The notes under the pieces: generated by a model | Told to the model about the DNA's origin: nothing | The model's input: only the letters and a program-made list of their open reading frames with translations | Databases searched by the model: none | Assembly (NCBI RefSeq): GCF_021190955.1 | Contig: NZ_JAIOAO010000003.1 | Span: forward strand, 620,001 to 684,000 | DNA length: 64,000 nucleotides | DNA from: Parachryseolinea silvisoli | GTDB lineage: Bacteria > Bacteroidota > Bacteroidia > Cytophagales > Cyclobacteriaceae | Direction: 5' to 3' | Shown here: piece after piece, positions 1-64,000 of the stretch | Numbering within the stretch: position 1 is the first letter of the stretch | Layout of the letters: each line of letters begins with the position of its first letter | Translations under genes and position numbers: made by a program

Positions 1-289
1 CGTAGAAAAATGCACCGTTGCGCTCCTGGCAAAGGGCTTCAATCTCGGGCTTACGTGTCAGCCAGCCGGTTGTTCCGCAGACTACCGGAATATCATTCAG
101 CAGGGTTCTGCGCACATTTTCGAAGGCAGCGTCGGGGTGAGAGAATTCAATAGCAACGTCGCCCGAGGCGGTTTCAAATTCGTGTTGGTTGTGAAGGTCG
201 ATGCGCGCGGAGATGGTATGGCCGCGCTCGAGGGCTACGCGCTCAATGATTTTTCCCATTTTTCCGTAGCCGAGAAGGATGATGTTCAT
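1..289 (-). CDS. dapB: 4-hydroxy-tetrahydrodipicolinate reductase, N-terminal part (runs off the left edge)
   Basis: The enzyme reduces hydroxy-tetrahydrodipicolinate with NAD(P)H in the diaminopimelate/lysine pathway. About 96 codons are visible from the ATG at 289. The protein opens MNIILLGYGKMGKIIE, a Rossmann start with the GYGKMG loop, and continues with VAIEFSHPDAA and VVCGTTGW, which match the DapB motifs around the nucleotide and substrate sites. The 3' end lies outside the window. It follows brxA on the same strand, separated by a strong hairpin, so it may have its own transcription start. dapA, the preceding pathway enzyme, is about 39 kb away. Confidence 0.93.
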   Translation of the reverse strand, partial: MNIILLGYGKMGKIIERVALERGHTISARIDLHNQHEFETASGDVAIEFSHPDAAFENVRRTLLNDIPVVCGTTGWLTRKPEIEALCQERNGAFFY

Positions 290-315
290 GTAAGGGTTTG
301 TCGAGTTCGCCGTAA

Positions 316-362
316 AACTAAAAACTTTCCGAAAGTTTAGTGCTCCCGGAAAGTTTTTAGTT
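316..362 (-). terminator. Perfect 16-bp hairpin between brxA and dapB
   Basis: AACTAAAAACTTTCCG (316-331) is the exact reverse complement of 347-362, with a 15-nt loop. It lies 17 nt past the brxA stop and 26 nt before the dapB start. There is no separate U tract, but the stem base is AT-rich. It probably ends or attenuates suf-brxA transcription before dapB. Confidence 0.6.
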
Positions 363-379
363 CGGATTCGTCTATACGA

Positions 380-796
380 CTAGCAAAACTCTTCAAACAC
401 TTCGACCAGGTGTTGGCCGATCATTTGGGCGTTGCGGCCTTCAATGTGGTGGCGTTCAACAAAATGGACGAGCTCGCCATCTTTAAACAGGGCGATGGCA
501 GGTGAAGATGGCGGGTAAGGCAGGGTATATTCCCGTGCTTTAGAAACGGCTTCCTTATCAACACCGGCGAAAACCGTTGTCAGCTGCTGCGGCTTTTTGC
601 CGGCATGCTCGACAGCCCATTTCACACCCGGACGCGCTGCACCGGCAGCACATCCACATACAGAGTTGATGACCAGCAGGGTAGTACCTTGCTGATTCTT
701 CAGACAATTATCGACTTCCTCAGAAGTCTTCAGTTCAGAGAACCCAGCGCTGGTCAGATCGCTGCGCATGGGCGCCACTAATTGTTCGGGATACAT
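380..796 (-). CDS. brxA: BrxA/BrxB-family bacilliredoxin (CGC motif)
   Basis: A 138-residue thioredoxin-fold protein of the YphP/YqiW family. SVCGCAAGAARPG near residue 45 holds the family CxC active site (CGC in place of CxxC). In Firmicutes these proteins remove bacillithiol from mixed disulfides. Many Bacteroidota carry the gene, so a low-molecular-weight thiol role is expected here too, but the thiol itself cannot be read from this window. It sits 47 nt downstream of sufT on the same strand, which suits repair of thiols during Fe-S assembly under oxidative stress. The start at 796 gives the usual family length. Confidence 0.88.
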   Translation of the reverse strand: MYPEQLVAPMRSDLTSAGFSELKTSEEVDNCLKNQQGTTLLVINSVCGCAAGAARPGVKWAVEHAGKKPQQLTTVFAGVDKEAVSKAREYTLPYPPSSPAIALFKDGELVHFVERHHIEGRNAQMIGQHLVEVFEEFC

Positions 797-807
797 ATTG
801 TTTTTTG

Positions 808-815
808 CAAAGTTA
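808..815 (-). promoter_or_regulatory. Candidate Bacteroidota -7 box for brxA
   Basis: On the minus strand TAACTTTG fits the TAnnTTTG consensus. It ends only 12 nt before the brxA ATG, so the transcript would have almost no leader. No well-spaced -33 TTTG is visible, so the call is weak. Confidence 0.25.
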
Positions 816-843
816 AATCGGATTGTACTGTTATTATAACAAA

Positions 844-1197
844 TTATAAAAATCCTAGTTCAAGCTTGGCCGCCTCACTCATCATGTCTTGCGAATAGGG
901 TGGGTCAAACGTCAACTCTACCTTCACATCGTTCACGCCTTCAATCGCCTTTAATTTCTGCTGTACTTCGCCAGGAATAGATTCTGCGGAAGGGCATGAG
1001 GGCGACGTGAGCGTCATTTGTATATAAACGTTATTGACGGGGTAGACGTTAATCTCATAGATCAAGCCAAGCTCATAAACATCCACCGGAATTTCGGGAT
1101 CGTAAACGGTCTTAATGGCTTGAAGAACTTTCTCCTGCAGATCCGGAATGGCTGTAGTGGAGGTGTGTTGTTCGGTAGAACTGGCCGGTTCGCTCAT
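844..1197 (-). CDS. sufT: SUF-associated MIP18/DUF59-family protein (SufT-like)
   Basis: A 117-residue protein with the DUF59 (MIP18) fold: VYDPEIPVDVYELGLIYEI near the start and MTLTSPSCPSAESIP carrying the conserved Cys. Family members help mature or deliver Fe-S clusters, and SufT genes commonly sit inside suf operons. The start codon overlaps the sufE stop (ATGA at 1194-1197), indicating translational coupling. The first 20 residues are Ser/Thr-rich and probably disordered. The family also includes PaaD-like proteins, but the suf context favours SufT. Confidence 0.88.
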   Translation of the reverse strand: MSEPASSTEQHTSTTAIPDLQEKVLQAIKTVYDPEIPVDVYELGLIYEINVYPVNNVYIQMTLTSPSCPSAESIPGEVQQKLKAIEGVNDVKVELTFDPPYSQDMMSEAAKLELGFL

Positions 1198-1628
1198 GAG
1201 TTTACTTGCATTTTTGTCTTAAACGCCAGGGCATACAGTTTCATCTGTTTGATCATGGCTCCGAAACCATTAGAACGTTGCGTGCCAATAAAGCGTTCCA
1301 TACCGATGCGGTTCATGAACGTAAGGTTGGCATTTAAAATAGCGTCGGGCGTCTGTCCGTTAAAGATTCGCACCAGCAAGCTTACAAGGCCCTTGGTAAT
1401 CGCGGTGTTGCTGTCCGCCACGAACTGGACCTTGCCGTCTTGGATCTGGCCGGAGAGCCATACCTTTGATTGGCAACCTTTTACGACGTTGTCTTCGGTT
1501 TTGTCGGCTTCCGGCATTTCGGGAAGCTTCTGACCCAGTTCCATCAGGTAGAACACCGCCATTTCGCGGTCGCCGTCCAGGAGAGAGAATTCTTCGGTGA
1601 TTGCGTCCTGAGTTTCCTCGATGCTCAT
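1194..1628 (-). CDS. sufE: SufE sulfur-acceptor protein
   Basis: SufE takes persulfide sulfur from SufS and passes it to SufB. The 144-residue protein starts MSIEETQDAITEEF and has VKGCQSKVWL near residue 51, with the sulfur-accepting Cys in the usual GCQS context. I chose the ATG at 1628 because it overlaps the sufS stop (ATGA) and gives the family length; the frame stays open upstream, but the extra residues are shadow sequence from sufS. Both ends of the gene overlap their neighbours by four bases. Confidence 0.93.
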   Translation of the reverse strand: MSIEETQDAITEEFSLLDGDREMAVFYLMELGQKLPEMPEADKTEDNVVKGCQSKVWLSGQIQDGKVQFVADSNTAITKGLVSLLVRIFNGQTPDAILNANLTFMNRIGMERFIGTQRSNGFGAMIKQMKLYALAFKTKMQVNS

Positions 1629-2869
1629 TTCATGAAGTTGATGATCCGCTCGAGACCCTCCACCAGTTGGTCGATCTCTTTTTTCGTGTTGTAAACAGCG
1701 AATGAGGCACGTACGGTTCCTTCTACCTGGAAACACTCCATGAGCGGCTGTGTGCAGTGGTGTCCTGTACGTACGGCAATGCCACGGGAGTCGAGCATCT
1801 GCCCAATGTCAAAGTGATGGATGCCTTCCACACCGAACGAAAGGACACCCACCTTTTGCGGTGCCGTGCCGATCAGTCGCACGCCCTTCAGTGCCGAAAC
1901 GCGCTCAGTAGCATAAGTCAACAATGCATGTTCGTGGGTGGCGATGTTCTCACGGCCCAGGTCGAGAATAAAGTCCATGGCGTATTTATAGGCTACTACA
2001 TCGGCAATGTTGGGTGTACCGGCTTCGAACTTATAGGGCAGATCGTTGTATGTCGTCTTGGCGAAGGTTACATCTTTGATCATCTCGCCACCAGCCTGGT
2101 AAGGTGGCATTTTCTCCAGTAGTTCACGTTTGCCGTAAAGCAAACCGGTGCCGGTCGGGCCGTACATCTTGTGCGAAGAGAGACAGTAGAAGTCGCAGTC
2201 CAGGTCTTGTACGTCGATGACGACGTGAGCACCTGTTTGCGCGCCGTCGATTACGGCTACTGCACCGGCGGCATGCGCCAGGGCGATAATCTCTTTTACG
2301 GGATTGATCGTGCCCAGGCTATTGGAAGCATGGTTTACCGACACCACTCTGGTGCGCGGCGATAGCAGCTTCTTATAGGCTTCCATATCCAACGCGCCAT
2401 TCTCCAGAACGGGAATGACACGCAGTACGGCACCAGTAGCTTCGCAGACGATCTGCCAGGGAACGATGTTGGAGTGATGCTCCAACCCACTGATGATGAT
2501 CTCGTCGTTGGTCTTTAGAAACGCACGACCGTACGAGGAAGCCACCAGGTTGAGGCTCTCGGTTACACCGCGGGTGAAGATGATCTCCTGTTCGGAACGG
2601 GCGTTGATAAAGGTGCGCGCCGTGTGACGGGTTTCTTCATATGCCTTCGTCGCCTTCTCCGCCAGCGTATGGATGCCCCGGTGGATGTTGGCATTATAGC
2701 CCTTGTAATAACCAATCAGGGCATCGATCACGACAAGCGGCTTCTGCGAGGTGGCTGCGTTGTCAAAATATACCAGGTCACGACCGTTTACTTGTTGGTG
2801 CAGAATCGGAAACTGTTTCCGAATCGCTTCAACATCCAGTACACGGGCGACAGCAGGAGAGGAGGTCAT
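1625..2869 (-). CDS. sufS: SufS group II cysteine desulfurase
   Basis: A PLP enzyme (class V aminotransferase fold, 414 residues) that converts cysteine to alanine plus enzyme persulfide. Visible marks are YFDNAATSQKP near the N-terminus, the GLEHHSN motif, the PLP-lysine in CLSSHKMYGPTG, and the catalytic Cys in RTGHHCTQP. The ATG at 2869 lies 2 nt after the sufD stop; a TTG at 2875 would add two residues. It forms a coupled unit with sufE, its sulfur acceptor. Confidence 0.95.
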   Translation of the reverse strand: MTSSPAVARVLDVEAIRKQFPILHQQVNGRDLVYFDNAATSQKPLVVIDALIGYYKGYNANIHRGIHTLAEKATKAYEETRHTARTFINARSEQEIIFTRGVTESLNLVASSYGRAFLKTNDEIIISGLEHHSNIVPWQIVCEATGAVLRVIPVLENGALDMEAYKKLLSPRTRVVSVNHASNSLGTINPVKEIIALAHAAGAVAVIDGAQTGAHVVIDVQDLDCDFYCLSSHKMYGPTGTGLLYGKRELLEKMPPYQAGGEMIKDVTFAKTTYNDLPYKFEAGTPNIADVVAYKYAMDFILDLGRENIATHEHALLTYATERVSALKGVRLIGTAPQKVGVLSFGVEGIHHFDIGQMLDSRGIAVRTGHHCTQPLMECFQVEGTVRASFAVYNTKKEIDQLVEGLERIINFMK

Positions 2870-2871
2870 AC

Positions 2872-4185
2872 TCAAAAGTTTTTGTGTAGCCGTTGGCTAA
2901 TCAGGTTGTCGAGGTATTCCTTCACCACCGGGTTTTTCACGTTGGTCAGGACTTCGCCGGTAAAGGCGTACAGCATCATGGCCTGTGCCGACAGCTTGTC
3001 GATGCCGCGGGAACGCAGGTAGAAGACTGCTTCTTCGTCCAGCTGACCCGAGGTACAGCCGTGCGAGCATTTCACGTCGTCAGCCCAGATTTCGAGCTGT
3101 GGCTTCGTGTTGACGATGGCTGTAGGACTCAGCAGAATATTACGGTTCGCCTGGAAGGCGTTCGTCTTCTGTGCTTGTGGGCGTACGTAAATCTTGCCGT
3201 TAAATACACCGCGCGAGGTACCGTCCATAACGCCCTTGTACAGCTCGTTGCTAAAGGAGTTGGGCTTGCGGTGGTCCACCACGGTGTGGTTGTCCGCCAA
3301 GGTGTCGCCAGTTAACAAATATAAACCGTACATGTGCGATTCGATGCCTTCGCCGTCCAGTACCAATTGCAGGTTGTTGCGTACAAGCTTACCATTGAGC
3401 GTGAATGTGAAGGTATTCACGCGGCTGTAGTTTGCTTGTTGTATGCGGATCGTTCCGACCTGGTAACGTTGGCCGGCGTCGTGTTGAATGCTGTAGAGAT
3501 TCAAGCCCGCATTTTCAGCTACGACGGCTTCCGTCACCTGGTTGGAAAACGACGGCGATGCACCGGTGGAGTCATATTTCTCCAGGATGGTGACCTCGGC
3601 ATTCTTGCCCACTACGATCAGGTTGCGGGTCGCGGTAATGACCTGGCCTTCGCTGGCGTCGTGCAAGTGATACAAAATAATAGGGCGCTCGACAACTTTG
3701 TTGTCAGGAACGTGTACAAACAGGCCATTCGTCCACGCGGCGGTGTTCCAGGCGGTAAACGCATCGGCGGCGGTGTCGGCATATTGGCCAAGGTGTTTTA
3801 ATACCAGGGCGGTGTGAGTAGCCAGGGCCTCCTGCAGGGGCAGGATGGTCAACGCTGTTGTATCTTGTATGCTGGAATCTGCAGGGGAAAATACGCCGTT
3901 GATAAAGACTAGGGTGTCGGCTTCCAGGCCGGCAATGGTAAAGTCTTTCACCCGGCTTACCTGCCCCGCCGGTGTCGGCTGTGACAGGGTGAACTGTTTT
4001 TCCAGGATGCGGGTAACCGGCGTAAACCGGTATTCTTCAGCCTTTGCAGCAGGAAGGCCCACGGCACGGAAGGCGTCGGTGGCATCTTTGCGCAGGGCGG
4101 CGTCGGAGGCAGTAGCTACCCGTTGCTTATCGAGCAATGCGGCTAGCTCCGAGGTTGTATTGTTGTCGGTTACAGTAACGCTCAT
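2872..4185 (-). CDS. sufD: SufD, Fe-S scaffold subunit
   Basis: SufD pairs with SufB and SufC in the SufBC2D scaffold. The 437-residue protein has a helical N-terminal part and the beta-helix typical of SufB/SufD. Near the C-terminus it carries LEIWADDVKCSHGCTSGQLD, the most conserved SufD stretch. I chose ATG 4185 (MSVTVTDNN): it lies 16 nt after the sufC stop and avoids overlapping it. The frame stays open further upstream but covers sufC. Confidence 0.94.
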   Translation of the reverse strand: MSVTVTDNNTTSELAALLDKQRVATASDAALRKDATDAFRAVGLPAAKAEEYRFTPVTRILEKQFTLSQPTPAGQVSRVKDFTIAGLEADTLVFINGVFSPADSSIQDTTALTILPLQEALATHTALVLKHLGQYADTAADAFTAWNTAAWTNGLFVHVPDNKVVERPIILYHLHDASEGQVITATRNLIVVGKNAEVTILEKYDSTGASPSFSNQVTEAVVAENAGLNLYSIQHDAGQRYQVGTIRIQQANYSRVNTFTFTLNGKLVRNNLQLVLDGEGIESHMYGLYLLTGDTLADNHTVVDHRKPNSFSNELYKGVMDGTSRGVFNGKIYVRPQAQKTNAFQANRNILLSPTAIVNTKPQLEIWADDVKCSHGCTSGQLDEEAVFYLRSRGIDKLSAQAMMLYAFTGEVLTNVKNPVVKEYLDNLISQRLHKNF

Positions 4186-4201
4186 GACGAGGATCGTTGG
4201 T

Positions 4202-4957
4202 TTAGAGTACAGACACTTCTTCTTTGATCCAGTCGTAGCCTTTGGCTTCGAGCTCCAGCGCCAGTTCTTTGGTACCAGATTTAACGATCTTTCCTTTATA
4301 CAATACGTGCACAAAATCAGGCACGATATAGTCGAGCAGACGCTGGTAGTGGGTCACTACGATCACCGCATTCGACTTATTGCGTAGCTTGTTTACACCG
4401 TTGGATACGATCTTCAAAGCGTCGATGTCCAGACCTGAGTCTGTTTCGTCGAGGATGGCCAGCTTGGGCTCCAACATGGCCATTTGGAAGATTTCGTTGC
4501 GTTTCTTTTCGCCACCGGAGAAGCCTTCGTTCAGGGCACGATTGAGCAGGGCCTGATCGATCTCTACCAACTTCATTTTCTCTTTCATGAGGCCCAGGAA
4601 CGACACAGCGTCCAGCGTGGGCTGGCCACGGTATCCGCGGATTTGATTCACGGCGGTCTTCATGAAATTGATGGTGCTCACACCGGGTATTTCTACCGGA
4701 TACTGGAAGGCCAGGAACACACCTTCGCGGGCGCGGTCTTCCGGAGCCATTTCCAATAGATCTTTCCCTTCAAACGAGACCTCACCACCGGTGACCTCGT
4801 ATTCTTCACGTCCGGCCAGTACCGACGCCAGGGTGCTTTTGCCCGAACCGTTAGGTCCCATGATGGCATGTACTTCGCCGGGCTTCACCTCCAGGTTGAT
4901 GCCGTTCAGGATCTGCTTCTCACCAATCTTCGCCTGTAAATTCTTAATCGTTAACAT
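4202..4957 (-). CDS. sufC: SufC, ABC-type ATPase of the SUF scaffold
   Basis: A cytosolic ATPase of 251 residues that drives conformational change of SufBC2D. Walker A is GPNGSGKSTLA (near residue 35), the signature is FSGGEKKRNE, and Walker B is LAILDETDSGLDIDAL. The DETDSGLD sequence is typical of SufC rather than transporter ATPases. There are no membrane segments. It sits between sufB and sufD in the usual order. Confidence 0.96.
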   Translation of the reverse strand: MLTIKNLQAKIGEKQILNGINLEVKPGEVHAIMGPNGSGKSTLASVLAGREEYEVTGGEVSFEGKDLLEMAPEDRAREGVFLAFQYPVEIPGVSTINFMKTAVNQIRGYRGQPTLDAVSFLGLMKEKMKLVEIDQALLNRALNEGFSGGEKKRNEIFQMAMLEPKLAILDETDSGLDIDALKIVSNGVNKLRNKSNAVIVVTHYQRLLDYIVPDFVHVLYKGKIVKSGTKELALELEAKGYDWIKEEVSVL

Positions 4958-5017
4958 CGCTATACCTCAAATCTTTCGTTACGTTCTGGTTCTTTCGTTG
5001 TTGTTGCTGGTAGATAT

Positions 5018-6463
5018 TTAGCCGACGCTTCCTTCAAGCGTCAGGGCCAGCAGCTTTTGTGCCTCTACGGCAAATTCCATTGGAAGCTGGTTCAATACTT
5101 CCTTGGCATAGCCATTGACAATGAGCGCCACAGCAGACTCTTCATCTATACCGCGTTGCAGACAGTAAAAGATCTGATCTTCGCCGATCTTGGAAGTAGT
5201 GGCTTCGTGTTCGATGCGCGCGGTATTGTTTTCCACGTCAATGTACGGGAAGGTATGTGCACCGCATTGGTCCCCCATGAGCAGGGAGTCACACTGCGAG
5301 AAGTTGCGCGCACCTTCTGCGCGCTTCATGATATGTACCTGGCCGCGGTAGCTGTTTTGCGAGTGGCCAGCAGAGATTCCTTTTGATACGATCCGCGACT
5401 TGGTGTTTTTGCCAATGTGGATCATCTTCGTGCCGGTGTCGGCTTGCTGGTAGTTATTGGTAACAGCCACCGAGTAAAACTCACCCATGGAGTTGTCGCC
5501 GCGCAGGATGCACGACGGATATTTCCAGGTGATGGCCGATCCTGTCTCAACCTGGGTCCAGGAGATCTTCGAGCTATCGCCGTAGCACAGACCACGTTTG
5601 GTGACAAAGTTGTAAATACCACCTTTACCTTCTTTGTTGCCCGGGTACCAGTTCTGCACGGTAGAGTATTTTACCGTTGCATCTTTCATGGCGTAGATTT
5701 CTACCACCGCTGCGTGCAGCTGATTCTCATCGCGCTGCGGGGCCGTACACCCTTCCAGGTAGCTTACATAAGAGCCTTCGTCAGCCACAATGAGCGTGCG
5801 CTCAAACTGACCGGTGTTGGCTGCGTTAATACGGAAGTAGGTGGAGAGCTCCATTGGGCAACGTACGCCCTTGGGAATATAACAGAATGAGCCGTCAGTA
5901 AAGACGGCTGAGTTCAATGCAGAGAAATAGTTGTCGTTTACCGGTACGACCGAGCCCATGTATTTCTTCACCAGGTCGGGGTGCTTCTGTACCGCTTCGC
6001 TAAACGAGCAGAAAATAATGCCAAGCTCACCGAGTGTTTCTTTGAAGGTGGTGGCGACAGAGACGCTGTCAATGACGGCATCGACGGCAATACCGGTCAG
6101 GCGCTTTTGCTCGGTCAGCGAGATGCCGAGCTTCTCAAAGGTCTTGATCAGTTCAGGGTCTACATCCTCCAGGTTTTTAGGCGTCACCTTCTGCTTGGGA
6201 GCAGAGTAGTAGATCACGTCCTGGTAATTGATCTCCGGGAATTTTACGTTGGCCCATGTGGGCTCTTTCATCTTTGTCCACTGCTGATAGGCCTTCATAC
6301 GCCATTCCAGCAACCATGCCGGCTCGTTTTTCTTGGCAGAAATGAACCGGATGATATCTTCATTTAGTCCCTTCGGGGCGGAATCAGTCTCAATGTCCGT
6401 CGTCCACCCATGCTCATATTCCTTTGACGTGAGCTCTTCCAGTACCTGATTGTCTTTACTCAT
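5018..6463 (-). CDS. sufB: SufB, Fe-S scaffold subunit
   Basis: The main scaffold on which the cluster is built, 481 residues. Recognisable stretches include [39 protein letters not shown] and the C-terminal [18 protein letters not shown], with the Cys and Glu residues used in sulfur transfer and cluster assembly. ATG 6463 is preferred to the TTG at 6472. It is the first gene of the suf operon, and the palindrome and candidate -7 box just upstream suggest promoter-level control. Confidence 0.96.
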
Positions 6464-6473
6464 AGTGATCAAG

Positions 6474-6489
6474 TAGTCTATTTAGACTA
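6474..6489. promoter_or_regulatory. Palindromic candidate operator upstream of the suf operon
   Basis: TAGTCTA (6474-6480), TT, TAGACTA (6483-6489) is a perfect 7-bp inverted repeat with a 2-bp spacer. It starts 11 nt upstream of the sufB ATG and just downstream of a candidate -7 box. The arrangement suits a repressor site, possibly for an Fe-S or redox sensor, but it matches no IscR consensus exactly and no sensor gene of that type is in the window. Confidence 0.45.
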
Positions 6490-6504
6490 ATTTTAAACAA
6501 CCTA

Positions 6505-6512
6505 CAAAATTA
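6505..6512 (-). promoter_or_regulatory. Candidate -7 box for the suf operon
   Basis: Minus-strand TAATTTTG fits the Bacteroidota TAnnTTTG motif. Transcription would begin near 6498, leaving a leader of about 35 nt that includes the palindrome at 6474-6489. A clear -33 TTTG at standard spacing is not obvious. Confidence 0.35.
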
Positions 6513-6547
6513 TAACAAAAAAGGCATTTTAAGGTTCCGGGGCCGGT

Positions 6548-7033
6548 TTATTTATTTGAAATTGTTTGATCTACTAAGTTGAGACTACGGTCCAGGCTTT
6601 CCTCCAGGGAGATCATCGTCTCAGTACGTTCAATGCCTTCTACCTGCTGAATCTTGTCGTGCAGCACGAGCTTGAGGTGATTGGTATCCTTACAGTGGAT
6701 CTTGCAGAACATGCTGTAGTTACCGGTTGTATAATGAATGCTCGTGATCTCCGGAATGGCCTTGATTTTAGCTATTACCTGGTCGTACAACGCACTTTTC
6801 TGCAGGAAGATTCCTATAAAGGCGGTGATATCATAGCCTAGCTTGGCGTAATTGACTTTCAACGTCGTTTTCTCGACAATGCCCGCTTCTTCCATCTTAT
6901 TCATCCGTACGTGCACAGTACCGCCGGAAACAAAGGCTTTTTTGGCTACTTCGGTATAAGGCTTCTTGGCATCCTGCATTAAAATCTCCAGGATCTTCAG
7001 GTCTACATTGTCAACTTTATAATTTTCTGCCAT
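6548..7033 (-). CDS. Lrp/AsnC-family transcriptional regulator
   Basis: A 161-residue protein with an N-terminal HTH (DLKILEILMQDAKKPYTEVA then VSGGTVHVRMNKMEEAGIV) and a C-terminal RAM/ligand domain (YTTGNYSMFCKIHCKDTNHL). Family members are octameric or dimeric regulators that usually sense amino acids and often control their own gene. It is on the same strand as the suf operon, 84 nt upstream of sufB, but separated by a likely promoter, so the link may only be positional. Ligand and targets are unknown. Confidence 0.92.
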   Translation of the reverse strand: MAENYKVDNVDLKILEILMQDAKKPYTEVAKKAFVSGGTVHVRMNKMEEAGIVEKTTLKVNYAKLGYDITAFIGIFLQKSALYDQVIAKIKAIPEITSIHYTTGNYSMFCKIHCKDTNHLKLVLHDKIQQVEGIERTETMISLEESLDRSLNLVDQTISNK

Positions 7034-7060
7034 AGGTGAAATTGGTTGTTAGTGTTAATT

Positions 7061-7093
7061 CAAAAATATGAAATAATATTGAAAAGTATACAA
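7061..7093 (-). promoter_or_regulatory. Candidate promoter for the Lrp/AsnC gene
   Basis: Minus strand: TTG (7093-7091), 22 nt, then TATTTTTG (7068-7061), which fits TAnnTTTG. The spacer is slightly longer than the usual 19-21. The box ends 27 nt before the ATG. The surrounding sequence is strongly AT-rich. Confidence 0.4.
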
Positions 7094-7205
7094 TTATTGG
7101 AATGTTTTGTTGATTTCGATGCTAGTAAATGACTTACTTTGTTGCATAATTTACAACGAGACAAAAGAAACACACAGCATTCTCGCACACAAAAATAACA
7201 CATCT

Positions 7206-7322
7206 TGTAGGGTGTTGAAATTGGCAGACAAGCCCTCCGGTCTCGAGGGTGGAGGTAACGGAATAAAGTCCAGCCTTTGGCGACCTAACCGCTCCGTGGA
7301 GGTTCGAGTCCTTCTCCTACAG
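7206..7322 (+). ncRNA. tRNA-Leu-like RNA, copy A, with abnormal anticodon loop and long extra arm
   Basis: A cloverleaf can be drawn. The acceptor stem is TGTAGGG/TCCTACA, with discriminator G7322. The D arm TTG-AAATTGGCAGA-CAA is typical of class II tRNA-Leu. The T arm is GGAGG-TTCGAGT-CCTTC. The anticodon stem CCCTC/GAGGG closes a loop CGGTCTC: the position after C32 is G, not the near-universal U33, and the triplet would read GTC, which is not a leucine anticodon. Between anticodon stem and T arm lie 48 nt, against roughly 12-20 in ordinary tRNA-Leu, and they can fold on themselves (GCC-TTT-GGC at 7273-7281). CCA is not encoded. It may be a non-translational tRNA-like RNA or a decayed tRNA. 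Confidence 0.65.
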
Positions 7323-7355
7323 CCGCGCACACGCACACACAAAGTAACACATTAT

Positions 7356-7503
7356 TGTAGGGTGTTGAAATTGGCAGACATGCCCTCCGGTCTCGAGGGT
7401 GGAGGATAGGAACAAAGCAATGCGCTGACCCCGTCATTTTCTGGAATACAGGGTCAGTACAAAGCCTAACCGCTCCGTGGAGGTTCGAATCCTTCTCCTA
7501 CAG
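7356..7503 (+). ncRNA. tRNA-Leu-like RNA, copy B, with a 79-nt extra arm
   Basis: Tandem partner of copy A. Its first 50 nt differ from A at one position (7381), and the 3' portion from CCTAACCGCTCC onward differs at one base in the T loop. The same non-canonical anticodon loop CGGTCTC is kept. The region between anticodon stem and T arm is 79 nt and contains a 7-bp hairpin CTGACCC (7425-7431) / GGGTCAG (7451-7457). The extra arms of A and B are otherwise unrelated, so conserved ends frame variable inserts. One D-stem pair becomes a T-T mismatch here. An intrinsic terminator follows 37 nt later. Confidence 0.65.
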
Positions 7504-7539
7504 CAGCTCAGTTTAGGTTAATGAGTTATTCTAGAGCTA

Positions 7540-7570
7540 CCCGTTTCGGTTTTCCGGAACGGGTTTTTTT
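7540..7570 (+). terminator. Intrinsic terminator after the tRNA-like pair
   Basis: CCCGTTTCGG (7540-7549), TTTT, CCGGAACGGG (7554-7563), then seven T residues (7564-7570). The stem has one T-G pair. It implies that both tRNA-like RNAs are transcribed on the plus strand. Confidence 0.88.
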
Positions 7571-7694
7571 ATGCACTTTGCCCACCGTCCAAACCGGGTT
7601 CATGACCAAATTCTTATATTCCTGTTTGATTTGCTGCGAACAATCGTTTGCTTTGGACTATTAAATATACTGATACGTCACGCGTCCGATTACT

Positions 7695-9380
7695 ATGAAA
7701 GATTTTCCGTGGTTTAAGCATTACCCCCCTCAGGTTGCACATGAAATAAAGCTCTATGAGTACGAGTCGTTGATCGAGCTTTTTGAGAAGAGTGTAGGGC
7801 GCTTCCGCGACCGGGTTGCTTTTGAAAACATGGGTGTAACGCTAACCTATGGAAGGGTGCACGAGCTCTCAGGACACTTTGCGGCCTATCTGCAGAAAGA
7901 TCTCGGTCTGAAAAAAGGTGACAGAATCGCCATTCAGATGCCCAACCTGTTGCAGTTTCCCATTGTATTCTTCGGCGCCCTGCGTGCCGGCCTCACAGTG
8001 GTCAATACCAATCCACTCTATACACCGCGCGAGATGGAGCACCAATTCAAAGATGCCGGTATTTCGGCCATCGTCATTGTTGCCAACTTTGCGAGCCACC
8101 TGGAAAAGATCAAGGACAACGTACCGTCTCTAAAACATATCATCGTGACTCAACTGGGCGACATGCTGGGCGGCCTGAAAGGCACGATCGTGAACCTGGT
8201 GGTGAAACACATCAAGAAGATGGTACCGCCCTATCACTTACCGACAGCGTTTTCATTTAAGGATGTCATGAAGAAAGGCGCGTCATTAAAGCTCGATGCG
8301 CCGAAAGTAACCGTCGACGACCTGGCGATATTGCAATACACCGGGGGGACTACGGGTATTGCCAAAGGTGCCAAACTTTCGCACGGCAATATTATAGCGC
8401 ATAATTCTATGATCACCCAATGGTTCCAGCCCTACCTGCAAGACAAACGTGATGGCGACGACCTGATCATCACCGCCATTCCGATGTATCACATCTTTGC
8501 CCTGACGGTAAACGGCTTCCTGATGTTCAGCACTGGCGTGAAGAATGTGCTGATCACAAACCCGCGCGATATGAAAGGCTTTGTAAAAGAGCTAAGCAAA
8601 CATAAGTTCACGATTATTACCGGTGTTAATACACTGTTTAATGGACTGCTGAACAACCCCGATTTTAAGAACCTCGACTTCTCACACTTGAAAGGCTCCG
8701 TAGCGGGTGGTATGGCGTTGCAAGATGCGGTGGCCAGGAAGTGGGAGCAAGTAACCGGTTCGGGCCTTATCGAAGGCTACGGCCTGAGCGAGACCTCGCC
8801 AGTATTGTGCTGTAATCCACTCGATGGTAAGCACCGGCTGGGCACCATCGGTCTGCCGATGCCCAACACCGAGGTGGCCGTATTCGACGATGACGGCAAC
8901 CGCCTGGCCGAAGGCGAGACGGGTGAGCTGTGTGCCCGCGGGCCGCAAGTTATGTCGGGCTATTGGGAAAAGGACAACGAAGGCGTATTCTTCAACAAGG
9001 AATGGTTCCGTACGGGCGACATTGGTATCATGGACAAAGAAGGATACTTCAAGATTGTCGATCGTAAAAAAGACATGATCAAGGTGTCTGGATTCAACGT
9101 ATATCCGAATGAGATCGAAAACGTACTGGCGGGCCATCCGAAAGTATTGGAAGTGGCCGCCATCGGCGTTCCCGACGAAAAGTCGGGCGAGGTTATCAAA
9201 GTCTTTATTGTAAAGAAAGACCAGAGCCTGACTGAGAAGGAAGTAAAAGATTATTGCCACGAAAATCTGACAAACTATAAAGTGCCGAAGTTGGTGGAGT
9301 TCCGCACGGAGCTTCCGAAGACCAACGTCGGTAAGATTTTGCGTCGCGCGCTGAAGGAAGAAAAGGCAGCGGCGGCCTAG
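7695..9380 (+). CDS. fadD: Long-chain fatty acid-CoA ligase
   Basis: A 561-residue ANL-superfamily enzyme that activates fatty acids to acyl-CoA through an acyl-adenylate. The P-loop is YTGGTTGIAKGAKLSH (near residue 216); GYGLSETSP and WFRTGDIG are the adenylate-binding motifs; the C-terminal lysine lies in PKTNVGKILRR. Length and motif spacing match FadD. It has its own upstream region after the terminator and shares a strand with the TerB-like gene downstream. It could feed the beta-oxidation thiolase at 35 kb. Confidence 0.93.
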   Translation: MKDFPWFKHYPPQVAHEIKLYEYESLIELFEKSVGRFRDRVAFENMGVTLTYGRVHELSGHFAAYLQKDLGLKKGDRIAIQMPNLLQFPIVFFGALRAGLTVVNTNPLYTPREMEHQFKDAGISAIVIVANFASHLEKIKDNVPSLKHIIVTQLGDMLGGLKGTIVNLVVKHIKKMVPPYHLPTAFSFKDVMKKGASLKLDAPKVTVDDLAILQYTGGTTGIAKGAKLSHGNIIAHNSMITQWFQPYLQDKRDGDDLIITAIPMYHIFALTVNGFLMFSTGVKNVLITNPRDMKGFVKELSKHKFTIITGVNTLFNGLLNNPDFKNLDFSHLKGSVAGGMALQDAVARKWEQVTGSGLIEGYGLSETSPVLCCNPLDGKHRLGTIGLPMPNTEVAVFDDDGNRLAEGETGELCARGPQVMSGYWEKDNEGVFFNKEWFRTGDIGIMDKEGYFKIVDRKKDMIKVSGFNVYPNEIENVLAGHPKVLEVAAIGVPDEKSGEVIKVFIVKKDQSLTEKEVKDYCHENLTNYKVPKLVEFRTELPKTNVGKILRRALKEEKAAAA

Positions 9381-9418
9381 TATTGCTTTACGAACTTAAC
9401 TAAAAAAAGACACGGCCT

Positions 9419-9859
9419 ATGATGGGTTTTTTTGAACACCAGTACCTCTCGTACAAGAAGAATCACATCAAGAACCTGCTGGCCCTTGCGAAAGTAGACG
9501 GGCACATGCACGAGAAGGAAGAAGCGTTGTTGTATAAGATCGGCCGCCGCTATGGTCTGAAAGATCGCCAGGTGCAGGAGCTGGTGGATAGCAGTGAGCA
9601 GTACGAGCTCAACGTTCCCGACAACCACAACGACAAGATGAATCTGCTATACGACCTCGTGCTGATGGTATATGCAGACGAGGTCGTAGATGAGCATGAG
9701 ATACAATTCTGCCAGGACGCCGTGCGCCAGTTTGGTATGAAAGAAGAACTGGTTCAATGGTTATTAAAAGAATTCGATCGCGGCACACCGCCGCCACCCG
9801 ACGACTGGGATCATATCAAACAACAAGCAAAGGAGCGATTTCTTGCGCAGCCAGTGTAA
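9419..9859 (+). CDS. TerB-like (tellurite-resistance/DUF533 type) protein
   Basis: A 146-residue helical, acidic protein. The pair ALAKVDGHMHEKEEALLYKI and VLMVYADEVVDEHEIQFC is the duplicated TerB helix with acidic residues thought to bind metal. The role of stand-alone TerB proteins is not established; tellurite resistance is only a family label. The ATG at 9422 is an equally likely start. It abuts the convergent lipoprotein gene with no gap. A second, diverged TerB-like gene is at 56.3 kb. Confidence 0.7.
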   Translation: MMGFFEHQYLSYKKNHIKNLLALAKVDGHMHEKEEALLYKIGRRYGLKDRQVQELVDSSEQYELNVPDNHNDKMNLLYDLVLMVYADEVVDEHEIQFCQDAVRQFGMKEELVQWLLKEFDRGTPPPPDDWDHIKQQAKERFLAQPV

Positions 9860-10252
9860 TTAGTCATATGGCTGGCAGTCTCCGCCGTGCCAGATCAACT
9901 TTTGGTCGGTGATGCTTTGTAACGTCACGGAATCGTCGAGTTTATGGCCGTCGCATGTCCAAACTATGGGTATCCACAGGCATGAGGCACAGCACAGGCC
10001 TTGCACAAAAACCGTTTGATTTTCGTATGTACCGGTGTAAAGGGTGATCATGTTCCCCATCGGGCCATTTTTTGCTTCTGCAATTTTGTCGCGAAGCCAA
10101 CCCAGATTTTCCACCGGATTACAAACGCCACAGACGGGGTCACTTCCGTCGTCACAACTGGATTTAGAGTCGTCGTCGCTGCCGCAGGCAAATACTGCCG
10201 CAGAAAACAAGAGGACTGCCAGCGACCGAAGAATGAATTGTATTTTTACCAT
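9860..10252 (-). CDS. Small cysteine-rich lipoprotein
   Basis: A 130-residue protein with a lipoprotein signal (MVKIQFILRSLAVLLFSAAV then FAC). The mature part has nine Cys residues, including CGVC and LCCASC, and an ENLGWLRDKIAEAKNG stretch seen in small Bacteroidota lipoproteins. It is probably surface- or periplasm-facing, with disulfides or bound metal. I chose ATG 10252 because it places the signal peptide at the N-terminus. Function unknown. Confidence 0.72.
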   Translation of the reverse strand: MVKIQFILRSLAVLLFSAAVFACGSDDDSKSSCDDGSDPVCGVCNPVENLGWLRDKIAEAKNGPMGNMITLYTGTYENQTVFVQGLCCASCLWIPIVWTCDGHKLDDSVTLQSITDQKLIWHGGDCQPYD

Positions 10253-10422
10253 ATATAAGTAGGTTATGCTGCAATAGACACGATTGCCGGAGAAATAGTT
10301 GGAAACGTTTGAGGCACGATTCGTGTTACTATACATGCGGTGCAAATGCACCCTATTTTTTGCAAATTTCTTTTCAACCGTAGCCGATTAAAAGTAACTT
10401 AAGGCCCGCGTGGGACCAGCGT

Positions 10423-11868
10423 ATGGACGAATTTAGAAAACTAACGACGCAAGAGAAGGCATTGCGTATCAATCTCAGCAGAGCGATCTACGGTTCGTTT
10501 GCAGAGATTGGCGCAGGGCAGGAAGTAGCAGCCAACTTTTTCAAGGTAGGAGGCGCTTCCGGAACTGTAGCCAAAACCATGTCGGCGTACGACATGAAAT
10601 TCAGTGATGCGATTTACGGGGTAGGGGATCGGTATGTCTGTGAGGACCGGTTGATGCGCATGCTTGACCACGAGTATGTTTTACTGCCCGAACGTTTACC
10701 ACACCGCATTGAAACTACTCGCTTTTTTGCATTTGCCGACACCGTGGAGGTGCTCAACTACGAGCGCACAAACCAGGGTCACGGCTGGATCGGGCTGCGA
10801 TTTCAGTTAAAGCCCCAAAGCGAGCCCAACGACTGCATCATACACGTCAAGATGCACGACAACGATCCGTTACAACAACAGTACTCCCTGGGCATTGTCG
10901 GTGTGAATATGCTCTACTCGTGTATGTTCCTGAGCGACCCGGAAGAGATGTTAATGTCATTGCTGGACGGGCTCACGGCCCGCCGCATCGAGATCGACAT
11001 GTTCCGCATTTCAGGCCCCGACTTTAAGCACGTCGACAATCGCCTCATGGCGCTGAAGATGGTAAAGAATGGCCTGACCAAGGCCGCCATGTTTGGGCCC
11101 GATGGCAATGTGATGCAGCCGTCGGATGAACTCTATAAAAAGAACGTGTTGGTACTACGCGGTCGATTCCGTCCGCCGACTCACGTTAATGTAGACATGC
11201 TGCTCACGTCGCGGCGTCACTTCAAACAAGAGCCTGACGTTACGCGCTCAAACATTGTTTTACTTTCCGAGCTTACATTGAACGACTTGAGCGCAGATGG
11301 TAAGGTGGATGAAAAAGACTTTCTGCACCGCTGCGATATTCTCTGCTCGCTGGGACAGAATGTATTGATCTCGAATTACTTCGAGTATTACCGCCTGGTG
11401 GAGTATCTGTCGAAGATCACCCGCGGTAAAAAGATCGGCATCATCATGGGCATCTATGCCTTGCAAAAGGTATTTGATGAAAAAACCTATGAGAACATTC
11501 GCGGGGGAATTCTCGAATGCTTTGCGTCGCTGTTTGGTACCAACGTTAAAATATATGTTTATCCGGCGTTGCGTCCGGATGCAACGCTCTTTACACTGAA
11601 AGATTTTGAGAACGAGCTTCCGCCCAATCTCAAGAATCTGTTCCGCTATCTGATCGATAACAACAAGATGGAGGACGTGAGCGATGCAGATACCCGCAAG
11701 CTGCACATCATCTCTGACAACGTGCTGGCCATGATTCGCAAGGGCGAGCCGGGTTGGGAGAAGTTTGTGCCGCACAAAGTAGAGGAGGCAATCCGGGAAC
11801 AACACCTGTTCGATCTGCCCGCCGCCGATACCGCCGATGTTACCATCGTGCCGGAAGCGCAGCCTTAG
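10423..11868 (+). CDS. Conserved Bacteroidota protein of unknown function
   Basis: A 481-residue soluble protein. The opening (EKALRINLSRAIYGSFAEIG, then GAGQEVAANFFKVGGASGT) is highly recognisable. As far as I recall, this family is often labelled nicotinate-nucleotide adenylyltransferase in databases, but I see no GxFxPxHxGH nucleotidyltransferase motif, so I do not accept that name. There are no signal peptide or membrane segments. It is convergent with the symporter gene, overlapping it by four bases. Confidence 0.75.
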   Translation: MDEFRKLTTQEKALRINLSRAIYGSFAEIGAGQEVAANFFKVGGASGTVAKTMSAYDMKFSDAIYGVGDRYVCEDRLMRMLDHEYVLLPERLPHRIETTRFFAFADTVEVLNYERTNQGHGWIGLRFQLKPQSEPNDCIIHVKMHDNDPLQQQYSLGIVGVNMLYSCMFLSDPEEMLMSLLDGLTARRIEIDMFRISGPDFKHVDNRLMALKMVKNGLTKAAMFGPDGNVMQPSDELYKKNVLVLRGRFRPPTHVNVDMLLTSRRHFKQEPDVTRSNIVLLSELTLNDLSADGKVDEKDFLHRCDILCSLGQNVLISNYFEYYRLVEYLSKITRGKKIGIIMGIYALQKVFDEKTYENIRGGILECFASLFGTNVKIYVYPALRPDATLFTLKDFENELPPNLKNLFRYLIDNNKMEDVSDADTRKLHIISDNVLAMIRKGEPGWEKFVPHKVEEAIREQHLFDLPAADTADVTIVPEAQP

Positions 11869-13274
11869 TGCTTTTGTTTGTACATACCCTTCTCAAAGTA
11901 ACGCCGCGCTTCGGCCATCACTTTTGGTGCGAGCACCATGCCCGTGATCATGGTTGGCACTGCCATGAGCGCAAACGCAATGTCGATGAGGTATAACACG
12001 ATCTCCATAGACGCCACAGCGCCCACAACAATCATGGCGAGATAGAAGTAATCATAGCTGGCGCTATAGCGCTCGCCGATCAGAAAGGCCAGTGCTTTGC
12101 GTCCGTAGTAGCTGTATGAAAACAATGCGCTGATACCAAATACCAACGTGCAGAGCAGTAATATATAATGGCCGCCCAGCGGCATGGCTTTCGCGTATGC
12201 CTCGGCTGTCAGGGTAATGCCCGACGATTTGCTGGTCTGCCATACGTCCGTCACCAGTATGGCGAGTGCCGTCAGTGTACAGGATACGATCGTATCGATT
12301 ACCGGGCTGAGCATGGACGCCATCCCTTCCTGAATAGGGGCCGAGCTTTTTGCAGCGCCCATCGCCATGGGGGCTGTGCCGATGCCGGCCTCGTTGGAGA
12401 ACGTGGCGCGTCGCACACCCAACATAATAATGCCGCCCAGCATGCCACCGAGAAATGGCTGCCCATGGTAGTGGTGGGCCGCAAAGGCATCCTCGAAAAT
12501 CATGGCCAGGTACCGCGGCACCTGATCGGCATAGGCTACCAGAATGATCATGACCGAGGCAAAGTGCAGGACGATCATAATTGGCACCAGACGTCCCGCC
12601 CAGTTGCCTATGCGTTGGATGCCCCCGACAATAACGGCCGAAGCAATGGCACAGAGCACCATGCCAATCAGTATCTTCCAGGTACCGGGTGATAACCCCG
12701 CGATAGGGGTTGCCCCCAATCCAATATCGTAGATGGCCTGTGTTAGCTGATTCGCCTGGTAGATCGGCAACGCGCCTACCATACAGCAGAGGCAGAACAT
12801 GACTGCCCAGGGCTGCCAGCGCTTGCCCAGTGCCTCGCGAATGACATACATCGGACCACCTTGTACTTCGCCATTACTATCCTTGCCACGATAGAGACTC
12901 GCCAGTGTGCTCGTAAAGAAGTTCGTAGACATCCCAATGATCGAGGTGACCCACATCCAAAAGAGCGCACCGGGCCCACCAAGCGCAATGGCCGTCGCGA
13001 CCCCCGAAAGATTTCCAATGCCGACGGTAGACGCCAATGCCGTAGACAATGCCTTATAGGCACTGATCTGGCCGGGCGCGTTCGGGTCGTCGTATTTCCC
13101 CCGTAACACGTCGATGGCGTGTTTGAAATGCCGGAAGTGAATGAACCGGGAATAGAACATGAAAAACAAACCGCCCCCGATGATGAGGAACAGTACCGGC
13201 CACCAGATATAGCCAGACAAGTCTTCCAAAACGGCTTGGATGGAAAAAACGACGAAAAGAGAGCAAAAACGCAA
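11865..13274 (-). CDS. Sodium/alanine (AGCS) family symporter
   Basis: An integral membrane protein of about 469 residues with 10 or more hydrophobic segments. ALSTALASTVGIGNLSGVAT and GGPGALFWMWVTSIIGMSTN are AGCS signature regions for Na+-coupled uptake of alanine or glycine; the FSNEAGIGTAPMAMG stretch is also typical. The first codon at 13274 is TTG; the next in-frame Met is at residue 40, inside the first membrane helix, so a non-ATG start is likely. Substrate is inferred from the family only. Confidence 0.88.
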   Translation of the reverse strand: MRFCSLFVVFSIQAVLEDLSGYIWWPVLFLIIGGGLFFMFYSRFIHFRHFKHAIDVLRGKYDDPNAPGQISAYKALSTALASTVGIGNLSGVATAIALGGPGALFWMWVTSIIGMSTNFFTSTLASLYRGKDSNGEVQGGPMYVIREALGKRWQPWAVMFCLCCMVGALPIYQANQLTQAIYDIGLGATPIAGLSPGTWKILIGMVLCAIASAVIVGGIQRIGNWAGRLVPIMIVLHFASVMIILVAYADQVPRYLAMIFEDAFAAHHYHGQPFLGGMLGGIIMLGVRRATFSNEAGIGTAPMAMGAAKSSAPIQEGMASMLSPVIDTIVSCTLTALAILVTDVWQTSKSSGITLTAEAYAKAMPLGGHYILLLCTLVFGISALFSYSYYGRKALAFLIGERYSASYDYFYLAMIVVGAVASMEIVLYLIDIAFALMAVPTMITGMVLAPKVMAEARRYFEKGMYKQKH

Positions 13275-13601
13275 CTGATTCTATTTTAGAGGCTCAAAAG
13301 TAATAAAAAGATGGTATCTCCTACTGAATAAGTAGATTATTAACATTCTACAGTATCGCTGGCAAGAGTTGGCGCGCTACTTATCCCTTGTGACTACAAC
13401 CCTGGGCTCCAGGCTTGGCGCTCAAACTCGGGCCAGCAAGCAGAGGCAATATCCCGCCCGGCGACGACGTTATAACAACAATCGGTGGGAAACGGCGCCG
13501 CGTCCGCAAAATGCATCAGGACCTGGCAGGTATTTTGATACACCGATGAGAGGAATGTCCGGAGCACAAAAGACCCCTCAAGTCTTAGAAACCACTAAAT
13601 A
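13275..13601. other. Intergenic region upstream of the signalling island
   Basis: This 327-bp divergent region holds the start signals for the symporter (minus) and the kinase (plus). The first 80 nt are AT-rich and the rest GC-rich. A 77-codon open frame ends in TAATG at the kinase start, but its composition is not protein-like. I see no clear operator, RNA or terminator. Confidence 0.4.
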
Positions 13602-14354
13602 ATGTATCGGACCGTGGAGAATGGAAATGTAATGGAACGTCAGAACGAGGAGTTGCGACGAATCAATGCGGAGCTTGATCGCTTTGTATACAGCGCCTCA
13701 CACGATCTGCGTGCGCCCCTCATGAGCGTCAAAGGGCTGCTGAACATGATCAAGCTCGATCCTGAAAAAAAGAATACCGATTTGTACCTGGCCTTGATTG
13801 AAAAGAGCGTGGGCCGGTTAGATAATTTTATCACCGATATCATTCAATACTCCCGCAACGCGCGCACCGATGTCGAAGAGAAAGAAGTAGACGTGGCGAC
13901 GCTGCTGCAAGATTCGCTGGAAGCCCTGCGGTTTATGGAGGGCGCCGAACATGTACAGAGCACGCACTATATCGACATCCGCGCGCCGTTTTACTCCGAT
14001 CCCAGCCGACTGCTCATGGTCTTCAACAACATCATCTCGAACGCCGTACGCTATCGCAACAGCACACGCCAGGATTCATTCCTGGACGTCAACATCCATG
14101 TAGATAGTGCGCGCGCGCGCATCAGTTTTACAGACAACGGCATCGGTATTCCGGCCGAGCACCAGGAAGCTATCTTTGATATGTTCTTTCGCGTCAGCAG
14201 CGAAGGGCAAGGGTCCGGCCTCGGCTTGTACATCGTAAAGGATGCCGTGACCAGGTTGCACGGGACAGTAAACGTACAATCTGCGCCCGGAAAGGGCACG
14301 ACGTTTACGGTGGAAATCCCCAACCAGCTTGGCCGGGCGCGTCTTCAGGCGTAG
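13602..14354 (+). CDS. Short sensor histidine kinase without a sensor domain
   Basis: A 250-residue soluble kinase: short coiled coil (MERQNEELRRINAELDRF), H-box SASHDLRAPL with His34, then HATPase with N-box FNNIISNAVRYR, G1 box DNGIGIP and GQGSGLGLYIV. No membrane or sensory domain is present, so it must get its input from a partner protein or act in a phosphorelay. Met11 (13632) is an alternative start. It leads a run of signalling genes on the same strand. Confidence 0.88.
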   Translation: MYRTVENGNVMERQNEELRRINAELDRFVYSASHDLRAPLMSVKGLLNMIKLDPEKKNTDLYLALIEKSVGRLDNFITDIIQYSRNARTDVEEKEVDVATLLQDSLEALRFMEGAEHVQSTHYIDIRAPFYSDPSRLLMVFNNIISNAVRYRNSTRQDSFLDVNIHVDSARARISFTDNGIGIPAEHQEAIFDMFFRVSSEGQGSGLGLYIVKDAVTRLHGTVNVQSAPGKGTTFTVEIPNQLGRARLQA

Positions 14355-14386
14355 GGACTGGGTCGTCGGCCTGCCCTATTGGAAAA

Positions 14387-17300
14387 TTGCAATTAGCCCG
14401 TAACTTCGTTACAAAGTGTGGGCCATTGAGTACTATCAGTGATAAGGAATTTAGCTCGTTGCTGGATGCAACATTGTTCTCGAGCATTCTGGATAGCATC
14501 AACGAGGCGATCTGGGTGATCGATTTTAATAAGTCGCATCCATATTGGTTTGCTTCGATCGCGAATAAGCTCAAATACTCCGTTCCACAAGACCCTATTT
14601 CACCTAATTTCTGGCGCGACAATTTACACCCTGAAGATGTTGACCGGGCGGTAAAAGGATTTGAGCAGGCGCTGCAAGATCCTGCTGTCATGAATTTCGT
14701 ACATGAGTATCGCTTTTGCGGCGCGAATAATATCTACTACATTATACACGACACGATGCGCTTCCTGCGTAACGAACACGGCATGGCGCAACGTGTGATT
14801 GGCAGCTGGCGCGATGTGACGGAGGAACGTATGCGTGAGCATAAGCTTGAGCAGGCACTCAACACCCTGGAAGACGAACGCAATCGCTTCAAGCTGATTG
14901 CCGAGCTATCGAGCGCCGCCATGTGGGAATACGATGTACCGGAAAACAAGTTGTCGTGGATGTCAGGCAGCTCGACGTTGGAGGAGTTTGGTTTTAACAA
15001 ACCGCACTATACACTGCAAGACTGGATTGATGGTATCCATGAAGAAGACCGCGAGCGTGTCGAGCAAAACTTCGACCGCGCCCTGGCAACGGAAGAAAGC
15101 TTCTTCGATACATACCGGTTTAAAAAGGCCGACGGAAAGATCGCTTATGTCATCGATCAGGGCACTTTTCTACGCGATGCCTCGGGCAAGGCCTACAAAG
15201 CCGTCGGTAGCTGGGTCGATATAACACGCGAGCGCTTGCGCGAGCTTTTACTGGAGGACACACTGCAGCATCAACGCAGCTTGAACTATTCGTTGCAGGT
15301 GCGCGAAGAGGAACTGGCATCGACGGAAGAAGAGCTTCGTCAGATCAATGACCAACTATACATCAACATACGGCAACTTTCCGAACGCGAGTTTATTCTC
15401 AATCAATCGCAAAAGTTGGCGAAGATCGGCAGCTGGGAGTACGACGCTGAGCACAAGACCATGTTCTGGTCAGCGGAGATGTATAACATCTATGGTGTCG
15501 ATCCTTCTTTTAATTGCAGCGACTTCGAGGAAGTAAGCCGTTTGTACGAAGCCGGCAGCGAGGCCGTTGTGAGCCAATCGTTCACCACGCTGTTGAAGGA
15601 GCACCGGCCTTCCGACATCACCGTACAGATCAAAACACCCCTGGGTTATCGCAAGTGGGTGCGCATTACGGCACATCCGTTGCTCGAAGATTACGGGGTG
15701 CGCCGCATCCTGGGGCTGACATACGACATCACATATTTTAAAGAAGCGGAGGAACGGCTGCGATCGAGCGAAGAGAAATTTTCAAAAGCGTTCCGCTTTA
15801 GTCCCGACCTCATGTCGATTCACCGCGAGCGTGACGGCGTGATCGTAGCGGTAAACGACAACGCCTATACGGTGCTCGGATTTCGCAAAGAAGAAATTGC
15901 CGGCAAGTCGGTGCAAGAGCTCGCGCTGTTCATCGATCCGGCCGACCGCGAGAAGTTTTACGACACGTATTTTAAACACGGGCATGCACAGATAGAAACA
16001 AAATGGCGTAGGAAAGACGGTAGCCAAATCGATGTATTGATCACCAGCAACCGCATCGAGATTGAAGGCGAAGGGCATTTGCTGAGCGTCGTCAAGGATA
16101 TCTCCGAATCAAAGGCAGCCGAAGAGCGTTTCCGCAAGGCCTTCGACCTGAGCCCCGACCTGATGATGATCTTCCGTGAGCACGATCTGGTGTTGATCGA
16201 TGTCAACAGTAAGATCGAAATGATTTCGGGCTATACCCGTGAAGAAGTGCTCGGCCAATCGTCCTCCGACTTTGAGATCTGGGTGGACAAGGATATGAAG
16301 AACAAATACTTCGAATCCTATTTTCAACTGGGCGGGGTAACCCTGGAGACACAGTTTTATGGCAAGGAGGGTATTCAGTTTTTTGCTTCGGTCACAACGA
16401 AACGGATTCAGCTCTCCGGTGAAAACCACATGCTGGTGGTGGTTCGCGACATGACCGAGCGAAAAAAAGCCGAAGAAAAGATTATCGAGAACGAAGCCAA
16501 ACTGGATGCCATTATCAACAATACAGACATGAGCATCTGGTCATTGGACCTGCACTATAGAATTACAGCGCTGAACCGCTCGTTCCACGAAATGGTACGT
16601 CTCAATACCGAGGATGTAAACTTCGGCGTCGGTCAGAATGTACTGGATGTTTCCCGTCAGTTCTTGCCCGAAGAGTATGTGCAGTATTGGAAAGTGCTGT
16701 ACAACCGCGCCTTCGCCGGCGAGTCTGTACTGGAGGAATCTGAACTTAACGGTCGGGCCATTCTGGCTTCGCTTCACCCGATCATTGAAAACAATCGCAT
16801 CATTGGAGCGTCGGTCTATGCGCAGGACATTACCGAACGCAAACAGAAAGAAGAAGAGCTGAACCGTAAAAACCTGGAGCTTGCCGAAGCCAACAAAAAA
16901 ATTGGTGGTCTCAAGCTCATGGCGTTGCGGTCGGTGATGAACCCGCATTTTATTTTCAACGCACTAAATTCCATACAGTTCTTTATTGCGAAGAACGATC
17001 GGCAAAATGCCATCAACTACCTGTCTACATTCTCTAAGCTGATTCGTGGCGTGTTGAACCACTCCGTGAAGGACAAGATCAGCATTGCTGACGAGTTGGA
17101 CCTGTTAAAACACTACATCAACCTGGAGATGGTGCGCTTTGAAAACAAATTCGAGCTTGTCTTAGAAGTCGATCCTGAACTGGATAGTGAAAACATCGAG
17201 ATCCCGTCACTTTTAATACAACCTTACGTAGAAAATGCCATTCTGCACGGTCTTTATAACAAACCGGACAAAGGGCTGTTGAAGATCTGCGTGCGATATG

Positions 17301-17530
17301 ATAGTGACCGCGTTTTATTCATTGTGGAGGACAACGGCATTGGGCGGGAAGCAGCCCGCCAGTTGCGCGAAAAGAATTTCCCCAAACATACATCTATGGG
17401 CACGGTACTGACCGAGGAGCGTTTGCGGCTTATCAACGAGCTTAATAACATTTCTTTAGGGATAGATGACCTGGTTCATCCCGATGGAAGTGCCGCTGGT
17501 ACAAGAATACGTATCTGGGTAAGATTTTAA
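14387..17530 (+). CDS. Multi-PAS sensor kinase with LytS-type His_kinase domain
   Basis: A 1047-residue soluble sensor. Six PAS units can be read at about 30-148, 165-280, 340-450, 463-575, 583-690 and 705-818, joined by short coiled coils ending in DIT/ERK-type junctions. The kinase core is LytS/YehU-like: MNPHFIFNALNSIQFF with His854, QPYVENAILHGL and DNGIGREAA. There are no membrane segments, so the signals are cytoplasmic. The first codon is TTG at 14387, and a second TTG is at 14426; the start is uncertain. It is followed by a LytTR regulator, its likely partner. Confidence 0.92.
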   Translation: MQLARNFVTKCGPLSTISDKEFSSLLDATLFSSILDSINEAIWVIDFNKSHPYWFASIANKLKYSVPQDPISPNFWRDNLHPEDVDRAVKGFEQALQDPAVMNFVHEYRFCGANNIYYIIHDTMRFLRNEHGMAQRVIGSWRDVTEERMREHKLEQALNTLEDERNRFKLIAELSSAAMWEYDVPENKLSWMSGSSTLEEFGFNKPHYTLQDWIDGIHEEDRERVEQNFDRALATEESFFDTYRFKKADGKIAYVIDQGTFLRDASGKAYKAVGSWVDITRERLRELLLEDTLQHQRSLNYSLQVREEELASTEEELRQINDQLYINIRQLSEREFILNQSQKLAKIGSWEYDAEHKTMFWSAEMYNIYGVDPSFNCSDFEEVSRLYEAGSEAVVSQSFTTLLKEHRPSDITVQIKTPLGYRKWVRITAHPLLEDYGVRRILGLTYDITYFKEAEERLRSSEEKFSKAFRFSPDLMSIHRERDGVIVAVNDNAYTVLGFRKEEIAGKSVQELALFIDPADREKFYDTYFKHGHAQIETKWRRKDGSQIDVLITSNRIEIEGEGHLLSVVKDISESKAAEERFRKAFDLSPDLMMIFREHDLVLIDVNSKIEMISGYTREEVLGQSSSDFEIWVDKDMKNKYFESYFQLGGVTLETQFYGKEGIQFFASVTTKRIQLSGENHMLVVVRDMTERKKAEEKIIENEAKLDAIINNTDMSIWSLDLHYRITALNRSFHEMVRLNTEDVNFGVGQNVLDVSRQFLPEEYVQYWKVLYNRAFAGESVLEESELNGRAILASLHPIIENNRIIGASVYAQDITERKQKEEELNRKNLELAEANKKIGGLKLMALRSVMNPHFIFNALNSIQFFIAKNDRQNAINYLSTFSKLIRGVLNHSVKDKISIADELDLLKHYINLEMVRFENKFELVLEVDPELDSENIEIPSLLIQPYVENAILHGLYNKPDKGLLKICVRYDSDRVLFIVEDNGIGREAARQLREKNFPKHTSMGTVLTEERLRLINELNNISLGIDDLVHPDGSAAGTRIRIWVRF

Positions 17531-17585
17531 ATTTGTCGGTACTGGATTTCAGGATACTTTTGGTAAATTAGGTCTGACCTTCTCT

Positions 17586-18335
17586 ATGATCACAAGTATA
17601 ATTGTCGACGACGAGCTCAAAAGCAGGGAGAGCCTCAAAATCCTGCTGGAAGACTTCTGCGAAGATGTGACCGTCAAGGCCCTTTGCCAGAATATTGCCG
17701 AAGCCATCGACGCGATCAAAGAGAACAAACCCGATGTGGTGTTTCTTGACATTCAACTACAACGGGAGACAGGGTTTGACTTATTGACGCGGCTACCGGA
17801 AATCGACTTTGAAGTGATCTTCACCACGGCCTACTCGGAATACGCCATTAAGGCCTTCCGTTTCTCGGCCATCGATTACCTGCTCAAGCCCATCGATATT
17901 GAAGAGCTTAAGCGCGCACTGGCGAAAGTCGAGAAGCGTAAGGGCGATACCATTGCCACCCGATTGCAGCAGCTGATGCAGAACTTGCGCACGGGTTCTA
18001 CTGACAATTACAAACTTACCTTGCCGACGTCGGATGGATTGCTCTTTGTAAAGATCCAGGACATTTTATATTGCGAGGCGTCCAGTAACTACACCGAGAT
18101 CACCTTTGCCGACGGAAAGAAGTGCATTGTGAGCCGGACGTTGAAAGAATACGAAGACTTATTGGCAGATCATAACTTTTATCGCATTCACAATTCCTAC
18201 TTGATCAACCTGAATGCCATAAAGAAATATGTACGGGGAGAGGGGGGCTATGTCATCATGAACAATGACAAATCCCTGGACGTCTCCAAGCGAAAAAAAG
18301 AGGGCTTTTTGTCCCGCATCGGCTCAAAACTCTGA
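17586..18335 (+). CDS. LytTR-family response regulator
   Basis: A 249-residue protein with a receiver domain (acidic VDDE near residue 8, phospho-acceptor Asp55 in VVFLDIQLQ, conserved Lys in YLLKPID) and a C-terminal LytTR DNA-binding domain at about 140-245 (ILYCEASSNYTEITFADGKK and FYRIHNSYLINLNAI). It sits 55 nt after the LytS-like kinase, the classic LytS/LytR pairing. Targets are unknown; the TolC-like gene and the chemotaxis-like genes nearby are reasonable candidates. Confidence 0.94.
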   Translation: MITSIIVDDELKSRESLKILLEDFCEDVTVKALCQNIAEAIDAIKENKPDVVFLDIQLQRETGFDLLTRLPEIDFEVIFTTAYSEYAIKAFRFSAIDYLLKPIDIEELKRALAKVEKRKGDTIATRLQQLMQNLRTGSTDNYKLTLPTSDGLLFVKIQDILYCEASSNYTEITFADGKKCIVSRTLKEYEDLLADHNFYRIHNSYLINLNAIKKYVRGEGGYVIMNNDKSLDVSKRKKEGFLSRIGSKL

Positions 18336-18476
18336 TCGGAACCATCCGCTCACTCACGCCGGCCACTTGCTCAATGCCCATTTCCGAATACCCGTTTCCC
18401 GGGTAACATTGCGTTGGCAATTGTCTGGCTCCTAACCACAACTGCTTGACTCATTTACCTCTTAATATCAAGCCGC

Positions 18477-21074
18477 ATGAAAATCCTCTCCTATGCCCTG
18501 ATCAAGAAAAACTATCTCAATATCCTCAACCAACGTATCGCCTCCGGGCAGCAGGAGGTGGCGGGGGCTACGCGCTTTGTCAAAGAGATTGAACAGGGCA
18601 ACCTCGACGTACAATACAACGGTGACGATAAAGTTGATCACGAGAATCTGCTGGCGTCGTCACTCATCAGCATGCGCGATCAAATGAAACGCTTCTCGCA
18701 GGAGGAGCGTCAGCGCAACTGGATGACGGAAGGCCTGGCCAAGTTTGTGGATATTCTGCGTTCGAAGAACGACGACATCAAGGTGTTGGCCGAAGACATC
18801 ATCAGCAACCTGATCAAATACATGGGCGCTAACCAGGGCGCGCTGTACGTCGTTAACGACGACCGCAAGGACGACGAGTATTTAGAGATGCTGGCTTGTT
18901 ACGCCTATGACCGCAAGAAGTACCTTACCCAACGGATTGAGATTGGTGAAGGTGTTACCGGTCAGGTCATATTGGAAAAGCGCACGACCTATATGACGGT
19001 TATTCCGAAGGACTTTATTCGTATAACCTCTGGCCTGGGCGAAGCGTCGCCGTCGGCGTTGCTGATCGTGCCGTTAAAGATTGAAGAGCAGGTATTGGGG
19101 GTAATCGAGATTGCCTCGTTCACGGAAATCAAGCGCTACAAGATCGACTTTGTAGAAAAACTGGCAGAGAGTATTGCAGCGACCATCCTGGCGGTGAAGA
19201 CCAACGACCGCACCCGCAAATTGCTCGAAGAGACTCAACAGCAGGCGGAGCAGATGCGCTCACAGGAAGAAGAGATGCGCCAGAACATGGAAGAACTGGC
19301 GGCTACCCAGGAAGAGATGCACCGCGTGCTGACAGAAGTGCAGGGAAAAGAGCGCTACATGATCGACCTCATCGACGCCTCGACGGATTCGATTCTGACG
19401 GTGGATAAAAATATGCTGATCATCAACAGCAATACGCAGTTCCGCTCTACCTATGCCGGCATGGAGATCGATAAGGGCTTTGACCTGACGCGCATTTTCT
19501 CCACACCCGAAGAAAAGGAACGCTATCGCGCTATATACCGCCGAGTATTTGAAGGCGAGTCCTTTGATATGACGGACCACGTCCGTGTCAACGGTATGGA
19601 TATGTATTATATGTTGTCCTACAGCCCCATCCGCAACGATGCCGGCGATGTCATTGCCGCCGCGGTCTTTGCCAAGGATGTTACGCAGCTGACGAAAGCC
19701 AGGAACGACGCTCAGCACCAGGCGGAAGAGCTGAAGGCTCAGGAGGAAGAGCTGCGGCAGAACATGGAAGAGCTTTCGGCCACACAGGAGGAGATGCAGC
19801 GCATCCTGAACGAGGTACAATCGCAGCAGCGGTACCTGAACGAATTGCTCAATGCCTCTACGGACTCCATCTACACGCTCGATAAAAATCTGAAGCTGAT
19901 CAGCTACAACAAGGCCTTTGGTGCCGCGCTCGAAGCCATGGGGGTGCCGTTACAGAAGGGTTTTGACATGCTGTCCCTTTTCCCCGAGGGGGCGGAACGT
20001 GAAAAACAACGCCAGCTGTATGAAAGGCCGTTAAAGGGGGAGACTTTTGAAATTACAACAGACTACACCACGAACGGTGTTACATCGTATCATACCAGCA
20101 TCAACGCCCCGCTGTACAATGATGCCGGGGAGATCTTCGCGTTGGCGTCATATTCGCATGAGGTGACGCAGCAAGTGGAGCTGCAACGCAAGACCGACGC
20201 CTTGTTGGAGGAGACGCAGATCCGGGCGGAAGAGATGAAGGCTCAGGAAGAAGAGCTGCACCGCATGCTCATCGAGGTGCAGGACAACGAGCGGTATTTA
20301 AATGAGCTGTTAAATGCGGCCACTGATTCCATCTACACGCTTGATAAAAACTTCCGCCTGATCAGCTACAACCGCGTATTCGGTGGCGCGCTGGAAAGCA
20401 TGGGCATACCGTTGAAGAAAGGGTTTGAGATACTGTCCCTGTTTCCGGATAAGGCGGAACAGGACAAGCAACAGGCGTTGTACGCGCGGGCGCTGAAGGG
20501 GGAGGCGTTTGAAGAAGTGTCAACCTATACTTCCAATGGCGTAACCTCGTATTACGCAAACAGCTTTGCACCCTTGCGTAACCAGGCGGGCGAGGTATTT
20601 GCTATTGCGGGTTTTGCCAAGGACATTACCGAACGTATAAATCTGCAAAAGCAGGCTGCGCTGCGGGAGAGTGTACTGGGCCTTACCACGATTTTATCCG
20701 AAGCAGACGAACGTGGCGTCATCACGTTGGTAAACGACAAACTGTGTGAGGTGTCGAAATACACACGGGAAGAATTGATAGGCAAGCCGCATAGCATCTT
20801 CCGGCACCCCGATATGCCGAAGGAGCTCTTTAAAATCTTCTGGCAGACGATCAAAGCAGGTGAGGTTTTTAAAGGTATTATCAAGAACCGGGCGAAGGAT
20901 GGTACCCACTATTGGGTGGATGCTACGATCGTACCCGTGAAAGACGATGCCGGCAAGGTCGTACAATACATCGGCGCACGGTATCACATCACGGAGGATG
21001 CTCTGGCACTCACATTATACAACAAACAAGCGGAAGCACTAAAGCTGCCCTTCCACCCGGCGAAGCAGCCGTAA
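18477..21074 (+). CDS. HAMP/GAF/multi-PAS protein with MCP-like helices and no output domain
   Basis: An 865-residue soluble protein. It has a HAMP-like start (FVKEIEQGNLDVQY, about 30-75), a GAF domain (95-240), coiled coil 1 (245-290), PAS1 (292-405), coil 2 (408-448), PAS2 (450-565), coil 3 (566-602), PAS3 (604-722) and an Aer-like PAS (730-840, SKYTREELIGKPHSIFRHPD). Each coil-PAS pair is a copy of the same module. Coils 1 and 2 contain QNMEELAATQEEM and QNMEELSATQEEM, resembling MCP adaptation helices; coil 3 has lost that part. No kinase, MCP signalling tip or DNA-binding domain is present. It may be a scaffold or receptor modified by the nearby CheR; that is inference. Confidence 0.85.
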   Translation: MKILSYALIKKNYLNILNQRIASGQQEVAGATRFVKEIEQGNLDVQYNGDDKVDHENLLASSLISMRDQMKRFSQEERQRNWMTEGLAKFVDILRSKNDDIKVLAEDIISNLIKYMGANQGALYVVNDDRKDDEYLEMLACYAYDRKKYLTQRIEIGEGVTGQVILEKRTTYMTVIPKDFIRITSGLGEASPSALLIVPLKIEEQVLGVIEIASFTEIKRYKIDFVEKLAESIAATILAVKTNDRTRKLLEETQQQAEQMRSQEEEMRQNMEELAATQEEMHRVLTEVQGKERYMIDLIDASTDSILTVDKNMLIINSNTQFRSTYAGMEIDKGFDLTRIFSTPEEKERYRAIYRRVFEGESFDMTDHVRVNGMDMYYMLSYSPIRNDAGDVIAAAVFAKDVTQLTKARNDAQHQAEELKAQEEELRQNMEELSATQEEMQRILNEVQSQQRYLNELLNASTDSIYTLDKNLKLISYNKAFGAALEAMGVPLQKGFDMLSLFPEGAEREKQRQLYERPLKGETFEITTDYTTNGVTSYHTSINAPLYNDAGEIFALASYSHEVTQQVELQRKTDALLEETQIRAEEMKAQEEELHRMLIEVQDNERYLNELLNAATDSIYTLDKNFRLISYNRVFGGALESMGIPLKKGFEILSLFPDKAEQDKQQALYARALKGEAFEEVSTYTSNGVTSYYANSFAPLRNQAGEVFAIAGFAKDITERINLQKQAALRESVLGLTTILSEADERGVITLVNDKLCEVSKYTREELIGKPHSIFRHPDMPKELFKIFWQTIKAGEVFKGIIKNRAKDGTHYWVDATIVPVKDDAGKVVQYIGARYHITEDALALTLYNKQAEALKLPFHPAKQP

Positions 21075-21225
21075 ACCTGGCGACTTCTTCCGCCTACTCA
21101 TTTGGTTCTCCCACCTACTCATTAGCTGTATCGGTGGCCTCCAGGGCGCCGTATATTTGTAACACATACACAGTAAAATTCTCCTGTATCATAGGTTTTG
21201 GGTTTAAGGGTTACAGGAATTAGAA

Positions 21226-21258
21226 AGTCCCGCTGGCAGACGGCCACGGGGCTTTTTT
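21226..21258 (+). terminator. Intrinsic terminator after the multi-PAS gene
   Basis: AGTCCCG (21226-21232), bulged C, TGGC, loop AGACG, GCCA, CGGGGCT (21247-21253), then a T run to 21258. It lies about 150 nt after the stop codon and separates the multi-PAS gene from the CheY-HPt unit. Confidence 0.85.
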
Positions 21259-21270
21259 GCTTTTAGGCCA

Positions 21271-21347
21271 TGCCTGTTTGGTCAGGCAGCTCAATTTCCG
21301 TCTATGACACTTACTCCCCGTTTCCGACCACTCGTCTCCGGAAACGG
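21271..21347 (+). other. Two further hairpins upstream of the CheY gene
   Basis: TGCCTG-TTTGGT-CAGGCA (21271-21288), and CCGTTTCCG (21318-21326) paired with CGGAAACGG (21339-21347). They follow the terminator within the 387-bp gap 21075-21461. The same gap has the direct repeat CCTACTCATT near 21096-21122. The role is unknown; they could be leader structure or regulator sites for the CheY-HPt operon. Confidence 0.45.
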
Positions 21348-21461
21348 TGCGTTGTTCGGCAGAACCAGCCACTTAATAACTTAGGCCGCCCACCTAATCG
21401 ACAGCGCTATCCCCATCCGAAGTTTCGCCGTTAATTCGAACATATTTCAATACTCCCCCGT

Positions 21462-21839
21462 ATGAAACACACCATTCTAGTAGTAGACGACTTTGCCAGC
21501 ATCCGCGATTTTGTATGTGAAACACTTCAGCGCAAGGGGTACCAGACAGTGGGCGCTGCAAACGGCAACGAAGCATACAAGGTCCTGACCGAAACAGAGG
21601 ACGTGAAGCTGGTCCTCACCGACTACAACATGCCCGACTGCACGGGCTTTGAATTGCTGAAAAAGATCAAGGACAACCCGACGGTGTCAAAGGTACCCGT
21701 CATTTTCTTAACGACCGAATCGAACCCGGATAAGATGCGCAGTGCCAAAGAGGCAGGACTGACGGCATGGATTAAAAAACCGTATCGCTCAGAAACGTTC
21801 TTTGCACAGATAGAAAACGCACTGTCCAATGGACTTTAA
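21462..21839 (+). CDS. cheY: CheY-like single-domain response regulator
   Basis: A 125-residue receiver: acidic pair in LVVDD, phospho-acceptor Asp54 in LVLTDYNMPD, switch Thr in VIFLTTES, and the conserved Lys in AWIKKPY. No output domain is present, so it signals by protein contact, for example to a motor or a phosphorelay. Its 3' end overlaps the HPt gene by 11 bases, so the two are translationally coupled and very likely exchange phosphoryl groups. Confidence 0.92.
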   Translation: MKHTILVVDDFASIRDFVCETLQRKGYQTVGAANGNEAYKVLTETEDVKLVLTDYNMPDCTGFELLKKIKDNPTVSKVPVIFLTTESNPDKMRSAKEAGLTAWIKKPYRSETFFAQIENALSNGL

Positions 21840-22641
21840 CCAGAAGCGTTTCATAGAAGACGCGCTGGATTTGCTGAACGAGCTCGACGAAGGACTCCTG
21901 CAGCTCGAAGCCACCCCACATGCAATTGCCGCCCTGGAACAGGTGTTTCGCACCATGCACACACTCAAAGGCGGTGCAGGCATGTTTGGATTTGAAAGCC
22001 TCGGGACGCTGGCCCAGCAGTTCGAGACCACATACAACTGGGTACGACAACGCAACATCCCAGTACCTGACGGATTGATCAGGATCACCCGGCACGCCTT
22101 TAACGAGGTGCGGAAGGTGCTAAAAGAAGAAGATGTAGCATACATTAACAATAACGACACGTTTAGAGAGTACATACGGGTAGCCGGGGAGTTCCGGAAA
22201 GCTATAGAATCAACAGGTGATCTTGCCGACCTCTCGGGCACCAAGGTGACCTCGGACGAACTGGCTACCTTCTTTTTACGCGTGTCTCCGTCTATCACAC
22301 TGACCGAAGATGGCAACCATCCGCTCATCTTTATGGTACAAGACATTGCCCTGCTGGGAAACTCCCGCGTGCTGTTGCACAAGCACCCCTCGGGCGCGGT
22401 AGCGCACTGGGAAGTTATACTGGCCACCACCATACCGGAGGTCGAGCTCGAGAACCATTTCATGTTCACCGAGAGCGCATGCACGGTATACCACACCCGG
22501 CTGGTTTCCGGCGACCTGTTGGAAGATGTCGGTTTTCACAAGTATCTGGACACACGTCAGGAAGAATCTGTGGAACTGGCTGCCCTGCAGCCGATCATCG
22601 ACCGATATCAGCGCACAGGCGCGGGGTCAAAGACATTGTAG
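21829..22641 (+). CDS. HPt-domain protein (CheA P1-like) with unknown C-terminal half
   Basis: A 270-residue protein. Residues 1-110 are an HPt helical bundle with His44 in FRTMHTLKGGAGMFGF, the CheA P1 phosphorylation motif. The remaining 160 residues have no CheA dimerisation, ATPase or CheW parts; I do not recognise them. It overlaps the CheY gene and ends 20 nt before the first hairpin repeat. It would need a separate kinase, such as either kinase upstream, to be phosphorylated. Confidence 0.85.
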   Translation: MDFNQKRFIEDALDLLNELDEGLLQLEATPHAIAALEQVFRTMHTLKGGAGMFGFESLGTLAQQFETTYNWVRQRNIPVPDGLIRITRHAFNEVRKVLKEEDVAYINNNDTFREYIRVAGEFRKAIESTGDLADLSGTKVTSDELATFFLRVSPSITLTEDGNHPLIFMVQDIALLGNSRVLLHKHPSGAVAHWEVILATTIPEVELENHFMFTESACTVYHTRLVSGDLLEDVGFHKYLDTRQEESVELAALQPIIDRYQRTGAGSKTL

Positions 22642-22660
22642 AGGAGATACCTAACATATA

Positions 22661-22719
22661 AGGGGGAAGTGCCGCGCAAGCAGTGAAGTGGAGCGAAGGG
22701 ATAAGCTTGCGGGCACTTT
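22661..22719 (+). repeat. Purine-rich hairpin repeat, copy 1 of 4
   Basis: Begins AGGGGGAAGTGCC. AAGTGCC pairs with GGCACTT and CGCAAGC with GCTTGCG, leaving one bulged base; the loop of about 23 nt is almost all purine. All four copies lie on the same strand between the HPt and TolC-like genes. Confidence 0.85.
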
Positions 22720-22760
22720 ATATATAAGAACACCAGACATTGCATGAATGATTGGATATG

Positions 22761-22818
22761 AGGGGGAAGTGCCACGCAGGCAGTGAAGTTGAGAGAAGGG
22801 ACGGCTTGCGGGCACTTT
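22761..22818 (+). repeat. Purine-rich hairpin repeat, copy 2 of 4
   Basis: Same layout as copy 1: AAGTGCC/GGCACTT, one bulge, CGCAGGC with GCTTGCG (one G-T pair). The loop AGTGAAGTTGAGAGAAGGGA is close to that of copy 1. It starts 100 nt after copy 1. Confidence 0.85.
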
Positions 22819-22872
22819 AATATAAAATTGATTTTTAGATCGATCGTGTTACGGAGATTAATGTGAAGCATG

Positions 22873-22930
22873 AGGGGGAAGTGTCGTGCAGGCAGTGACG
22901 TTGAACGAAGGGAAGGTCTGCCGGCACTTT
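22873..22930 (+). repeat. Purine-rich hairpin repeat, copy 3 of 4
   Basis: AAGTGTC pairs with GGCACTT and GCAGGC with GTCTGC. The pair next to the bulge is G-C here against C-G in copies 1 and 2, a compensatory change. The loop keeps the GAAGGGA core. Confidence 0.83.
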
Positions 22931-22985
22931 AGTTACACCGGCAACAAGCGAGTAACAATTATTTGAAAAGACATTGCTAAAGAGA

Positions 22986-23046
22986 AGGGGGAGAAGTGTC
23001 TGGCAGGAGGAGGAAGAGGGGGAGAAAAGAAGCCTGCCGGCACTTT
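22986..23046 (+). repeat. Purine-rich hairpin repeat, copy 4 of 4
   Basis: The most diverged copy: AAGTGTC/GGCACTT and GCAGG/CCTGC are kept, but the loop is a longer run of G and A. It ends 26 nt before the ATG of the TolC-like gene, so it could lie in that gene's leader. Confidence 0.78.
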
Positions 23047-23071
23047 CATTTTAACCATAAGACCTGCGACT

Positions 23072-24295
23072 ATGAGACCTCTATCATTGGTATTAGGCGG
23101 ATTTCTATGGGTAGCTTCATTAGCAGTAGCACAAGCCCAGCCCGGCGTTCGCATTACAGTAGCGGATTTTCTTCAAGCCATTGAACAGCATCCTGATATT
23201 TCCGCCCATGCGGAAGGTATCGAATCCATTAAAAGTGAGATTGATATTGCTCGCATATCACCCGACCCGAGCTTGACATTTGGCAATGTGTCGGGCGACA
23301 TCAGTGGCATGAACATGCCCCAGCAATTATACCTCGGCATAGACTATACCGTGGAGACCGGTCGGAAGCGCCAGCATCGCGTTCAATTAGCGAGCGCCCA
23401 GGTGCGCCTGGCCGAAGCCGAGCATACGATGTTTGTCAATGAATTTAAACGGGATGCACTGCTGCTGTTCCAGCACTGCTGGATGCTCGAACAACAGATC
23501 CAGGAGGACCTCAAATACAAACAAGAGATACTTTCGCTGAACGTGCCCGACAGCGCCGCGCGCCTGAAGCAACAGTTGCTGCTGCTGGAAAACCAACTGT
23601 TGTTAGACGTGGCACAGGAAGACCTGAAAGAGTCGCTCGATGAGCTAAACGACATGGTAAAGCACGCATACGGCGCGCAGCCTGTACTGCCGGCCATGTG
23701 GGTATGGTCCTTTGAAAAGTATACCTCCGCACAGGCCATCCGCTACGACCGTGTCCAGGTAAGTAAAGCTTCGGCAGACGTCGTACACCAGGAGGTATTA
23801 TTAATGGCGGCCAACCGCGTACCAGACATCTCCATCTCGTTGGGTAACAACTTCGTGGGACGCGCAACAAATCCTGATGCGGCATCACCCCGCTATAATG
23901 CTATTACGGCAACGGTGTCCGTGCCCTTAAAGTTTTCAAACTGGCATGGCGCGGAACGTAAACGGGAAGAGCTGAGGAAAGAGTCGGCACGTCAGCAGGA
24001 ATTGCAAGCCGTAGGCGTTGTAGAAGACCAATTAGACGAGACACAAGATGATATCGCCGACCTTTCCACTACTTTTGCCCAGCTCAACAAGCTGATCGCT
24101 TTGCAAGAACGGTTCATTTCGCAACTTCCGCCGACTCAGTCGCGGGAGAAATTAGAAGAGCTGACCCAGCTGCACGGCTACCGGCACCAGCGGTGGGATA
24201 TATTCAACAACATCTCGAAGCGCAAAGCCGATCTCTTCGTGTTGACTGGCGCGCTGCCGCGCGACCCTTCGGTCCTGGCGGGCACCAAAAACTAA
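23072..24295 (+). CDS. TolC-family outer-membrane protein
   Basis: A 407-residue protein with a signal peptide (MRPLSLVLGGFLWVASLAVA, cleavage near AQAQ) and long helical coiled coils typical of TolC or OEP efflux ducts. The features LQAIEQHPDISAHAEGIES, DYTVETGRKRQHRVQLAS and a second repeat half with KFSNWHGAERKREELRKE fit the family. No inner-membrane pump or periplasmic adaptor is adjacent, which is unusual. Position inside a chemotaxis-like cluster suggests co-regulation with signalling genes; the substrate is unknown. Confidence 0.8.
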   Translation: MRPLSLVLGGFLWVASLAVAQAQPGVRITVADFLQAIEQHPDISAHAEGIESIKSEIDIARISPDPSLTFGNVSGDISGMNMPQQLYLGIDYTVETGRKRQHRVQLASAQVRLAEAEHTMFVNEFKRDALLLFQHCWMLEQQIQEDLKYKQEILSLNVPDSAARLKQQLLLLENQLLLDVAQEDLKESLDELNDMVKHAYGAQPVLPAMWVWSFEKYTSAQAIRYDRVQVSKASADVVHQEVLLMAANRVPDISISLGNNFVGRATNPDAASPRYNAITATVSVPLKFSNWHGAERKREELRKESARQQELQAVGVVEDQLDETQDDIADLSTTFAQLNKLIALQERFISQLPPTQSREKLEELTQLHGYRHQRWDIFNNISKRKADLFVLTGALPRDPSVLAGTKN

Positions 24296-24303
24296 CTTTT
24301 TAA

Positions 24304-25161
24304 ATGATGACCCAGCCCACGGATCAACCCCTTTTTGTCCGCATGGACGATGAGAGCTTTGCTCGCCTCAGTTCGTACGTAACGCGCGAGTATGGCATCA
24401 AGCTACCCGTCAACAAGCGGTCCATGCTGGAGAGCCGCCTGAACAAAAAGGTAAAAAGCCTGGGGTTAGATAACTATAAACAATTCCTGGATCACATCTT
24501 CAGCGAAGAAGAGAAGCAGGGCGATCTGCTGCACGTCATCGACCTGATTACAACAAACAAGACGGACTTCTTTCGCGAACCGGAGCACTTCAAATTTCTG
24601 TCGGGCAGCTTTTTGCCAGCGTGGACCGAACAAGCAAACCGGCAGACCATGAACGTGTGGTCAGCAGGTTGTTCCAGTGGTGAAGAGCCCTATACCCTGT
24701 TGATGGTGCTCGAAGAATTTCGCAAGCGTAACCCCGTCTTTCACTATTCGCTGCTGGCAAGCGACGTCTCGATCCGCATGATCCAGGCGGCCTTCAAGGG
24801 AGTCTATACGCTTGACAAGATTGCGGCCATCTCCAACGAGATGCGGCGTGCGTACTTTTTGCGCAGCAAGGTACAGCCCGATCTCGTGCGCGTAAAGCCC
24901 GAATACCGGAAAAAGATCAATTACCGGCGTATCAACTTCATGGACGACGGCTTCGGACTGATTAAGCACGACTATGACATCATCTTCTGCCGCAACGTAT
25001 TGATCTATTTCGACAAGGCCACGCAAGAGCTCGTCATCCGGAAGTTTGCTGAACACCTGCGTCCTGGCGGGCTATTATTTTTGGGGCATAGCGAGTCGAT
25101 CATGGGCATGAACGTGCCTTTCCGCCAGCTTCGCCCCACGGTTTACCAGGTTGTGGCATGA
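24304..25161 (+). CDS. cheR: CheR-type glutamate methyltransferase
   Basis: A 285-residue SAM-dependent enzyme that methylates glutamates in chemoreceptor helices. The CheR_N helical domain is at about 15-75 (YGIKLPVNKRSMLESRLNKK), then TTNKTDFFREPEHF, the SAM site SAGCSSGEEPYTL, and IIFCRNVLIYFDK. It ends in LGHSESIMG, as is usual. No MCP, CheA, CheW or CheB lies in the window. The stop overlaps the start of a 34-codon frame (ATGA). The likely local substrate is the multi-PAS protein at 18.5-21.1 kb. Confidence 0.94.
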   Translation: MMTQPTDQPLFVRMDDESFARLSSYVTREYGIKLPVNKRSMLESRLNKKVKSLGLDNYKQFLDHIFSEEEKQGDLLHVIDLITTNKTDFFREPEHFKFLSGSFLPAWTEQANRQTMNVWSAGCSSGEEPYTLLMVLEEFRKRNPVFHYSLLASDVSIRMIQAAFKGVYTLDKIAAISNEMRRAYFLRSKVQPDLVRVKPEYRKKINYRRINFMDDGFGLIKHDYDIIFCRNVLIYFDKATQELVIRKFAEHLRPGGLLFLGHSESIMGMNVPFRQLRPTVYQVVA

Positions 25162-25262
25162 TACCCCATCGCCGCTACACCGTATTTGCCGGACAGTTTC
25201 TGATCACCTCGGAAACGGCCGCCGAGGTCAACGAAAAGATAAAACTTGGATTTGGCTATTAA
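25158..25262 (+). CDS. 34-codon frame coupled to cheR; possible CheD remnant
   Basis: ATG at 25158 overlaps the cheR stop (ATGA). The product begins MIPHRRYTVFAGQFLITSET and stops after 34 residues at 25262, just before the convergent phosphate transporter gene. The spacing of hydrophobic residues around FAGQFLI resembles the N-terminus of CheD deamidases, which are often encoded next to cheR, but the GSC active-site region is absent. It may be a truncated cheD or a chance frame. Confidence 0.35.
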   Translation: MIPHRRYTVFAGQFLITSETAAEVNEKIKLGFGY

Positions 25263-25268
25263 CTTCTG

Positions 25269-26681
25269 TTAAAAGATCGCGCGGAACAGCAGGAACAATG
25301 ATCCAGACAAGATCATCACCACCGGCAATGTCAGCAGCCACGCCATCAGAATGTTCCGAACAGTATCACCTTGCAGGTTTTTCACACCTTTGCTGGCTAC
25401 CATGGCCCCCGCAATGCCCGAAGACAACACGTGTGTTGTACTGACGGGTAGCCCCAGGTTGGTCGAGAGGCCAATGGTGCTGGCAGCCACGAGCTCAGCC
25501 GAAGCGCCTTGTGCGTAGGTGAGATGTTCTTTACCAATCTTCTCACCAACGGTTTTTACAATACGTTTCCAGCCAATCATGGTACCCAGCCCCAGGGAGA
25601 GGGAGATCATCAGGATGGCCCAGCGTGGCGAGTAATCCGTGATCTTACGAACGGCCTTCAGGTCATCTTTAATAATCTGGCGGCTGGCAGTGCTTACGCT
25701 TAGTTCGTCTTTTTCTAGCAGATACTTCAGGTGACGATCCAGCATAAGAATGTCTTTTCGTACGCTAAACCGTTCCTTTTTAGAAATCTCGTCTACCGAA
25801 TGCACCTGGCTGATGGAGCTTAACAGATGACGGCTTGTCGTGCTAACTTCTGTAAAGACAGCTTGATCCGGAGCCGAAAGGGGCGTGGGATCGAGGGTAG
25901 CGATAACACGCTCGATACGGTGCAGTGGCGCGTTCAATTCTGTAGGCGATACACGAACATCCAACGCGAAGTATACCGGCACGATACCGATCAGGATCAA
26001 CATGATTAAGCCTACGCCTTTCTGACCATCATTTGAGCCGTGATAGTAGCTCACGCTGGTACACGTCAGGATCAGAATGATTCGGATCCACAACGGCGGC
26101 GGAGCGTTCTTCTTAGGTTCTTTAAACAAACTATCACCGTACGAAGTCTTCTTGGTAAGCGTCCGTAGCAAATACATCAATATGATTGTGATCGAAAAGC
26201 CGAACAGGGGCGAGATGAGCAACGATACACCGATATCGGAAGCCTTGTCCCAATTGACGGCAGCGGATTGCGAATCGGGCAGTAACGAGAACGCAATGCC
26301 TACGCCAAGGATGGAGCCAATGAGCGTATGCGAGCTGGAGCAGGGAATCCCCAGGTACCAGGTCAACAGGTTCCAGAAGATGGCACTGATCAGGAGCGCC
26401 ATGACCATGGAAATACTATGCGCAATGTTTTGATCGATGAGCGATTCTACCGGCAGCAAGTTCACAATGCCCATCGCGACACCGACACCACCGAACAACA
26501 CGCCCAGGAAATTCCAGCTACCTGACCAGATCACCGCAACCCACGGCTTGAGTGAATTGGTGTAAATAACTGTCGCCACAGCATTGGCTGTATCATGGAA
26601 TCCGTTTACAAATTCAAAAGCGCAGGCAGCAACAAGGCAAAGGACCAGGAGGATAGAATAAGACAGGTCTAATTCAAACAT
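25269..26681 (-). CDS. pit: PiT-family inorganic phosphate transporter
   Basis: An integral membrane protein of 470 residues with two PiT repeats. The N-terminal signature is VNGFHDTANAVATVIYTNSL and the second is GSNDGQKGVGLIML. A soluble stretch of about 110 residues sits between the halves (near 240-350), longer than in short PiT proteins. The C-terminal part has GLSTNLGLPVSTTHVLSSGI. Family members couple phosphate uptake to H+ or Na+. I chose ATG 26681 (MFELDLSYS), which puts the first membrane helix at the N-terminus. Confidence 0.92.
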   Translation of the reverse strand: MFELDLSYSILLVLCLVAACAFEFVNGFHDTANAVATVIYTNSLKPWVAVIWSGSWNFLGVLFGGVGVAMGIVNLLPVESLIDQNIAHSISMVMALLISAIFWNLLTWYLGIPCSSSHTLIGSILGVGIAFSLLPDSQSAAVNWDKASDIGVSLLISPLFGFSITIILMYLLRTLTKKTSYGDSLFKEPKKNAPPPLWIRIILILTCTSVSYYHGSNDGQKGVGLIMLILIGIVPVYFALDVRVSPTELNAPLHRIERVIATLDPTPLSAPDQAVFTEVSTTSRHLLSSISQVHSVDEISKKERFSVRKDILMLDRHLKYLLEKDELSVSTASRQIIKDDLKAVRKITDYSPRWAILMISLSLGLGTMIGWKRIVKTVGEKIGKEHLTYAQGASAELVAASTIGLSTNLGLPVSTTHVLSSGIAGAMVASKGVKNLQGDTVRNILMAWLLTLPVVMILSGSLFLLFRAIF

Positions 26682-26912
26682 ACAGATTGAAATTCGGGCG
26701 CAATCTAAGGTGATTTCGAACACCCAATGTTACTACTATGTTAACTTTTTTAATCAATAATCTCTTTTTTTTATATAAATACACTGAATAACAGCGAGTT
26801 ATAACTTATTGCGGGAGCAAAAATTGAGTGTGAAAGGGACTCTTTTTAAGCACGTACGGAAGGTCTGTGCGGGTTTTCTGGAGGCGGCGGCAAAGTGCTA
26901 TCTTGGGGCCCA

Positions 26913-27548
26913 ATGAAGGCGGTTATTGCAGGTGAGGAATTTAGTCTGTTGCCACAAAAGGCCATGATCTGGCCGCGGTTGGAAACGTTGTTGCTGGCAG
27001 ACCTGCACCTGGGCAAGGTCAACCACTTCCGCCGGTACGGCATTGCCGTGCCCAGCAAAGCCAACGACCACAACCTGGAGATCATTGTCGACCTGCTACG
27101 CGCCACGCGCCCACGCCGGGTGATTTGCCTGGGCGATCTTTTTCACAGCCATTATAACACCGAATGGGAGGTATTTGGCGAATTGGTGAGCCACTTCAGG
27201 GCCATCTCCTTCGAGCTGGTGTTAGGCAACCACGACATCATGAGCGAACGCCAGTACGAGCGTAAAGGCATTCAGATCCACGAACAACTGCAGATCGACC
27301 GCATGGTGCTCACCCATCATCCGCAGGAGCAGATCGAGGTGGGCTGTTACAACCTGGCGGGGCACATACACCCCGGCGTATGTCTGCGAGGAAAAGGGAG
27401 ACAGTCCCTGATGTTACCGTGTTTTTACTTCGGAAAAAATCAAGGGTTGCTCCCCGCATTTGGTATGTTTACCGGGTTGGCGCGGATCACGCCCCGGAAA
27501 GAAGAAAAAGTTTTTGCTATACTTGAAGACAAAGTGCTCGAGCTCTGA
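26913..27548 (+). CDS. pdeM: PdeM-like metallophosphoesterase
   Basis: A 211-residue calcineurin-like phosphoesterase with the full metal-ligand series DLHLGK, GDLFHS, LGNHD, THHP and AGHIHPG. The pattern matches PdeM, the endonuclease found with ligase-associated (LigD/Lhr) DNA-repair genes in many bacteria. None of those partners is adjacent here. ATG 26913 is preferred; a GTG at 26895 would add six residues. The downstream capA-like gene starts 15 nt later. Confidence 0.82.
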   Translation: MKAVIAGEEFSLLPQKAMIWPRLETLLLADLHLGKVNHFRRYGIAVPSKANDHNLEIIVDLLRATRPRRVICLGDLFHSHYNTEWEVFGELVSHFRAISFELVLGNHDIMSERQYERKGIQIHEQLQIDRMVLTHHPQEQIEVGCYNLAGHIHPGVCLRGKGRQSLMLPCFYFGKNQGLLPAFGMFTGLARITPRKEEKVFAILEDKVLEL

Positions 27549-27563
27549 CCCCTTACCACAAAT

Positions 27564-28724
27564 ATGATAAAAAAATTACTGCTAGGTTGCCTCATGACAT
27601 GCACGCTGCATGTCTTCGCCCAGGATACCACCCGCCTGTCGCTAGTATTTGTAGGCGATGTTATGGGACACGACTCCCAAATTGCCGCAGCGTACGACCC
27701 TGTAAGGAAGAAGTATGATTACAGCACCTGCTTTCAGTATGTCAGGCCCTACATCGAGTCGGCAGACCTGGCGATTGGCAACCTGGAAGTCACGCTGGCC
27801 GGTCCGCCCTACAAGGGTTACCCGCAGTTTAGCTCGCCCGACGCATTGGCCAGGACGCTGCAAGACATCGGCTTTGATGCACTGGTGACCGCCAACAACC
27901 ATTGTGTTGATCGTGGCAAGAAAGGACTGGAGCGCACGGTCATGATGCTCGACAGCTTACAAATTCCCCATACCGGCACCTTTGTCGATACCGTTAGCCG
28001 GATGAACGATCACCCGATGATATTGGAACGAAAGGGATTTAAGCTGGCTGTTTTGAATTATACCTACGGAACCAATGGACTGCCCGTATATAAACCCAAC
28101 ATCGTAAACCGGCTCGATACCGCCATCATGCGAAAGGATCTCGCAAATGCCCGTGCGCAGAAGCCCGATGCCATCATTGTCTTCACACACTGGGGCGAAG
28201 AATATCAGAACCTGCCATCGGCGTTGCAAAAGCGGCTCACGGAGTTTTGTTTTAAACATGGCGCCCAGCTCGTCATCGGCGCACACCCGCACGTGATACA
28301 GCCGATGGAATGGCGCAAAGCCGATAATCGGTTTGTAGCCTACTCTTTGGGAAATTTTATTTCAGGACAACGTAAGCGCTACACCGACGGCGGCGCCATG
28401 GCGTACATCGAGCTTGAAAAGATTGCATACAAACCCGACAGTGCAGTAACGACGATTGACAGTGCCGCATATTACCTGGAGTGGGTACACCGCGATGCCG
28501 CCAAAGATTACTATATATTGCCTGCGCCGGAAGTAGAGCTTGACTCGATCGACATACCCAAAGACATTAACTCCCGCGCTGCTTTCAAGACATTCGTAGA
28601 CGATTCGCGCGCGCTATACAAGAAATACAATAAAGATGTACCTGAAATCCGGCAGCGCCCACAAACCCCGGCCCGCAGACCGGAAGACGTCCCCATGCTG
28701 GACGACCAAAAGAAAGAACCATAG
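27564..28724 (+). CDS. CapA/PgsA-like metallophosphatase-fold secreted protein
   Basis: A 386-residue protein with a signal peptide (MIKKLLLGCLMTCTLHVFAQ). CapA family motifs are VFVGDVMGHDSQ, NLEVTLAG, TANNHCVDRG, FTHWGEEY and GAHPHVIQPMEW. Family members take part in poly-gamma-glutamate capsule formation, but many Bacteroidota homologues have no capsule operon nearby, as here. The C-terminal 30 residues are Pro/Arg-rich. It is convergent with the beta-barrel gene (3-nt gap). Confidence 0.85.
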   Translation: MIKKLLLGCLMTCTLHVFAQDTTRLSLVFVGDVMGHDSQIAAAYDPVRKKYDYSTCFQYVRPYIESADLAIGNLEVTLAGPPYKGYPQFSSPDALARTLQDIGFDALVTANNHCVDRGKKGLERTVMMLDSLQIPHTGTFVDTVSRMNDHPMILERKGFKLAVLNYTYGTNGLPVYKPNIVNRLDTAIMRKDLANARAQKPDAIIVFTHWGEEYQNLPSALQKRLTEFCFKHGAQLVIGAHPHVIQPMEWRKADNRFVAYSLGNFISGQRKRYTDGGAMAYIELEKIAYKPDSAVTTIDSAAYYLEWVHRDAAKDYYILPAPEVELDSIDIPKDINSRAAFKTFVDDSRALYKKYNKDVPEIRQRPQTPARRPEDVPMLDDQKKEP

Positions 28725-28727
28725 CGC

Positions 28728-29459
28728 CTAGCGACGACGACGCTTACGCTTCATGGCTTTCTTGGGAGCCGAAGGGCCACTGTTGCCCGAGTTGAAGATC
28801 AGACCGACGGAGAATTCCCATCCGGTAAAATCGATCTTGGCATCGGCATATTCCACCTCGCGGGTTTCCAGGGTGGTGCTCCCACCGGTATAGCTTCCTT
28901 TCAATGGGAACTTGGACTCGCCAACCAGGTAATTGGCTTCCAGCGAAACGCCGACATCCTTGAAGATATAGAGTGTCAGCTCGGCGCCACCGTGATAACC
29001 CCAGCCCGGTTTGTTCTTGAACGAGAAGTCGCTGTTGACCACTTCCCATCCTTCGGCTTTGCGTAGCGCGCGATCAAAATTTCCATAATTGATGTGCTGG
29101 CTAAAACCATGGAATCCAAAGGCGCCGCCTTTAATGTCAACGTCAGCCTTCTGACCGTGAAATTGTAACACCAGCTCTACCGGGACGAAGATCGTAAAGT
29201 TCGGTCCCACGAGTGGGTCTTTACTTTCAAACGGCAGATCCTTCATATTCAACCCCGACATGCGATAGAGCGAAGCGCCCGCTTCCAGCGCCAGGTACCG
29301 GTTAAAATCAAAGCCTAAGCCGCGAATGGAAAACGGACTGATGGGCGTTGAGAAGTAACCATTCTTGGGTATGAAGTAGGAAAACGACAGACCAAACTCC
29401 TGCGCCTGTGTGGTCACAACTGCCAGCATCATCAGCGCCAGGGTAATATATCTTTTCAT
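28728..29459 (-). CDS. Outer-membrane beta-barrel-like protein with basic tail
   Basis: A 243-residue protein with a signal peptide (MKRYITLALMMLAVVTTQAQ) and alternating strand-like segments typical of small OmpA-like barrels. It ends in an unusual basic tail, KKAMKRKRRRR. It starts 5 nt after the stop of the upstream sulfatase gene, so the two form an operon. Function unknown. I chose ATG 29459 because it gives a clean signal peptide; the frame upstream is antisense to nothing known and overlaps the sulfatase gene. Confidence 0.68.
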   Translation of the reverse strand: MKRYITLALMMLAVVTTQAQEFGLSFSYFIPKNGYFSTPISPFSIRGLGFDFNRYLALEAGASLYRMSGLNMKDLPFESKDPLVGPNFTIFVPVELVLQFHGQKADVDIKGGAFGFHGFSQHINYGNFDRALRKAEGWEVVNSDFSFKNKPGWGYHGGAELTLYIFKDVGVSLEANYLVGESKFPLKGSYTGGSTTLETREVEYADAKIDFTGWEFSVGLIFNSGNSGPSAPKKAMKRKRRRR

Positions 29460-29463
29460 AGGC

Positions 29464-31290
29464 TTAACGTTTATTATAATCACTATAAAGCACCTGCTGA
29501 TACGCCTTGCCCAGCATAATGTCTTCCTCCGTAATATTGGTTTGCTCCAGGAACTGCTTGCCGGTGTTGTCATACACCATGTGCTTGTCGGGCAGCAGAA
29601 AGCCAAAACCGTCATTGAAGAAATACGCAGCAAACGGTACGACCTTGTTACCGAGAATGTTTTTACTAAAACGGAATTCCGGTGACGGTTTGTCGAGCTG
29701 TGCCAGCAAGGTATTGGCAATGTCAGTTTGTCCCGCGAGCGTATGGATGACCGTGTCTTGTCGTACCGCACCACCCACGATTAGCAGCGGCGTTTTAAAA
29801 CGTCGTTTGTCTTTGAGCTCTTTGTTACCCGGGCTTCGGTGGCCATGGTCGGCGGTCATGATCACGATGGTATTATCCCACCACGGTTGCTTCTTGCAAA
29901 GTTCTATAAAGTTGCCGATGCTCTTGTCGGTATAGTGGCAGGAGTTCAGGAAAAGCGACTCCTCGTCTTGTCCCTTAATGAAGGGCTCCATGGGCACGTC
30001 AAAGGGCTCGTGGCTGCTCAGGGTAAGGATGACTTTAAAGAACGGGCTGCGGGTAGTATCCAGCTCGTGCAGGGCCTGGGCAAACATAAAGTGATCGTGC
30101 ACGCCCCACTTGGAGGCGTCCAGCTCTGCCGGGAAGTCATTCGCGCTGGTGATGTGCTCAAAACCTCCGGTCGTGAGGAATGAACGGAAATTGGCAAAGT
30201 CCACGTCGCCTCCATAGACAAATGAGCTTCTATACCCCAGCTTCTTCAGCTCCAGGTTCAGCTGAGGCATGCGTTGTGTCTTGGCCGGAAACTTAATAAT
30301 GGAGGTCTGCGGTTGGGCAGGATAAGCGCTGAGGATGCTGACCAACCCTTTGTCTGTACGATCGCCACTCGCGTAGAAATTGTCAAACAGAATACCTTCT
30401 TTACATAGTTTGTTGAGATTAGGCGCGATATCCGGCAGACCGCCCAGAGGTTCGATCACATCGGCCGTAAAGCTTTCAATGATAATGAAGATGATGTTCG
30501 GACGAGGCGTCTTAAACAGGTGCCGGGTAGAGTCGCTGGCGGGGTAGAGGGCGGCGAACCGCGCTTCGGCATCGGCGGAATTGACAAAGTTCTCGGGATA
30601 ACGAACATTGGAGCCCTTACGGGCACTGTTCAAAAAATTCCAGACGACATTGATGGCGGTATGATTGGCATAGGGTTTTGATTTATGAAAAAATACAAAA
30701 CCAGTATTCATCGGTGCAACGGATATGCTGCCGCGTATCGGAAAGAACAGCAGACCAGACACGGCCAGCATCACAAACGCTGTGGCGCGTGAGCCTTTGG
30801 TGAGCAGCGTAGAGGTGTAGGGTGATATGAGTCGATTATAGAGCCAGGCATACAATACCGTAAGGGTAAAAAAGATCGCGATCAGCTCAACGACTACTCC
30901 AGGCGACACACTGCCCAGTGCACCGGAACCAATGTAAAAGAACGGGGTCGTATTGAGACGAAAGCCCCAGTGGCGGTATAATTCCAGGTCGACCATCACT
31001 ACCAGCCCGAAAAGCGCCAGTAGGGTAAAGGTGACAGCCCGCAGCGTACGGTGCAGCCAGATGCCGGCGGCAAACGAAGAGACCATTAGCAGCAGCCCCG
31101 CCAGGGCGAGAACGTACCCTACCATGCTGGCATCCATGCGGATGCCATGGGTCACGGTCTGTAACATTTCCACAGCAGTCAGTTGCGCCGAAAGGTCGTG
31201 GTTGTACACCAGGAAAAGGCCGCGGATAAAAATCATATAGCTCAGCCAGAAAAGCATGAGCAGCAGGAAAATTCGAAGACGTTCGCGCAT
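29464..31290 (-). CDS. LTA synthase-like membrane sulfatase-fold protein
   Basis: A 608-residue protein with about five N-terminal membrane helices and a C-terminal alkaline-phosphatase/sulfatase domain. Metal and nucleophile motifs are IIIESFTADVIEPLGG, the Thr in SGDRTDKGLVSIL, and MTADHGHRSPG. This layout is that of LtaS and of phosphoglycerol transferases such as MdoB/OpgB. Bacteroidota lack lipoteichoic acid, so modification of an envelope glycan or lipid is more likely. Specific activity cannot be told from sequence. Confidence 0.85.
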   Translation of the reverse strand: MRERLRIFLLLMLFWLSYMIFIRGLFLVYNHDLSAQLTAVEMLQTVTHGIRMDASMVGYVLALAGLLLMVSSFAAGIWLHRTLRAVTFTLLALFGLVVMVDLELYRHWGFRLNTTPFFYIGSGALGSVSPGVVVELIAIFFTLTVLYAWLYNRLISPYTSTLLTKGSRATAFVMLAVSGLLFFPIRGSISVAPMNTGFVFFHKSKPYANHTAINVVWNFLNSARKGSNVRYPENFVNSADAEARFAALYPASDSTRHLFKTPRPNIIFIIIESFTADVIEPLGGLPDIAPNLNKLCKEGILFDNFYASGDRTDKGLVSILSAYPAQPQTSIIKFPAKTQRMPQLNLELKKLGYRSSFVYGGDVDFANFRSFLTTGGFEHITSANDFPAELDASKWGVHDHFMFAQALHELDTTRSPFFKVILTLSSHEPFDVPMEPFIKGQDEESLFLNSCHYTDKSIGNFIELCKKQPWWDNTIVIMTADHGHRSPGNKELKDKRRFKTPLLIVGGAVRQDTVIHTLAGQTDIANTLLAQLDKPSPEFRFSKNILGNKVVPFAAYFFNDGFGFLLPDKHMVYDNTGKQFLEQTNITEEDIMLGKAYQQVLYSDYNKR

Positions 31291-31331
31291 AGCCGGTAAT
31301 TGCCCGCAAAGATAGTGGGTAGGGGTAAAAG

Positions 31332-31363
31332 AAAAAGGCTTCTCTTGGGAGAGAAGCCTTTTT
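31332..31363. terminator. Bidirectional terminator after groEL
   Basis: AAAAAGGCTTCTC (31332-31344), loop TTGGGA, GAGAAGCCTTTTT (31351-31363): a perfect 13-bp stem with A and T tracts on either side. It lies 26 nt past the groEL stop, upstream of the sulfatase gene on the same strand. Confidence 0.92.
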
Positions 31364-31388
31364 CAACCATGTATAAATGATGTTTTAC

Positions 31389-33331
<1,943 letters not shown>

Positions 33332-33551
33332 ATACGAATCGATTTTTAAGGTTTAACAATTCAACATGCACCGATCTGCACCTTTTGTGCCACCGTGTAC
33401 GGAGAGGCGAATTACGGACAAATTTTCTACTCCTGATAGCTTTTGAGGGGTGGATTCCAACCATCCATGCTGGCCATGCTGGCAAAGTGGCAGAGTCTGC
33501 CACGTAGGGAGCGGGCAGGAATTAAGAGCCTCTTACCGCGTGTAGAAATTG

Positions 33552-34274
33552 CTATTTAGATATGTGTTTGACGAACAGTCGTTTAGCAACAGGCATAAAG
33601 GTCTCGTAAAACGGGAACCGGGCCTTTGACAGGATCAGGTAGGTGGCAGGATTTGGCAGGTCTGAATACTGTCGGATCAGGTCCAGTTTCATGCGTTCAT
33701 AAGTATGCAGGAGCTTCTTCTCGACGCGGTCGATCAGCTCGGTGTTAAGACCCCGCAGTGGCTCCTGGCTGCCTTCGAAGAAGCTCACCTGGTAGCGGTA
33801 AATGACCGTTTCTTTTTCCGGGGGCAATGTCACGAACAGGTATCCTTCCCGTGCATACAGCGGCGTGACGCCGATGGGCGAGATCTCACACTGCGACTCC
33901 ACGTATTCGTAAATCATAGAGCCCTCTTGCAGCGAGCTCTTGATCTGTGGCAATGCAAAGTCGATGATAGATTCCAGCTCCTGCATGACGGCGTCGTCGT
34001 CAATCATCTCGCGATAGGTCAGCTCCAGCTTTTTGAACTCTTCCACGGAAATTTCCTTCGGGAACGATTCACGTATCAGGGTTTTGTTTTCTTTCACCGC
34101 CATCAGGTTGCGGTAGTGAAAGACCAGGTCCGCCATAAACGGGTAAAGCTCGACGCGATCAAAGGAACTCTTTACTGCCTGCAGGTAGGCCAGCAACATG
34201 TACTTCTTATATTCAAAATCAATCAATCCCTGCGTTAGCCAATCCTTCGACAATTTCTCCATGTCCCCACTCAT
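33552..34274 (-). CDS. Conserved protein of unknown function
   Basis: About 240 residues from ATG 34274 (MSGDMEKLSKDWLTQGLIDF); ATG 34262 is also possible. It is soluble, rich in helix-forming charged residues, and has no signal peptide or familiar motif. It reads like a conserved Bacteroidota housekeeping protein: LQEGSMIYEYVESQCEISPI and ARFPFYETFMPVAKRLF are distinctive. It lies upstream of groES on the same strand with a 220-bp gap. Confidence 0.7.
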   Translation of the reverse strand: MSGDMEKLSKDWLTQGLIDFEYKKYMLLAYLQAVKSSFDRVELYPFMADLVFHYRNLMAVKENKTLIRESFPKEISVEEFKKLELTYREMIDDDAVMQELESIIDFALPQIKSSLQEGSMIYEYVESQCEISPIGVTPLYAREGYLFVTLPPEKETVIYRYQVSFFEGSQEPLRGLNTELIDRVEKKLLHTYERMKLDLIRQYSDLPNPATYLILSKARFPFYETFMPVAKRLFVKHISK

Positions 34275-34562
34275 TTTCGTTGGTATAATGTACCCAATCT
34301 TTTTCGGAACGTCAAGCACCCCCGGTGGGAGCACGCAGGACCAATGTCAGAAATGCGGGGACTGATACCGGAAAGTGGTTCCACACCCGAAAGTACTTTA
34401 CATCCGCCCGCGGTATAGGTGTTTTGGCGACGATTCTGAAGCGCCTGCATAGTATTTTGTGCATTGTCGGCGGGAATCATACACGCTATAGATCGGTCTT
34501 CTTTTTGGCAGAATAAATAGTAATCGTTGAAGCTACTTTGTGTTATTAATAACAACCCCCTC

Positions 34563-35078
34563 ATGAAAAGAAGTACCATCCTGCTAGCCCTGCTCATCGG
34601 CCTGGCGATTTCCTGTAAAGACGACGACGCCGACGAAAAGAACGGCGGCTACAGCTTTAAAGATCAGGATCTGGGCGGCATGGTCGGGGGTGTCCTCTGG
34701 ACGCAACGAAGCGGTTTTGCCCAAGAGGAGAGCTACGACGGCGAGGAAATCCTGGGCATAGACCTGGTAGAAACGGTGTCCAGTGGCGAAGGATGTGACA
34801 TGTTCATGCCGGACGGCGACTACATCTTTTTCGATGTTCCCAACAAGGTTGGGCTCTACGAGCTGAGCATCAACTGGGATGCCGACCTGGCGAACAGCAC
34901 CGAGGAAAGCCTGACGGTAACGCTTTATGACGGAGATGATAAAATGAATTACATCGCTACCAAGGGTGCCATCGAAATTCTTTCGATCACCGATACGGAA
35001 ATTACCGGACGCATCGATGCCCGTGCAGAAGAGGGGACGTACGTAAACGGAAACTTTACCGTAGCACTGTGTAAGTAA
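34563..35078 (+). CDS. Secreted lipoprotein, unknown function
   Basis: A 171-residue protein with a lipoprotein signal (MKRSTILLALLIGLAISC), followed by an acidic linker KDDDADEKNGG typical of surface-exported Bacteroidota lipoproteins. The rest is beta-rich and acidic. ATG 34563 places the signal at the N-terminus. It stands alone between two leftward genes and ends at a bidirectional terminator. Confidence 0.72.
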   Translation: MKRSTILLALLIGLAISCKDDDADEKNGGYSFKDQDLGGMVGGVLWTQRSGFAQEESYDGEEILGIDLVETVSSGEGCDMFMPDGDYIFFDVPNKVGLYELSINWDADLANSTEESLTVTLYDGDDKMNYIATKGAIEILSITDTEITGRIDARAEEGTYVNGNFTVALCK

Positions 35079-35098
35079 TAGATGATTGGGTTAATATA

Positions 35099-35130
35099 AA
35101 AAAGGCTGCCTCGCAAGGGGCAGCCTTTTT
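35099..35130. terminator. Bidirectional terminator between the lipoprotein and thiolase genes
   Basis: AAAAAGGCTGCC (35099-35110), loop TCGCAAGG, GGCAGCCTTTTT (35119-35130). The perfect 12-bp stem with A and T tracts serves the two convergent genes. Confidence 0.92.
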
Positions 35131-35153
35131 GTTTATGTCGTGGTGTAAGCCGG

Positions 35154-36329
35154 TCAGGCCGAGATAACAATGGCCGAAGCGCCACCGCCGCCGTTACAAA
35201 TACCGGCCACTCCATATTTTCCTTTGTTTTGACGGAGCACGTTGATAAGCGTTGTCACGATGCGCGCGCCCGAGGCGCCCAGCGGGTGTCCCAGGGCTAC
35301 CGCGCCACCGTTAACATTCACCTTGCTGGCATCCAATTTCAGTAGCGCATTGTTGGCCAGTGCCACGGCAGAAAATGCTTCGTTGATCTCGTAGAAGTCG
35401 ATAGCCTCCGGCGCCACGCCCGCCACCTTCAGCGCTTTGGGAATTGCCAGAGAAGGGGTTGTAGTAAACCACATCGGATCCTGCGCCGCGTCGGCAAACC
35501 CATGAATGGTGGCCAGCGGCTTGATGCCCAGGGCTTCCGCTTTCTCACGGCTCATCAGTACCAGTGCCGCCGCACCGTCGTTCAGGGTGGAGGCGTTGGC
35601 CGCCGTTACGGTGCCGTCTTTGGAAAAAGCCGGCTTCAGTCCAGGGATCTTATCGAAGTTTACACTTTTATACTCTTCGTCTTCGGCAAAACGGGTAACG
35701 TTGCCCTTGCGGTCCGTCACTTCTACCGGCACGATCTCGTCCTGGAATTTACCGGCGGCCCAGGCTGCGGCCGAGCGCTTGTATGAATCGATGGCATACG
35801 CGTCCTGGTCCTGGCGGGAGATCTTCATCTCGCGCGCCGTGTTGTCCGCGCAAACGCCCATGGCGCACTGATTGTAGATATCTGTCAGGCCGTCATAGGT
35901 AAGGCCGTCCAGCAATTCACCGTTGCCAAATTTGTATCCCGTACGAGCCTTGGGCAGGTAGTAGGGGATGTTGCTCATGCTTTCCGTGCCACCGGCTACA
36001 ACAACGTCGTTGTGCCCCAGCATGATCGATTGTGCACCGAGCATAACAGCCTTCATGCCAGAAGCGCAGACTTTATTGACCAGGGTGCAAGGTATGGTAA
36101 AGCCCAGGCCGGCCGCGGCGGCAATCTGCGTGGCAGGCGCCTGGCCCAGCCCGGCGGCGATGACATTTCCGATAAAAACTTCCTGAACCTGCGAGGCGTC
36201 GATACCTGCTTTTTGCAGCGCACCTTTCACGGCAATGGCCCCGAGCTGCACAGCGGTAAGCGAAGACAGGCTACCGCCAAAACTGCCGATGGGTGTCCGT
36301 ACGGCAGAGACAATATATACTTCTTTCAT
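35154..36329 (-). CDS. Acetyl-CoA C-acyltransferase (thiolase)
   Basis: A 391-residue thiolase. The acyl-accepting Cys is in [13 protein letters not shown] (near residue 88), His in [12 protein letters not shown], and the second Cys in [12 protein letters not shown]. The family cleaves 3-ketoacyl-CoA or joins two acetyl-CoA; the direction cannot be decided here. It lies 37 nt downstream of the Bat cluster on the same strand. It could act with FadD (7.7 kb) or the glutaryl-CoA route (57.7 kb), though none is adjacent. Confidence 0.93.
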
Positions 36330-36366
36330 TTGGGTTGGTTGGTTTTACGTGTGGCTGTGCTGCCGG

Positions 36367-37002
36367 CTACCAATCAGGTTTGTTGCGATCCTTGGGTTTG
36401 CTGGCTTTGCGCTTGTTCTGTTGCAGGTATTGCACTTCCTGGTTCTTCATGGCCTGCAAAATCATCTCCGCCTTATCTTTGCTGATCTTCATTTGCTGAA
36501 GCTTGTCGGAAAGCTGCTGTTCACGCTGCTTTTTGTCCTGCTCGCGTTTCTCTTCGTCGCTCGGTTGCTGGTTCTGCTGGTCCTTCTGCTTCTTCTCTTT
36601 CTCCTCCTGACCTTTCTGCTGATCCTTTTCCTGCTTCTCCTGCTCGTCTTTTTTATCCTGGCTATCCTTCTGTTGTTGATCTTTCTGTTCCTGCTCCTTC
36701 TTCTGCTGATCCTGCTTTTGCTGTTGATCCTTTTTCTCCTGCTCTTTCTTTTGTTGATCTTTCTGCTGATCCTGTTTCTGTTGATCCTTTTGCTTCTGTT
36801 CCTCTTTCAGCTTTTTTTGTAGCTCACTAAGCTTGGGATCACCCGGATATTTTTGTAAGCCTTCGCCTATTGCGCGCAGGGCCTCTGCATTCTTGCCACC
36901 GACGTAGTAATTGGCCGATTGGTTAAAGTACGCTTGCGCACCTTGTGCGGATGCCAAAGGGCCGACGGTCATGAAAACGGCAAATACAATGAGGTTCTTC
37001 AT
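36367..37002 (-). CDS. Bat-cluster TPR-like protein with K/Q/D/E low-complexity domain
   Basis: A 211-residue protein: signal peptide (MKNLIVFAVFMTVGPLASAQ), one TPR-like unit (ANYYVGGKNAEALRAIGEGL), then about 110 residues made almost only of Lys, Gln, Asp and Glu, and a conserved C-terminal motif KISKDKAEMILQAMKNQEVQ. This composition is typical of BatC/BatE-like proteins of the Bacteroides aerotolerance cluster. The charged part is likely a long single helix or disordered spacer in the periplasm. It starts 3 nt after the upstream TPR gene. Confidence 0.75.
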   Translation of the reverse strand: MKNLIVFAVFMTVGPLASAQGAQAYFNQSANYYVGGKNAEALRAIGEGLQKYPGDPKLSELQKKLKEEQKQKDQQKQDQQKDQQKKEQEKKDQQQKQDQQKKEQEQKDQQQKDSQDKKDEQEKQEKDQQKGQEEKEKKQKDQQNQQPSDEEKREQDKKQREQQLSDKLQQMKISKDKAEMILQAMKNQEVQYLQQNKRKASKPKDRNKPDW

Positions 37003-37005
37003 AGC

Positions 37006-37662
37006 TTACTTTTTATCGATGGTAACAACATCTCCTAAACGATCGATGAAATCCTTATAATACATCACCGACGGGTCTTTCTTGGCTCCTTCGTTCATAA
37101 GCGCTTGCGCATCTTTAAACTGGAACCGTGCGGCCAGCGCGTCCGCCTGTGCTTTTAACCGTTTGGCGTAGGCAGAAGGTTCCTGAGGCTTGTTCTGATC
37201 CTGATTCTTTTTCTTTTCTTCCTCTTTCTTCTTTTCGTCCAGCTTCTTTTTGATCATCTCGTAGTTGTAGCGCGCGTCGGCATTGGCCGGATCGGCCTTC
37301 AGTGCCGCTTTGAAGCTGGCCATGGCCTCTTCGTATTGGCCCTTCTGGTGGTGCATCACGCCGAGCTGCTGCTGCGCTTTCGACCGCACGGCGGTTTTCT
37401 CGCTGCTCGCCAGTGCCTGGTATTCTGTAAACGCGTGGGCGGTATCCTTCAGGAGGTAATAGGCGTTAGCAAGGTTCAGCAAGGCCTCATCTTCCACGAC
37501 GTCCAGCGTATCGACCAGGTATCGGTACTTGGCCACCGCCGTTTTGTAATCGCCGGAAGTATAGGCCTTGCGGGCTTCTGTTTTGGTACGGTTGATCTTC
37601 CCGATCTTGATCGGATCGATTGCCGCAGCAAACAAAAAGAGGGATACCAGGAGCCATTTCAT
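37006..37662 (-). CDS. Bat-cluster TPR protein
   Basis: A 218-residue protein with a signal-like N-terminus (MKWLLVSLFLFAAAI) and about three TPR units: DYKTAVAKYRYLVDTLD, EALLNLANAYYLLKDTAHAF and GQYEEAMASFKAALKADPAN. A charged KKK/EEE linker follows, then another helical part. The start overlaps the VWA gene stop (ATGA). In Bacteroides, Bat proteins are linked to oxygen tolerance; the molecular role is not settled. Confidence 0.78.
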   Translation of the reverse strand: MKWLLVSLFLFAAAIDPIKIGKINRTKTEARKAYTSGDYKTAVAKYRYLVDTLDVVEDEALLNLANAYYLLKDTAHAFTEYQALASSEKTAVRSKAQQQLGVMHHQKGQYEEAMASFKAALKADPANADARYNYEMIKKKLDEKKKEEEKKKNQDQNKPQEPSAYAKRLKAQADALAARFQFKDAQALMNEGAKKDPSVMYYKDFIDRLGDVVTIDKK

Positions 37663-38630
37663 AATTTCAGCGCAGGTACATTTATGAGTACATCCAGGAT
37701 TAGCAATACCACGGCAGCCACCAGAAAGTAGAAGTACTTGTTGGCGGTAACGTCTACAAAGCGTGCATCGCGCAGCTCGCCCTCAATGTTGCCGATGGTG
37801 TTGATCAACCGCGATACATCGTTGCGCGCGGCGTTTATCTCAAAATACTGGCCGTCGGTTTTGTCGGCAAGCCCGCGCAAGGCGGAAGAGTTCAGCCGGG
37901 TCGTAACCGTGTTGCCCTGGCGGTCGGTCTTCAGCGAGCGGCCGGCATAAATGTTACCACCGGCCTCTGTCCCTACGCCCAGCGTGAACAGCTTAATATC
38001 TTTGCTTTCAATTTCCGACGCTACCTCGCGCGAATCTTCACCGAAGTCCTCGCCATCACTGATCAGAATAATGACCTTTGACTTCGACTGGGTCGTCGGG
38101 CCGTCCGTCTCCTCTTCCAGTTTCTTCAGGGCCAACCGCAACGGAGGTCCAAAATCCGTGCCTGACGCAGGCACCAGGGTTGAGCTCATGGTTTCGATAA
38201 AGAGATTGAGGGCATTCTGGTCATAGGTCAGGGGGCATTGCATAAAAGCCTCCGACGAGAAGATGATGACGCCGATGCGGTCAGAGCTAAAAGCTTCAAC
38301 CACCTTCTTCATTTCAAACTTCACTTTCTCTAACCGGGTAGGGGCGATGTCAAACGCATCCATGGACTTGGAGAGGTCCACGCAAATCATGATGTCCTTG
38401 CCCACCGACTTGACCTCTTTTTTCGAGCCGCCAAACGAAGGACCGAGAATGACAATGATGAACAGCGCAAAGTATAGTGTACGAACGAACAGCTTGGCGA
38501 AAATGATCGAGAAAGGGCTGTTCATGCGCCGGGCAATGCGAACGGTCCGCACCACATACAGCGCATACAATACCACAAACAAGGTGATAAAGACAATTTC
38601 TGTTATTCCAAAGTCACGATACCAAAGCAC
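37659..38630 (-). CDS. BatA/BatB-like VWA membrane protein
   Basis: A 323-residue protein with two N-terminal membrane helices (ITEIVFITLFVVLYALYVV and LFVRTLYFALFIIVILG), a VWA domain with the MIDAS motif DLSKSM and later ISDGED, and one C-terminal helix (FLVAAVVLLILDVLI). I chose GTG 38630 (LWYRDFGITEIVF) because homologues begin this way. It leads the Bat genes. MoxR and DUF58 partners, common in such clusters, are not in the window. Confidence 0.85.
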   Translation of the reverse strand: MLWYRDFGITEIVFITLFVVLYALYVVRTVRIARRMNSPFSIIFAKLFVRTLYFALFIIVILGPSFGGSKKEVKSVGKDIMICVDLSKSMDAFDIAPTRLEKVKFEMKKVVEAFSSDRIGVIIFSSEAFMQCPLTYDQNALNLFIETMSSTLVPASGTDFGPPLRLALKKLEEETDGPTTQSKSKVIILISDGEDFGEDSREVASEIESKDIKLFTLGVGTEAGGNIYAGRSLKTDRQGNTVTTRLNSSALRGLADKTDGQYFEINAARNDVSRLINTIGNIEGELRDARFVDVTANKYFYFLVAAVVLLILDVLINVPALKL

Positions 38631-38709
38631 ATTATTGCAGTTAACAGGTAGCAAGTAACAATGTGTACGCTGTTTATGCAAGCCGGCGGGCAACGATCTC
38701 GGTGAATGC

Positions 38710-39210
38710 CTACGGGGTTACAATACGCCGCATGACGTAGTCGTTCATCCAGTAGGGCCCGATGGCAATGTCTTCTTCGCGCAGAATGGAGAACCCCGCC
38801 TTTTCGTAAAAAGATTTGGCCGGATTGTAGCGGTTTACATTCAGGTCCAGCGTAGTAATGCCCTGGTCTTTAACGCGTTGCACAACTTCATGCAGCAGCA
38901 TGCGGCCATAGCCCTTGCCCTGGTTGCCGGGACGCACGTACAGTTTGTGAAGCTTGTACACGGGCTCGTCCGTGCGTGCGCCATAGGCAGCAAACCCCTG
39001 AGGACCCTGATCGTCTGACAACAAAATAAATTGCTGGGTACCCTGTGTCATGACCGTTGTCAACGCCTCAACGCTATAGATCAGGTCCAGCATGTAGCGG
39101 ACTTGCTCGTCTTTGAGGAGCGGCGTGTAGGTTGGCCACCACGTGTCCTCTGCCAGCACGCGGATCACCGGAATGTCGGCCGTGTCGGCGTTGCGGATGG
39201 ATACACTCAT
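38710..39210 (-). CDS. GNAT-family N-acetyltransferase
   Basis: A 166-residue acetyltransferase: the acetyl-CoA loop is VRPGNQGKGYGRMLL (Q/RxxGxG/A type) near residue 92, and DLNVNRYNPAKSFYEKAGF is the usual C-terminal motif. It starts 12 nt after the dapA stop, so the two are co-transcribed. The substrate is unknown. Confidence 0.88.
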   Translation of the reverse strand: MSVSIRNADTADIPVIRVLAEDTWWPTYTPLLKDEQVRYMLDLIYSVEALTTVMTQGTQQFILLSDDQGPQGFAAYGARTDEPVYKLHKLYVRPGNQGKGYGRMLLHEVVQRVKDQGITTLDLNVNRYNPAKSFYEKAGFSILREEDIAIGPYWMNDYVMRRIVTP

Positions 39211-39222
39211 GACAGCAAAGGG

Positions 39223-40098
39223 TTATTTCTTAAAATCGGCCAGCAGCGCATCGATGCGTTTGCGCAACCCTGCAGAAGCCGGCGCATGGGGCAACCGTAC
39301 GGCCTCGCCGCAAATGCCCAATTTGGAAAGTACATACTTGACACCAATAGGATTGCCTTCCTCGTACATCGGGCCGTTTAAGTCCGAAAGCTTATACAGC
39401 TCTTGAGCAGCCTTCGTGTGATTGCCGGCGAGGAAATACTCTTTCATCTTCTTGAAGATAGTGGGGTAGGGGTTAGCCAATACCGAGATCAGGCCCTTGC
39501 CTCCCAGCGCGTACAGCGGCAGCGCCAGCATGTCGTCACCCGACACCAGCAGGAAGTCCTTCGGCATATGCTTGGCGATCTTCAAACACTGCTCCAGGTT
39601 GCCAGAAGACTCTTTCATGCCGATGATGTTCGGATGGTTCGCCAGACGCAGCGTGGTTTCGGCGGTGATGTTCGAGCCGGTACGACCCGGAATGTTATAC
39701 AAAATAACCGGCACCGGGCAGGCGTCGGCGATTTTTACATAGTGTTGATAAATGCCTTCCTGTGAGGGCTTGTTGTAATACGGGCTTACCGACAGGATGG
39801 CATCAATGCCTTTAAAATCGGTATCGGCAATGGCTTCCAGCACCTCGTGGGTATTGTTACCGCCGATGCCGTATACAATCGGCAACCGGGCCGGGTTGTT
39901 GGCTTTGATAAAGGCGAGGATCTTAGCTTTCTCTTCGGACGTGAGCGTGGGAGATTCTCCCGTCGTGCCCAGCACAACGTAATAGTCGGCACCCTTGGCC
40001 GTATGCTGCAAAAGCTTTTTCAGGGCTTTGTAGTCAACCTCGAGTGATTCGGTGAACGGTGTGATCAGGGCAACGCCTGTTCCGTAGAGCTTTTTCAT
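39223..40098 (-). CDS. dapA: 4-hydroxy-tetrahydrodipicolinate synthase
   Basis: A 291-residue TIM-barrel aldolase that condenses pyruvate with aspartate semialdehyde in the diaminopimelate/lysine pathway. GTTGESPTLT (pyruvate site), YNIPGRTGSNI with the catalytic Tyr, and IIGMKESSG with the Schiff-base Lys are present. It lies between the DUF6913 and GNAT genes in the leftward operon. dapB, the next enzyme, begins at the left edge of the window. Confidence 0.96.
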   Translation of the reverse strand: MKKLYGTGVALITPFTESLEVDYKALKKLLQHTAKGADYYVVLGTTGESPTLTSEEKAKILAFIKANNPARLPIVYGIGGNNTHEVLEAIADTDFKGIDAILSVSPYYNKPSQEGIYQHYVKIADACPVPVILYNIPGRTGSNITAETTLRLANHPNIIGMKESSGNLEQCLKIAKHMPKDFLLVSGDDMLALPLYALGGKGLISVLANPYPTIFKKMKEYFLAGNHTKAAQELYKLSDLNGPMYEEGNPIGVKYVLSKLGICGEAVRLPHAPASAGLRKRIDALLADFKK

Positions 40099-40128
40099 GT
40101 TTACAGAAATATGGGATAAAGATTATGA

Positions 40129-40635
40129 TTACTTCAGTTGGGAGGCATACTTATACATGCTGTCGATCAGGGCCTGGATGCCGCCTGCCGACTCGATCAT
40201 GAGCTCCAGGTACTGCTCGCCGCCGTCAAAATGCTTGCCCACGCGGCACTTGGCCTTGCTGCGGGCCAGCACGTTCAGCACGAATACGTTCGGTTCCAGG
40301 TCTATGTAGAATAAAAAATCAAACGGCGCATCCGCAAATTGGTTGGCGCTCGAAGACGTTATGTTACCCCAGAACGACAATTCTTTTTCAGTAAAGAAGT
40401 CGAACTTAAACTCATAATTTTCGTGCTTCGCCGGCATGTATTCCAATACTTGAACAACTTTCTCGTCTTGCTCCAGCTTCTTGATAAACTCTTTAATGAC
40501 AAAGTGTTTCTGCTTGTCTTCGACTGAAAAAAGTACGCCCACCGTCCGTGCCTGCTTATAAGGCAGGTTGCTGCGGAACGCCTTACTCTTTTTAAGCACG
40601 GCGTTGGTCTTGAGTTTAAGGAAGTTGAGCTTCAT
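40129..40635 (-). CDS. DUF6913-like conserved protein
   Basis: A 168-residue soluble protein of a family conserved in Bacteroidota. SNLPYKQARTVGVLFSVEDK and FDFLFYIDLEPNVFVLNVLA are recognisable. No catalytic motif is visible. It lies between ligA and dapA; the ATG at 40635 is 9 nt after the ligA stop. A TTG at 40641 would add two residues. Function unknown. Confidence 0.78.
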   Translation of the reverse strand: MKLNFLKLKTNAVLKKSKAFRSNLPYKQARTVGVLFSVEDKQKHFVIKEFIKKLEQDEKVVQVLEYMPAKHENYEFKFDFFTEKELSFWGNITSSSANQFADAPFDFLFYIDLEPNVFVLNVLARSKAKCRVGKHFDGGEQYLELMIESAGGIQALIDSMYKYASQLK

Positions 40636-40643
40636 CGTCAAAG

Positions 40644-42677
<2,034 letters not shown>

Positions 42678-42742
42678 CTAACCGCAAAATGTGGATCGTA
42701 CAAACGATTGGCGTAGTGCCGTCAGCCCCGGGTCGCGATCTT

Positions 42743-45121
42743 TTACATCTCCTCTGCAGGCTCGGAGTCTTTCTCTTTCAGCCGGTTCAGCCGGTAGGTA
42801 AACGTCACGAGCAACTGGCGTGACTGCCACTGGAATTTCGAGCTGGAATAATATTCCTCGTTGTCGACGATCGACCGGCGAATGCGTGAATTGAACAGGT
42901 CGCGCACCGACGCGTTGACAGTGCCTTTGCCTTTAAAGATATCGTACGATGTACCCAGGTCCACCGAGTAGGTAGACCGATCGCGCCCCTGCGTGGTAAC
43001 ACGCGGCGCGCGATAGTTGAAAGAGCCTTGTACATCGAGCTTGCGGAAGAACGTCCACTTCGATGTCGTGCGGCTGGTCCAGGTATAGGTGTCGGCCGAC
43101 AACACCTCGTCCTGATAGGTGCCCTCGGTAATGGCCCGGTAGAAATTGGCGCTCGTATTGATCTTCCACCAAGTATCGATCGCGTGCGACAGGTTCAGCT
43201 CGGCGCCATAAGCATTTTGTTCCGCCAGGTTGATGGGAATGATCTGTGTGCGGCCTTGTTCGTCTACGTCGCTCACAATCCGCTGGACCACGTCCGTGCG
43301 ATGGCGGTGGTAGACGCTGGAAAGTATCGAACCTTCTCCCCATTCGATAAGATAGCCCAGCTCGTAGGAATGTGTATACTCCGGCTTCAGATTCGGGTTG
43401 CCCATGAAAAACTGGCGCGAGTCGCGAAAGTCGGAGAAGGGTAGCAGGTCGCGAAAATCAGGACGGCTGATGCGATAGCTATAGCTCAGCTGCAGGGTGT
43501 TGCTGTCCTTTAGCTTGTACGACAACCCGGCACTGGGAAAGAGGTTGAAGTATGTGCGCGGATTGGATTCGTTTGTCTCGGTCAACGTCGTGGTAATGTC
43601 AGAATATTCGCCGCGCAAGCCGCCCTGTGCGGACAGCTTACCAAACGCATTGCCCCCCATGACGTAGACAGCATGTATGTGTTCGTTGTATTCCAGGTTG
43701 TTGGTGAACGCGGGCAGCGGCGTCCAGGTGTCATCGTCTTCCTGCGTTTCCAGCGAGTACAGGTTGTGGATCATGCGCGCAGCCGTTTTGAGGCCAGCCT
43801 CGAGCTTACCCTCTTTGCCAACCGGATGCACATAGTCCAGCTGTACCTGCCAGTTGGTCTCGTCGGCATTGTTTAACCCGCGCTGCAACGTCAGGTCGCC
43901 ACCGGGAGTGCCTTCGCTATACCGGGTGGCTTCGTCGTCTACGCCGCGAATCCACTTGACGTCGGCCGTCAGGCTTTGGTCCTTGCGTTCAAAATCTTTC
44001 TTAAAGCTCAGCGTCCCTTCCAGCGTTGATTCGTCTTCTTCCTCGCGCTCGGTGCGGACAACGTTGCGGGTAAGCGTGCCTGCCTCGTCGTAGTCGTGAT
44101 ACGTATTGGTGGAGTGGTTCACGCCAAAGGAGGGGTTGTACAGAAAAGATCCTGTCAGCGTGGTCTTTTCGGTCAGAAAGTAATCGAGGCCCAGCATGAC
44201 GTTGTGGGCCAGGCCGCCGCGCTCGCGCTCGTTATATTGTGAATATACAAAGCTGGTGTCTTCGCTGGTATACCGTTGATACGACGAGCCGAAGCCCGGC
44301 GCATTGCGGTCGTCGATGCCGTAGCTCGAAAAGAGGTTGATGTTATTCTTACGGTAGTTGATGCTATACGACGCGCCGAGCTGGTACGGGTTTCCCGCCG
44401 TGGCCACGAACGTGCCGTTGAGGCCGCCGCGCTTGTCTTTCTTCATAATGATGTTGATGATGCCTACTTCGCCCGCGGCGTCGTACCGCGAGGAGGGGTT
44501 CGTGATGACCTCGATCCGTTCGATCAGATTGCCCTGCAGCTTGCGCAACGCGTCGGGGTCGCGGCTGGTAAGGCCCGAAGGGCGGCCGTCGATTAAGATG
44601 CGCACGTTACCGCTGCCGCGCAGGCTTACGGCGCCGTCTACATCTACCGTTACCGAGGGCAGATTACCCAGGATGTCTGACGCGTTGGCGCCGACATTGC
44701 TCAGATCCTGGCTGACATTAAATACGCGTTTGTCCAATTGCAGCTCCATGGCCGGTCGCTCGCCTTCAATCACCACCTCCTGTAATACATCGGCGCTGCT
44801 TTGGAGGACAATCGTCCCCAGGGCCAGGGGCGTATTGGCAACATGTACACGGGGCACAATCTTATCGCGATAGGAAACAAACGTAACCTTGAGGTAGTAC
44901 CGTCCGGGTTTTACAGCCAACGAAAAGGCCCCCGATACGTCGGAGACACCACCCACCGCCAGGGTCGAGTCAACCACGTGGTATAAGGCCACGGTGGCAA
45001 ACGGAACCGGCTCTCCATGCTCATCGGCGACTGCGCCCGCCACCGTGCTTGCAGGGCGGTCCTGCGCTAGCACAGCGATCTGATAAAGAATGGGCAAGAG
45101 AATGGCAAGTACGTACTTCAT
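42743..45121 (-). CDS. TonB-dependent receptor, OMP_b-brl_3 type
   Basis: A 792-residue outer-membrane protein: signal peptide (MKYVLAILLPILYQIAVLAQ), CarboxypepD_reg-like beta sandwich (about 22-105), plug domain (about 120-220, VSLRGSGNVRILIDGRPSGL), then a long barrel with aromatic strands. There is no SusD partner, so it is not a Sus-type glycan importer; a peptide, siderophore or metal ligand is possible. It is flanked by a strong terminator upstream and stands alone. Confidence 0.9.
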   Translation of the reverse strand: MKYVLAILLPILYQIAVLAQDRPASTVAGAVADEHGEPVPFATVALYHVVDSTLAVGGVSDVSGAFSLAVKPGRYYLKVTFVSYRDKIVPRVHVANTPLALGTIVLQSSADVLQEVVIEGERPAMELQLDKRVFNVSQDLSNVGANASDILGNLPSVTVDVDGAVSLRGSGNVRILIDGRPSGLTSRDPDALRKLQGNLIERIEVITNPSSRYDAAGEVGIINIIMKKDKRGGLNGTFVATAGNPYQLGASYSINYRKNNINLFSSYGIDDRNAPGFGSSYQRYTSEDTSFVYSQYNERERGGLAHNVMLGLDYFLTEKTTLTGSFLYNPSFGVNHSTNTYHDYDEAGTLTRNVVRTEREEEDESTLEGTLSFKKDFERKDQSLTADVKWIRGVDDEATRYSEGTPGGDLTLQRGLNNADETNWQVQLDYVHPVGKEGKLEAGLKTAARMIHNLYSLETQEDDDTWTPLPAFTNNLEYNEHIHAVYVMGGNAFGKLSAQGGLRGEYSDITTTLTETNESNPRTYFNLFPSAGLSYKLKDSNTLQLSYSYRISRPDFRDLLPFSDFRDSRQFFMGNPNLKPEYTHSYELGYLIEWGEGSILSSVYHRHRTDVVQRIVSDVDEQGRTQIIPINLAEQNAYGAELNLSHAIDTWWKINTSANFYRAITEGTYQDEVLSADTYTWTSRTTSKWTFFRKLDVQGSFNYRAPRVTTQGRDRSTYSVDLGTSYDIFKGKGTVNASVRDLFNSRIRRSIVDNEEYYSSSKFQWQSRQLLVTFTYRLNRLKEKDSEPAEEM

Positions 45122-45212
45122 GCGTCAAAATTGAACGTCCCCTTCGCAACTTCCAAGCGTTCTGGGAGCAATGGTTATTACTCCTGATGGCCTGCCGGTA
45201 GGGTTACAAACA

Positions 45213-45254
45213 AAAAAATGTGCCGCCGAACGGATGTTCAGCGGCACATTTTTT
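45213..45254. terminator. Terminator after the M1 peptidase gene
   Basis: AAAAAATGTGCCGC (45213-45226) pairs perfectly with GCGGCACATTTTTT (45241-45254); the loop can add GAAC/GTTC. It lies 24 nt past the peptidase stop. Confidence 0.93.
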
Positions 45255-45277
45255 ATGCTCGGTTCGGATCCCCGTTT

Positions 45278-47143
45278 CTAACGGATAATATTGCTATAGG
45301 CCTTGAGCCCATTGGACAGATCAGCGGTGTTGTTCTTGCGGTCTACATCGGCCAGACGCTGCGAAGGATCGATTTCCAGCGACGCAATCTCGGCCGCGGG
45401 GCGATCGATCTTCAGCGTATACGTTGGATTTACCCATGGCCACACCTCCAGGTCTTTGCGGGGTATAACCTTCTCGTCGGGCTTGCCACCCATCGTTTCA
45501 TTCAACGGTATATAATATAATTGCTTGCTGCCGTCCTTGAAGGTAACGACCAGGTCTACAGGCATCGGGAACTCGCCCATGCGTTCCAGCGTCACGAACG
45601 TGCCGCCATTTTCCAATACGGTTTTGATGCTGTAGTCGATCTTCTTCGTGGTGTTCACCCAATAGCTCATATACCATTTCAGTTGTAAACCGGAGACTTT
45701 CTCCATGACGCGGATGAAATCGTTGGGCTCGGGGTGACGGAACTTCCAGGTGTTGAAGTATAGACGCATGCCTTTGTAGAAGTTCTCCTCACCAATAATG
45801 TATTTCAGCTGGTGCAGGAACACCGTACCCATGGCGTACGAAGCCGTGCTGTAAGCCGTGTTGGTGTTATAGTGATCCGAGTGTTGGCTGATGGGCTCTT
45901 GCAGTCCTTTCTTGATCAGCGAGAAATAAGCATTGTAGCTGCCGGCGTGCGCTTCGGCCAACGACGTGTTGAGCAGGACCGCTTCCGACTCCTGACTGGA
46001 GAAGTCGGTAAAGCCTTCGTCCATCCACGGGTAGAGTGACTCGTTCGAGGCCAGCACACCCTGGTACCAGCTGTGGGCCGCTTCGTGCAGCATCACGCCC
46101 ACCAGGCCACCCAGGCTTCCTTCACCGAGAATCAGCGTGCACATGGGATACTCCATGCCGCCGTCGCCCCCCTGGATGATCGAATAGGAGTCATACGGAT
46201 ATTTGCCAAAGGTTTTGTTCATGTGCTCGAAGTGGCGTATGGCAAAGCCTTCCATCTTTTTCCAATTGTCAAGGATCTTGTCGTTCTTCTGGTAGAAGAA
46301 GTGCAGCTCGGGGCCGTTGGGCACCTGTGCGCGGTCGTGCAGGTAGTCCGGGTCGGCCGCCCAGGCAAAGTCAATGACATTCTTAGCCACAAAGTTCCAG
46401 GTCAGGTCGCCCGCGGGGCGTTTTACCGTGGTGCCCGGTTCCTCATAACCATAACCAACCTTATCGGCATTTTTGAGCTTGCCTGTGCCGGCGATGACGA
46501 ACGTCGGATCGAGCGTGATCTTCACATCGAAGTCGCCCCATACGCCGTGAAACTCACGGGCTACATACTGGTAGGCATGCCATCCCTGAAAGTCATACTC
46601 CGCCAGTTTAGGGTACCACTGTGTCATGGAGTAGGCTACGCCCTCGCGGTTGTTGCGGCCCGAGCGGCGCACCTGCAACGGCACCTGCGACTCGAACTTC
46701 ATATCGAACACCGTCTTGGCGCCGGGTAACAAGGCCTTCGGCAGGGTTACTTCCAGGACCGTACCATTCACCTTGTACTGCGTGTCCTTGCCGTCCTGCT
46801 TAAGGCTTTGAATATGTTGATAGCCGATTTCGTCGTCTTTCAATTTGAAGATGCGGTCTTTTACGCGTCCGTCCGGGTCGGAAATGTTGCGCGAGCGCAC
46901 ATCCATCATGCTCCCGGGTTGGAAAGCATTAAAGTATAAATGATAATACACCTTGCGGAGGGTGTCCTTGGAATTGTTGTAATAGGTAAGCTTTTGCGTA
47001 CCGGTCATCTTATGGGTTTTCACATCCAACGTAACGTCCATGACGTATTCGACGCGTTGCTGCCACCGGTAGTCCTGGGCTGGCAGCCAGTGCCCGGCAA
47101 AGGTCAGCAGAAGTGTGAAAAAGAAGAATTTGTTACGAAACAT
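45278..47143 (-). CDS. M1-family metallopeptidase
   Basis: A 621-residue secreted aminopeptidase with a signal peptide (FRNKFFFFTLLLTFAGHWLP). Zinc motif VMLHEAAHSWYQG (HExxH) followed by MDEGFTDF with the third ligand Glu; GGMEYP stands in for the GAMEN exopeptidase motif. An N-terminal beta-sandwich domain and a C-terminal beta domain flank the catalytic core. It probably trims peptides in the periplasm or at the cell surface. It has its own terminator and appears monocistronic. Confidence 0.92.
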   Translation of the reverse strand: MFRNKFFFFTLLLTFAGHWLPAQDYRWQQRVEYVMDVTLDVKTHKMTGTQKLTYYNNSKDTLRKVYYHLYFNAFQPGSMMDVRSRNISDPDGRVKDRIFKLKDDEIGYQHIQSLKQDGKDTQYKVNGTVLEVTLPKALLPGAKTVFDMKFESQVPLQVRRSGRNNREGVAYSMTQWYPKLAEYDFQGWHAYQYVAREFHGVWGDFDVKITLDPTFVIAGTGKLKNADKVGYGYEEPGTTVKRPAGDLTWNFVAKNVIDFAWAADPDYLHDRAQVPNGPELHFFYQKNDKILDNWKKMEGFAIRHFEHMNKTFGKYPYDSYSIIQGGDGGMEYPMCTLILGEGSLGGLVGVMLHEAAHSWYQGVLASNESLYPWMDEGFTDFSSQESEAVLLNTSLAEAHAGSYNAYFSLIKKGLQEPISQHSDHYNTNTAYSTASYAMGTVFLHQLKYIIGEENFYKGMRLYFNTWKFRHPEPNDFIRVMEKVSGLQLKWYMSYWVNTTKKIDYSIKTVLENGGTFVTLERMGEFPMPVDLVVTFKDGSKQLYYIPLNETMGGKPDEKVIPRKDLEVWPWVNPTYTLKIDRPAAEIASLEIDPSQRLADVDRKNNTADLSNGLKAYSNIIR

Positions 47144-47248
47144 GACGCATGGGTTAATGAATATTCTGGCAAAATATCCAAACCCGCGAATTTTACAAAG
47201 CCATTGGTAATGCTACGGTAACATTAGGTTTTCCGGCCCCATCTGGCG

Positions 47249-47328
47249 CAAGTCTTCCGACCGAAGGGAGGGCGTTCCGATAGCTATCGGAATGTGCCTG
47301 TTGAATGCCAGTCTTCAGACTGGCGAGG
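47249..47328 (+). repeat. Interspersed 80-bp palindromic repeat, copy 1
   Basis: Begins CAAGTCTTCCGACCGAAGG. It contains the 18-bp palindrome TTCCGATAGCTATCGGAA and the hairpin CAGTC-TTCA-GACTG. Its first 46 bases are identical to the copy at 59936-60016. It fills the gap between the SerC-like gene stop and the M1 peptidase start. Confidence 0.88.
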
Positions 47329-47343
47329 GGTATTAGTTGGGCA

Positions 47344-48420
47344 CTAAACCTTCGCCAAAGTATCCACGAGCAGCTCATACTGCTCCTTCGAATGCGTCGG
47401 GAAATTAGCAAACCGCAATTGTGTCTTCTTAAACGCGCCATACCCATCACCCGGCTGCATGCCATTCTCTACCAGGAGCTTGGTGATCTTCTCCGTATGC
47501 TCCCCACACTCCGCCACAATCACGGTATTGGATTGGAAGGCTTTCTCCTGTACGAACGGATTAGTCAGCCCGTTATCGTGTAAAGCCTTATAGAGGATCG
47601 CCGCTTTATATTCTGTCTCCTTGCGAATATTCTGAATACCGCGCCGCACCATATCTTCCACCACCTGCGCGAGCAGATAGATACCCAGTACGTTGGGCGT
47701 CTCCGGGTTCTGATACTTCAGCGCATGGCTATACAACGAAGGGATGGAATGATACGATCCGATCGAAATCCCCTTCGTCAACAACTGCTCAGCCTTGGCC
47801 ACACACGCATCATTGATTAACCACACACCCAAACCAGCCGGTAGTCCAAAGCCCTTTTGCACCGAGAAAAACACGGAGTCGAATTGTGTATAGTCAAACG
47901 AAGGGTAGGGCAGGGAAGATACAGCATCAATCGTCAGCAGCGCGCCCGGATTTTTGGCGCGCAGTCCTGCGATGACTTCCATCGGCAGGGATACGCCCGA
48001 GGAGGTTTCGTTGTGAGTCACCGCGATCAGCTCCGTGCCGGCAGGTATAGCCATCGAAGCATCAAAGCCTTTGCCCATGGCAACCTCGATCTTTTCAGGC
48101 TTTTTATTGAGCTGTTGCGCGATCTCAAAAAAGCGTTTGGAAAAAGAGCCATTCACCAGGTGAAAAGATTTTTCTTCTACCAGGTTTTGGATGATGCGCT
48201 CCCAGATCTCGTTGGCAGAACCGGTAAAGACAAGTGTGTAATTTTCGGGAATGTCGAGCAGCGTGCGAAGGCCGTCTACCGACTTGCGGTAGATCGCTTC
48301 GAATTGTTTGCTGCGGTGCGACAAGGTAGGGATGCCTTCGCGGAACGCTGTGCGTACATGGTCTTCGACAGTGAAGTAAAGCTGGGAAGGGCCTGGCGTA
48401 AAATTGATTTTGGGGCGCAT
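47344..48420 (-). CDS. serC: Phosphoserine aminotransferase-like class V aminotransferase
   Basis: A 358-residue PLP enzyme. It begins MRPKINFTPGPSQLYFTVED; the PLP-lysine is in FFSVQKGFGLPAGLG and LLTIDAVSSLP holds the pyridine-binding Asp. This is a SerC-like or alanine-glyoxylate-type subfamily rather than classic SerC. Its place next to the SerB-SerA fusion makes the transamination of phosphohydroxypyruvate the likely job. I chose ATG 48420, since the residues upstream are shadow sequence; an inverted repeat ends three bases before it. Confidence 0.82.
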   Translation of the reverse strand: MRPKINFTPGPSQLYFTVEDHVRTAFREGIPTLSHRSKQFEAIYRKSVDGLRTLLDIPENYTLVFTGSANEIWERIIQNLVEEKSFHLVNGSFSKRFFEIAQQLNKKPEKIEVAMGKGFDASMAIPAGTELIAVTHNETSSGVSLPMEVIAGLRAKNPGALLTIDAVSSLPYPSFDYTQFDSVFFSVQKGFGLPAGLGVWLINDACVAKAEQLLTKGISIGSYHSIPSLYSHALKYQNPETPNVLGIYLLAQVVEDMVRRGIQNIRKETEYKAAILYKALHDNGLTNPFVQEKAFQSNTVIVAECGEHTEKITKLLVENGMQPGDGYGAFKKTQLRFANFPTHSKEQYELLVDTLAKV

Positions 48421-48422
48421 AA

Positions 48423-48446
48423 TAGAACGTAAAAATAAACGTTCTA
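48423..48446. promoter_or_regulatory. Inverted repeat at the start of the SerC-like gene
   Basis: TAGAACGT (48423-48430) and ACGTTCTA (48439-48446) form a perfect 8-bp dyad with an 8-bp AT-rich centre. It ends 2 nt upstream of the ATG. It could be an operator or a leader hairpin that hides the start codon. Confidence 0.4.
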
Positions 48447-48822
48447 CAGCATCATTCGGCACCGGTGGCAAAAAGTTGTACGAAGAAATCCACAGAACAG
48501 CCAAACAAATAGCCGTTCGACCCCTGACCGAATTGCCGCTCGATAGGTTCCCGAAAAATAGTTGCCAGGTCTCATGCTTTTGCCTAAGTTTGCATCACCC
48601 TTGGATTTGGGACACGTTTGCTGAACCTAACAATTATAAACAATACCGAGTGAAGCTTTCGGTCAAAATCAGGCCTCATCCCGATTCGTCGGGACCTCGC
48701 CCAAAAAGCAGGTTAACAGAAGAAGATTGCGAACGACGGCAGCTCAAAACTTGTCTTCTATGGGGTTCAGAAACACCCACCAAATCCATTGGGTATTTTT
48801 TTTGCCTATACATTCCCGCTTC
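48447..48822. other. Intergenic region between the SerC-like gene and the decayed toxin gene
   Basis: These 376 bases hold one short hairpin, TCCCGA-TTCG-TCGGGA (48679-48694), of a type common in Bacteroidota intergenic DNA. No convincing gene or terminator is visible. The decayed toxin gene may once have extended slightly into it. Confidence 0.35.
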
Positions 48823-49189
48823 TTATAAAATAGCTTCGATTGTCTTGTCTCGCGCAACGACAAGGGTATAGTTCATTTTTCCCAGTAGTTGCAGAATCAG
48901 ATGCCAGTGCAGGTCAAAATATCGATGTAATTCCTGGAGCGTCGTATTGCCAATTTCAAAATGAACAATCTTAGGCTGTTCTTTCGAAACCAGACACCGA
49001 TGGAAGAAATCGGCATCTTTCGTCAAAATGATTTTGATTGTGCTCGAGGGCGTAAGACCAGATCTCACGATCCTTCATGGAACCGTCGAGGTCAACAACA
49101 AACGTAAACTGAGGAGAATGAAAGAACCGGAAAAACCGAGGTAAGTTTACGTCAACGAGAAATGCAAGCTCCTCATTATTTTCTGACAT
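48823..49189 (-). pseudogene. DUF5615-family PIN-like toxin, frameshifted
   Basis: The first frame (from 49189) reads LAFLVDVNLPRFFRFFHS and EIWSYALEHN, the N-terminal half of DUF5615 proteins. The second half continues in another frame as IKIILTKDADFFHRCL and VHFEIGNTTLQELHRYF, down to 48823. The join falls near 49031-49045, where one extra base in the AATCAAAATCATTTT stretch breaks the reading. Together the parts match a full-length protein of about 115 residues. It is paired with a DUF433 gene, 2 nt apart. A sequencing error is the main alternative. Confidence 0.8.
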
Positions 49190-49191
49190 GG

Positions 49192-49428
49192 TCAGGCTTG
49201 CAACGAGATGATTTTAACATCCTTGTCCAGGAACCTGGAGGCAAACTGTATACAAGCAAGAATGTCTTTTGAGTCGAGGAAGGGGTAAGCCTTTAGTATA
49301 TTTTCCTGCGATTCGCCCGCAGCCAAATACTCCATAACGGTTTTTACTGTAATCCGCAGCCCTCTGACAATAGGTTTACCATTGCAAATGTCGGGATTGA
49401 TCGATATTCTGTCCATTAGGTTTTCCAT
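49192..49428 (-). CDS. DUF433-family antitoxin
   Basis: A 78-residue protein: ISINPDICNGKPIVRGLRIT is the DUF433 signature, followed by a helix-turn-helix-like part (VKTVMEYLAAGESQENIL, AYPFLDSKDILACI). DUF433 proteins are usually the partner of DUF5615 PIN-like proteins and act as antitoxin and repressor. Here the gene is intact while the toxin gene is frameshifted, as expected if the toxin was inactivated first. It lies between two serine-synthesis genes. Confidence 0.88.
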   Translation of the reverse strand: MENLMDRISINPDICNGKPIVRGLRITVKTVMEYLAAGESQENILKAYPFLDSKDILACIQFASRFLDKDVKIISLQA

Positions 49429-49499
49429 ACCTCAATATACGGAATTTTGTTATGAAAGTTTATCCGTGCCGGCAGAATATAATACTCCACATTTCCCCA

Positions 49500-51392
49500 T
49501 TAATACAACACCCGGAATTTTATGGTATGCTCGATGGCCCGCAGCTTCGCGATCACATCCTTGTTGTACTCTTTGTTGATGTCGGTGATCACATAACCTA
49601 CCAGCTCGTTGGTCTTCAGGTATTGGCCGGCGATGTTGATGCCGTGATCGGCCAGCGTCTGGTTGATCTTTGCCAGGATACCCGGTACGTTGTTGTGTAT
49701 GTGGATCAGGCGGTGTGCATCCGTCAGAATCGGCAACGTCAGGTTCGGGAAGTTAACGCTGTTTGACGTGCTGCCGGTATTGATATAGTCCATGATCTTG
49801 CCCGGCACAAAGCGACCGATGTTCTCTTGCGCCTCGGCGGTGCTGCCACCGATGTGCGGCGTGAGAATGGTATTGGGCAGGCCCCGCAGCTCGTTGATAA
49901 ACTCTTCGTCGTTACTCACCGGCTCGTAGGGGAATACGTCGATGGCTGTACCCGCTACTTTTCCGCTCAGGACGTTATCACGTAGCGCCTGTATGTCGAC
50001 TACATGTCCACGGCTGAGGTTGATAAAGATCACGCCCTTCTTCATCAGCGCGAATTCTTTCGCGCCGATCAGGTTCGCGTTTGACTTACGGCCGTCTACG
50101 TGCATCGAGATCACATCGGCTTGCTCCAGCACTTCTTCCATCGACTTGCACTTCACGGCATTGCCCAGTGACAGGCGCTCTTCCGTGTCGTAGTACAGTA
50201 CTTTCATGCCCAGCGATTCGGCAATGACCGACAGCTGTGTGCCGATGTTGCCGTAACCGATCATGCCAAGCTTTTTGCCACGCACTTCAAAGCTACCTTT
50301 AGCAGATTTGTCCCATACGCCCTGGTGCATCTTTGTCGACTTGTCCACGATGCCACGCATCAGCATGATCATTTCGGCCACGGCCAGCTCTACCACCGAG
50401 CGGGTGTTGCTGAAGGGCGCGTTGAAGACGGCTATGCCGCGGCGTGTAGCCTCTTTGAGGTCGATCTGGTTGGTGCCGATACAGAATGCGCCGATCGTCA
50501 TCAGGCGGTTGGCGTGTTCAAGTACCTTCGCCGTCACCATGGTCTTGGAACGGATACCGAGTACCGATACATCTTTGATCTTTTCGATCAGCTCGTCTTC
50601 CGTCATGGCGGCGTGGTAGGTTTCCACGTTAAAGCCTTCGGCACGCAGCAGCTCGACAGCGACCGGGTGGACATTCTCCAGCAACAAGATGTTGATGCGG
50701 TTCTTCGGGTAGGATATCGCGGTATTCAATTTGTTCAGATAAAGGAATTCGTCCAGGCTCGGCGTAACATGGTCGGCCTTGCTTTTTACGTTTTCACGGG
50801 CCACGTTTTCAGTAAACGCGAAGAACTTGTTGGCAAGTCCGGCTTGCTTGATTTCGTAGTCCGTATAACCATCACCGATAACGTAAATGTCGCCTTCGAG
50901 GTTCAGTTTCTGCAGTTGGGTAACCTTGCCGCCATTGGCGGATAGCGGGTTCTCCGTGTCGAAGCCGATCACCTTCCCGTCGCTGTCAAAGCGAAACTCG
51001 TTGGCCAGGATGTTCTCTGGCTTGATGCCAAACTCCGTAACAATCGGCTCGATGAATTCCCGGAAACCGTTTGAAACGATGTAAATGTTGTCGGCGTATT
51101 TCTGAAAGAACTCTTTGTTGCGCTTAAACGATTCGGACACGCTGCCTTTCAGGCGCGCGATTAACGCCGGCAGGTGGTGTTGGCTGGGGGCCAGCAGCTG
51201 TAGCCGTTGCTCCAATGACTCGCGAAATGATATCGAGCCGTCCATACCCTGGTTGGTGATGGCGACAATTTTGTTTTTGCGCTCCTCTTGTTCAGGGTGA
51301 TCCTGTAAGGAGATGTCGGCCAACACATCGAATGCTTCTACTTTTGTAAAGGTGCTATCAAAGTCGATGACAAAATACTTGTTCAGCTTCAT
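49500..51392 (-). CDS. serA: SerB-SerA fusion: HAD phosphoserine phosphatase plus 3-phosphoglycerate dehydrogenase
   Basis: A 630-residue two-enzyme protein. Residues 1-215 are a HAD phosphatase: YFVIDFDSTFTKVEAFD (Asp nucleophile), IVSNGF and VIGDGYTD. Residues 230-540 are a D-isomer dehydrogenase: GIRSKTMVTAKVL, MIGYGNIGTQLSVIAESLG (NAD site), NLSRGHVVD and LTPHIGGSTAEAQ with the catalytic His. Residues 555-630 form an ACT domain (IHIHNNVPGILAKINQTLAD), which normally gives serine feedback. The fusion joins the first and third steps of serine synthesis; the middle step is the SerC-like gene downstream. Confidence 0.93.
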   Translation of the reverse strand: MKLNKYFVIDFDSTFTKVEAFDVLADISLQDHPEQEERKNKIVAITNQGMDGSISFRESLEQRLQLLAPSQHHLPALIARLKGSVSESFKRNKEFFQKYADNIYIVSNGFREFIEPIVTEFGIKPENILANEFRFDSDGKVIGFDTENPLSANGGKVTQLQKLNLEGDIYVIGDGYTDYEIKQAGLANKFFAFTENVARENVKSKADHVTPSLDEFLYLNKLNTAISYPKNRINILLLENVHPVAVELLRAEGFNVETYHAAMTEDELIEKIKDVSVLGIRSKTMVTAKVLEHANRLMTIGAFCIGTNQIDLKEATRRGIAVFNAPFSNTRSVVELAVAEMIMLMRGIVDKSTKMHQGVWDKSAKGSFEVRGKKLGMIGYGNIGTQLSVIAESLGMKVLYYDTEERLSLGNAVKCKSMEEVLEQADVISMHVDGRKSNANLIGAKEFALMKKGVIFINLSRGHVVDIQALRDNVLSGKVAGTAIDVFPYEPVSNDEEFINELRGLPNTILTPHIGGSTAEAQENIGRFVPGKIMDYINTGSTSNSVNFPNLTLPILTDAHRLIHIHNNVPGILAKINQTLADHGINIAGQYLKTNELVGYVITDINKEYNKDVIAKLRAIEHTIKFRVLY

Positions 51393-51491
51393 GGGTAGGA
51401 AATGAAGCGCAAATGTAATTTATCCTGTACGATGTACGATGTGATAGGCCCTATTTTAATTGCCCTAACGGTTGTCCGTTGGTGCCGGTGC

Positions 51492-51929
51492 TCACAGCGG
51501 TAAATGCATGACTACGGCCGACGTACTACACACATACGAGAATTCAGACGACGCCTTGATAGCGTCAGGCACTGCTTCGCGCGCTACGTCGGTGAACCCT
51601 TTCTTCAGAAAGAAGCCGCGTGCACGCTCGGTGAGTAAATATATACCTTTCAGTCCGCGACCACGCGCTTCGGCTAACAAATATTCGGTAATGTTTGTGC
51701 CAACGGCCTGGCCACGTATACCGAGCTTCACAGACAGGGAGCGAAGCAATGCGTACGTGTCATATACTTCGAGTGCGCCCGTGCCCACGAGTTGGTCGCC
51801 TTCATAGTAGCCCACGAGTAGATCGCGTGTATAGTCGAGATCGTCCGCGGGCAAACCCGAGGCACGCAGCAACGTGCGAAAAGATTCAAAACGTTCTGCA
51901 GTGTCGATGAGTCGATAGGTCAGTTCCAT
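51492..51929 (-). CDS. arsN2: ArsN2-like GNAT acetyltransferase
   Basis: A 145-residue GNAT protein. LPADDLDYTRDLLVGYYEGD matches the opening of ArsN2, and LSVKLGIRGQAVGTNITEYL holds the acetyl-CoA loop; LLTERARGFFLKKGF is the family C-terminal motif. ArsN-type enzymes acetylate organoarsenicals or related toxicants. It lies 17 nt after arsR on the same strand and is the only effector in this small ars unit. ATG 51929 was chosen since upstream residues overlap arsR. Confidence 0.82.
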   Translation of the reverse strand: MELTYRLIDTAERFESFRTLLRASGLPADDLDYTRDLLVGYYEGDQLVGTGALEVYDTYALLRSLSVKLGIRGQAVGTNITEYLLAEARGRGLKGIYLLTERARGFFLKKGFTDVAREAVPDAIKASSEFSYVCSTSAVVMHLPL

Positions 51930-51946
51930 GCGGCTAATGTAAGGGA

Positions 51947-52306
51947 TCAATTCGGCGAATGCATAACGACCGCGGAAGTTTCCTGCGTTTCCGAAGGCGT
52001 ACAATGCAGGAAGAGATTGCCCAGCGCCATACGCGCGCGGTTCCAGATCTTTTCGTTAATCGAATAATGTACGCTGGGGCCATCGTTGTGGCCTTTGATC
52101 AACCCCGCCTGCCGAAGGGCCTTCAGGTGCTGCGAAATCGTTGCCTGGGACAGGGGCAGGCCGTCGACGATATCGCCGCACAGGCAACGTCGGCGTTGCG
52201 CCAGGAACTGCAAGATGGCAATGCGCGCCGGATGCCCGAGCGCATGAGCATATTCGGCCAAATGTAGCTGCGCCGGCGTAAAACCGTCGATTTTACTTGC
52301 CCCCAT
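51947..52306 (-). CDS. arsR: ArsR-family metalloid-responsive repressor
   Basis: A 119-residue winged-helix repressor. AEYAHALGHPARIAILQFLA opens the fold, CLCGDIVDGLPLSQATISQH is the metal-loop and recognition helix with the Cys pair, and LKALRQAGLIKGHNDGPSVH forms the wing. It probably binds As(III) or a similar thiophilic ion through Cys residues. It likely represses itself and arsN2 through the palindrome at 52321-52336. Confidence 0.92.
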   Translation of the reverse strand: MGASKIDGFTPAQLHLAEYAHALGHPARIAILQFLAQRRRCLCGDIVDGLPLSQATISQHLKALRQAGLIKGHNDGPSVHYSINEKIWNRARMALGNLFLHCTPSETQETSAVVMHSPN

Positions 52307-52320
52307 AGGTAGTTGGTTAG

Positions 52321-52336
52321 ATCGTAATAATACGAT
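52321..52336. promoter_or_regulatory. ArsR-type operator palindrome
   Basis: ATCGTA (52321-52326), ATAA, TACGAT (52331-52336) is a perfect inverted repeat. It covers the -10 element of the arsR promoter and lies 14 nt before the arsR start, ideal for autorepression. Confidence 0.72.
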
Positions 52337-52355
52337 TTATCTGGGGCGTTGTCAA
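52327..52355 (-). promoter_or_regulatory. Sigma-70-like promoter of arsR-arsN2
   Basis: Minus strand: TTGACA (52355-52350), 17 nt, TATTAT (52332-52327). The spacing and the -35 hexamer match the classic E. coli consensus rather than the Bacteroidota TTTG/TAnnTTTG form. Transcription would start near 52320. Confidence 0.6.
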
Positions 52356-52446
52356 CCCCCATTTTTTAAGGTTGTGGGGTGCCAGGGTCTGATTGATAAT
52401 TTTCTGGATAGAGGGTGTTAAAGTGCCACTTGAACCAAGGATGTCT

Positions 52447-52608
52447 GGGTCTTTTCTCAGTCCTTTAGCACTGACTTATATCTGGCTATAGTCTGACTAT
52501 ACACTGACTCAATACTGAGACATCTCAGGGTCTTGTCCTGGTCCTTTAGGACTAGCTTATCGCTAGCTTAATACTAGCGCAACACTAGCTTGAGTCTACC
52601 GTATCCCG
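52447..52608. repeat. 81-bp tandem duplication with two 11-bp-periodic arrays
   Basis: Unit 1 (52447-52527) and unit 2 (52528-52608) align without gaps from GGGTCTT through GTCCTTTAG. In unit 1, CTGAC/CTGGC/CTGAG boxes start at 52471, 52482, 52493, 52504 and 52515. In unit 2, CTAGC boxes start at 52552, 52563, 52574 and 52585, with a degenerate CTACC at 52596. Every box is exactly 11 bp from the next. The box sequence changed together in all copies of a unit. No coding potential is seen. Confidence 0.85.
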
Positions 52609-52633
52609 CCTTTAACCACCTCTGAAAAGCAGA

Positions 52634-52656
52634 AGGCTGTCCTGATTGGACAGCCT
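52634..52656 (-). terminator. Hairpin after the transketolase C-half gene
   Basis: AGGCTGTCC (52634-52642), TGATT, GGACAGCCT (52648-52656), 28 nt past the stop codon. The following T run is poor, so termination strength is uncertain. Confidence 0.6.
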
Positions 52657-52683
52657 CCCTGTAAAATGTACGGCCTAAACCGA

Positions 52684-53640
52684 TTATTTCTTCTTACGTT
52701 GAATCGCCTTTTCTGCTGCAGCTACGATGTTTTTAGGAGTCAACCCGTATTTCTCCAGCAGCTGCGTGGGCGTGCCGCTCTCACCAAAAGAGTCGTTTAC
52801 GGCAACCATTTCGATCGGCAGCGGGTTGTGACGTGCCAATACCTGGGCAACGGCGTCACCCAGACCACCATTGATCTGGTGCTCTTCGGCCGTTACCACA
52901 CAGCCGGTCTTGCTCGCAGAGGTCAGAATGGCTTCTACATCCAGTGGTTTGATGGTGTGGATGTTGATCAGCTCCACGCTGATGCCTTTCTCGGCTAGGA
53001 TCGCTTCGGCCTCAACAGCTTGCCATACCATGTGGCCGCAGGCAAAGATCGTTACGTCTTTGCCGTCCAGCATCTTGTCGGCTTTGCCGATGGTGAAGGG
53101 GCGGTCAGCGGTAAAGATCGGCCAGTTGGGACGGCCAAAGCGCAGGTAAGCGGGGCCGTGGTGTGAGCCCAACGCGATCGTAGCGGCTTTGGTCTGGGCA
53201 TAATCACACGGTACGATTACCGTCATGCCCGGCAGCATCTTCATCATGCCGATATCTTCCAGAATCTGGTGCGTGGCACCGTCTTCACCCAGGGTGAGGC
53301 CGGCGTGTGACGCGCAGATCTTTACGTTTTTATCTGAGTAAGCAACGGACTGGCGGATTTGGTCATACACACGGCCGGTCGAGAAGTTGGCAAAAGTACC
53401 GGTGAACGGAATCTTGTCGCCAATCGCCATACCCGCCGCCATGCCGATCATGTTTGCTTCGGCAATACCGATCTGGAAAAAGCGTTCAGGGAATTCCTTC
53501 TTGAAGGCATCCATCTTTAGCGATCCGGTCAGGTCGGCGCAAAGCGCTACCACGTTCGGATTCTGTTTGCCCAGTTCGTGCAGCCCGACGCCAAAGCCCG
53601 AGCGTGTGTCTTTCTTTTCAGTGAAGGTGAATTTGGTCAT
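52684..53640 (-). CDS. Transketolase C-terminal half (split type)
   Basis: A 318-residue protein with the Pyr and C-terminal domains of transketolase: [37 protein letters not shown] with the ThDP-activating Glu, and [14 protein letters not shown]. The ThDP-binding N-terminal half must come from another gene; in many Bacteroidota it is directly upstream, but here the upstream neighbour is a VWA gene. The enzyme belongs to the non-oxidative pentose phosphate pathway. Confidence 0.9.
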
Positions 53641-53779
53641 GGAGATAGTAGCGTTGTTTCGTCTGTCCCGTCTACCGACAGGCAGGCCCGCACGGTTGGC
53701 ACCGGCAAAGCGTTGCGAAAGTCGTAAATAAATTTCGTATCTGCCAGTGCCCCGGCTGCACTATTTGCCATCGCCCCGG

Positions 53780-55195
53780 TCAGTTAAAGACGTTCACCGT
53801 GGCCGTCTCGCCCGCTTTCAGGGTGAGGGTTCGCGAGCCTGTAAATTTGCTGCCGGCGGCGTTCTTTACGCGAAATACGATCTTGTATTTGCCCGGCAGC
53901 AGCGTCAGCGGGAAGCGTGGCCGGCGGTTATCCAGGTCGCAGACCCATTCCTGGGTGCCGTCGGCCAGGATTTCATACAAGCTGCCAAAGCCGGTGGCAA
54001 TGGTGTTGAGGTTGAGAATGCCCGGCGCCGGCAGGTAGACGTTTTGGATTTTGCCGCCCTGTATATCGATGCTAAACTTGCGGCGGGGGAGGGTCAGCGT
54101 TTCCACTTCATAGGCACCCGCCAGGTAGCGGATGCTCTCGGTACTGCGTTGGACGTTCAGCACCTCTGTTTTTCCTTTCTGTCGCACAATGGCCTCCAGG
54201 TTGCTGTCCGTGCGTCCTTCCTGCTGAATGACCAGGTTGCCCTGCGGCACATCGATGCGTATGGTGTTGTGTTTCCCGTTCTCGAGCGTTACGTTGCGCT
54301 TGATGGTAGGCGGCAACGTATAGACTACCAGGTCGTAATCCACCACGGGATCTACCTGCACCGAGTCCGGACGCCCCTGGGCATCGCGATAGTGCACAAA
54401 GTCGTATAGACCCAATCCCGTAAGCGTGTTGACAAAGCTTACGTTTACATTGGTTTCCGTCGGCTGCCGCTTGGCGTCGAGCAGCTCTACGCTTACCGTA
54501 GTATGGGCAAATGTCGACTCGATGGCTTTGTTCAGTTCGCGGTAAAACTCCTGGGGTGTTTCGGCGCTGATATATTTGCCGGCGCAATCCAGCGTCTTTT
54601 CGGCCCGCAGGCCTAACCCGATGATATAGGGTTTTAGAAATATCCCCGATTTCTGCAATGCGCGCGAGGTGGCGCACACATCGCCCCCGCAGGACTCAAT
54701 GCCGTCGGTAATGAGGATCACAATGTTGCGATAACCCACGCTGTTGCCGGGAAAGTCTTTGGCCGCTTGTTCCAGCGAATAGGTAATGGGGGTAACGCCT
54801 TTGGGCTTGATCTCATCGATCTTGGACATGATCTGCGCATGGTTCCTGGCCTTAAACGGCACCTCCAGCTTGGTGTCCTTGCAGTTGTTGACCTCTTTCA
54901 TGAACTGGTGCCCGTACACACGCAGCGCCAATTCCAGTTTGTCGTTTTGTTTCAGCGAGTCGACTACCTTGGTGAGAATGTTGCGCGCAATGCTCATCTT
55001 GGTCTGGTTGCGCCCCCACGGCTCCAGCATGCTGCCCGAACCATCAAACAGAAACAGGATGCGCGTCTTTTCAGGTAACTTCTGTTGCAGCTTGGTTTGC
55101 GCCACGGAAAACGACCATCCCATCATGCCCACTACCAAACACACCAGCCATTTGACTCGTAACGCTCTGCCCATGATCTCCCTGAAATTGGTCAT
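53780..55195 (-). CDS. Secreted VWA-domain protein
   Basis: A 471-residue protein. A signal peptide (MGRALRVKWLVCLVVGMMGW) follows either ATG 55195 or ATG 55174. The VWA domain at about 40-230 has an intact MIDAS (ILFLFDGSGSMLEPWGR, later PITYSLEQAA, LITDGIESCGG). The C-terminal 220 residues are beta-rich repeats, perhaps carboxypeptidase-regulatory or PEGA-like. It probably binds a partner in a metal-dependent manner at the periplasm or surface. It is divergent from the CBS gene. Confidence 0.8.
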   Translation of the reverse strand: MTNFREIMGRALRVKWLVCLVVGMMGWSFSVAQTKLQQKLPEKTRILFLFDGSGSMLEPWGRNQTKMSIARNILTKVVDSLKQNDKLELALRVYGHQFMKEVNNCKDTKLEVPFKARNHAQIMSKIDEIKPKGVTPITYSLEQAAKDFPGNSVGYRNIVILITDGIESCGGDVCATSRALQKSGIFLKPYIIGLGLRAEKTLDCAGKYISAETPQEFYRELNKAIESTFAHTTVSVELLDAKRQPTETNVNVSFVNTLTGLGLYDFVHYRDAQGRPDSVQVDPVVDYDLVVYTLPPTIKRNVTLENGKHNTIRIDVPQGNLVIQQEGRTDSNLEAIVRQKGKTEVLNVQRSTESIRYLAGAYEVETLTLPRRKFSIDIQGGKIQNVYLPAPGILNLNTIATGFGSLYEILADGTQEWVCDLDNRRPRFPLTLLPGKYKIVFRVKNAAGSKFTGSRTLTLKAGETATVNVFN

Positions 55196-55282
55196 GGACG
55201 CAAGGTCGTGTGGATTTCCCGAAATCACATTGTTTCCAGGCACGAAAATGATTAACTTCTCCTCAAGACAACGCAAACTGGT

Positions 55283-55720
55283 ATGGGAAAAGTCAGAAAC
55301 ATTCTGCAGGCGAAAGGGAACCAGGTTTTCTCGGTCGATCCTACAACGACGGTCTACAGGGCCATCGAGCTTATGTCGGAGAAGAACATCGGCGGGTTAG
55401 TCATCACCGACGCGGATGGAAAGATGCTGGGTATTTTTACCGAACGCGACTACGCCCGGCGTGTGATCTTACAAGGACGTTCGTCAAAAGATACCCTCAT
55501 CAGCGACATTATGACGACGGATCCGGTAACGGTATCGTCAGACAACAGCATCGAGGATTGTATGAAGCTTATGACAGCCAACTTTATCCGCCACTTGCCG
55601 GTGCTCGATAACGACTGTCTCTGCGGCATGATCTCCATCGGCGACGTGGTGCGGAGCATCATCGACGAGCAACGCGGTATTATTGAAGAGCTGGAAGTTT
55701 ACATCACCGGCCACCGGTAA
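55283..55720 (+). CDS. CBS-pair protein
   Basis: A 145-residue protein of two CBS motifs (about 10-65 and 75-130): STVYRAIELM-type opening as TTTVYRAIELMSEKNIGGLV, then DIMTTDPVTVSSDNSIEDCM and LPVLDNDCLCGMISIGDVVR. Stand-alone CBS pairs bind adenosine nucleotides and regulate partner proteins. No partner is obvious; the gene is alone on its strand between leftward genes. Confidence 0.9.
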   Translation: MGKVRNILQAKGNQVFSVDPTTTVYRAIELMSEKNIGGLVITDADGKMLGIFTERDYARRVILQGRSSKDTLISDIMTTDPVTVSSDNSIEDCMKLMTANFIRHLPVLDNDCLCGMISIGDVVRSIIDEQRGIIEELEVYITGHR

Positions 55721-55727
55721 AGAAAAA

Positions 55728-56252
55728 TCAGGCGCTAAACTCCACCCGGTGCAATACGTTCCGCGTCGCGCGGCTGATCAGCAACGTATGCCGTATTGGT
55801 CCACGCACGCACTCGTATACTTCAAAGTCTGTTGCGTCGGCTTCCCAAAAGAAAGCGCCCGCTGCCAGCTCGGTGGCATGCAGTGGCTGCGCGAGCATGG
55901 CCAACGCACGATAGTCAATGCGGCGGCAGACAGTATCTGCTCTGGCCACATTTTTTGAAAAGGCAGTGCGTACCACCGCGCGCAACACAGCGTCGGGGTC
56001 AGCGATATAGGCAAAGTAATGTGTCTCGTGCCCCGAGAGATACTTCACGTTCAATCCTTCTACCTTCTCCAATCGCAGCGCGTGTAAAAACGCTGGCGAC
56101 AGCGTGTCTTGCAACGATGCGTGTAGCACAGCCGGGCCAACCGCCTCGTCTATGGAAGTTGCGGCGTTGGGCGCCTGTTGGCGCTTGTCACACGCTGCCA
56201 ATAAGAAGAGCAACAGCAGTGGTATAGCAGCAAGAAGTCCCCGGCGTGTCAT
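55728..56252 (-). CDS. Lipoprotein of unknown function
   Basis: A 174-residue protein with a lipoprotein signal (MTRRGLLAAIPLLLLFLLAAC). The mature part has no familiar motif; the C-terminal RGPIRHTLLISRATRNVLHR is basic. It starts 7 nt after the TerB-like gene and is convergent with the CBS gene. ATG 56252 is chosen because the signal starts there. Confidence 0.68.
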   Translation of the reverse strand: MTRRGLLAAIPLLLLFLLAACDKRQQAPNAATSIDEAVGPAVLHASLQDTLSPAFLHALRLEKVEGLNVKYLSGHETHYFAYIADPDAVLRAVVRTAFSKNVARADTVCRRIDYRALAMLAQPLHATELAAGAFFWEADATDFEVYECVRGPIRHTLLISRATRNVLHRVEFSA

Positions 56253-56259
56253 GCGAATG

Positions 56260-56625
56260 TTATTTCGATAGTGCAATCAGCTGTGTAAGCGCCTCTAAGG
56301 CTTTGGTCTCCGACGGCGCTACCTGGCCGTCGGCGCGAATGATCTCCTGCATGGTCGTCAGGATCGCTTCGTGGTCGGCGCCATGACCTGGACCGAGTTG
56401 GCGGACCGAAGTCTCCAATAGCTCGGGCAACCGGGCTTTATCGATGGCGTTGTATTCGCGAATGGTGGTATAAAGTTTCTTCTCGAGGTCCGTGCCGGCG
56501 GGGTAGAGGGACGCCATCTTGCTTTTGATGGCAGCTATCTCGGCCGGGTCGTATTGGTTGTCGGCTTGCGACAAGTGCACGTAGAGGAAAACAATAAAGT
56601 CGGGGAAAGAAGAGAGGTTTGCCAT
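56260..56625 (-). CDS. Diverged TerB-like helical protein
   Basis: A 121-residue all-helical protein. IIRADGQVAPSETKALEALT matches the second TerB helix pair; the N-terminal HLSQADNQYDPAEIAAIKSK is the first. It is the second TerB-type gene in the window (the other is at 9.4 kb). Function is not established. It likely shares a transcript with the lipoprotein gene downstream. Confidence 0.7.
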   Translation of the reverse strand: MANLSSFPDFIVFLYVHLSQADNQYDPAEIAAIKSKMASLYPAGTDLEKKLYTTIREYNAIDKARLPELLETSVRQLGPGHGADHEAILTTMQEIIRADGQVAPSETKALEALTQLIALSK

Positions 56626-56681
56626 GATCAGGATATGTAGAAAAGGTTCAGTTCGATGATGTTGCTTTTGTGAATACGATT

Positions 56682-57599
56682 TTATTGTACACGAAAAATG
56701 GGGGTTTCAATAACATTACTTGCATGTAATGCGCGGTCTTTCAGTACTACACGTAGTTTCATGTTTTTGCCCGTGAAAAGATCCCGGAAGCCGGAGCTTG
56801 CCATCGCATAGGTAATTTCGCCTTCTTTCGGTGAGATGATGTTAAGGTCAAAGACAAAATCTGTGTGGCGGCCAGGCGTGAGAGAGGCGAGACGCGGCAA
56901 GCGGGTGTCAAACCCCTGTGCGCAAACCTTGGTTGGCAAGTCGCGCGTGAAGTCGAACTCCGTATACGTTCCATTGTTCCCTTCTACCAGGAAATCAACG
57001 TATAGGTTAAGCGCATTTTCATTGCGCTCGGAGTAGAGTATATTGTCCACCGTTGAGAGTATATAAAATTTCTTGCCCGACATGGTGAGGGAATCGCCGA
57101 TGACGTGTGAGTCGTCCAGGATGTTCTTGTTGTCGGCGGCTACCAGCACGTTTCCGGCCCGGTAGTTCAGGCACGAGTACGGATAGAGTAGCGGCGGAAG
57201 TTCGCTGAAAGCTGGTTTTTCACGGGTCTCGAGCGTGACTAACTTTCCGGTAGCCGTACCGGGGGAGACCAGCACAAACGACGAAATACCTCCGTTATAG
57301 ACGGCATCGACCCGGCCGCCGGGTACCGGCGTTAGCGTGCTGCCGTTTTCCAAAAAGAAGTTAAAGGCCTGATAGGGGGCATCCTGATCTTGTTCCGACA
57401 GTCCGATGTCGCTATCCCCATCCCGGTATCGAAAGGTTAACGCGATGGTATCGATCGGTGTTGACGTGCCGGCGCCGCGACTAAAATTTACCGACACAAA
57501 ATCAAGTTGCGGCTCGATGGTATACTGTTGTTCGTTACCGTCATCACTACCACAGCCGGCGATCATCGCCAGCATTCCCACATAAATAATACGTCTCAC
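56682..57599 (-). CDS. Lipoprotein of unknown function, 305 residues
   Basis: Starts with GTG at 57599; the signal (RRIIYVGMLAMIAGC) ends in a lipobox, followed by GSDDGNEQ. The rest is beta-rich, with FRYRDGDSDIGLSEQDQDAP, a pattern seen in surface lipoproteins of Bacteroidota. No enzyme motif is visible. It lies downstream of the glutaryl-CoA dehydrogenase gene on the same strand with a 53-bp gap. Confidence 0.72.
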   Translation of the reverse strand: MRRIIYVGMLAMIAGCGSDDGNEQQYTIEPQLDFVSVNFSRGAGTSTPIDTIALTFRYRDGDSDIGLSEQDQDAPYQAFNFFLENGSTLTPVPGGRVDAVYNGGISSFVLVSPGTATGKLVTLETREKPAFSELPPLLYPYSCLNYRAGNVLVAADNKNILDDSHVIGDSLTMSGKKFYILSTVDNILYSERNENALNLYVDFLVEGNNGTYTEFDFTRDLPTKVCAQGFDTRLPRLASLTPGRHTDFVFDLNIISPKEGEITYAMASSGFRDLFTGKNMKLRVVLKDRALHASNVIETPIFRVQ

Positions 57600-57652
57600 G
57601 TTCGAAGAGCAAAAGGATCTACTATATTTTTTACAGGCAGCTGTTGCTAAGG

Positions 57653-58873
57653 TTATACAAACGCGGGAATGCCAGTGATCTCGTTACCTAAAATCAGCAG
57701 GTGTATATCGTGCGTACCTTCATAGGTCACGACCGACTCCAGGTTCATCATATGACGCATCAGCGGATATTCGCCGGTTATACCCATGCCGCCGTGAATT
57801 TGCCGGGCTTCCCGGGCGATTTCCAGCGCCACGTGTACATTGTTACGCTTCGCCAGGGAGATCTGCGGCGTCGTGGCTTTCCCTTCGTTCATCAAGGTCC
57901 CCAGGCGCCAGTTGAGCAGTTGGGCTTTGGTGATCTCGGTGAGCATCTCCGACAGCTTTTTCTGTACCAGCTGGAATGACGCAATAGGCTTGCCGAACTG
58001 AATGCGCTCCACGGCATACCGCCGGGCAGATTCATAACAATCCATCGCTGCGCCGATCGCGCCCCAGGCAATGCCATAGCGGGCCGAGTCCAGGCACATC
58101 ATGGGCGCACCCAGACCGCTCTTCCCCGGCAGCAGGTTTTCTTTCGGCACTTTCACATTGTCAAACACCAGCTCGCCCGTAGCGCTCGCGCGCAGCGACC
58201 ACTTGCCATGGGTCTCGGGTGTGGTAAAGCCTTCCATGCCACGTTCTACAACGAGCCCATGGATGCGGCCGGTTTCGTTCTTGGCCCAGACCACCGCCAC
58301 ATCCGCGCGGGGTGAATTGGAGATCCACATTTTGGCGCCGTTCAGCAGGTAATGGTCGCCCATATCTTTGAAGTTGGTGACCATACCCGAAGGGTTGGAA
58401 CCGTGGTCGGGTTCTGTTAAACCAAAGCATCCCAGCCACTCGCCGGAGGCCAGCTTGGGAAGGTATTTTTTGCGTTGTGCTTCGCTGCCGAATTTATAAA
58501 TGGGGTACATGACCAGCGAGCCCTGCACCGACGCCGTCGAGCGCATGCCCGAGTCGCCGCGCTCGATCTCCTGCATGATAAGTCCATAGGAAATATAGTC
58601 TAATCCACCGCCACCATATTCTTGTAGAATAGTCGGGCCAAAGGCACCGATATCACCAAACTTTTTGACGATCTCGTACGGGAAGTGTGCGCGTTGCGCC
58701 CAGTCTTCGATATAGGGCGAGATCTCACGTTTCACAAAGTCGCGGATCGAGCTGCGAATGAGCTTATGCTCTTCGGTAAAGAGATCGTCCAGCTGATAAA
58801 AGTCAGGGTGCTCGAAAGTATCCTGTTTCAGGGATTTCTTGCCAAGGCCAGGGGTCGCGGTTTGTGCAGACAT
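57653..58873 (-). CDS. gcdH: Glutaryl-CoA dehydrogenase (acyl-CoA dehydrogenase family)
   Basis: A 406-residue FAD enzyme. SVQGSLVMYPIYKFGSEAQR, CFGLTEPDHGSNPSGM, KMWISNSPRADVAVVWAK and the catalytic Glu in SVVTYEGTHDIHLLILG match glutaryl-CoA dehydrogenase rather than short-chain acyl-CoA dehydrogenases. It oxidises and decarboxylates glutaryl-CoA to crotonyl-CoA in lysine and tryptophan breakdown. It is divergent from tryptophan 2,3-dioxygenase across a 74-bp gap, which supports the pathway assignment. Confidence 0.92.
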   Translation of the reverse strand: MSAQTATPGLGKKSLKQDTFEHPDFYQLDDLFTEEHKLIRSSIRDFVKREISPYIEDWAQRAHFPYEIVKKFGDIGAFGPTILQEYGGGGLDYISYGLIMQEIERGDSGMRSTASVQGSLVMYPIYKFGSEAQRKKYLPKLASGEWLGCFGLTEPDHGSNPSGMVTNFKDMGDHYLLNGAKMWISNSPRADVAVVWAKNETGRIHGLVVERGMEGFTTPETHGKWSLRASATGELVFDNVKVPKENLLPGKSGLGAPMMCLDSARYGIAWGAIGAAMDCYESARRYAVERIQFGKPIASFQLVQKKLSEMLTEITKAQLLNWRLGTLMNEGKATTPQISLAKRNNVHVALEIAREARQIHGGMGITGEYPLMRHMMNLESVVTYEGTHDIHLLILGNEITGIPAFV

Positions 58874-58902
58874 AATTTGAAATGGGATTAGGACATAATA
58901 AC

Positions 58903-58922
58903 TTGCGCACCAATTTACGCAA
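58903..58922. promoter_or_regulatory. Dyad in the gcdH-TDO divergent promoter region
   Basis: TTGCG (58903-58907), 10 bp, CGCAA (58918-58922). It sits in the middle of the 74-bp gap between the two divergent genes, so one regulator could control both. AATTTAC also occurs twice, 13 bp apart. The motif is short. Confidence 0.4.
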
Positions 58923-58947
58923 CTAATTTACATTCCGATACGCCCCT

Positions 58948-59910
58948 ATGACGGATAATACACCCGTAGACCCCGTGCTGTTAGAACAGCTCAAAAAACT
59001 GCAAGCCAAGTACAATGCCATGGGCCAGGACCTGTCGTCGTACCTCGATGGCCTGTTGTACGCCGACTACCTCACATACTGGGACTACATCCACCTGGAT
59101 ACGCTGCTAAGCCTGCAAAACCCCAAAACGCAGTTCCCGGATGAAAAGATCTTCATTCTGTACCACCAGATCACGGAGCTGTATTTCAAGTTGATCTTGC
59201 ACGAGCTGGAGCAGATCACCGCAAACCCGCAACCCGGCGAAGCGTTCTTTATTGATCGCCTGGATCGCATCATCCGCTATTTTCGTCACCTCGAGAATTC
59301 CTTCGACGTCATGGTGCAGGGTATGGAAAAAGAGCAATTCCTTAAATTCCGCATGGCATTGTTACCGGCCAGCGGCTTCCAATCCGCGCAATACCGCATG
59401 ATCGAGCTGTATTCCACCGACATGATCAACCTGGTGAGCCTGAACGACCGGCCCACCATGCAAGGCGCCGCTATCCCGGCGCTATTGGAAAAGCTGTATT
59501 GGCGCAGCGGTGCGACGGAGCTTGCGTCAGGCACAAAAACACTCACACTCCGGCAATTCGAACAGAAATACACCACTGAGTTTCAAGAGATGGGCGAGCG
59601 TTTAAAAGCGACCAACCTCTGGCAGCTATATCAACGACATTTTTCCTCATCGCCGCAGCGCGATGCCATTGTCGCGCGCCTCCGCGAATTCGATACACTG
59701 GCCAACGTGCTCTGGCCGTTAGCGCACATGCGTTCAGCGGGTCATTACCTGCACAAATCTCCCGAGGACATCAAGGCTACCGGCGGCACTAACTGGCAGA
59801 AATATCTGCCCCCGCGCTTCCAGAAAATCTCATTCTTCCCGACTCTCTGGTCCGAACAAGAGTTGCAGGAGTGGGGCAAGGCAGCGTTTATGGATGCCGC
59901 TGCAAAATAA
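58948..59910 (+). CDS. kynA: Tryptophan 2,3-dioxygenase family protein
   Basis: A 320-residue heme enzyme that opens the indole ring to N-formylkynurenine. FILYHQITELYFKLILHELE carries the heme-ligand/substrate His region, SGFQSAQYRMIELYSTD holds the substrate Arg, and KATGGTNWQKYLPP is the family C-terminal motif. It begins the kynurenine route whose late end includes glutaryl-CoA dehydrogenase, encoded divergently. The remaining kynurenine genes are not in the window. Confidence 0.92.
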   Translation: MTDNTPVDPVLLEQLKKLQAKYNAMGQDLSSYLDGLLYADYLTYWDYIHLDTLLSLQNPKTQFPDEKIFILYHQITELYFKLILHELEQITANPQPGEAFFIDRLDRIIRYFRHLENSFDVMVQGMEKEQFLKFRMALLPASGFQSAQYRMIELYSTDMINLVSLNDRPTMQGAAIPALLEKLYWRSGATELASGTKTLTLRQFEQKYTTEFQEMGERLKATNLWQLYQRHFSSSPQRDAIVARLREFDTLANVLWPLAHMRSAGHYLHKSPEDIKATGGTNWQKYLPPRFQKISFFPTLWSEQELQEWGKAAFMDAAAK

Positions 59911-59935
59911 CGTTGCACGCACGGCGTACCTGGTT

Positions 59936-60016
59936 CAAGTCTTCCGACCGAAGGGAGGGCGTTCCGATAGCTATCGGAATGGACCTACCCCAATGTCAGT
60001 CTTCAGACTGGCGAGG
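59936..60016 (+). repeat. Interspersed 80-bp palindromic repeat, copy 2
   Basis: Same element as at 47249-47328: the first 46 bases are identical, followed by a diverged 14-nt spacer and the shared CAGTCTTCAGACTGGCGAGG end. It lies 25 nt after the TDO stop, where its hairpins could act as a terminator. Confidence 0.88.
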
Positions 60017-60117
60017 AACCACAACAGTGTCGCATTCCATGTAAGATTAACCCTTACAATGATTTTTTCCTGCCCTGGCAACCCGGTACATTTGACAAGC
60101 TTCAACTTTATTCTGTT

Positions 60118-60615
60118 ATGATAACTTTGTTTGTAAGTCTCTTATTAGCCTTCACGCCACAAACCAAATTCCTCACCTATACCAATTCGCTGAACAAATT
60201 CAACGTGCGTTACCCGGAGCGTTGGCAGAACCAGGCTGGCTTGAACGCCGTAGCCTTCCTTAGTCCAAAGGAGAACGAGCAGGACGCTTTCCAGGAGAAC
60301 GTAAACCTCATGTTACAAGACCTGGCGCAGCAGCCGATGAACCTCGATCAATACACCGAGCTCACCCGCCAGCAAGTCATCCAGTTTGCGGGCAATGATG
60401 CGATCGTATCCCTCAAGGACGCCACCATTGGCGGACAGCCCTGCAAGGAATTTATCTTTACCATGGCCTACAACGGCCGCGATCTGAAACTGAAACAATA
60501 CTGGTTCATTAAAGGCCAAACAGCCTACCTGTTTACCTATACCGCAGAGACGACGCAGTATGCCAGCTACGAAAATGTAGCGACTGACGTGATGAAAAGC
60601 TTCTCTTTCTTCTGA
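60118..60615 (+). CDS. PsbP-like/DUF1795-type secreted protein
   Basis: A 165-residue protein with a short signal (MITLFVSLLLAFTPQ). NKFNVRYPERWQNQAG and the ending TTQYASYENVATDVMKSFSF match PsbP/DcrB-like folds, in which a short sheet carries the YP-W motif. These proteins are usually periplasmic and of unclear role. Its stop overlaps the next gene's start by one base (TGATG). Confidence 0.72.
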   Translation: MITLFVSLLLAFTPQTKFLTYTNSLNKFNVRYPERWQNQAGLNAVAFLSPKENEQDAFQENVNLMLQDLAQQPMNLDQYTELTRQQVIQFAGNDAIVSLKDATIGGQPCKEFIFTMAYNGRDLKLKQYWFIKGQTAYLFTYTAETTQYASYENVATDVMKSFSFF

Positions 60616-61910
60616 TGGAAATCAAGCTGTATAAATCTCCCTGGAAGGCACTCATACTGCTCGTCCCGTGCCTGATATTTGTTGCCATTGGTATATGGAT
60701 GCTGCAGGATCCTGAAGCCTCGCGTTTTGGTGCATGGGGGTGTATTTGTTTCTTTGCATTGGGTATACCCATCTCGTTGTTTAATATGTTCGACCGTCGG
60801 CCGCAGATTATTCTCAATGAGATCGGTGTCTTTGATCGCACGGCGTATACGGACTTTATTAACTGGGAAGTTATTCAGGACGCCTACCTGTTGAACATCA
60901 ATCAGCAAAAGTTTATTTGCCTTATCGTGGATAAGCAATACGAGCCGTCGCGGAAGAAGGGCCGTTTCAGACGGGCCGCCGCCGGACTAAATAAGAGCGT
61001 TGGAGCACAGGAACTGAATATCCATTTGGGCGCTGTGTCGGTAGACGAGGTGAAGCTGGGACAGTTTATTCTGGAGATGGCGCGCCTGGCGCCGGAAGCG
61101 CGGAAGGAACGTGTACAGATGGGGTTGCTGACGGCGAAGTCGTTAGTAAGAATGGTTGTCTGTAGTATAATTTTTTTAGCACTTTTCTCATGTAAAAATG
61201 AAGGTGAGGTTAGAATTGAAAGATATTCAAATGGGAATTTAAAGTCTGAATTTTTTTACCTGAGGGATAGTGTTAAGCACGGGCTTGCAAAGACTTACTA
61301 CTATGAAGGCGTGATTAAAGAAGAAATAAAATTTATCAATGGAAAGCGTGAAGGGAAATACATAAACTATCATAAAAATGGTAGCATAAAAGGCGAGGCC
61401 GAATATAGTAATGATAAGGTTAAAGGATATTCATATTACTACAATGAGCGAGGAGCGTTGATGACAAAGGGCTTTTGGTACAATGGTAAGAAATTCGGGC
61501 CTACTTATTTTTATGGAGAAAATGGCTTGATTCGGAAATTTGTAAGTTGTGATTTTGATGAAAAAATTATCTATATCATTAATTGGAATGAAGATGGGAA
61601 AAAGATAAATGAAGAGGGACTTGTTTTTGGTCCGACTATTCACAAGCAAAATAGCGCTAATGGAGATTCCGTATGTTTGTTGATAGCCGTTTCTCAACCT
61701 CCAGGTTATAAATCGATAATTCGAGTAAGAGAGTTACATGAAGACAACGTCATAAAGGAATCTGCGATAAGGGTTGTGAATTCATTGGCAAAATATTGCG
61801 TTCCTCGAGGTGGCAATATTGGATATTCAATTAAATTCTTGGGTGAGATTAGGGAGATAGAAACGGATTATCTGGTAATGCAGGATAGCATTATGCAAAG
61901 GGTGGATTAA
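60615..61910 (+). CDS. STM3941-like membrane protein fused in frame to an AT-rich MORN lipoprotein
   Basis: Residues 1-175 form an STM3941-like protein: two membrane helices (ALILLVPCLIFVAIGIWML, GAWGCICFFALGIPISLF) and the RRPQIILNEIGVFDRTAY region. At residue 180 a second protein seems to begin: MVVCSIIFLALFSCKNEG is a complete lipoprotein signal, followed by MORN-like repeats (RYSNGNLKSEFFY, YYYEGVIKEEIKFINGKREG). The base composition changes at that point: 40/60 GC in 61081-61140, 17/60 in 61141-61200. A fusion after insertion of foreign DNA explains this. ATG 61152 could also be used as a separate start (252 residues). Confidence 0.72.
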   Translation: MEIKLYKSPWKALILLVPCLIFVAIGIWMLQDPEASRFGAWGCICFFALGIPISLFNMFDRRPQIILNEIGVFDRTAYTDFINWEVIQDAYLLNINQQKFICLIVDKQYEPSRKKGRFRRAAAGLNKSVGAQELNIHLGAVSVDEVKLGQFILEMARLAPEARKERVQMGLLTAKSLVRMVVCSIIFLALFSCKNEGEVRIERYSNGNLKSEFFYLRDSVKHGLAKTYYYEGVIKEEIKFINGKREGKYINYHKNGSIKGEAEYSNDKVKGYSYYYNERGALMTKGFWYNGKKFGPTYFYGENGLIRKFVSCDFDEKIIYIINWNEDGKKINEEGLVFGPTIHKQNSANGDSVCLLIAVSQPPGYKSIIRVRELHEDNVIKESAIRVVNSLAKYCVPRGGNIGYSIKFLGEIREIETDYLVMQDSIMQRVD

Positions 61911-62128
61911 ATTAAATAGTCAGAACTTAGTGTTGCAGAGGGTGCATAAGAAATACTTATCCGGGCATTGACGTAGCAACACCGTAGATCTAGTTACGTT
62001 CGTAGCGACCAATGGCTTTCCCCGCTAGGTCGGCCTGCTATGAGGTGTCGAGGATTGGCCTCCAATGGGAACACCACGATGGTGTATATGTTTGTTTCCC
62101 CATCCTAGCATTTGTATCAACGGCCCTG

Positions 62129-62160
62129 TTTATGCCATTTCCCAATAAACCTTATCTTTG
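62129..62160 (+). promoter_or_regulatory. Candidate Bacteroidota promoter of the MORN-repeat gene
   Basis: TTTA (62129-62132), 20 nt, TATCTTTG (62153-62160), which fits TAnnTTTG. It ends 18 nt before the ATG at 62179. The region 61911-62157 upstream has no other recognisable feature. Confidence 0.5.
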
Positions 62161-62178
62161 GAACTGGTTTATTCCAGA

Positions 62179-63966
62179 ATGCCCTCAAAATCCTCTTTTT
62201 GGCTGATAATCATTGCCTTAACCGGTGCCTATGGCGTCGCGTACGGCCAGGGCTTCACCCGCAAAACCTACCACGATCCGGAAAAGAAGAAGATCAAGGA
62301 AGTCTATCAGGTTAAGGATACAATCCGCAACGTAGCCCACGGCCGCTATACGTCCTATTTTGTAAACGGCGGAGTCGAGTCCAAAGGCCAATTCGAAAAC
62401 AACGAAACCACCGGCGTCTGGGAGTTCTTCTACGAGACCGGCAAGCTCAAAATGCGTGGCATCCTCTTCAAGAGCGCCAACTACGGCATGTGGGAGTACT
62501 TCTACGAAGGCAGCGGCCAAAAGAGCATGGAGGGCATCATCAACGGCAAGAACCGCGAGGGCGAGTGGAAGTCCTACTACGAGAACGGGCACGTAAAGGA
62601 GGTGGGCGGGTATAAAGAAAATCGCCACGTAGGCCTTTGGAAAAGCTACTTCGAAGACGGTGCCTTAAAAGGAGAAATCGTCTATAAGGACGACACCGGC
62701 TACTACACGGAATATTACCACTCAGGCAAGCCGCAGAGTGAAGGCACGCGTGCCGGCACGCGTAACACCGGCCACTGGAAGTTTTACCGTGAAGACGGTT
62801 CACTGGAAAGCGAAGGCGACTACGTCAATGGCAAGAAACACGGTCCCTGGAAGCGTTACTACTCCAACAGCACGGTAGCGGCAAAAGGCAACTATGCCAA
62901 CGATGAGCCAGTAGGGCCGTGGGAATACTTTTACGAAAGTGGCGGTTTGCAGTCGTCCGGTGAATACGTGGCGGGCAAAAAGGAGGGGTACTGGAAGACG
63001 CTTAACAGCAACGGAACCCTGAAAAGCGAAGTGGCCTTCACCAAAGGCTCGGGCGAGTACCGCGAATATCACCCCAATGGCTCGCTAAAAGTAAAAGGCC
63101 CCATCCGCGACGGCAAGCGCCAGGGCAAATGGGAGTTCTTCTTGCCGGACGGCACCCGTGAAGGCGAGTGTGATTACAACTACGACAAAGGAACATTCTA
63201 CGGCTACTATCCCACGGGCGAGCTGCAAACCAAGGGTACCCTGGAGGGCGAGCTCAAGACCGGCACGTGGGAGATCTATGAAAAAGGCGGCAAGCTCTCC
63301 GGCTATTATAAACCCTTCTACGACGACCGCAAGCTAGGCAAGGAAATCGTCGCGTTGGCAACCACCAGCAGCGCACGCAAGGGGCGCAGTAAGTCGCAAG
63401 GCTTTCGGTACTTCCGCGAAAAAGGCAACGAATTTCACGGCGTGATTATGAGCACAAATCCCGTGTGGACAGCCGTGGGCCGCATTCCCCTTGGTGTCGA
63501 GTTTTACATAGAGGAGCGCCTCGGCCATGAGTTTGAGTTCCTCGGCATCCGCGATCCTTTTTTCACGGCCGACGCGGAGATCACGCCCGGCAAGCTCTTC
63601 GAGCGCGGCTATAGCATCAGCATCAAACAGAAGTTTTACAATGGTATGAAAGTTGGCATGTGGTACTTCGGCCACGAGATCCGCTTCACCAACCTGGGTC
63701 ATTTTGTAAACGAACCCCTATACAAATTCACGTTCAACGCCGTCGAACAACGCATCGAGTGGGGGCCTATATTGGGCTACCGTATCATGCGCCGCAACAA
63801 TGCCAGCGGCTTTACGGTTGATACATTTGCCTCCTTCAACATCGGCTATCGTGGCTTCGACATCGACCCCCTGTTTGCTTCGTATTTTGAGCCCCTGGAG
63901 CGTGACAAGTTTTCCAGGACCTTCCACATCGGCCTCAACTTCGGTAACGTGTTTTCCTATCGCTAA
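62179..63966 (+). CDS. Secreted MORN-variant repeat protein with C-terminal beta domain
   Basis: A 595-residue protein. It has a signal peptide (SSFWLIIIALTGAYGVAYGQ) and then about 14 MORN_2/YwqK-type repeats of 22-24 residues, each like GVWEFFYETGKLKMRG (G-WE-YYE-G-L--G). From about residue 400 the repeats stop and a beta-rich C-terminal part begins (FTVDTFASFNIGYRGFDIDP, then ending IGLNFGNVFSYR), resembling an outer-membrane barrel end. ATG 62179 is chosen over the TTG at 62158. YwqK-type antitoxin labels for such proteins are not well supported. It is a likely distant relative of the MORN lipoprotein just upstream. Confidence 0.82.
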   Translation: MPSKSSFWLIIIALTGAYGVAYGQGFTRKTYHDPEKKKIKEVYQVKDTIRNVAHGRYTSYFVNGGVESKGQFENNETTGVWEFFYETGKLKMRGILFKSANYGMWEYFYEGSGQKSMEGIINGKNREGEWKSYYENGHVKEVGGYKENRHVGLWKSYFEDGALKGEIVYKDDTGYYTEYYHSGKPQSEGTRAGTRNTGHWKFYREDGSLESEGDYVNGKKHGPWKRYYSNSTVAAKGNYANDEPVGPWEYFYESGGLQSSGEYVAGKKEGYWKTLNSNGTLKSEVAFTKGSGEYREYHPNGSLKVKGPIRDGKRQGKWEFFLPDGTREGECDYNYDKGTFYGYYPTGELQTKGTLEGELKTGTWEIYEKGGKLSGYYKPFYDDRKLGKEIVALATTSSARKGRSKSQGFRYFREKGNEFHGVIMSTNPVWTAVGRIPLGVEFYIEERLGHEFEFLGIRDPFFTADAEITPGKLFERGYSISIKQKFYNGMKVGMWYFGHEIRFTNLGHFVNEPLYKFTFNAVEQRIEWGPILGYRIMRRNNASGFTVDTFASFNIGYRGFDIDPLFASYFEPLERDKFSRTFHIGLNFGNVFSYR

Positions 63967-64000
63967 CAGCCCGAAGTCTGTCAAAAGGTCACAACTTCAG

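Follow-up and report, generated by a model that had tools for sequence, protein, structure and literature searches.

The window analysed here, a 64,000-nucleotide stretch of the Parachryseolinea silvisoli genome, carries two tandem tRNA-like RNAs flanked by a divergent gene for an AsnC/Lrp-type regulator and by a gene for a long-chain acyl-CoA ligase (Table 1). A sequence-only reading of this DNA had described two tRNA-Leu-like RNAs with acceptor, D and T arms, and these arms, together with an anticodon arm, can indeed be formed in both copies; in copy 2 the D stem opens with U opposite U instead of a pair. As that reading also stated, the first 50 nt of the copies are a single base apart (nucleotide 26, A/T), and both have the same anticodon-loop equivalent, CGGTCTC, which puts G at position 33 and gives the triplet GTC. 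The last 38 nt likewise differ at one base. The variable region is long in both copies, and the sequence between the shared ends differs from one copy to the other.

Table 1. Features of the tRNA-like RNA locus (positions are those of the window)
Feature	Position	Strand	Remarks
AsnC/Lrp-type regulator gene	6548-7033	-	divergent, 172 bp from copy 1; Pfam AsnC_trans_reg 65.7 bits
Candidate promoter box TTACTTTG	7134-7141	+	differs at one base from TAnnTTTG, the -7 box of Bacteroidetes; found by eye
Copy 1, tRNA-like RNA	7206-7323	+	118 nt, counting G73 and C74; scores 134.2 bits with model R1, for which this copy was one of the source sequences
Anticodon-loop equivalent, copy 1, CGGTCTC	7238-7244	+	positions 32-38; the conserved part is UCUC at 35-38
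Variable-arm internal loop, copy 1	5' side AATAAA 7262-7267; 3' side CTAA 7285-7288	+	conserved loop
Copy 2, tRNA-like RNA	7356-7504	+	149 nt, counting G73 and C74; scores 123.0 bits with model R1, for which this copy was one of the source sequences
Anticodon-loop equivalent, copy 2, CGGTCTC	7388-7394	+	positions 32-38
Variable-arm internal loop, copy 2	5' side AACAAA 7411-7416; 3' side CTAA 7466-7469	+	conserved loop, as in copy 1
Terminator-like hairpin and T run	7539-7564	+	after copy 2
Long-chain acyl-CoA ligase	7695-9380		other flank of the RNA copies

ARAGORN called no tRNA anywhere in the window, nothing in it reached an Rfam 15 gathering score (29 bits for the tRNA family RF00005), and the Rfam tRNA model gave no match for 7100-7620 even at E ≤ 10. 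R1, a covariance model that we built from 39 sequences including the two copies, recovers both of them. Scanning the P. silvisoli genome with R1 revealed no third copy, and the five other matches (27-49 bits) are ordinary Leu, Tyr and Ser tRNA genes. Single-sequence folding is uninformative (z = 0.68 for 7207-7328 and -1.63 for 7355-7508); the evidence for the fold is comparative.

We assessed the distribution of the RNA by several searches. With copy 1 as query and a threshold of E ≤ 0.1, blastn matched 171 of the 196 genomes in the family of P. silvisoli, although the weakest matches may be ordinary tRNAs. R1 matched 271 of the 291 genomes of the order before filtering; matches of about 85 nt and less than about 62 bits were taken as ordinary class II tRNAs, as in the P. 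silvisoli genome itself. By hand count, the long form is present in about 212 of the 291 genomes (best E ≤ 1e-18). Six more genomes of the order have matches near 1e-15, and the three that were fetched (G207, G399 and G446) carry a compact form. In a sample of 395 genomes from the phylum, the long form occurs outside the order in 26 (matches of at least 88 bits), comprising 23 genomes in three families of the same class (f23, f24 and f27) and three in a family of another class (f67); the genomes of family f26 within this sample gave no long-form match. Pattern scans returned at least 119 stretches from named genomes and at least 120 from viral contigs, the latter including 85 distinct copies, although both sets are biased because the pattern demanded GTCTC. 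Among the 80 titles listed for the named genomes are Chitinophaga, Pedobacter, Algoriphagus, Cyclobacterium, Saprospiraceae, other Bacteroidetes and one member of the Ignavibacteriales. Nothing in the collections of named phages and plasmids matched at E ≤ 1e-3.

To assess conservation, we fitted sequences from 97 chosen sources to R1, retaining 130 matches at E ≤ 1e-12 (30 of them viral) and dropping ten weaker ones, three of which were ordinary tRNAs; counting identical rows once leaves 125 distinct members. In this alignment (A4), whose fitting to R1 favours the structure, 98.3% of pairing cells are paired, compared with 84.5% in shuffles, and two-sided changes occur in 21 of 27 pairs, in 478 cells against 98 ± 17 in shuffles. 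A MAFFT alignment of closer relatives (A2; 38 of 45 rows plus locus L024, with five near-duplicates, one misread start and one D-loop insert left out) agrees, with 97.7% paired, seven pairs showing two-sided changes and 30 such cells against 10. The covariation among relatives thus backs the fold of the window copies, and the random decay of the arms that would be expected of degenerating genes is not seen. On this comparative evidence the copies are not decaying pseudogenes, because the pairs hold and most of them show two-sided changes.

The family has a cloverleaf with D and T arms, G18 and G19 in the D loop (122 and 121 of 125 members, the remainder being gaps) and U55 and C56 in the T loop of every member. 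Its acceptor end is close to invariant, with U1-A72 in 124 members, G2-C71 in 123, U3-A70 in 119, and G73 and C74 in all 125. Compensated variation is seen in acceptor pairs 4-7, midway along the anticodon stem and over part of the T stem. In the variable arm, an internal loop that hardly changes (AAUAAA-like/CUAA) accompanies a pair of short helices and a freely changing hairpin, and some members have an extra hairpin in the D loop. A hairpin like TCCCGATAGCTATCGGGA lies in the D-loop region at some loci and within the variable arm at others (loci L005, L009 and L038; L041, L042 and L075), and may be a small mobile repeat. The encoded C74 was considered as a special mark of the family and rejected, as the ordinary tRNA genes of these genomes encode C74 too; G73-C74 is, from these gene ends, a sign of tRNA-type processing and nothing unusual.

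The anticodon loop is conserved in part. Positions 35-38 are nearly fixed (U35 in 125 of 125 members, C36 in 124, U37 in 122 and C38 in 125), as is G39, while position 33 is U in 89 members, C in 17, G in 15 and A in 4, and position 34 is G in 112, C in 6, A in 5 and U in 2. The proposal that the odd loop is conserved therefore holds for UCUC and fails for the G at position 33, and of the loop sought in relatives it is likewise TCTC that is common, whereas G33 is a minority and U33 the commonest base. Some of the A4 sequences came from the pattern that required GTCTC. Among 120 copies that were not picked by their loop, G34 is present in 113; GTCTC is found in 112, seven others retain TCTC and one has GTCCC. 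Strict conservation of GUCUC was rejected, as the collection pattern had demanded GTCTC and the members listed from genus g96 have A34 or C34.

For comparison with these loops we took the 412 tRNAs that ARAGORN called across the fetched loci; 15 of the calls are compact members of the family itself (at 14 distinct places). T33 is present in 405 of the calls and a purine at position 37 in 389. The family departs from this rule of decoding tRNAs, having U33 in 89 of 125 members and a purine at 37 in one of 125; U37, present in 122 of 125 members, occurs in only 19 of the 412 calls, and 15 of those 19 are the compact members, which are also the only calls with UCUC at 35-38. The label tRNA-Leu-like fits the body, with its Leu-type D loop and long variable arm, but not the identity elements: bacterial leucine identity includes A73 in the available text of PMC9976931, whereas G73 is found in all 125 members, and the triplet is N-U-C, not a leucine anticodon, in 124. 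The fetched stretches of the P. silvisoli genome contain 44 ordinary tRNAs by ARAGORN, including two tRNA-Asp(GUC), two tRNA-Glu and five tRNA-Leu. Since these cover all twenty amino acids, the RNA is not a replacement tRNA. The drift at positions 33 and 34, set against the near-fixation of U35-C36-U37-C38, of G73 and of acceptor pairs 1-3, argues against decoding, and the RNA probably does not read codons.

The two forms were counted in g96, the genus of G207. By hand count, 59 of its 81 genomes have the long form at E ≤ 1e-18, 15 match over 77 nt and lack the long form, two (G846 and G887) have weak matches of 115-116 nt and five have neither form. The 14 compact loci fetched of the 15 keep the UGU/ACA-G73 acceptor end, the D and T loops and UCUC (in the loop CTATCTC) without the long arm. 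Position 34 is A or C in all 30 long-form and 14 compact g96 members listed. Judged from this natural variant, the long arm is dispensable and the acceptor end and UCUC loop are what stays. The two compact members tested pass the Rfam tRNA model at 42 bits. ARAGORN labels the compact member tRNA-Asp(ATC) (L398-L410 and L413), and in existing annotations it may be entered among the ordinary tRNAs.

We also analysed the surroundings of the RNA. The regulator in the window scores 169 bits with the NCBIfam AsnC model, under its cut-off of 227. Of 119 fetched loci, all from named genome records (the matches listed in the pattern scan, with loci of at most 8 kb in the 80 titled ones), 71 have an AsnC-type gene running divergently from the RNA, and in 62 of these 71 the gap, measured from the longest reading frame, is 122-182 bp. 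With the AsnC of the window as query, tblastn found the protein in 73 of the 119 loci and in 29 of the 30 long-form loci of g96, and in none of the 14 fetched compact loci or the 120 viral loci. The 80 titled loci divide into 49 with AsnC and 31 without; it accompanies the RNA in Chitinophagaceae, Pedobacter, Flammeovirgaceae, some Cyclobacteriaceae and an Ignavibacteriales MAG, and within the titled set it is absent from the Algoriphagus, Cyclobacterium and Saprospiraceae loci. The next most frequent neighbours each occur in at most 15 loci, and nine representatives of other recurrent neighbour clusters include no integrase. Regulators of the AsnC and Lrp type often control genes that diverge from their own, and the position of the gene makes control of the RNA by AsnC likely.

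The sigma-A -7 box, for which the available text of PMC9723704 gives the consensus TAnnTTTG, occurs on the RNA strand in 90 of 142 homologous intergenic regions, compared with 14 in single-base shuffles, and on the opposite strand, where it would serve asnC, in 41 of the 142. Of 95 boxes on the RNA strand, 50 end 30-45 nt upstream of the RNA. An exact box is absent upstream of the window copies, where there is a near match only. The strong terminator claimed to follow the copies is matched by a terminator-like hairpin with a T run; shuffles average 0.6 sites, so that the scan by itself is weak evidence. With a promoter box in many relatives, tandem copies and the terminator-like hairpin here, the RNA looks like its own transcription unit. 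Directly 3' of the last copy, before the hairpin, lies a stretch that by eye resembles TTTTGGGTTTAT or TTTAGGTTAATG (window 7505-7535), and similar 3' flanks were seen by eye at loci L019, L025, L033 and L035, from several lineages.

Many of the viral copies among the matches listed share an arm module, GGAUAA..GGGUUGACCAC (or GGGGUAGACCACC), after which comes a palindrome and, in many cases, UGUCC; the module is seen with a changing palindrome among loci L208-L327 (for example L212, L218 and L285). For the loops caught by one expression, in 52 of the 120 viral loci, a palindrome of at least six bases is present in 27 of 30 distinct loops against 6.6 expected from single-base shuffles, in sixteen different sequences. 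Cellular copies with the same module have one in 3 of 18 distinct loops against 4.5 expected, and palindromes were accordingly rejected as a general feature of the family. Kissing loops of the HIV-1 DIS type have palindromes of at least six bases that change in sequence and stay palindromic. Here the palindrome lies in the arm of a tRNA-like RNA and is consistent only in viral loops; that it changes yet is retained is possibly the trace that a kissing homodimer would leave, and a DNA-level cause is also possible. Of ten proteins from nine viral loci, five (at L226, L250, L264 and L293) match portal, terminase or virion families, and ARAGORN, run on 20 viral loci, found tRNA arrays in several and a tmRNA in four (L236, L258, L312 and L322). 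One of the viral contigs bearing the RNA also has a gene for a GroEL-type chaperonin (L231:1604-3235; PHROG 5725, 536 bits).

The fixed positions invite comparison with synthetase identity sets. The available text of PMC9976931 lists G73, G10, G34, U35, C36 and C38 for bacterial aspartate identity, gives G1-C72 and G2-C71 as strict in bacterial tRNA-Asp, and states that U1-A72 permits amidation of Asp-tRNA-Asn whereas G1-C72 and U20a prevent it. Five of the aspartate elements (G73, G34, U35, C36 and C38) occur together in 112 of 125 members and in both window copies, G34 being absent from the other 13. Two further elements do not fit: G10 is present in only 33 of 125 members, and G1-C72 is replaced by U1-A72 in 124. 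A GatCAB substrate would have U1-A72 and lack U20a; the family has this same U1-A72, and the base after C20 is A in 120 rows and a gap in five. Relative to the tRNAs of its own genome, the family shares GUC, C38 and G73 with tRNA-Asp, and tRNA-Asn, with its start read one base later than by ARAGORN, is the only one to join U1-A72 to G73; the class II body, the Leu-type D loop, U37 and the variable positions 33 and 34 set the family apart from both. The pattern suggests AspRS as the enzyme that fits most of the fixed features. AspRS recognition as an established property was rejected, as G34 drifts (A34 or C34 in the g96 members listed).

A route to asparagine was considered in the light of the enzymes present in the order. 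GatB is found in 104 of 118 genomes (103 over the cut-off), AsnRS in 59 of 59 and AsnB over the cut-off in 52 of 59; GlnRS is over the cut-off in 24 of 59 genomes, which include carriers and non-carriers of the RNA but not P. silvisoli. Sorted by hand, GatB is present in 85 of 86 genomes with the RNA (counting the compact G207) and 19 of 32 without it, an association confounded by small and incomplete genomes. As AsnRS, AsnB and GatB are common, there is no gap for a special route to fill, and the case for a tRNA-dependent asparagine route through the RNA is weakened.

We regard it as an even call that the family is a conserved non-decoding tRNA-like RNA, controlled by AsnC, processed like a tRNA and bound through the acceptor end and the UCUC loop by a partner that may be AspRS. 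The RNA would be transcribed as its own unit, often divergent from the AsnC-type regulator; its 3' end, N73-C74 as in the ordinary tRNA genes of these genomes, makes it probable that it is cut out and CCA-tailed like a tRNA, and the retained D-loop and T-loop bases would give it the tRNA shape. It would then be gripped at the two ends that synthetases contact, the acceptor (U1-A72, G2-C71, U3-A70 and G73) and the loop U35-C36-U37-C38, and either be charged with Asp or hold AspRS, in an amount set by the amino-acid sensor, serving as an amino-acid gauge or carrier. Within this scheme a job outside translation, which the sequence-only reading had raised, is very probable, although the support is inferential and comes from sequence; charging by any synthetase is evenly balanced, and charging with Asp in particular is doubtful. 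Several observations stand against the scheme: AspRS should dislike the loss of G34 in 13 of 125 members and in the listed g96 members, G10 is infrequent and the strict G1-C72 of tRNA-Asp is replaced, AsnC was not found at the 14 compact, 120 viral and 31 of the 80 named loci, and with AsnRS, AsnB and GatB widespread nothing forces a special asparagine route. A more elaborate version, in which an AsnC-controlled Bacteroidota carrier RNA would be charged with Asp through its tRNA-Asp-like loop and G73, amidated to Asn by virtue of U1-A72, barred from the ribosome by U37 and acquired by phages whose copies dimerise through palindromic arm loops, is quite unlikely as a whole.

The RNA could instead regulate by base pairing, with an exposed UCUC (and the nearly fixed G39) pairing to GAGA-type targets and the tRNA fold, processed like a tRNA, as a stable scaffold. 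Fixation of UCUC whatever the bases at 33 and 34, and its survival in the compact form without the long arm, suit pairing as well as they suit protein contact; but the acceptor end is about as fixed as the loop, which pairing would not need, and four bases are too few for a target search, so that we consider this somewhat unlikely. A decoding tRNA, as an extra GAN-reading Asp isoacceptor with an odd body, would account for U33 and G34-U35-C36 being the commonest base and triplet, for viral copies lying among ordinary tRNA genes and for the ARAGORN reading of the compact form as tRNA-Asp(atc). It is highly improbable given U37 in 122 members, a base other than U33 in 36, drift of N34 between Asp and Glu triplets and the full set of ordinary tRNAs in the same genome. 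An origin as a phage-derived tRNA element, either a decoy against tRNA-attacking defences or an integration site, draws on the 120 or more viral stretches, some of which lie close to portal or terminase genes and others within tRNA arrays that also include tmRNA. The conserved chromosomal place beside asnC across families, the neighbour clusters free of integrase in their nine representatives and the empty result from named phage and plasmid collections at E ≤ 1e-3 make it improbable. That the copies are recent pseudogenes of a duplicated tRNA-Leu, the other option entertained at the outset, could explain the Leu-like D arm, the class II shape and the lack of an ARAGORN call, but is scarcely credible for arms maintained by compensatory changes (two-sided in 21 of 27 pairs) and a loop that has kept UCUC over many families.

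Two known systems offer parallels. The tRNA-Other of Bacillus cereus is described in the available text of PMC3399842 as tRNA-like, inactive in translation, responsive in its expression to a metabolic signal and tolerably deleted in rich medium. The present family resembles it as a tRNA-like RNA that would act outside translation. According to the same text, tRNA-Other has a Trp anticodon, forms part of larger RNAs with putative Fur sites, lies beside a pathogenicity island and is reported from certain Bacilli, whereas the RNA described here spans several Bacteroidota families, is often tandem, often lies beside asnC and occurs in viral contigs. The non-proteinogenic tRNA-Gly of Staphylococcus aureus is likewise a case of tRNA paralogues out of translation in the available text of PMC4052509; unlike it, the family retains G18G19 and mostly a long variable arm, and nothing links it to a peptidoglycan enzyme. 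The pair A51-U63, which that text describes as weak for EF-Tu, is present in 113 of 125 members, but is not rare in scorable ordinary tRNAs (7 of 39 from P. silvisoli and 101 of 337 others). A search for stable RNAs of T4 type gave no lead. The long form, both in the window and in the 14 long-member loci searched, stays under the gathering score of every Rfam 15 family, and we found no description of the family in the literature searched, a scope from which most subscription papers and all preprints fall outside.

From these comparisons of sequence, we rate the family as a new and widespread variant of a tRNA kept out of translation. Non-decoding tRNA paralogues have so far been scattered cases. 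With a family that extends over Bacteroidota orders and viral contigs, often adjoined by a regulator and present in genera with named strains (Pedobacter, Chitinophaga and Algoriphagus), an off-ribosome role of a tRNA would become directly testable, and the contrast of interest is that the sites of synthetase contact are fixed while those of decoding drift.
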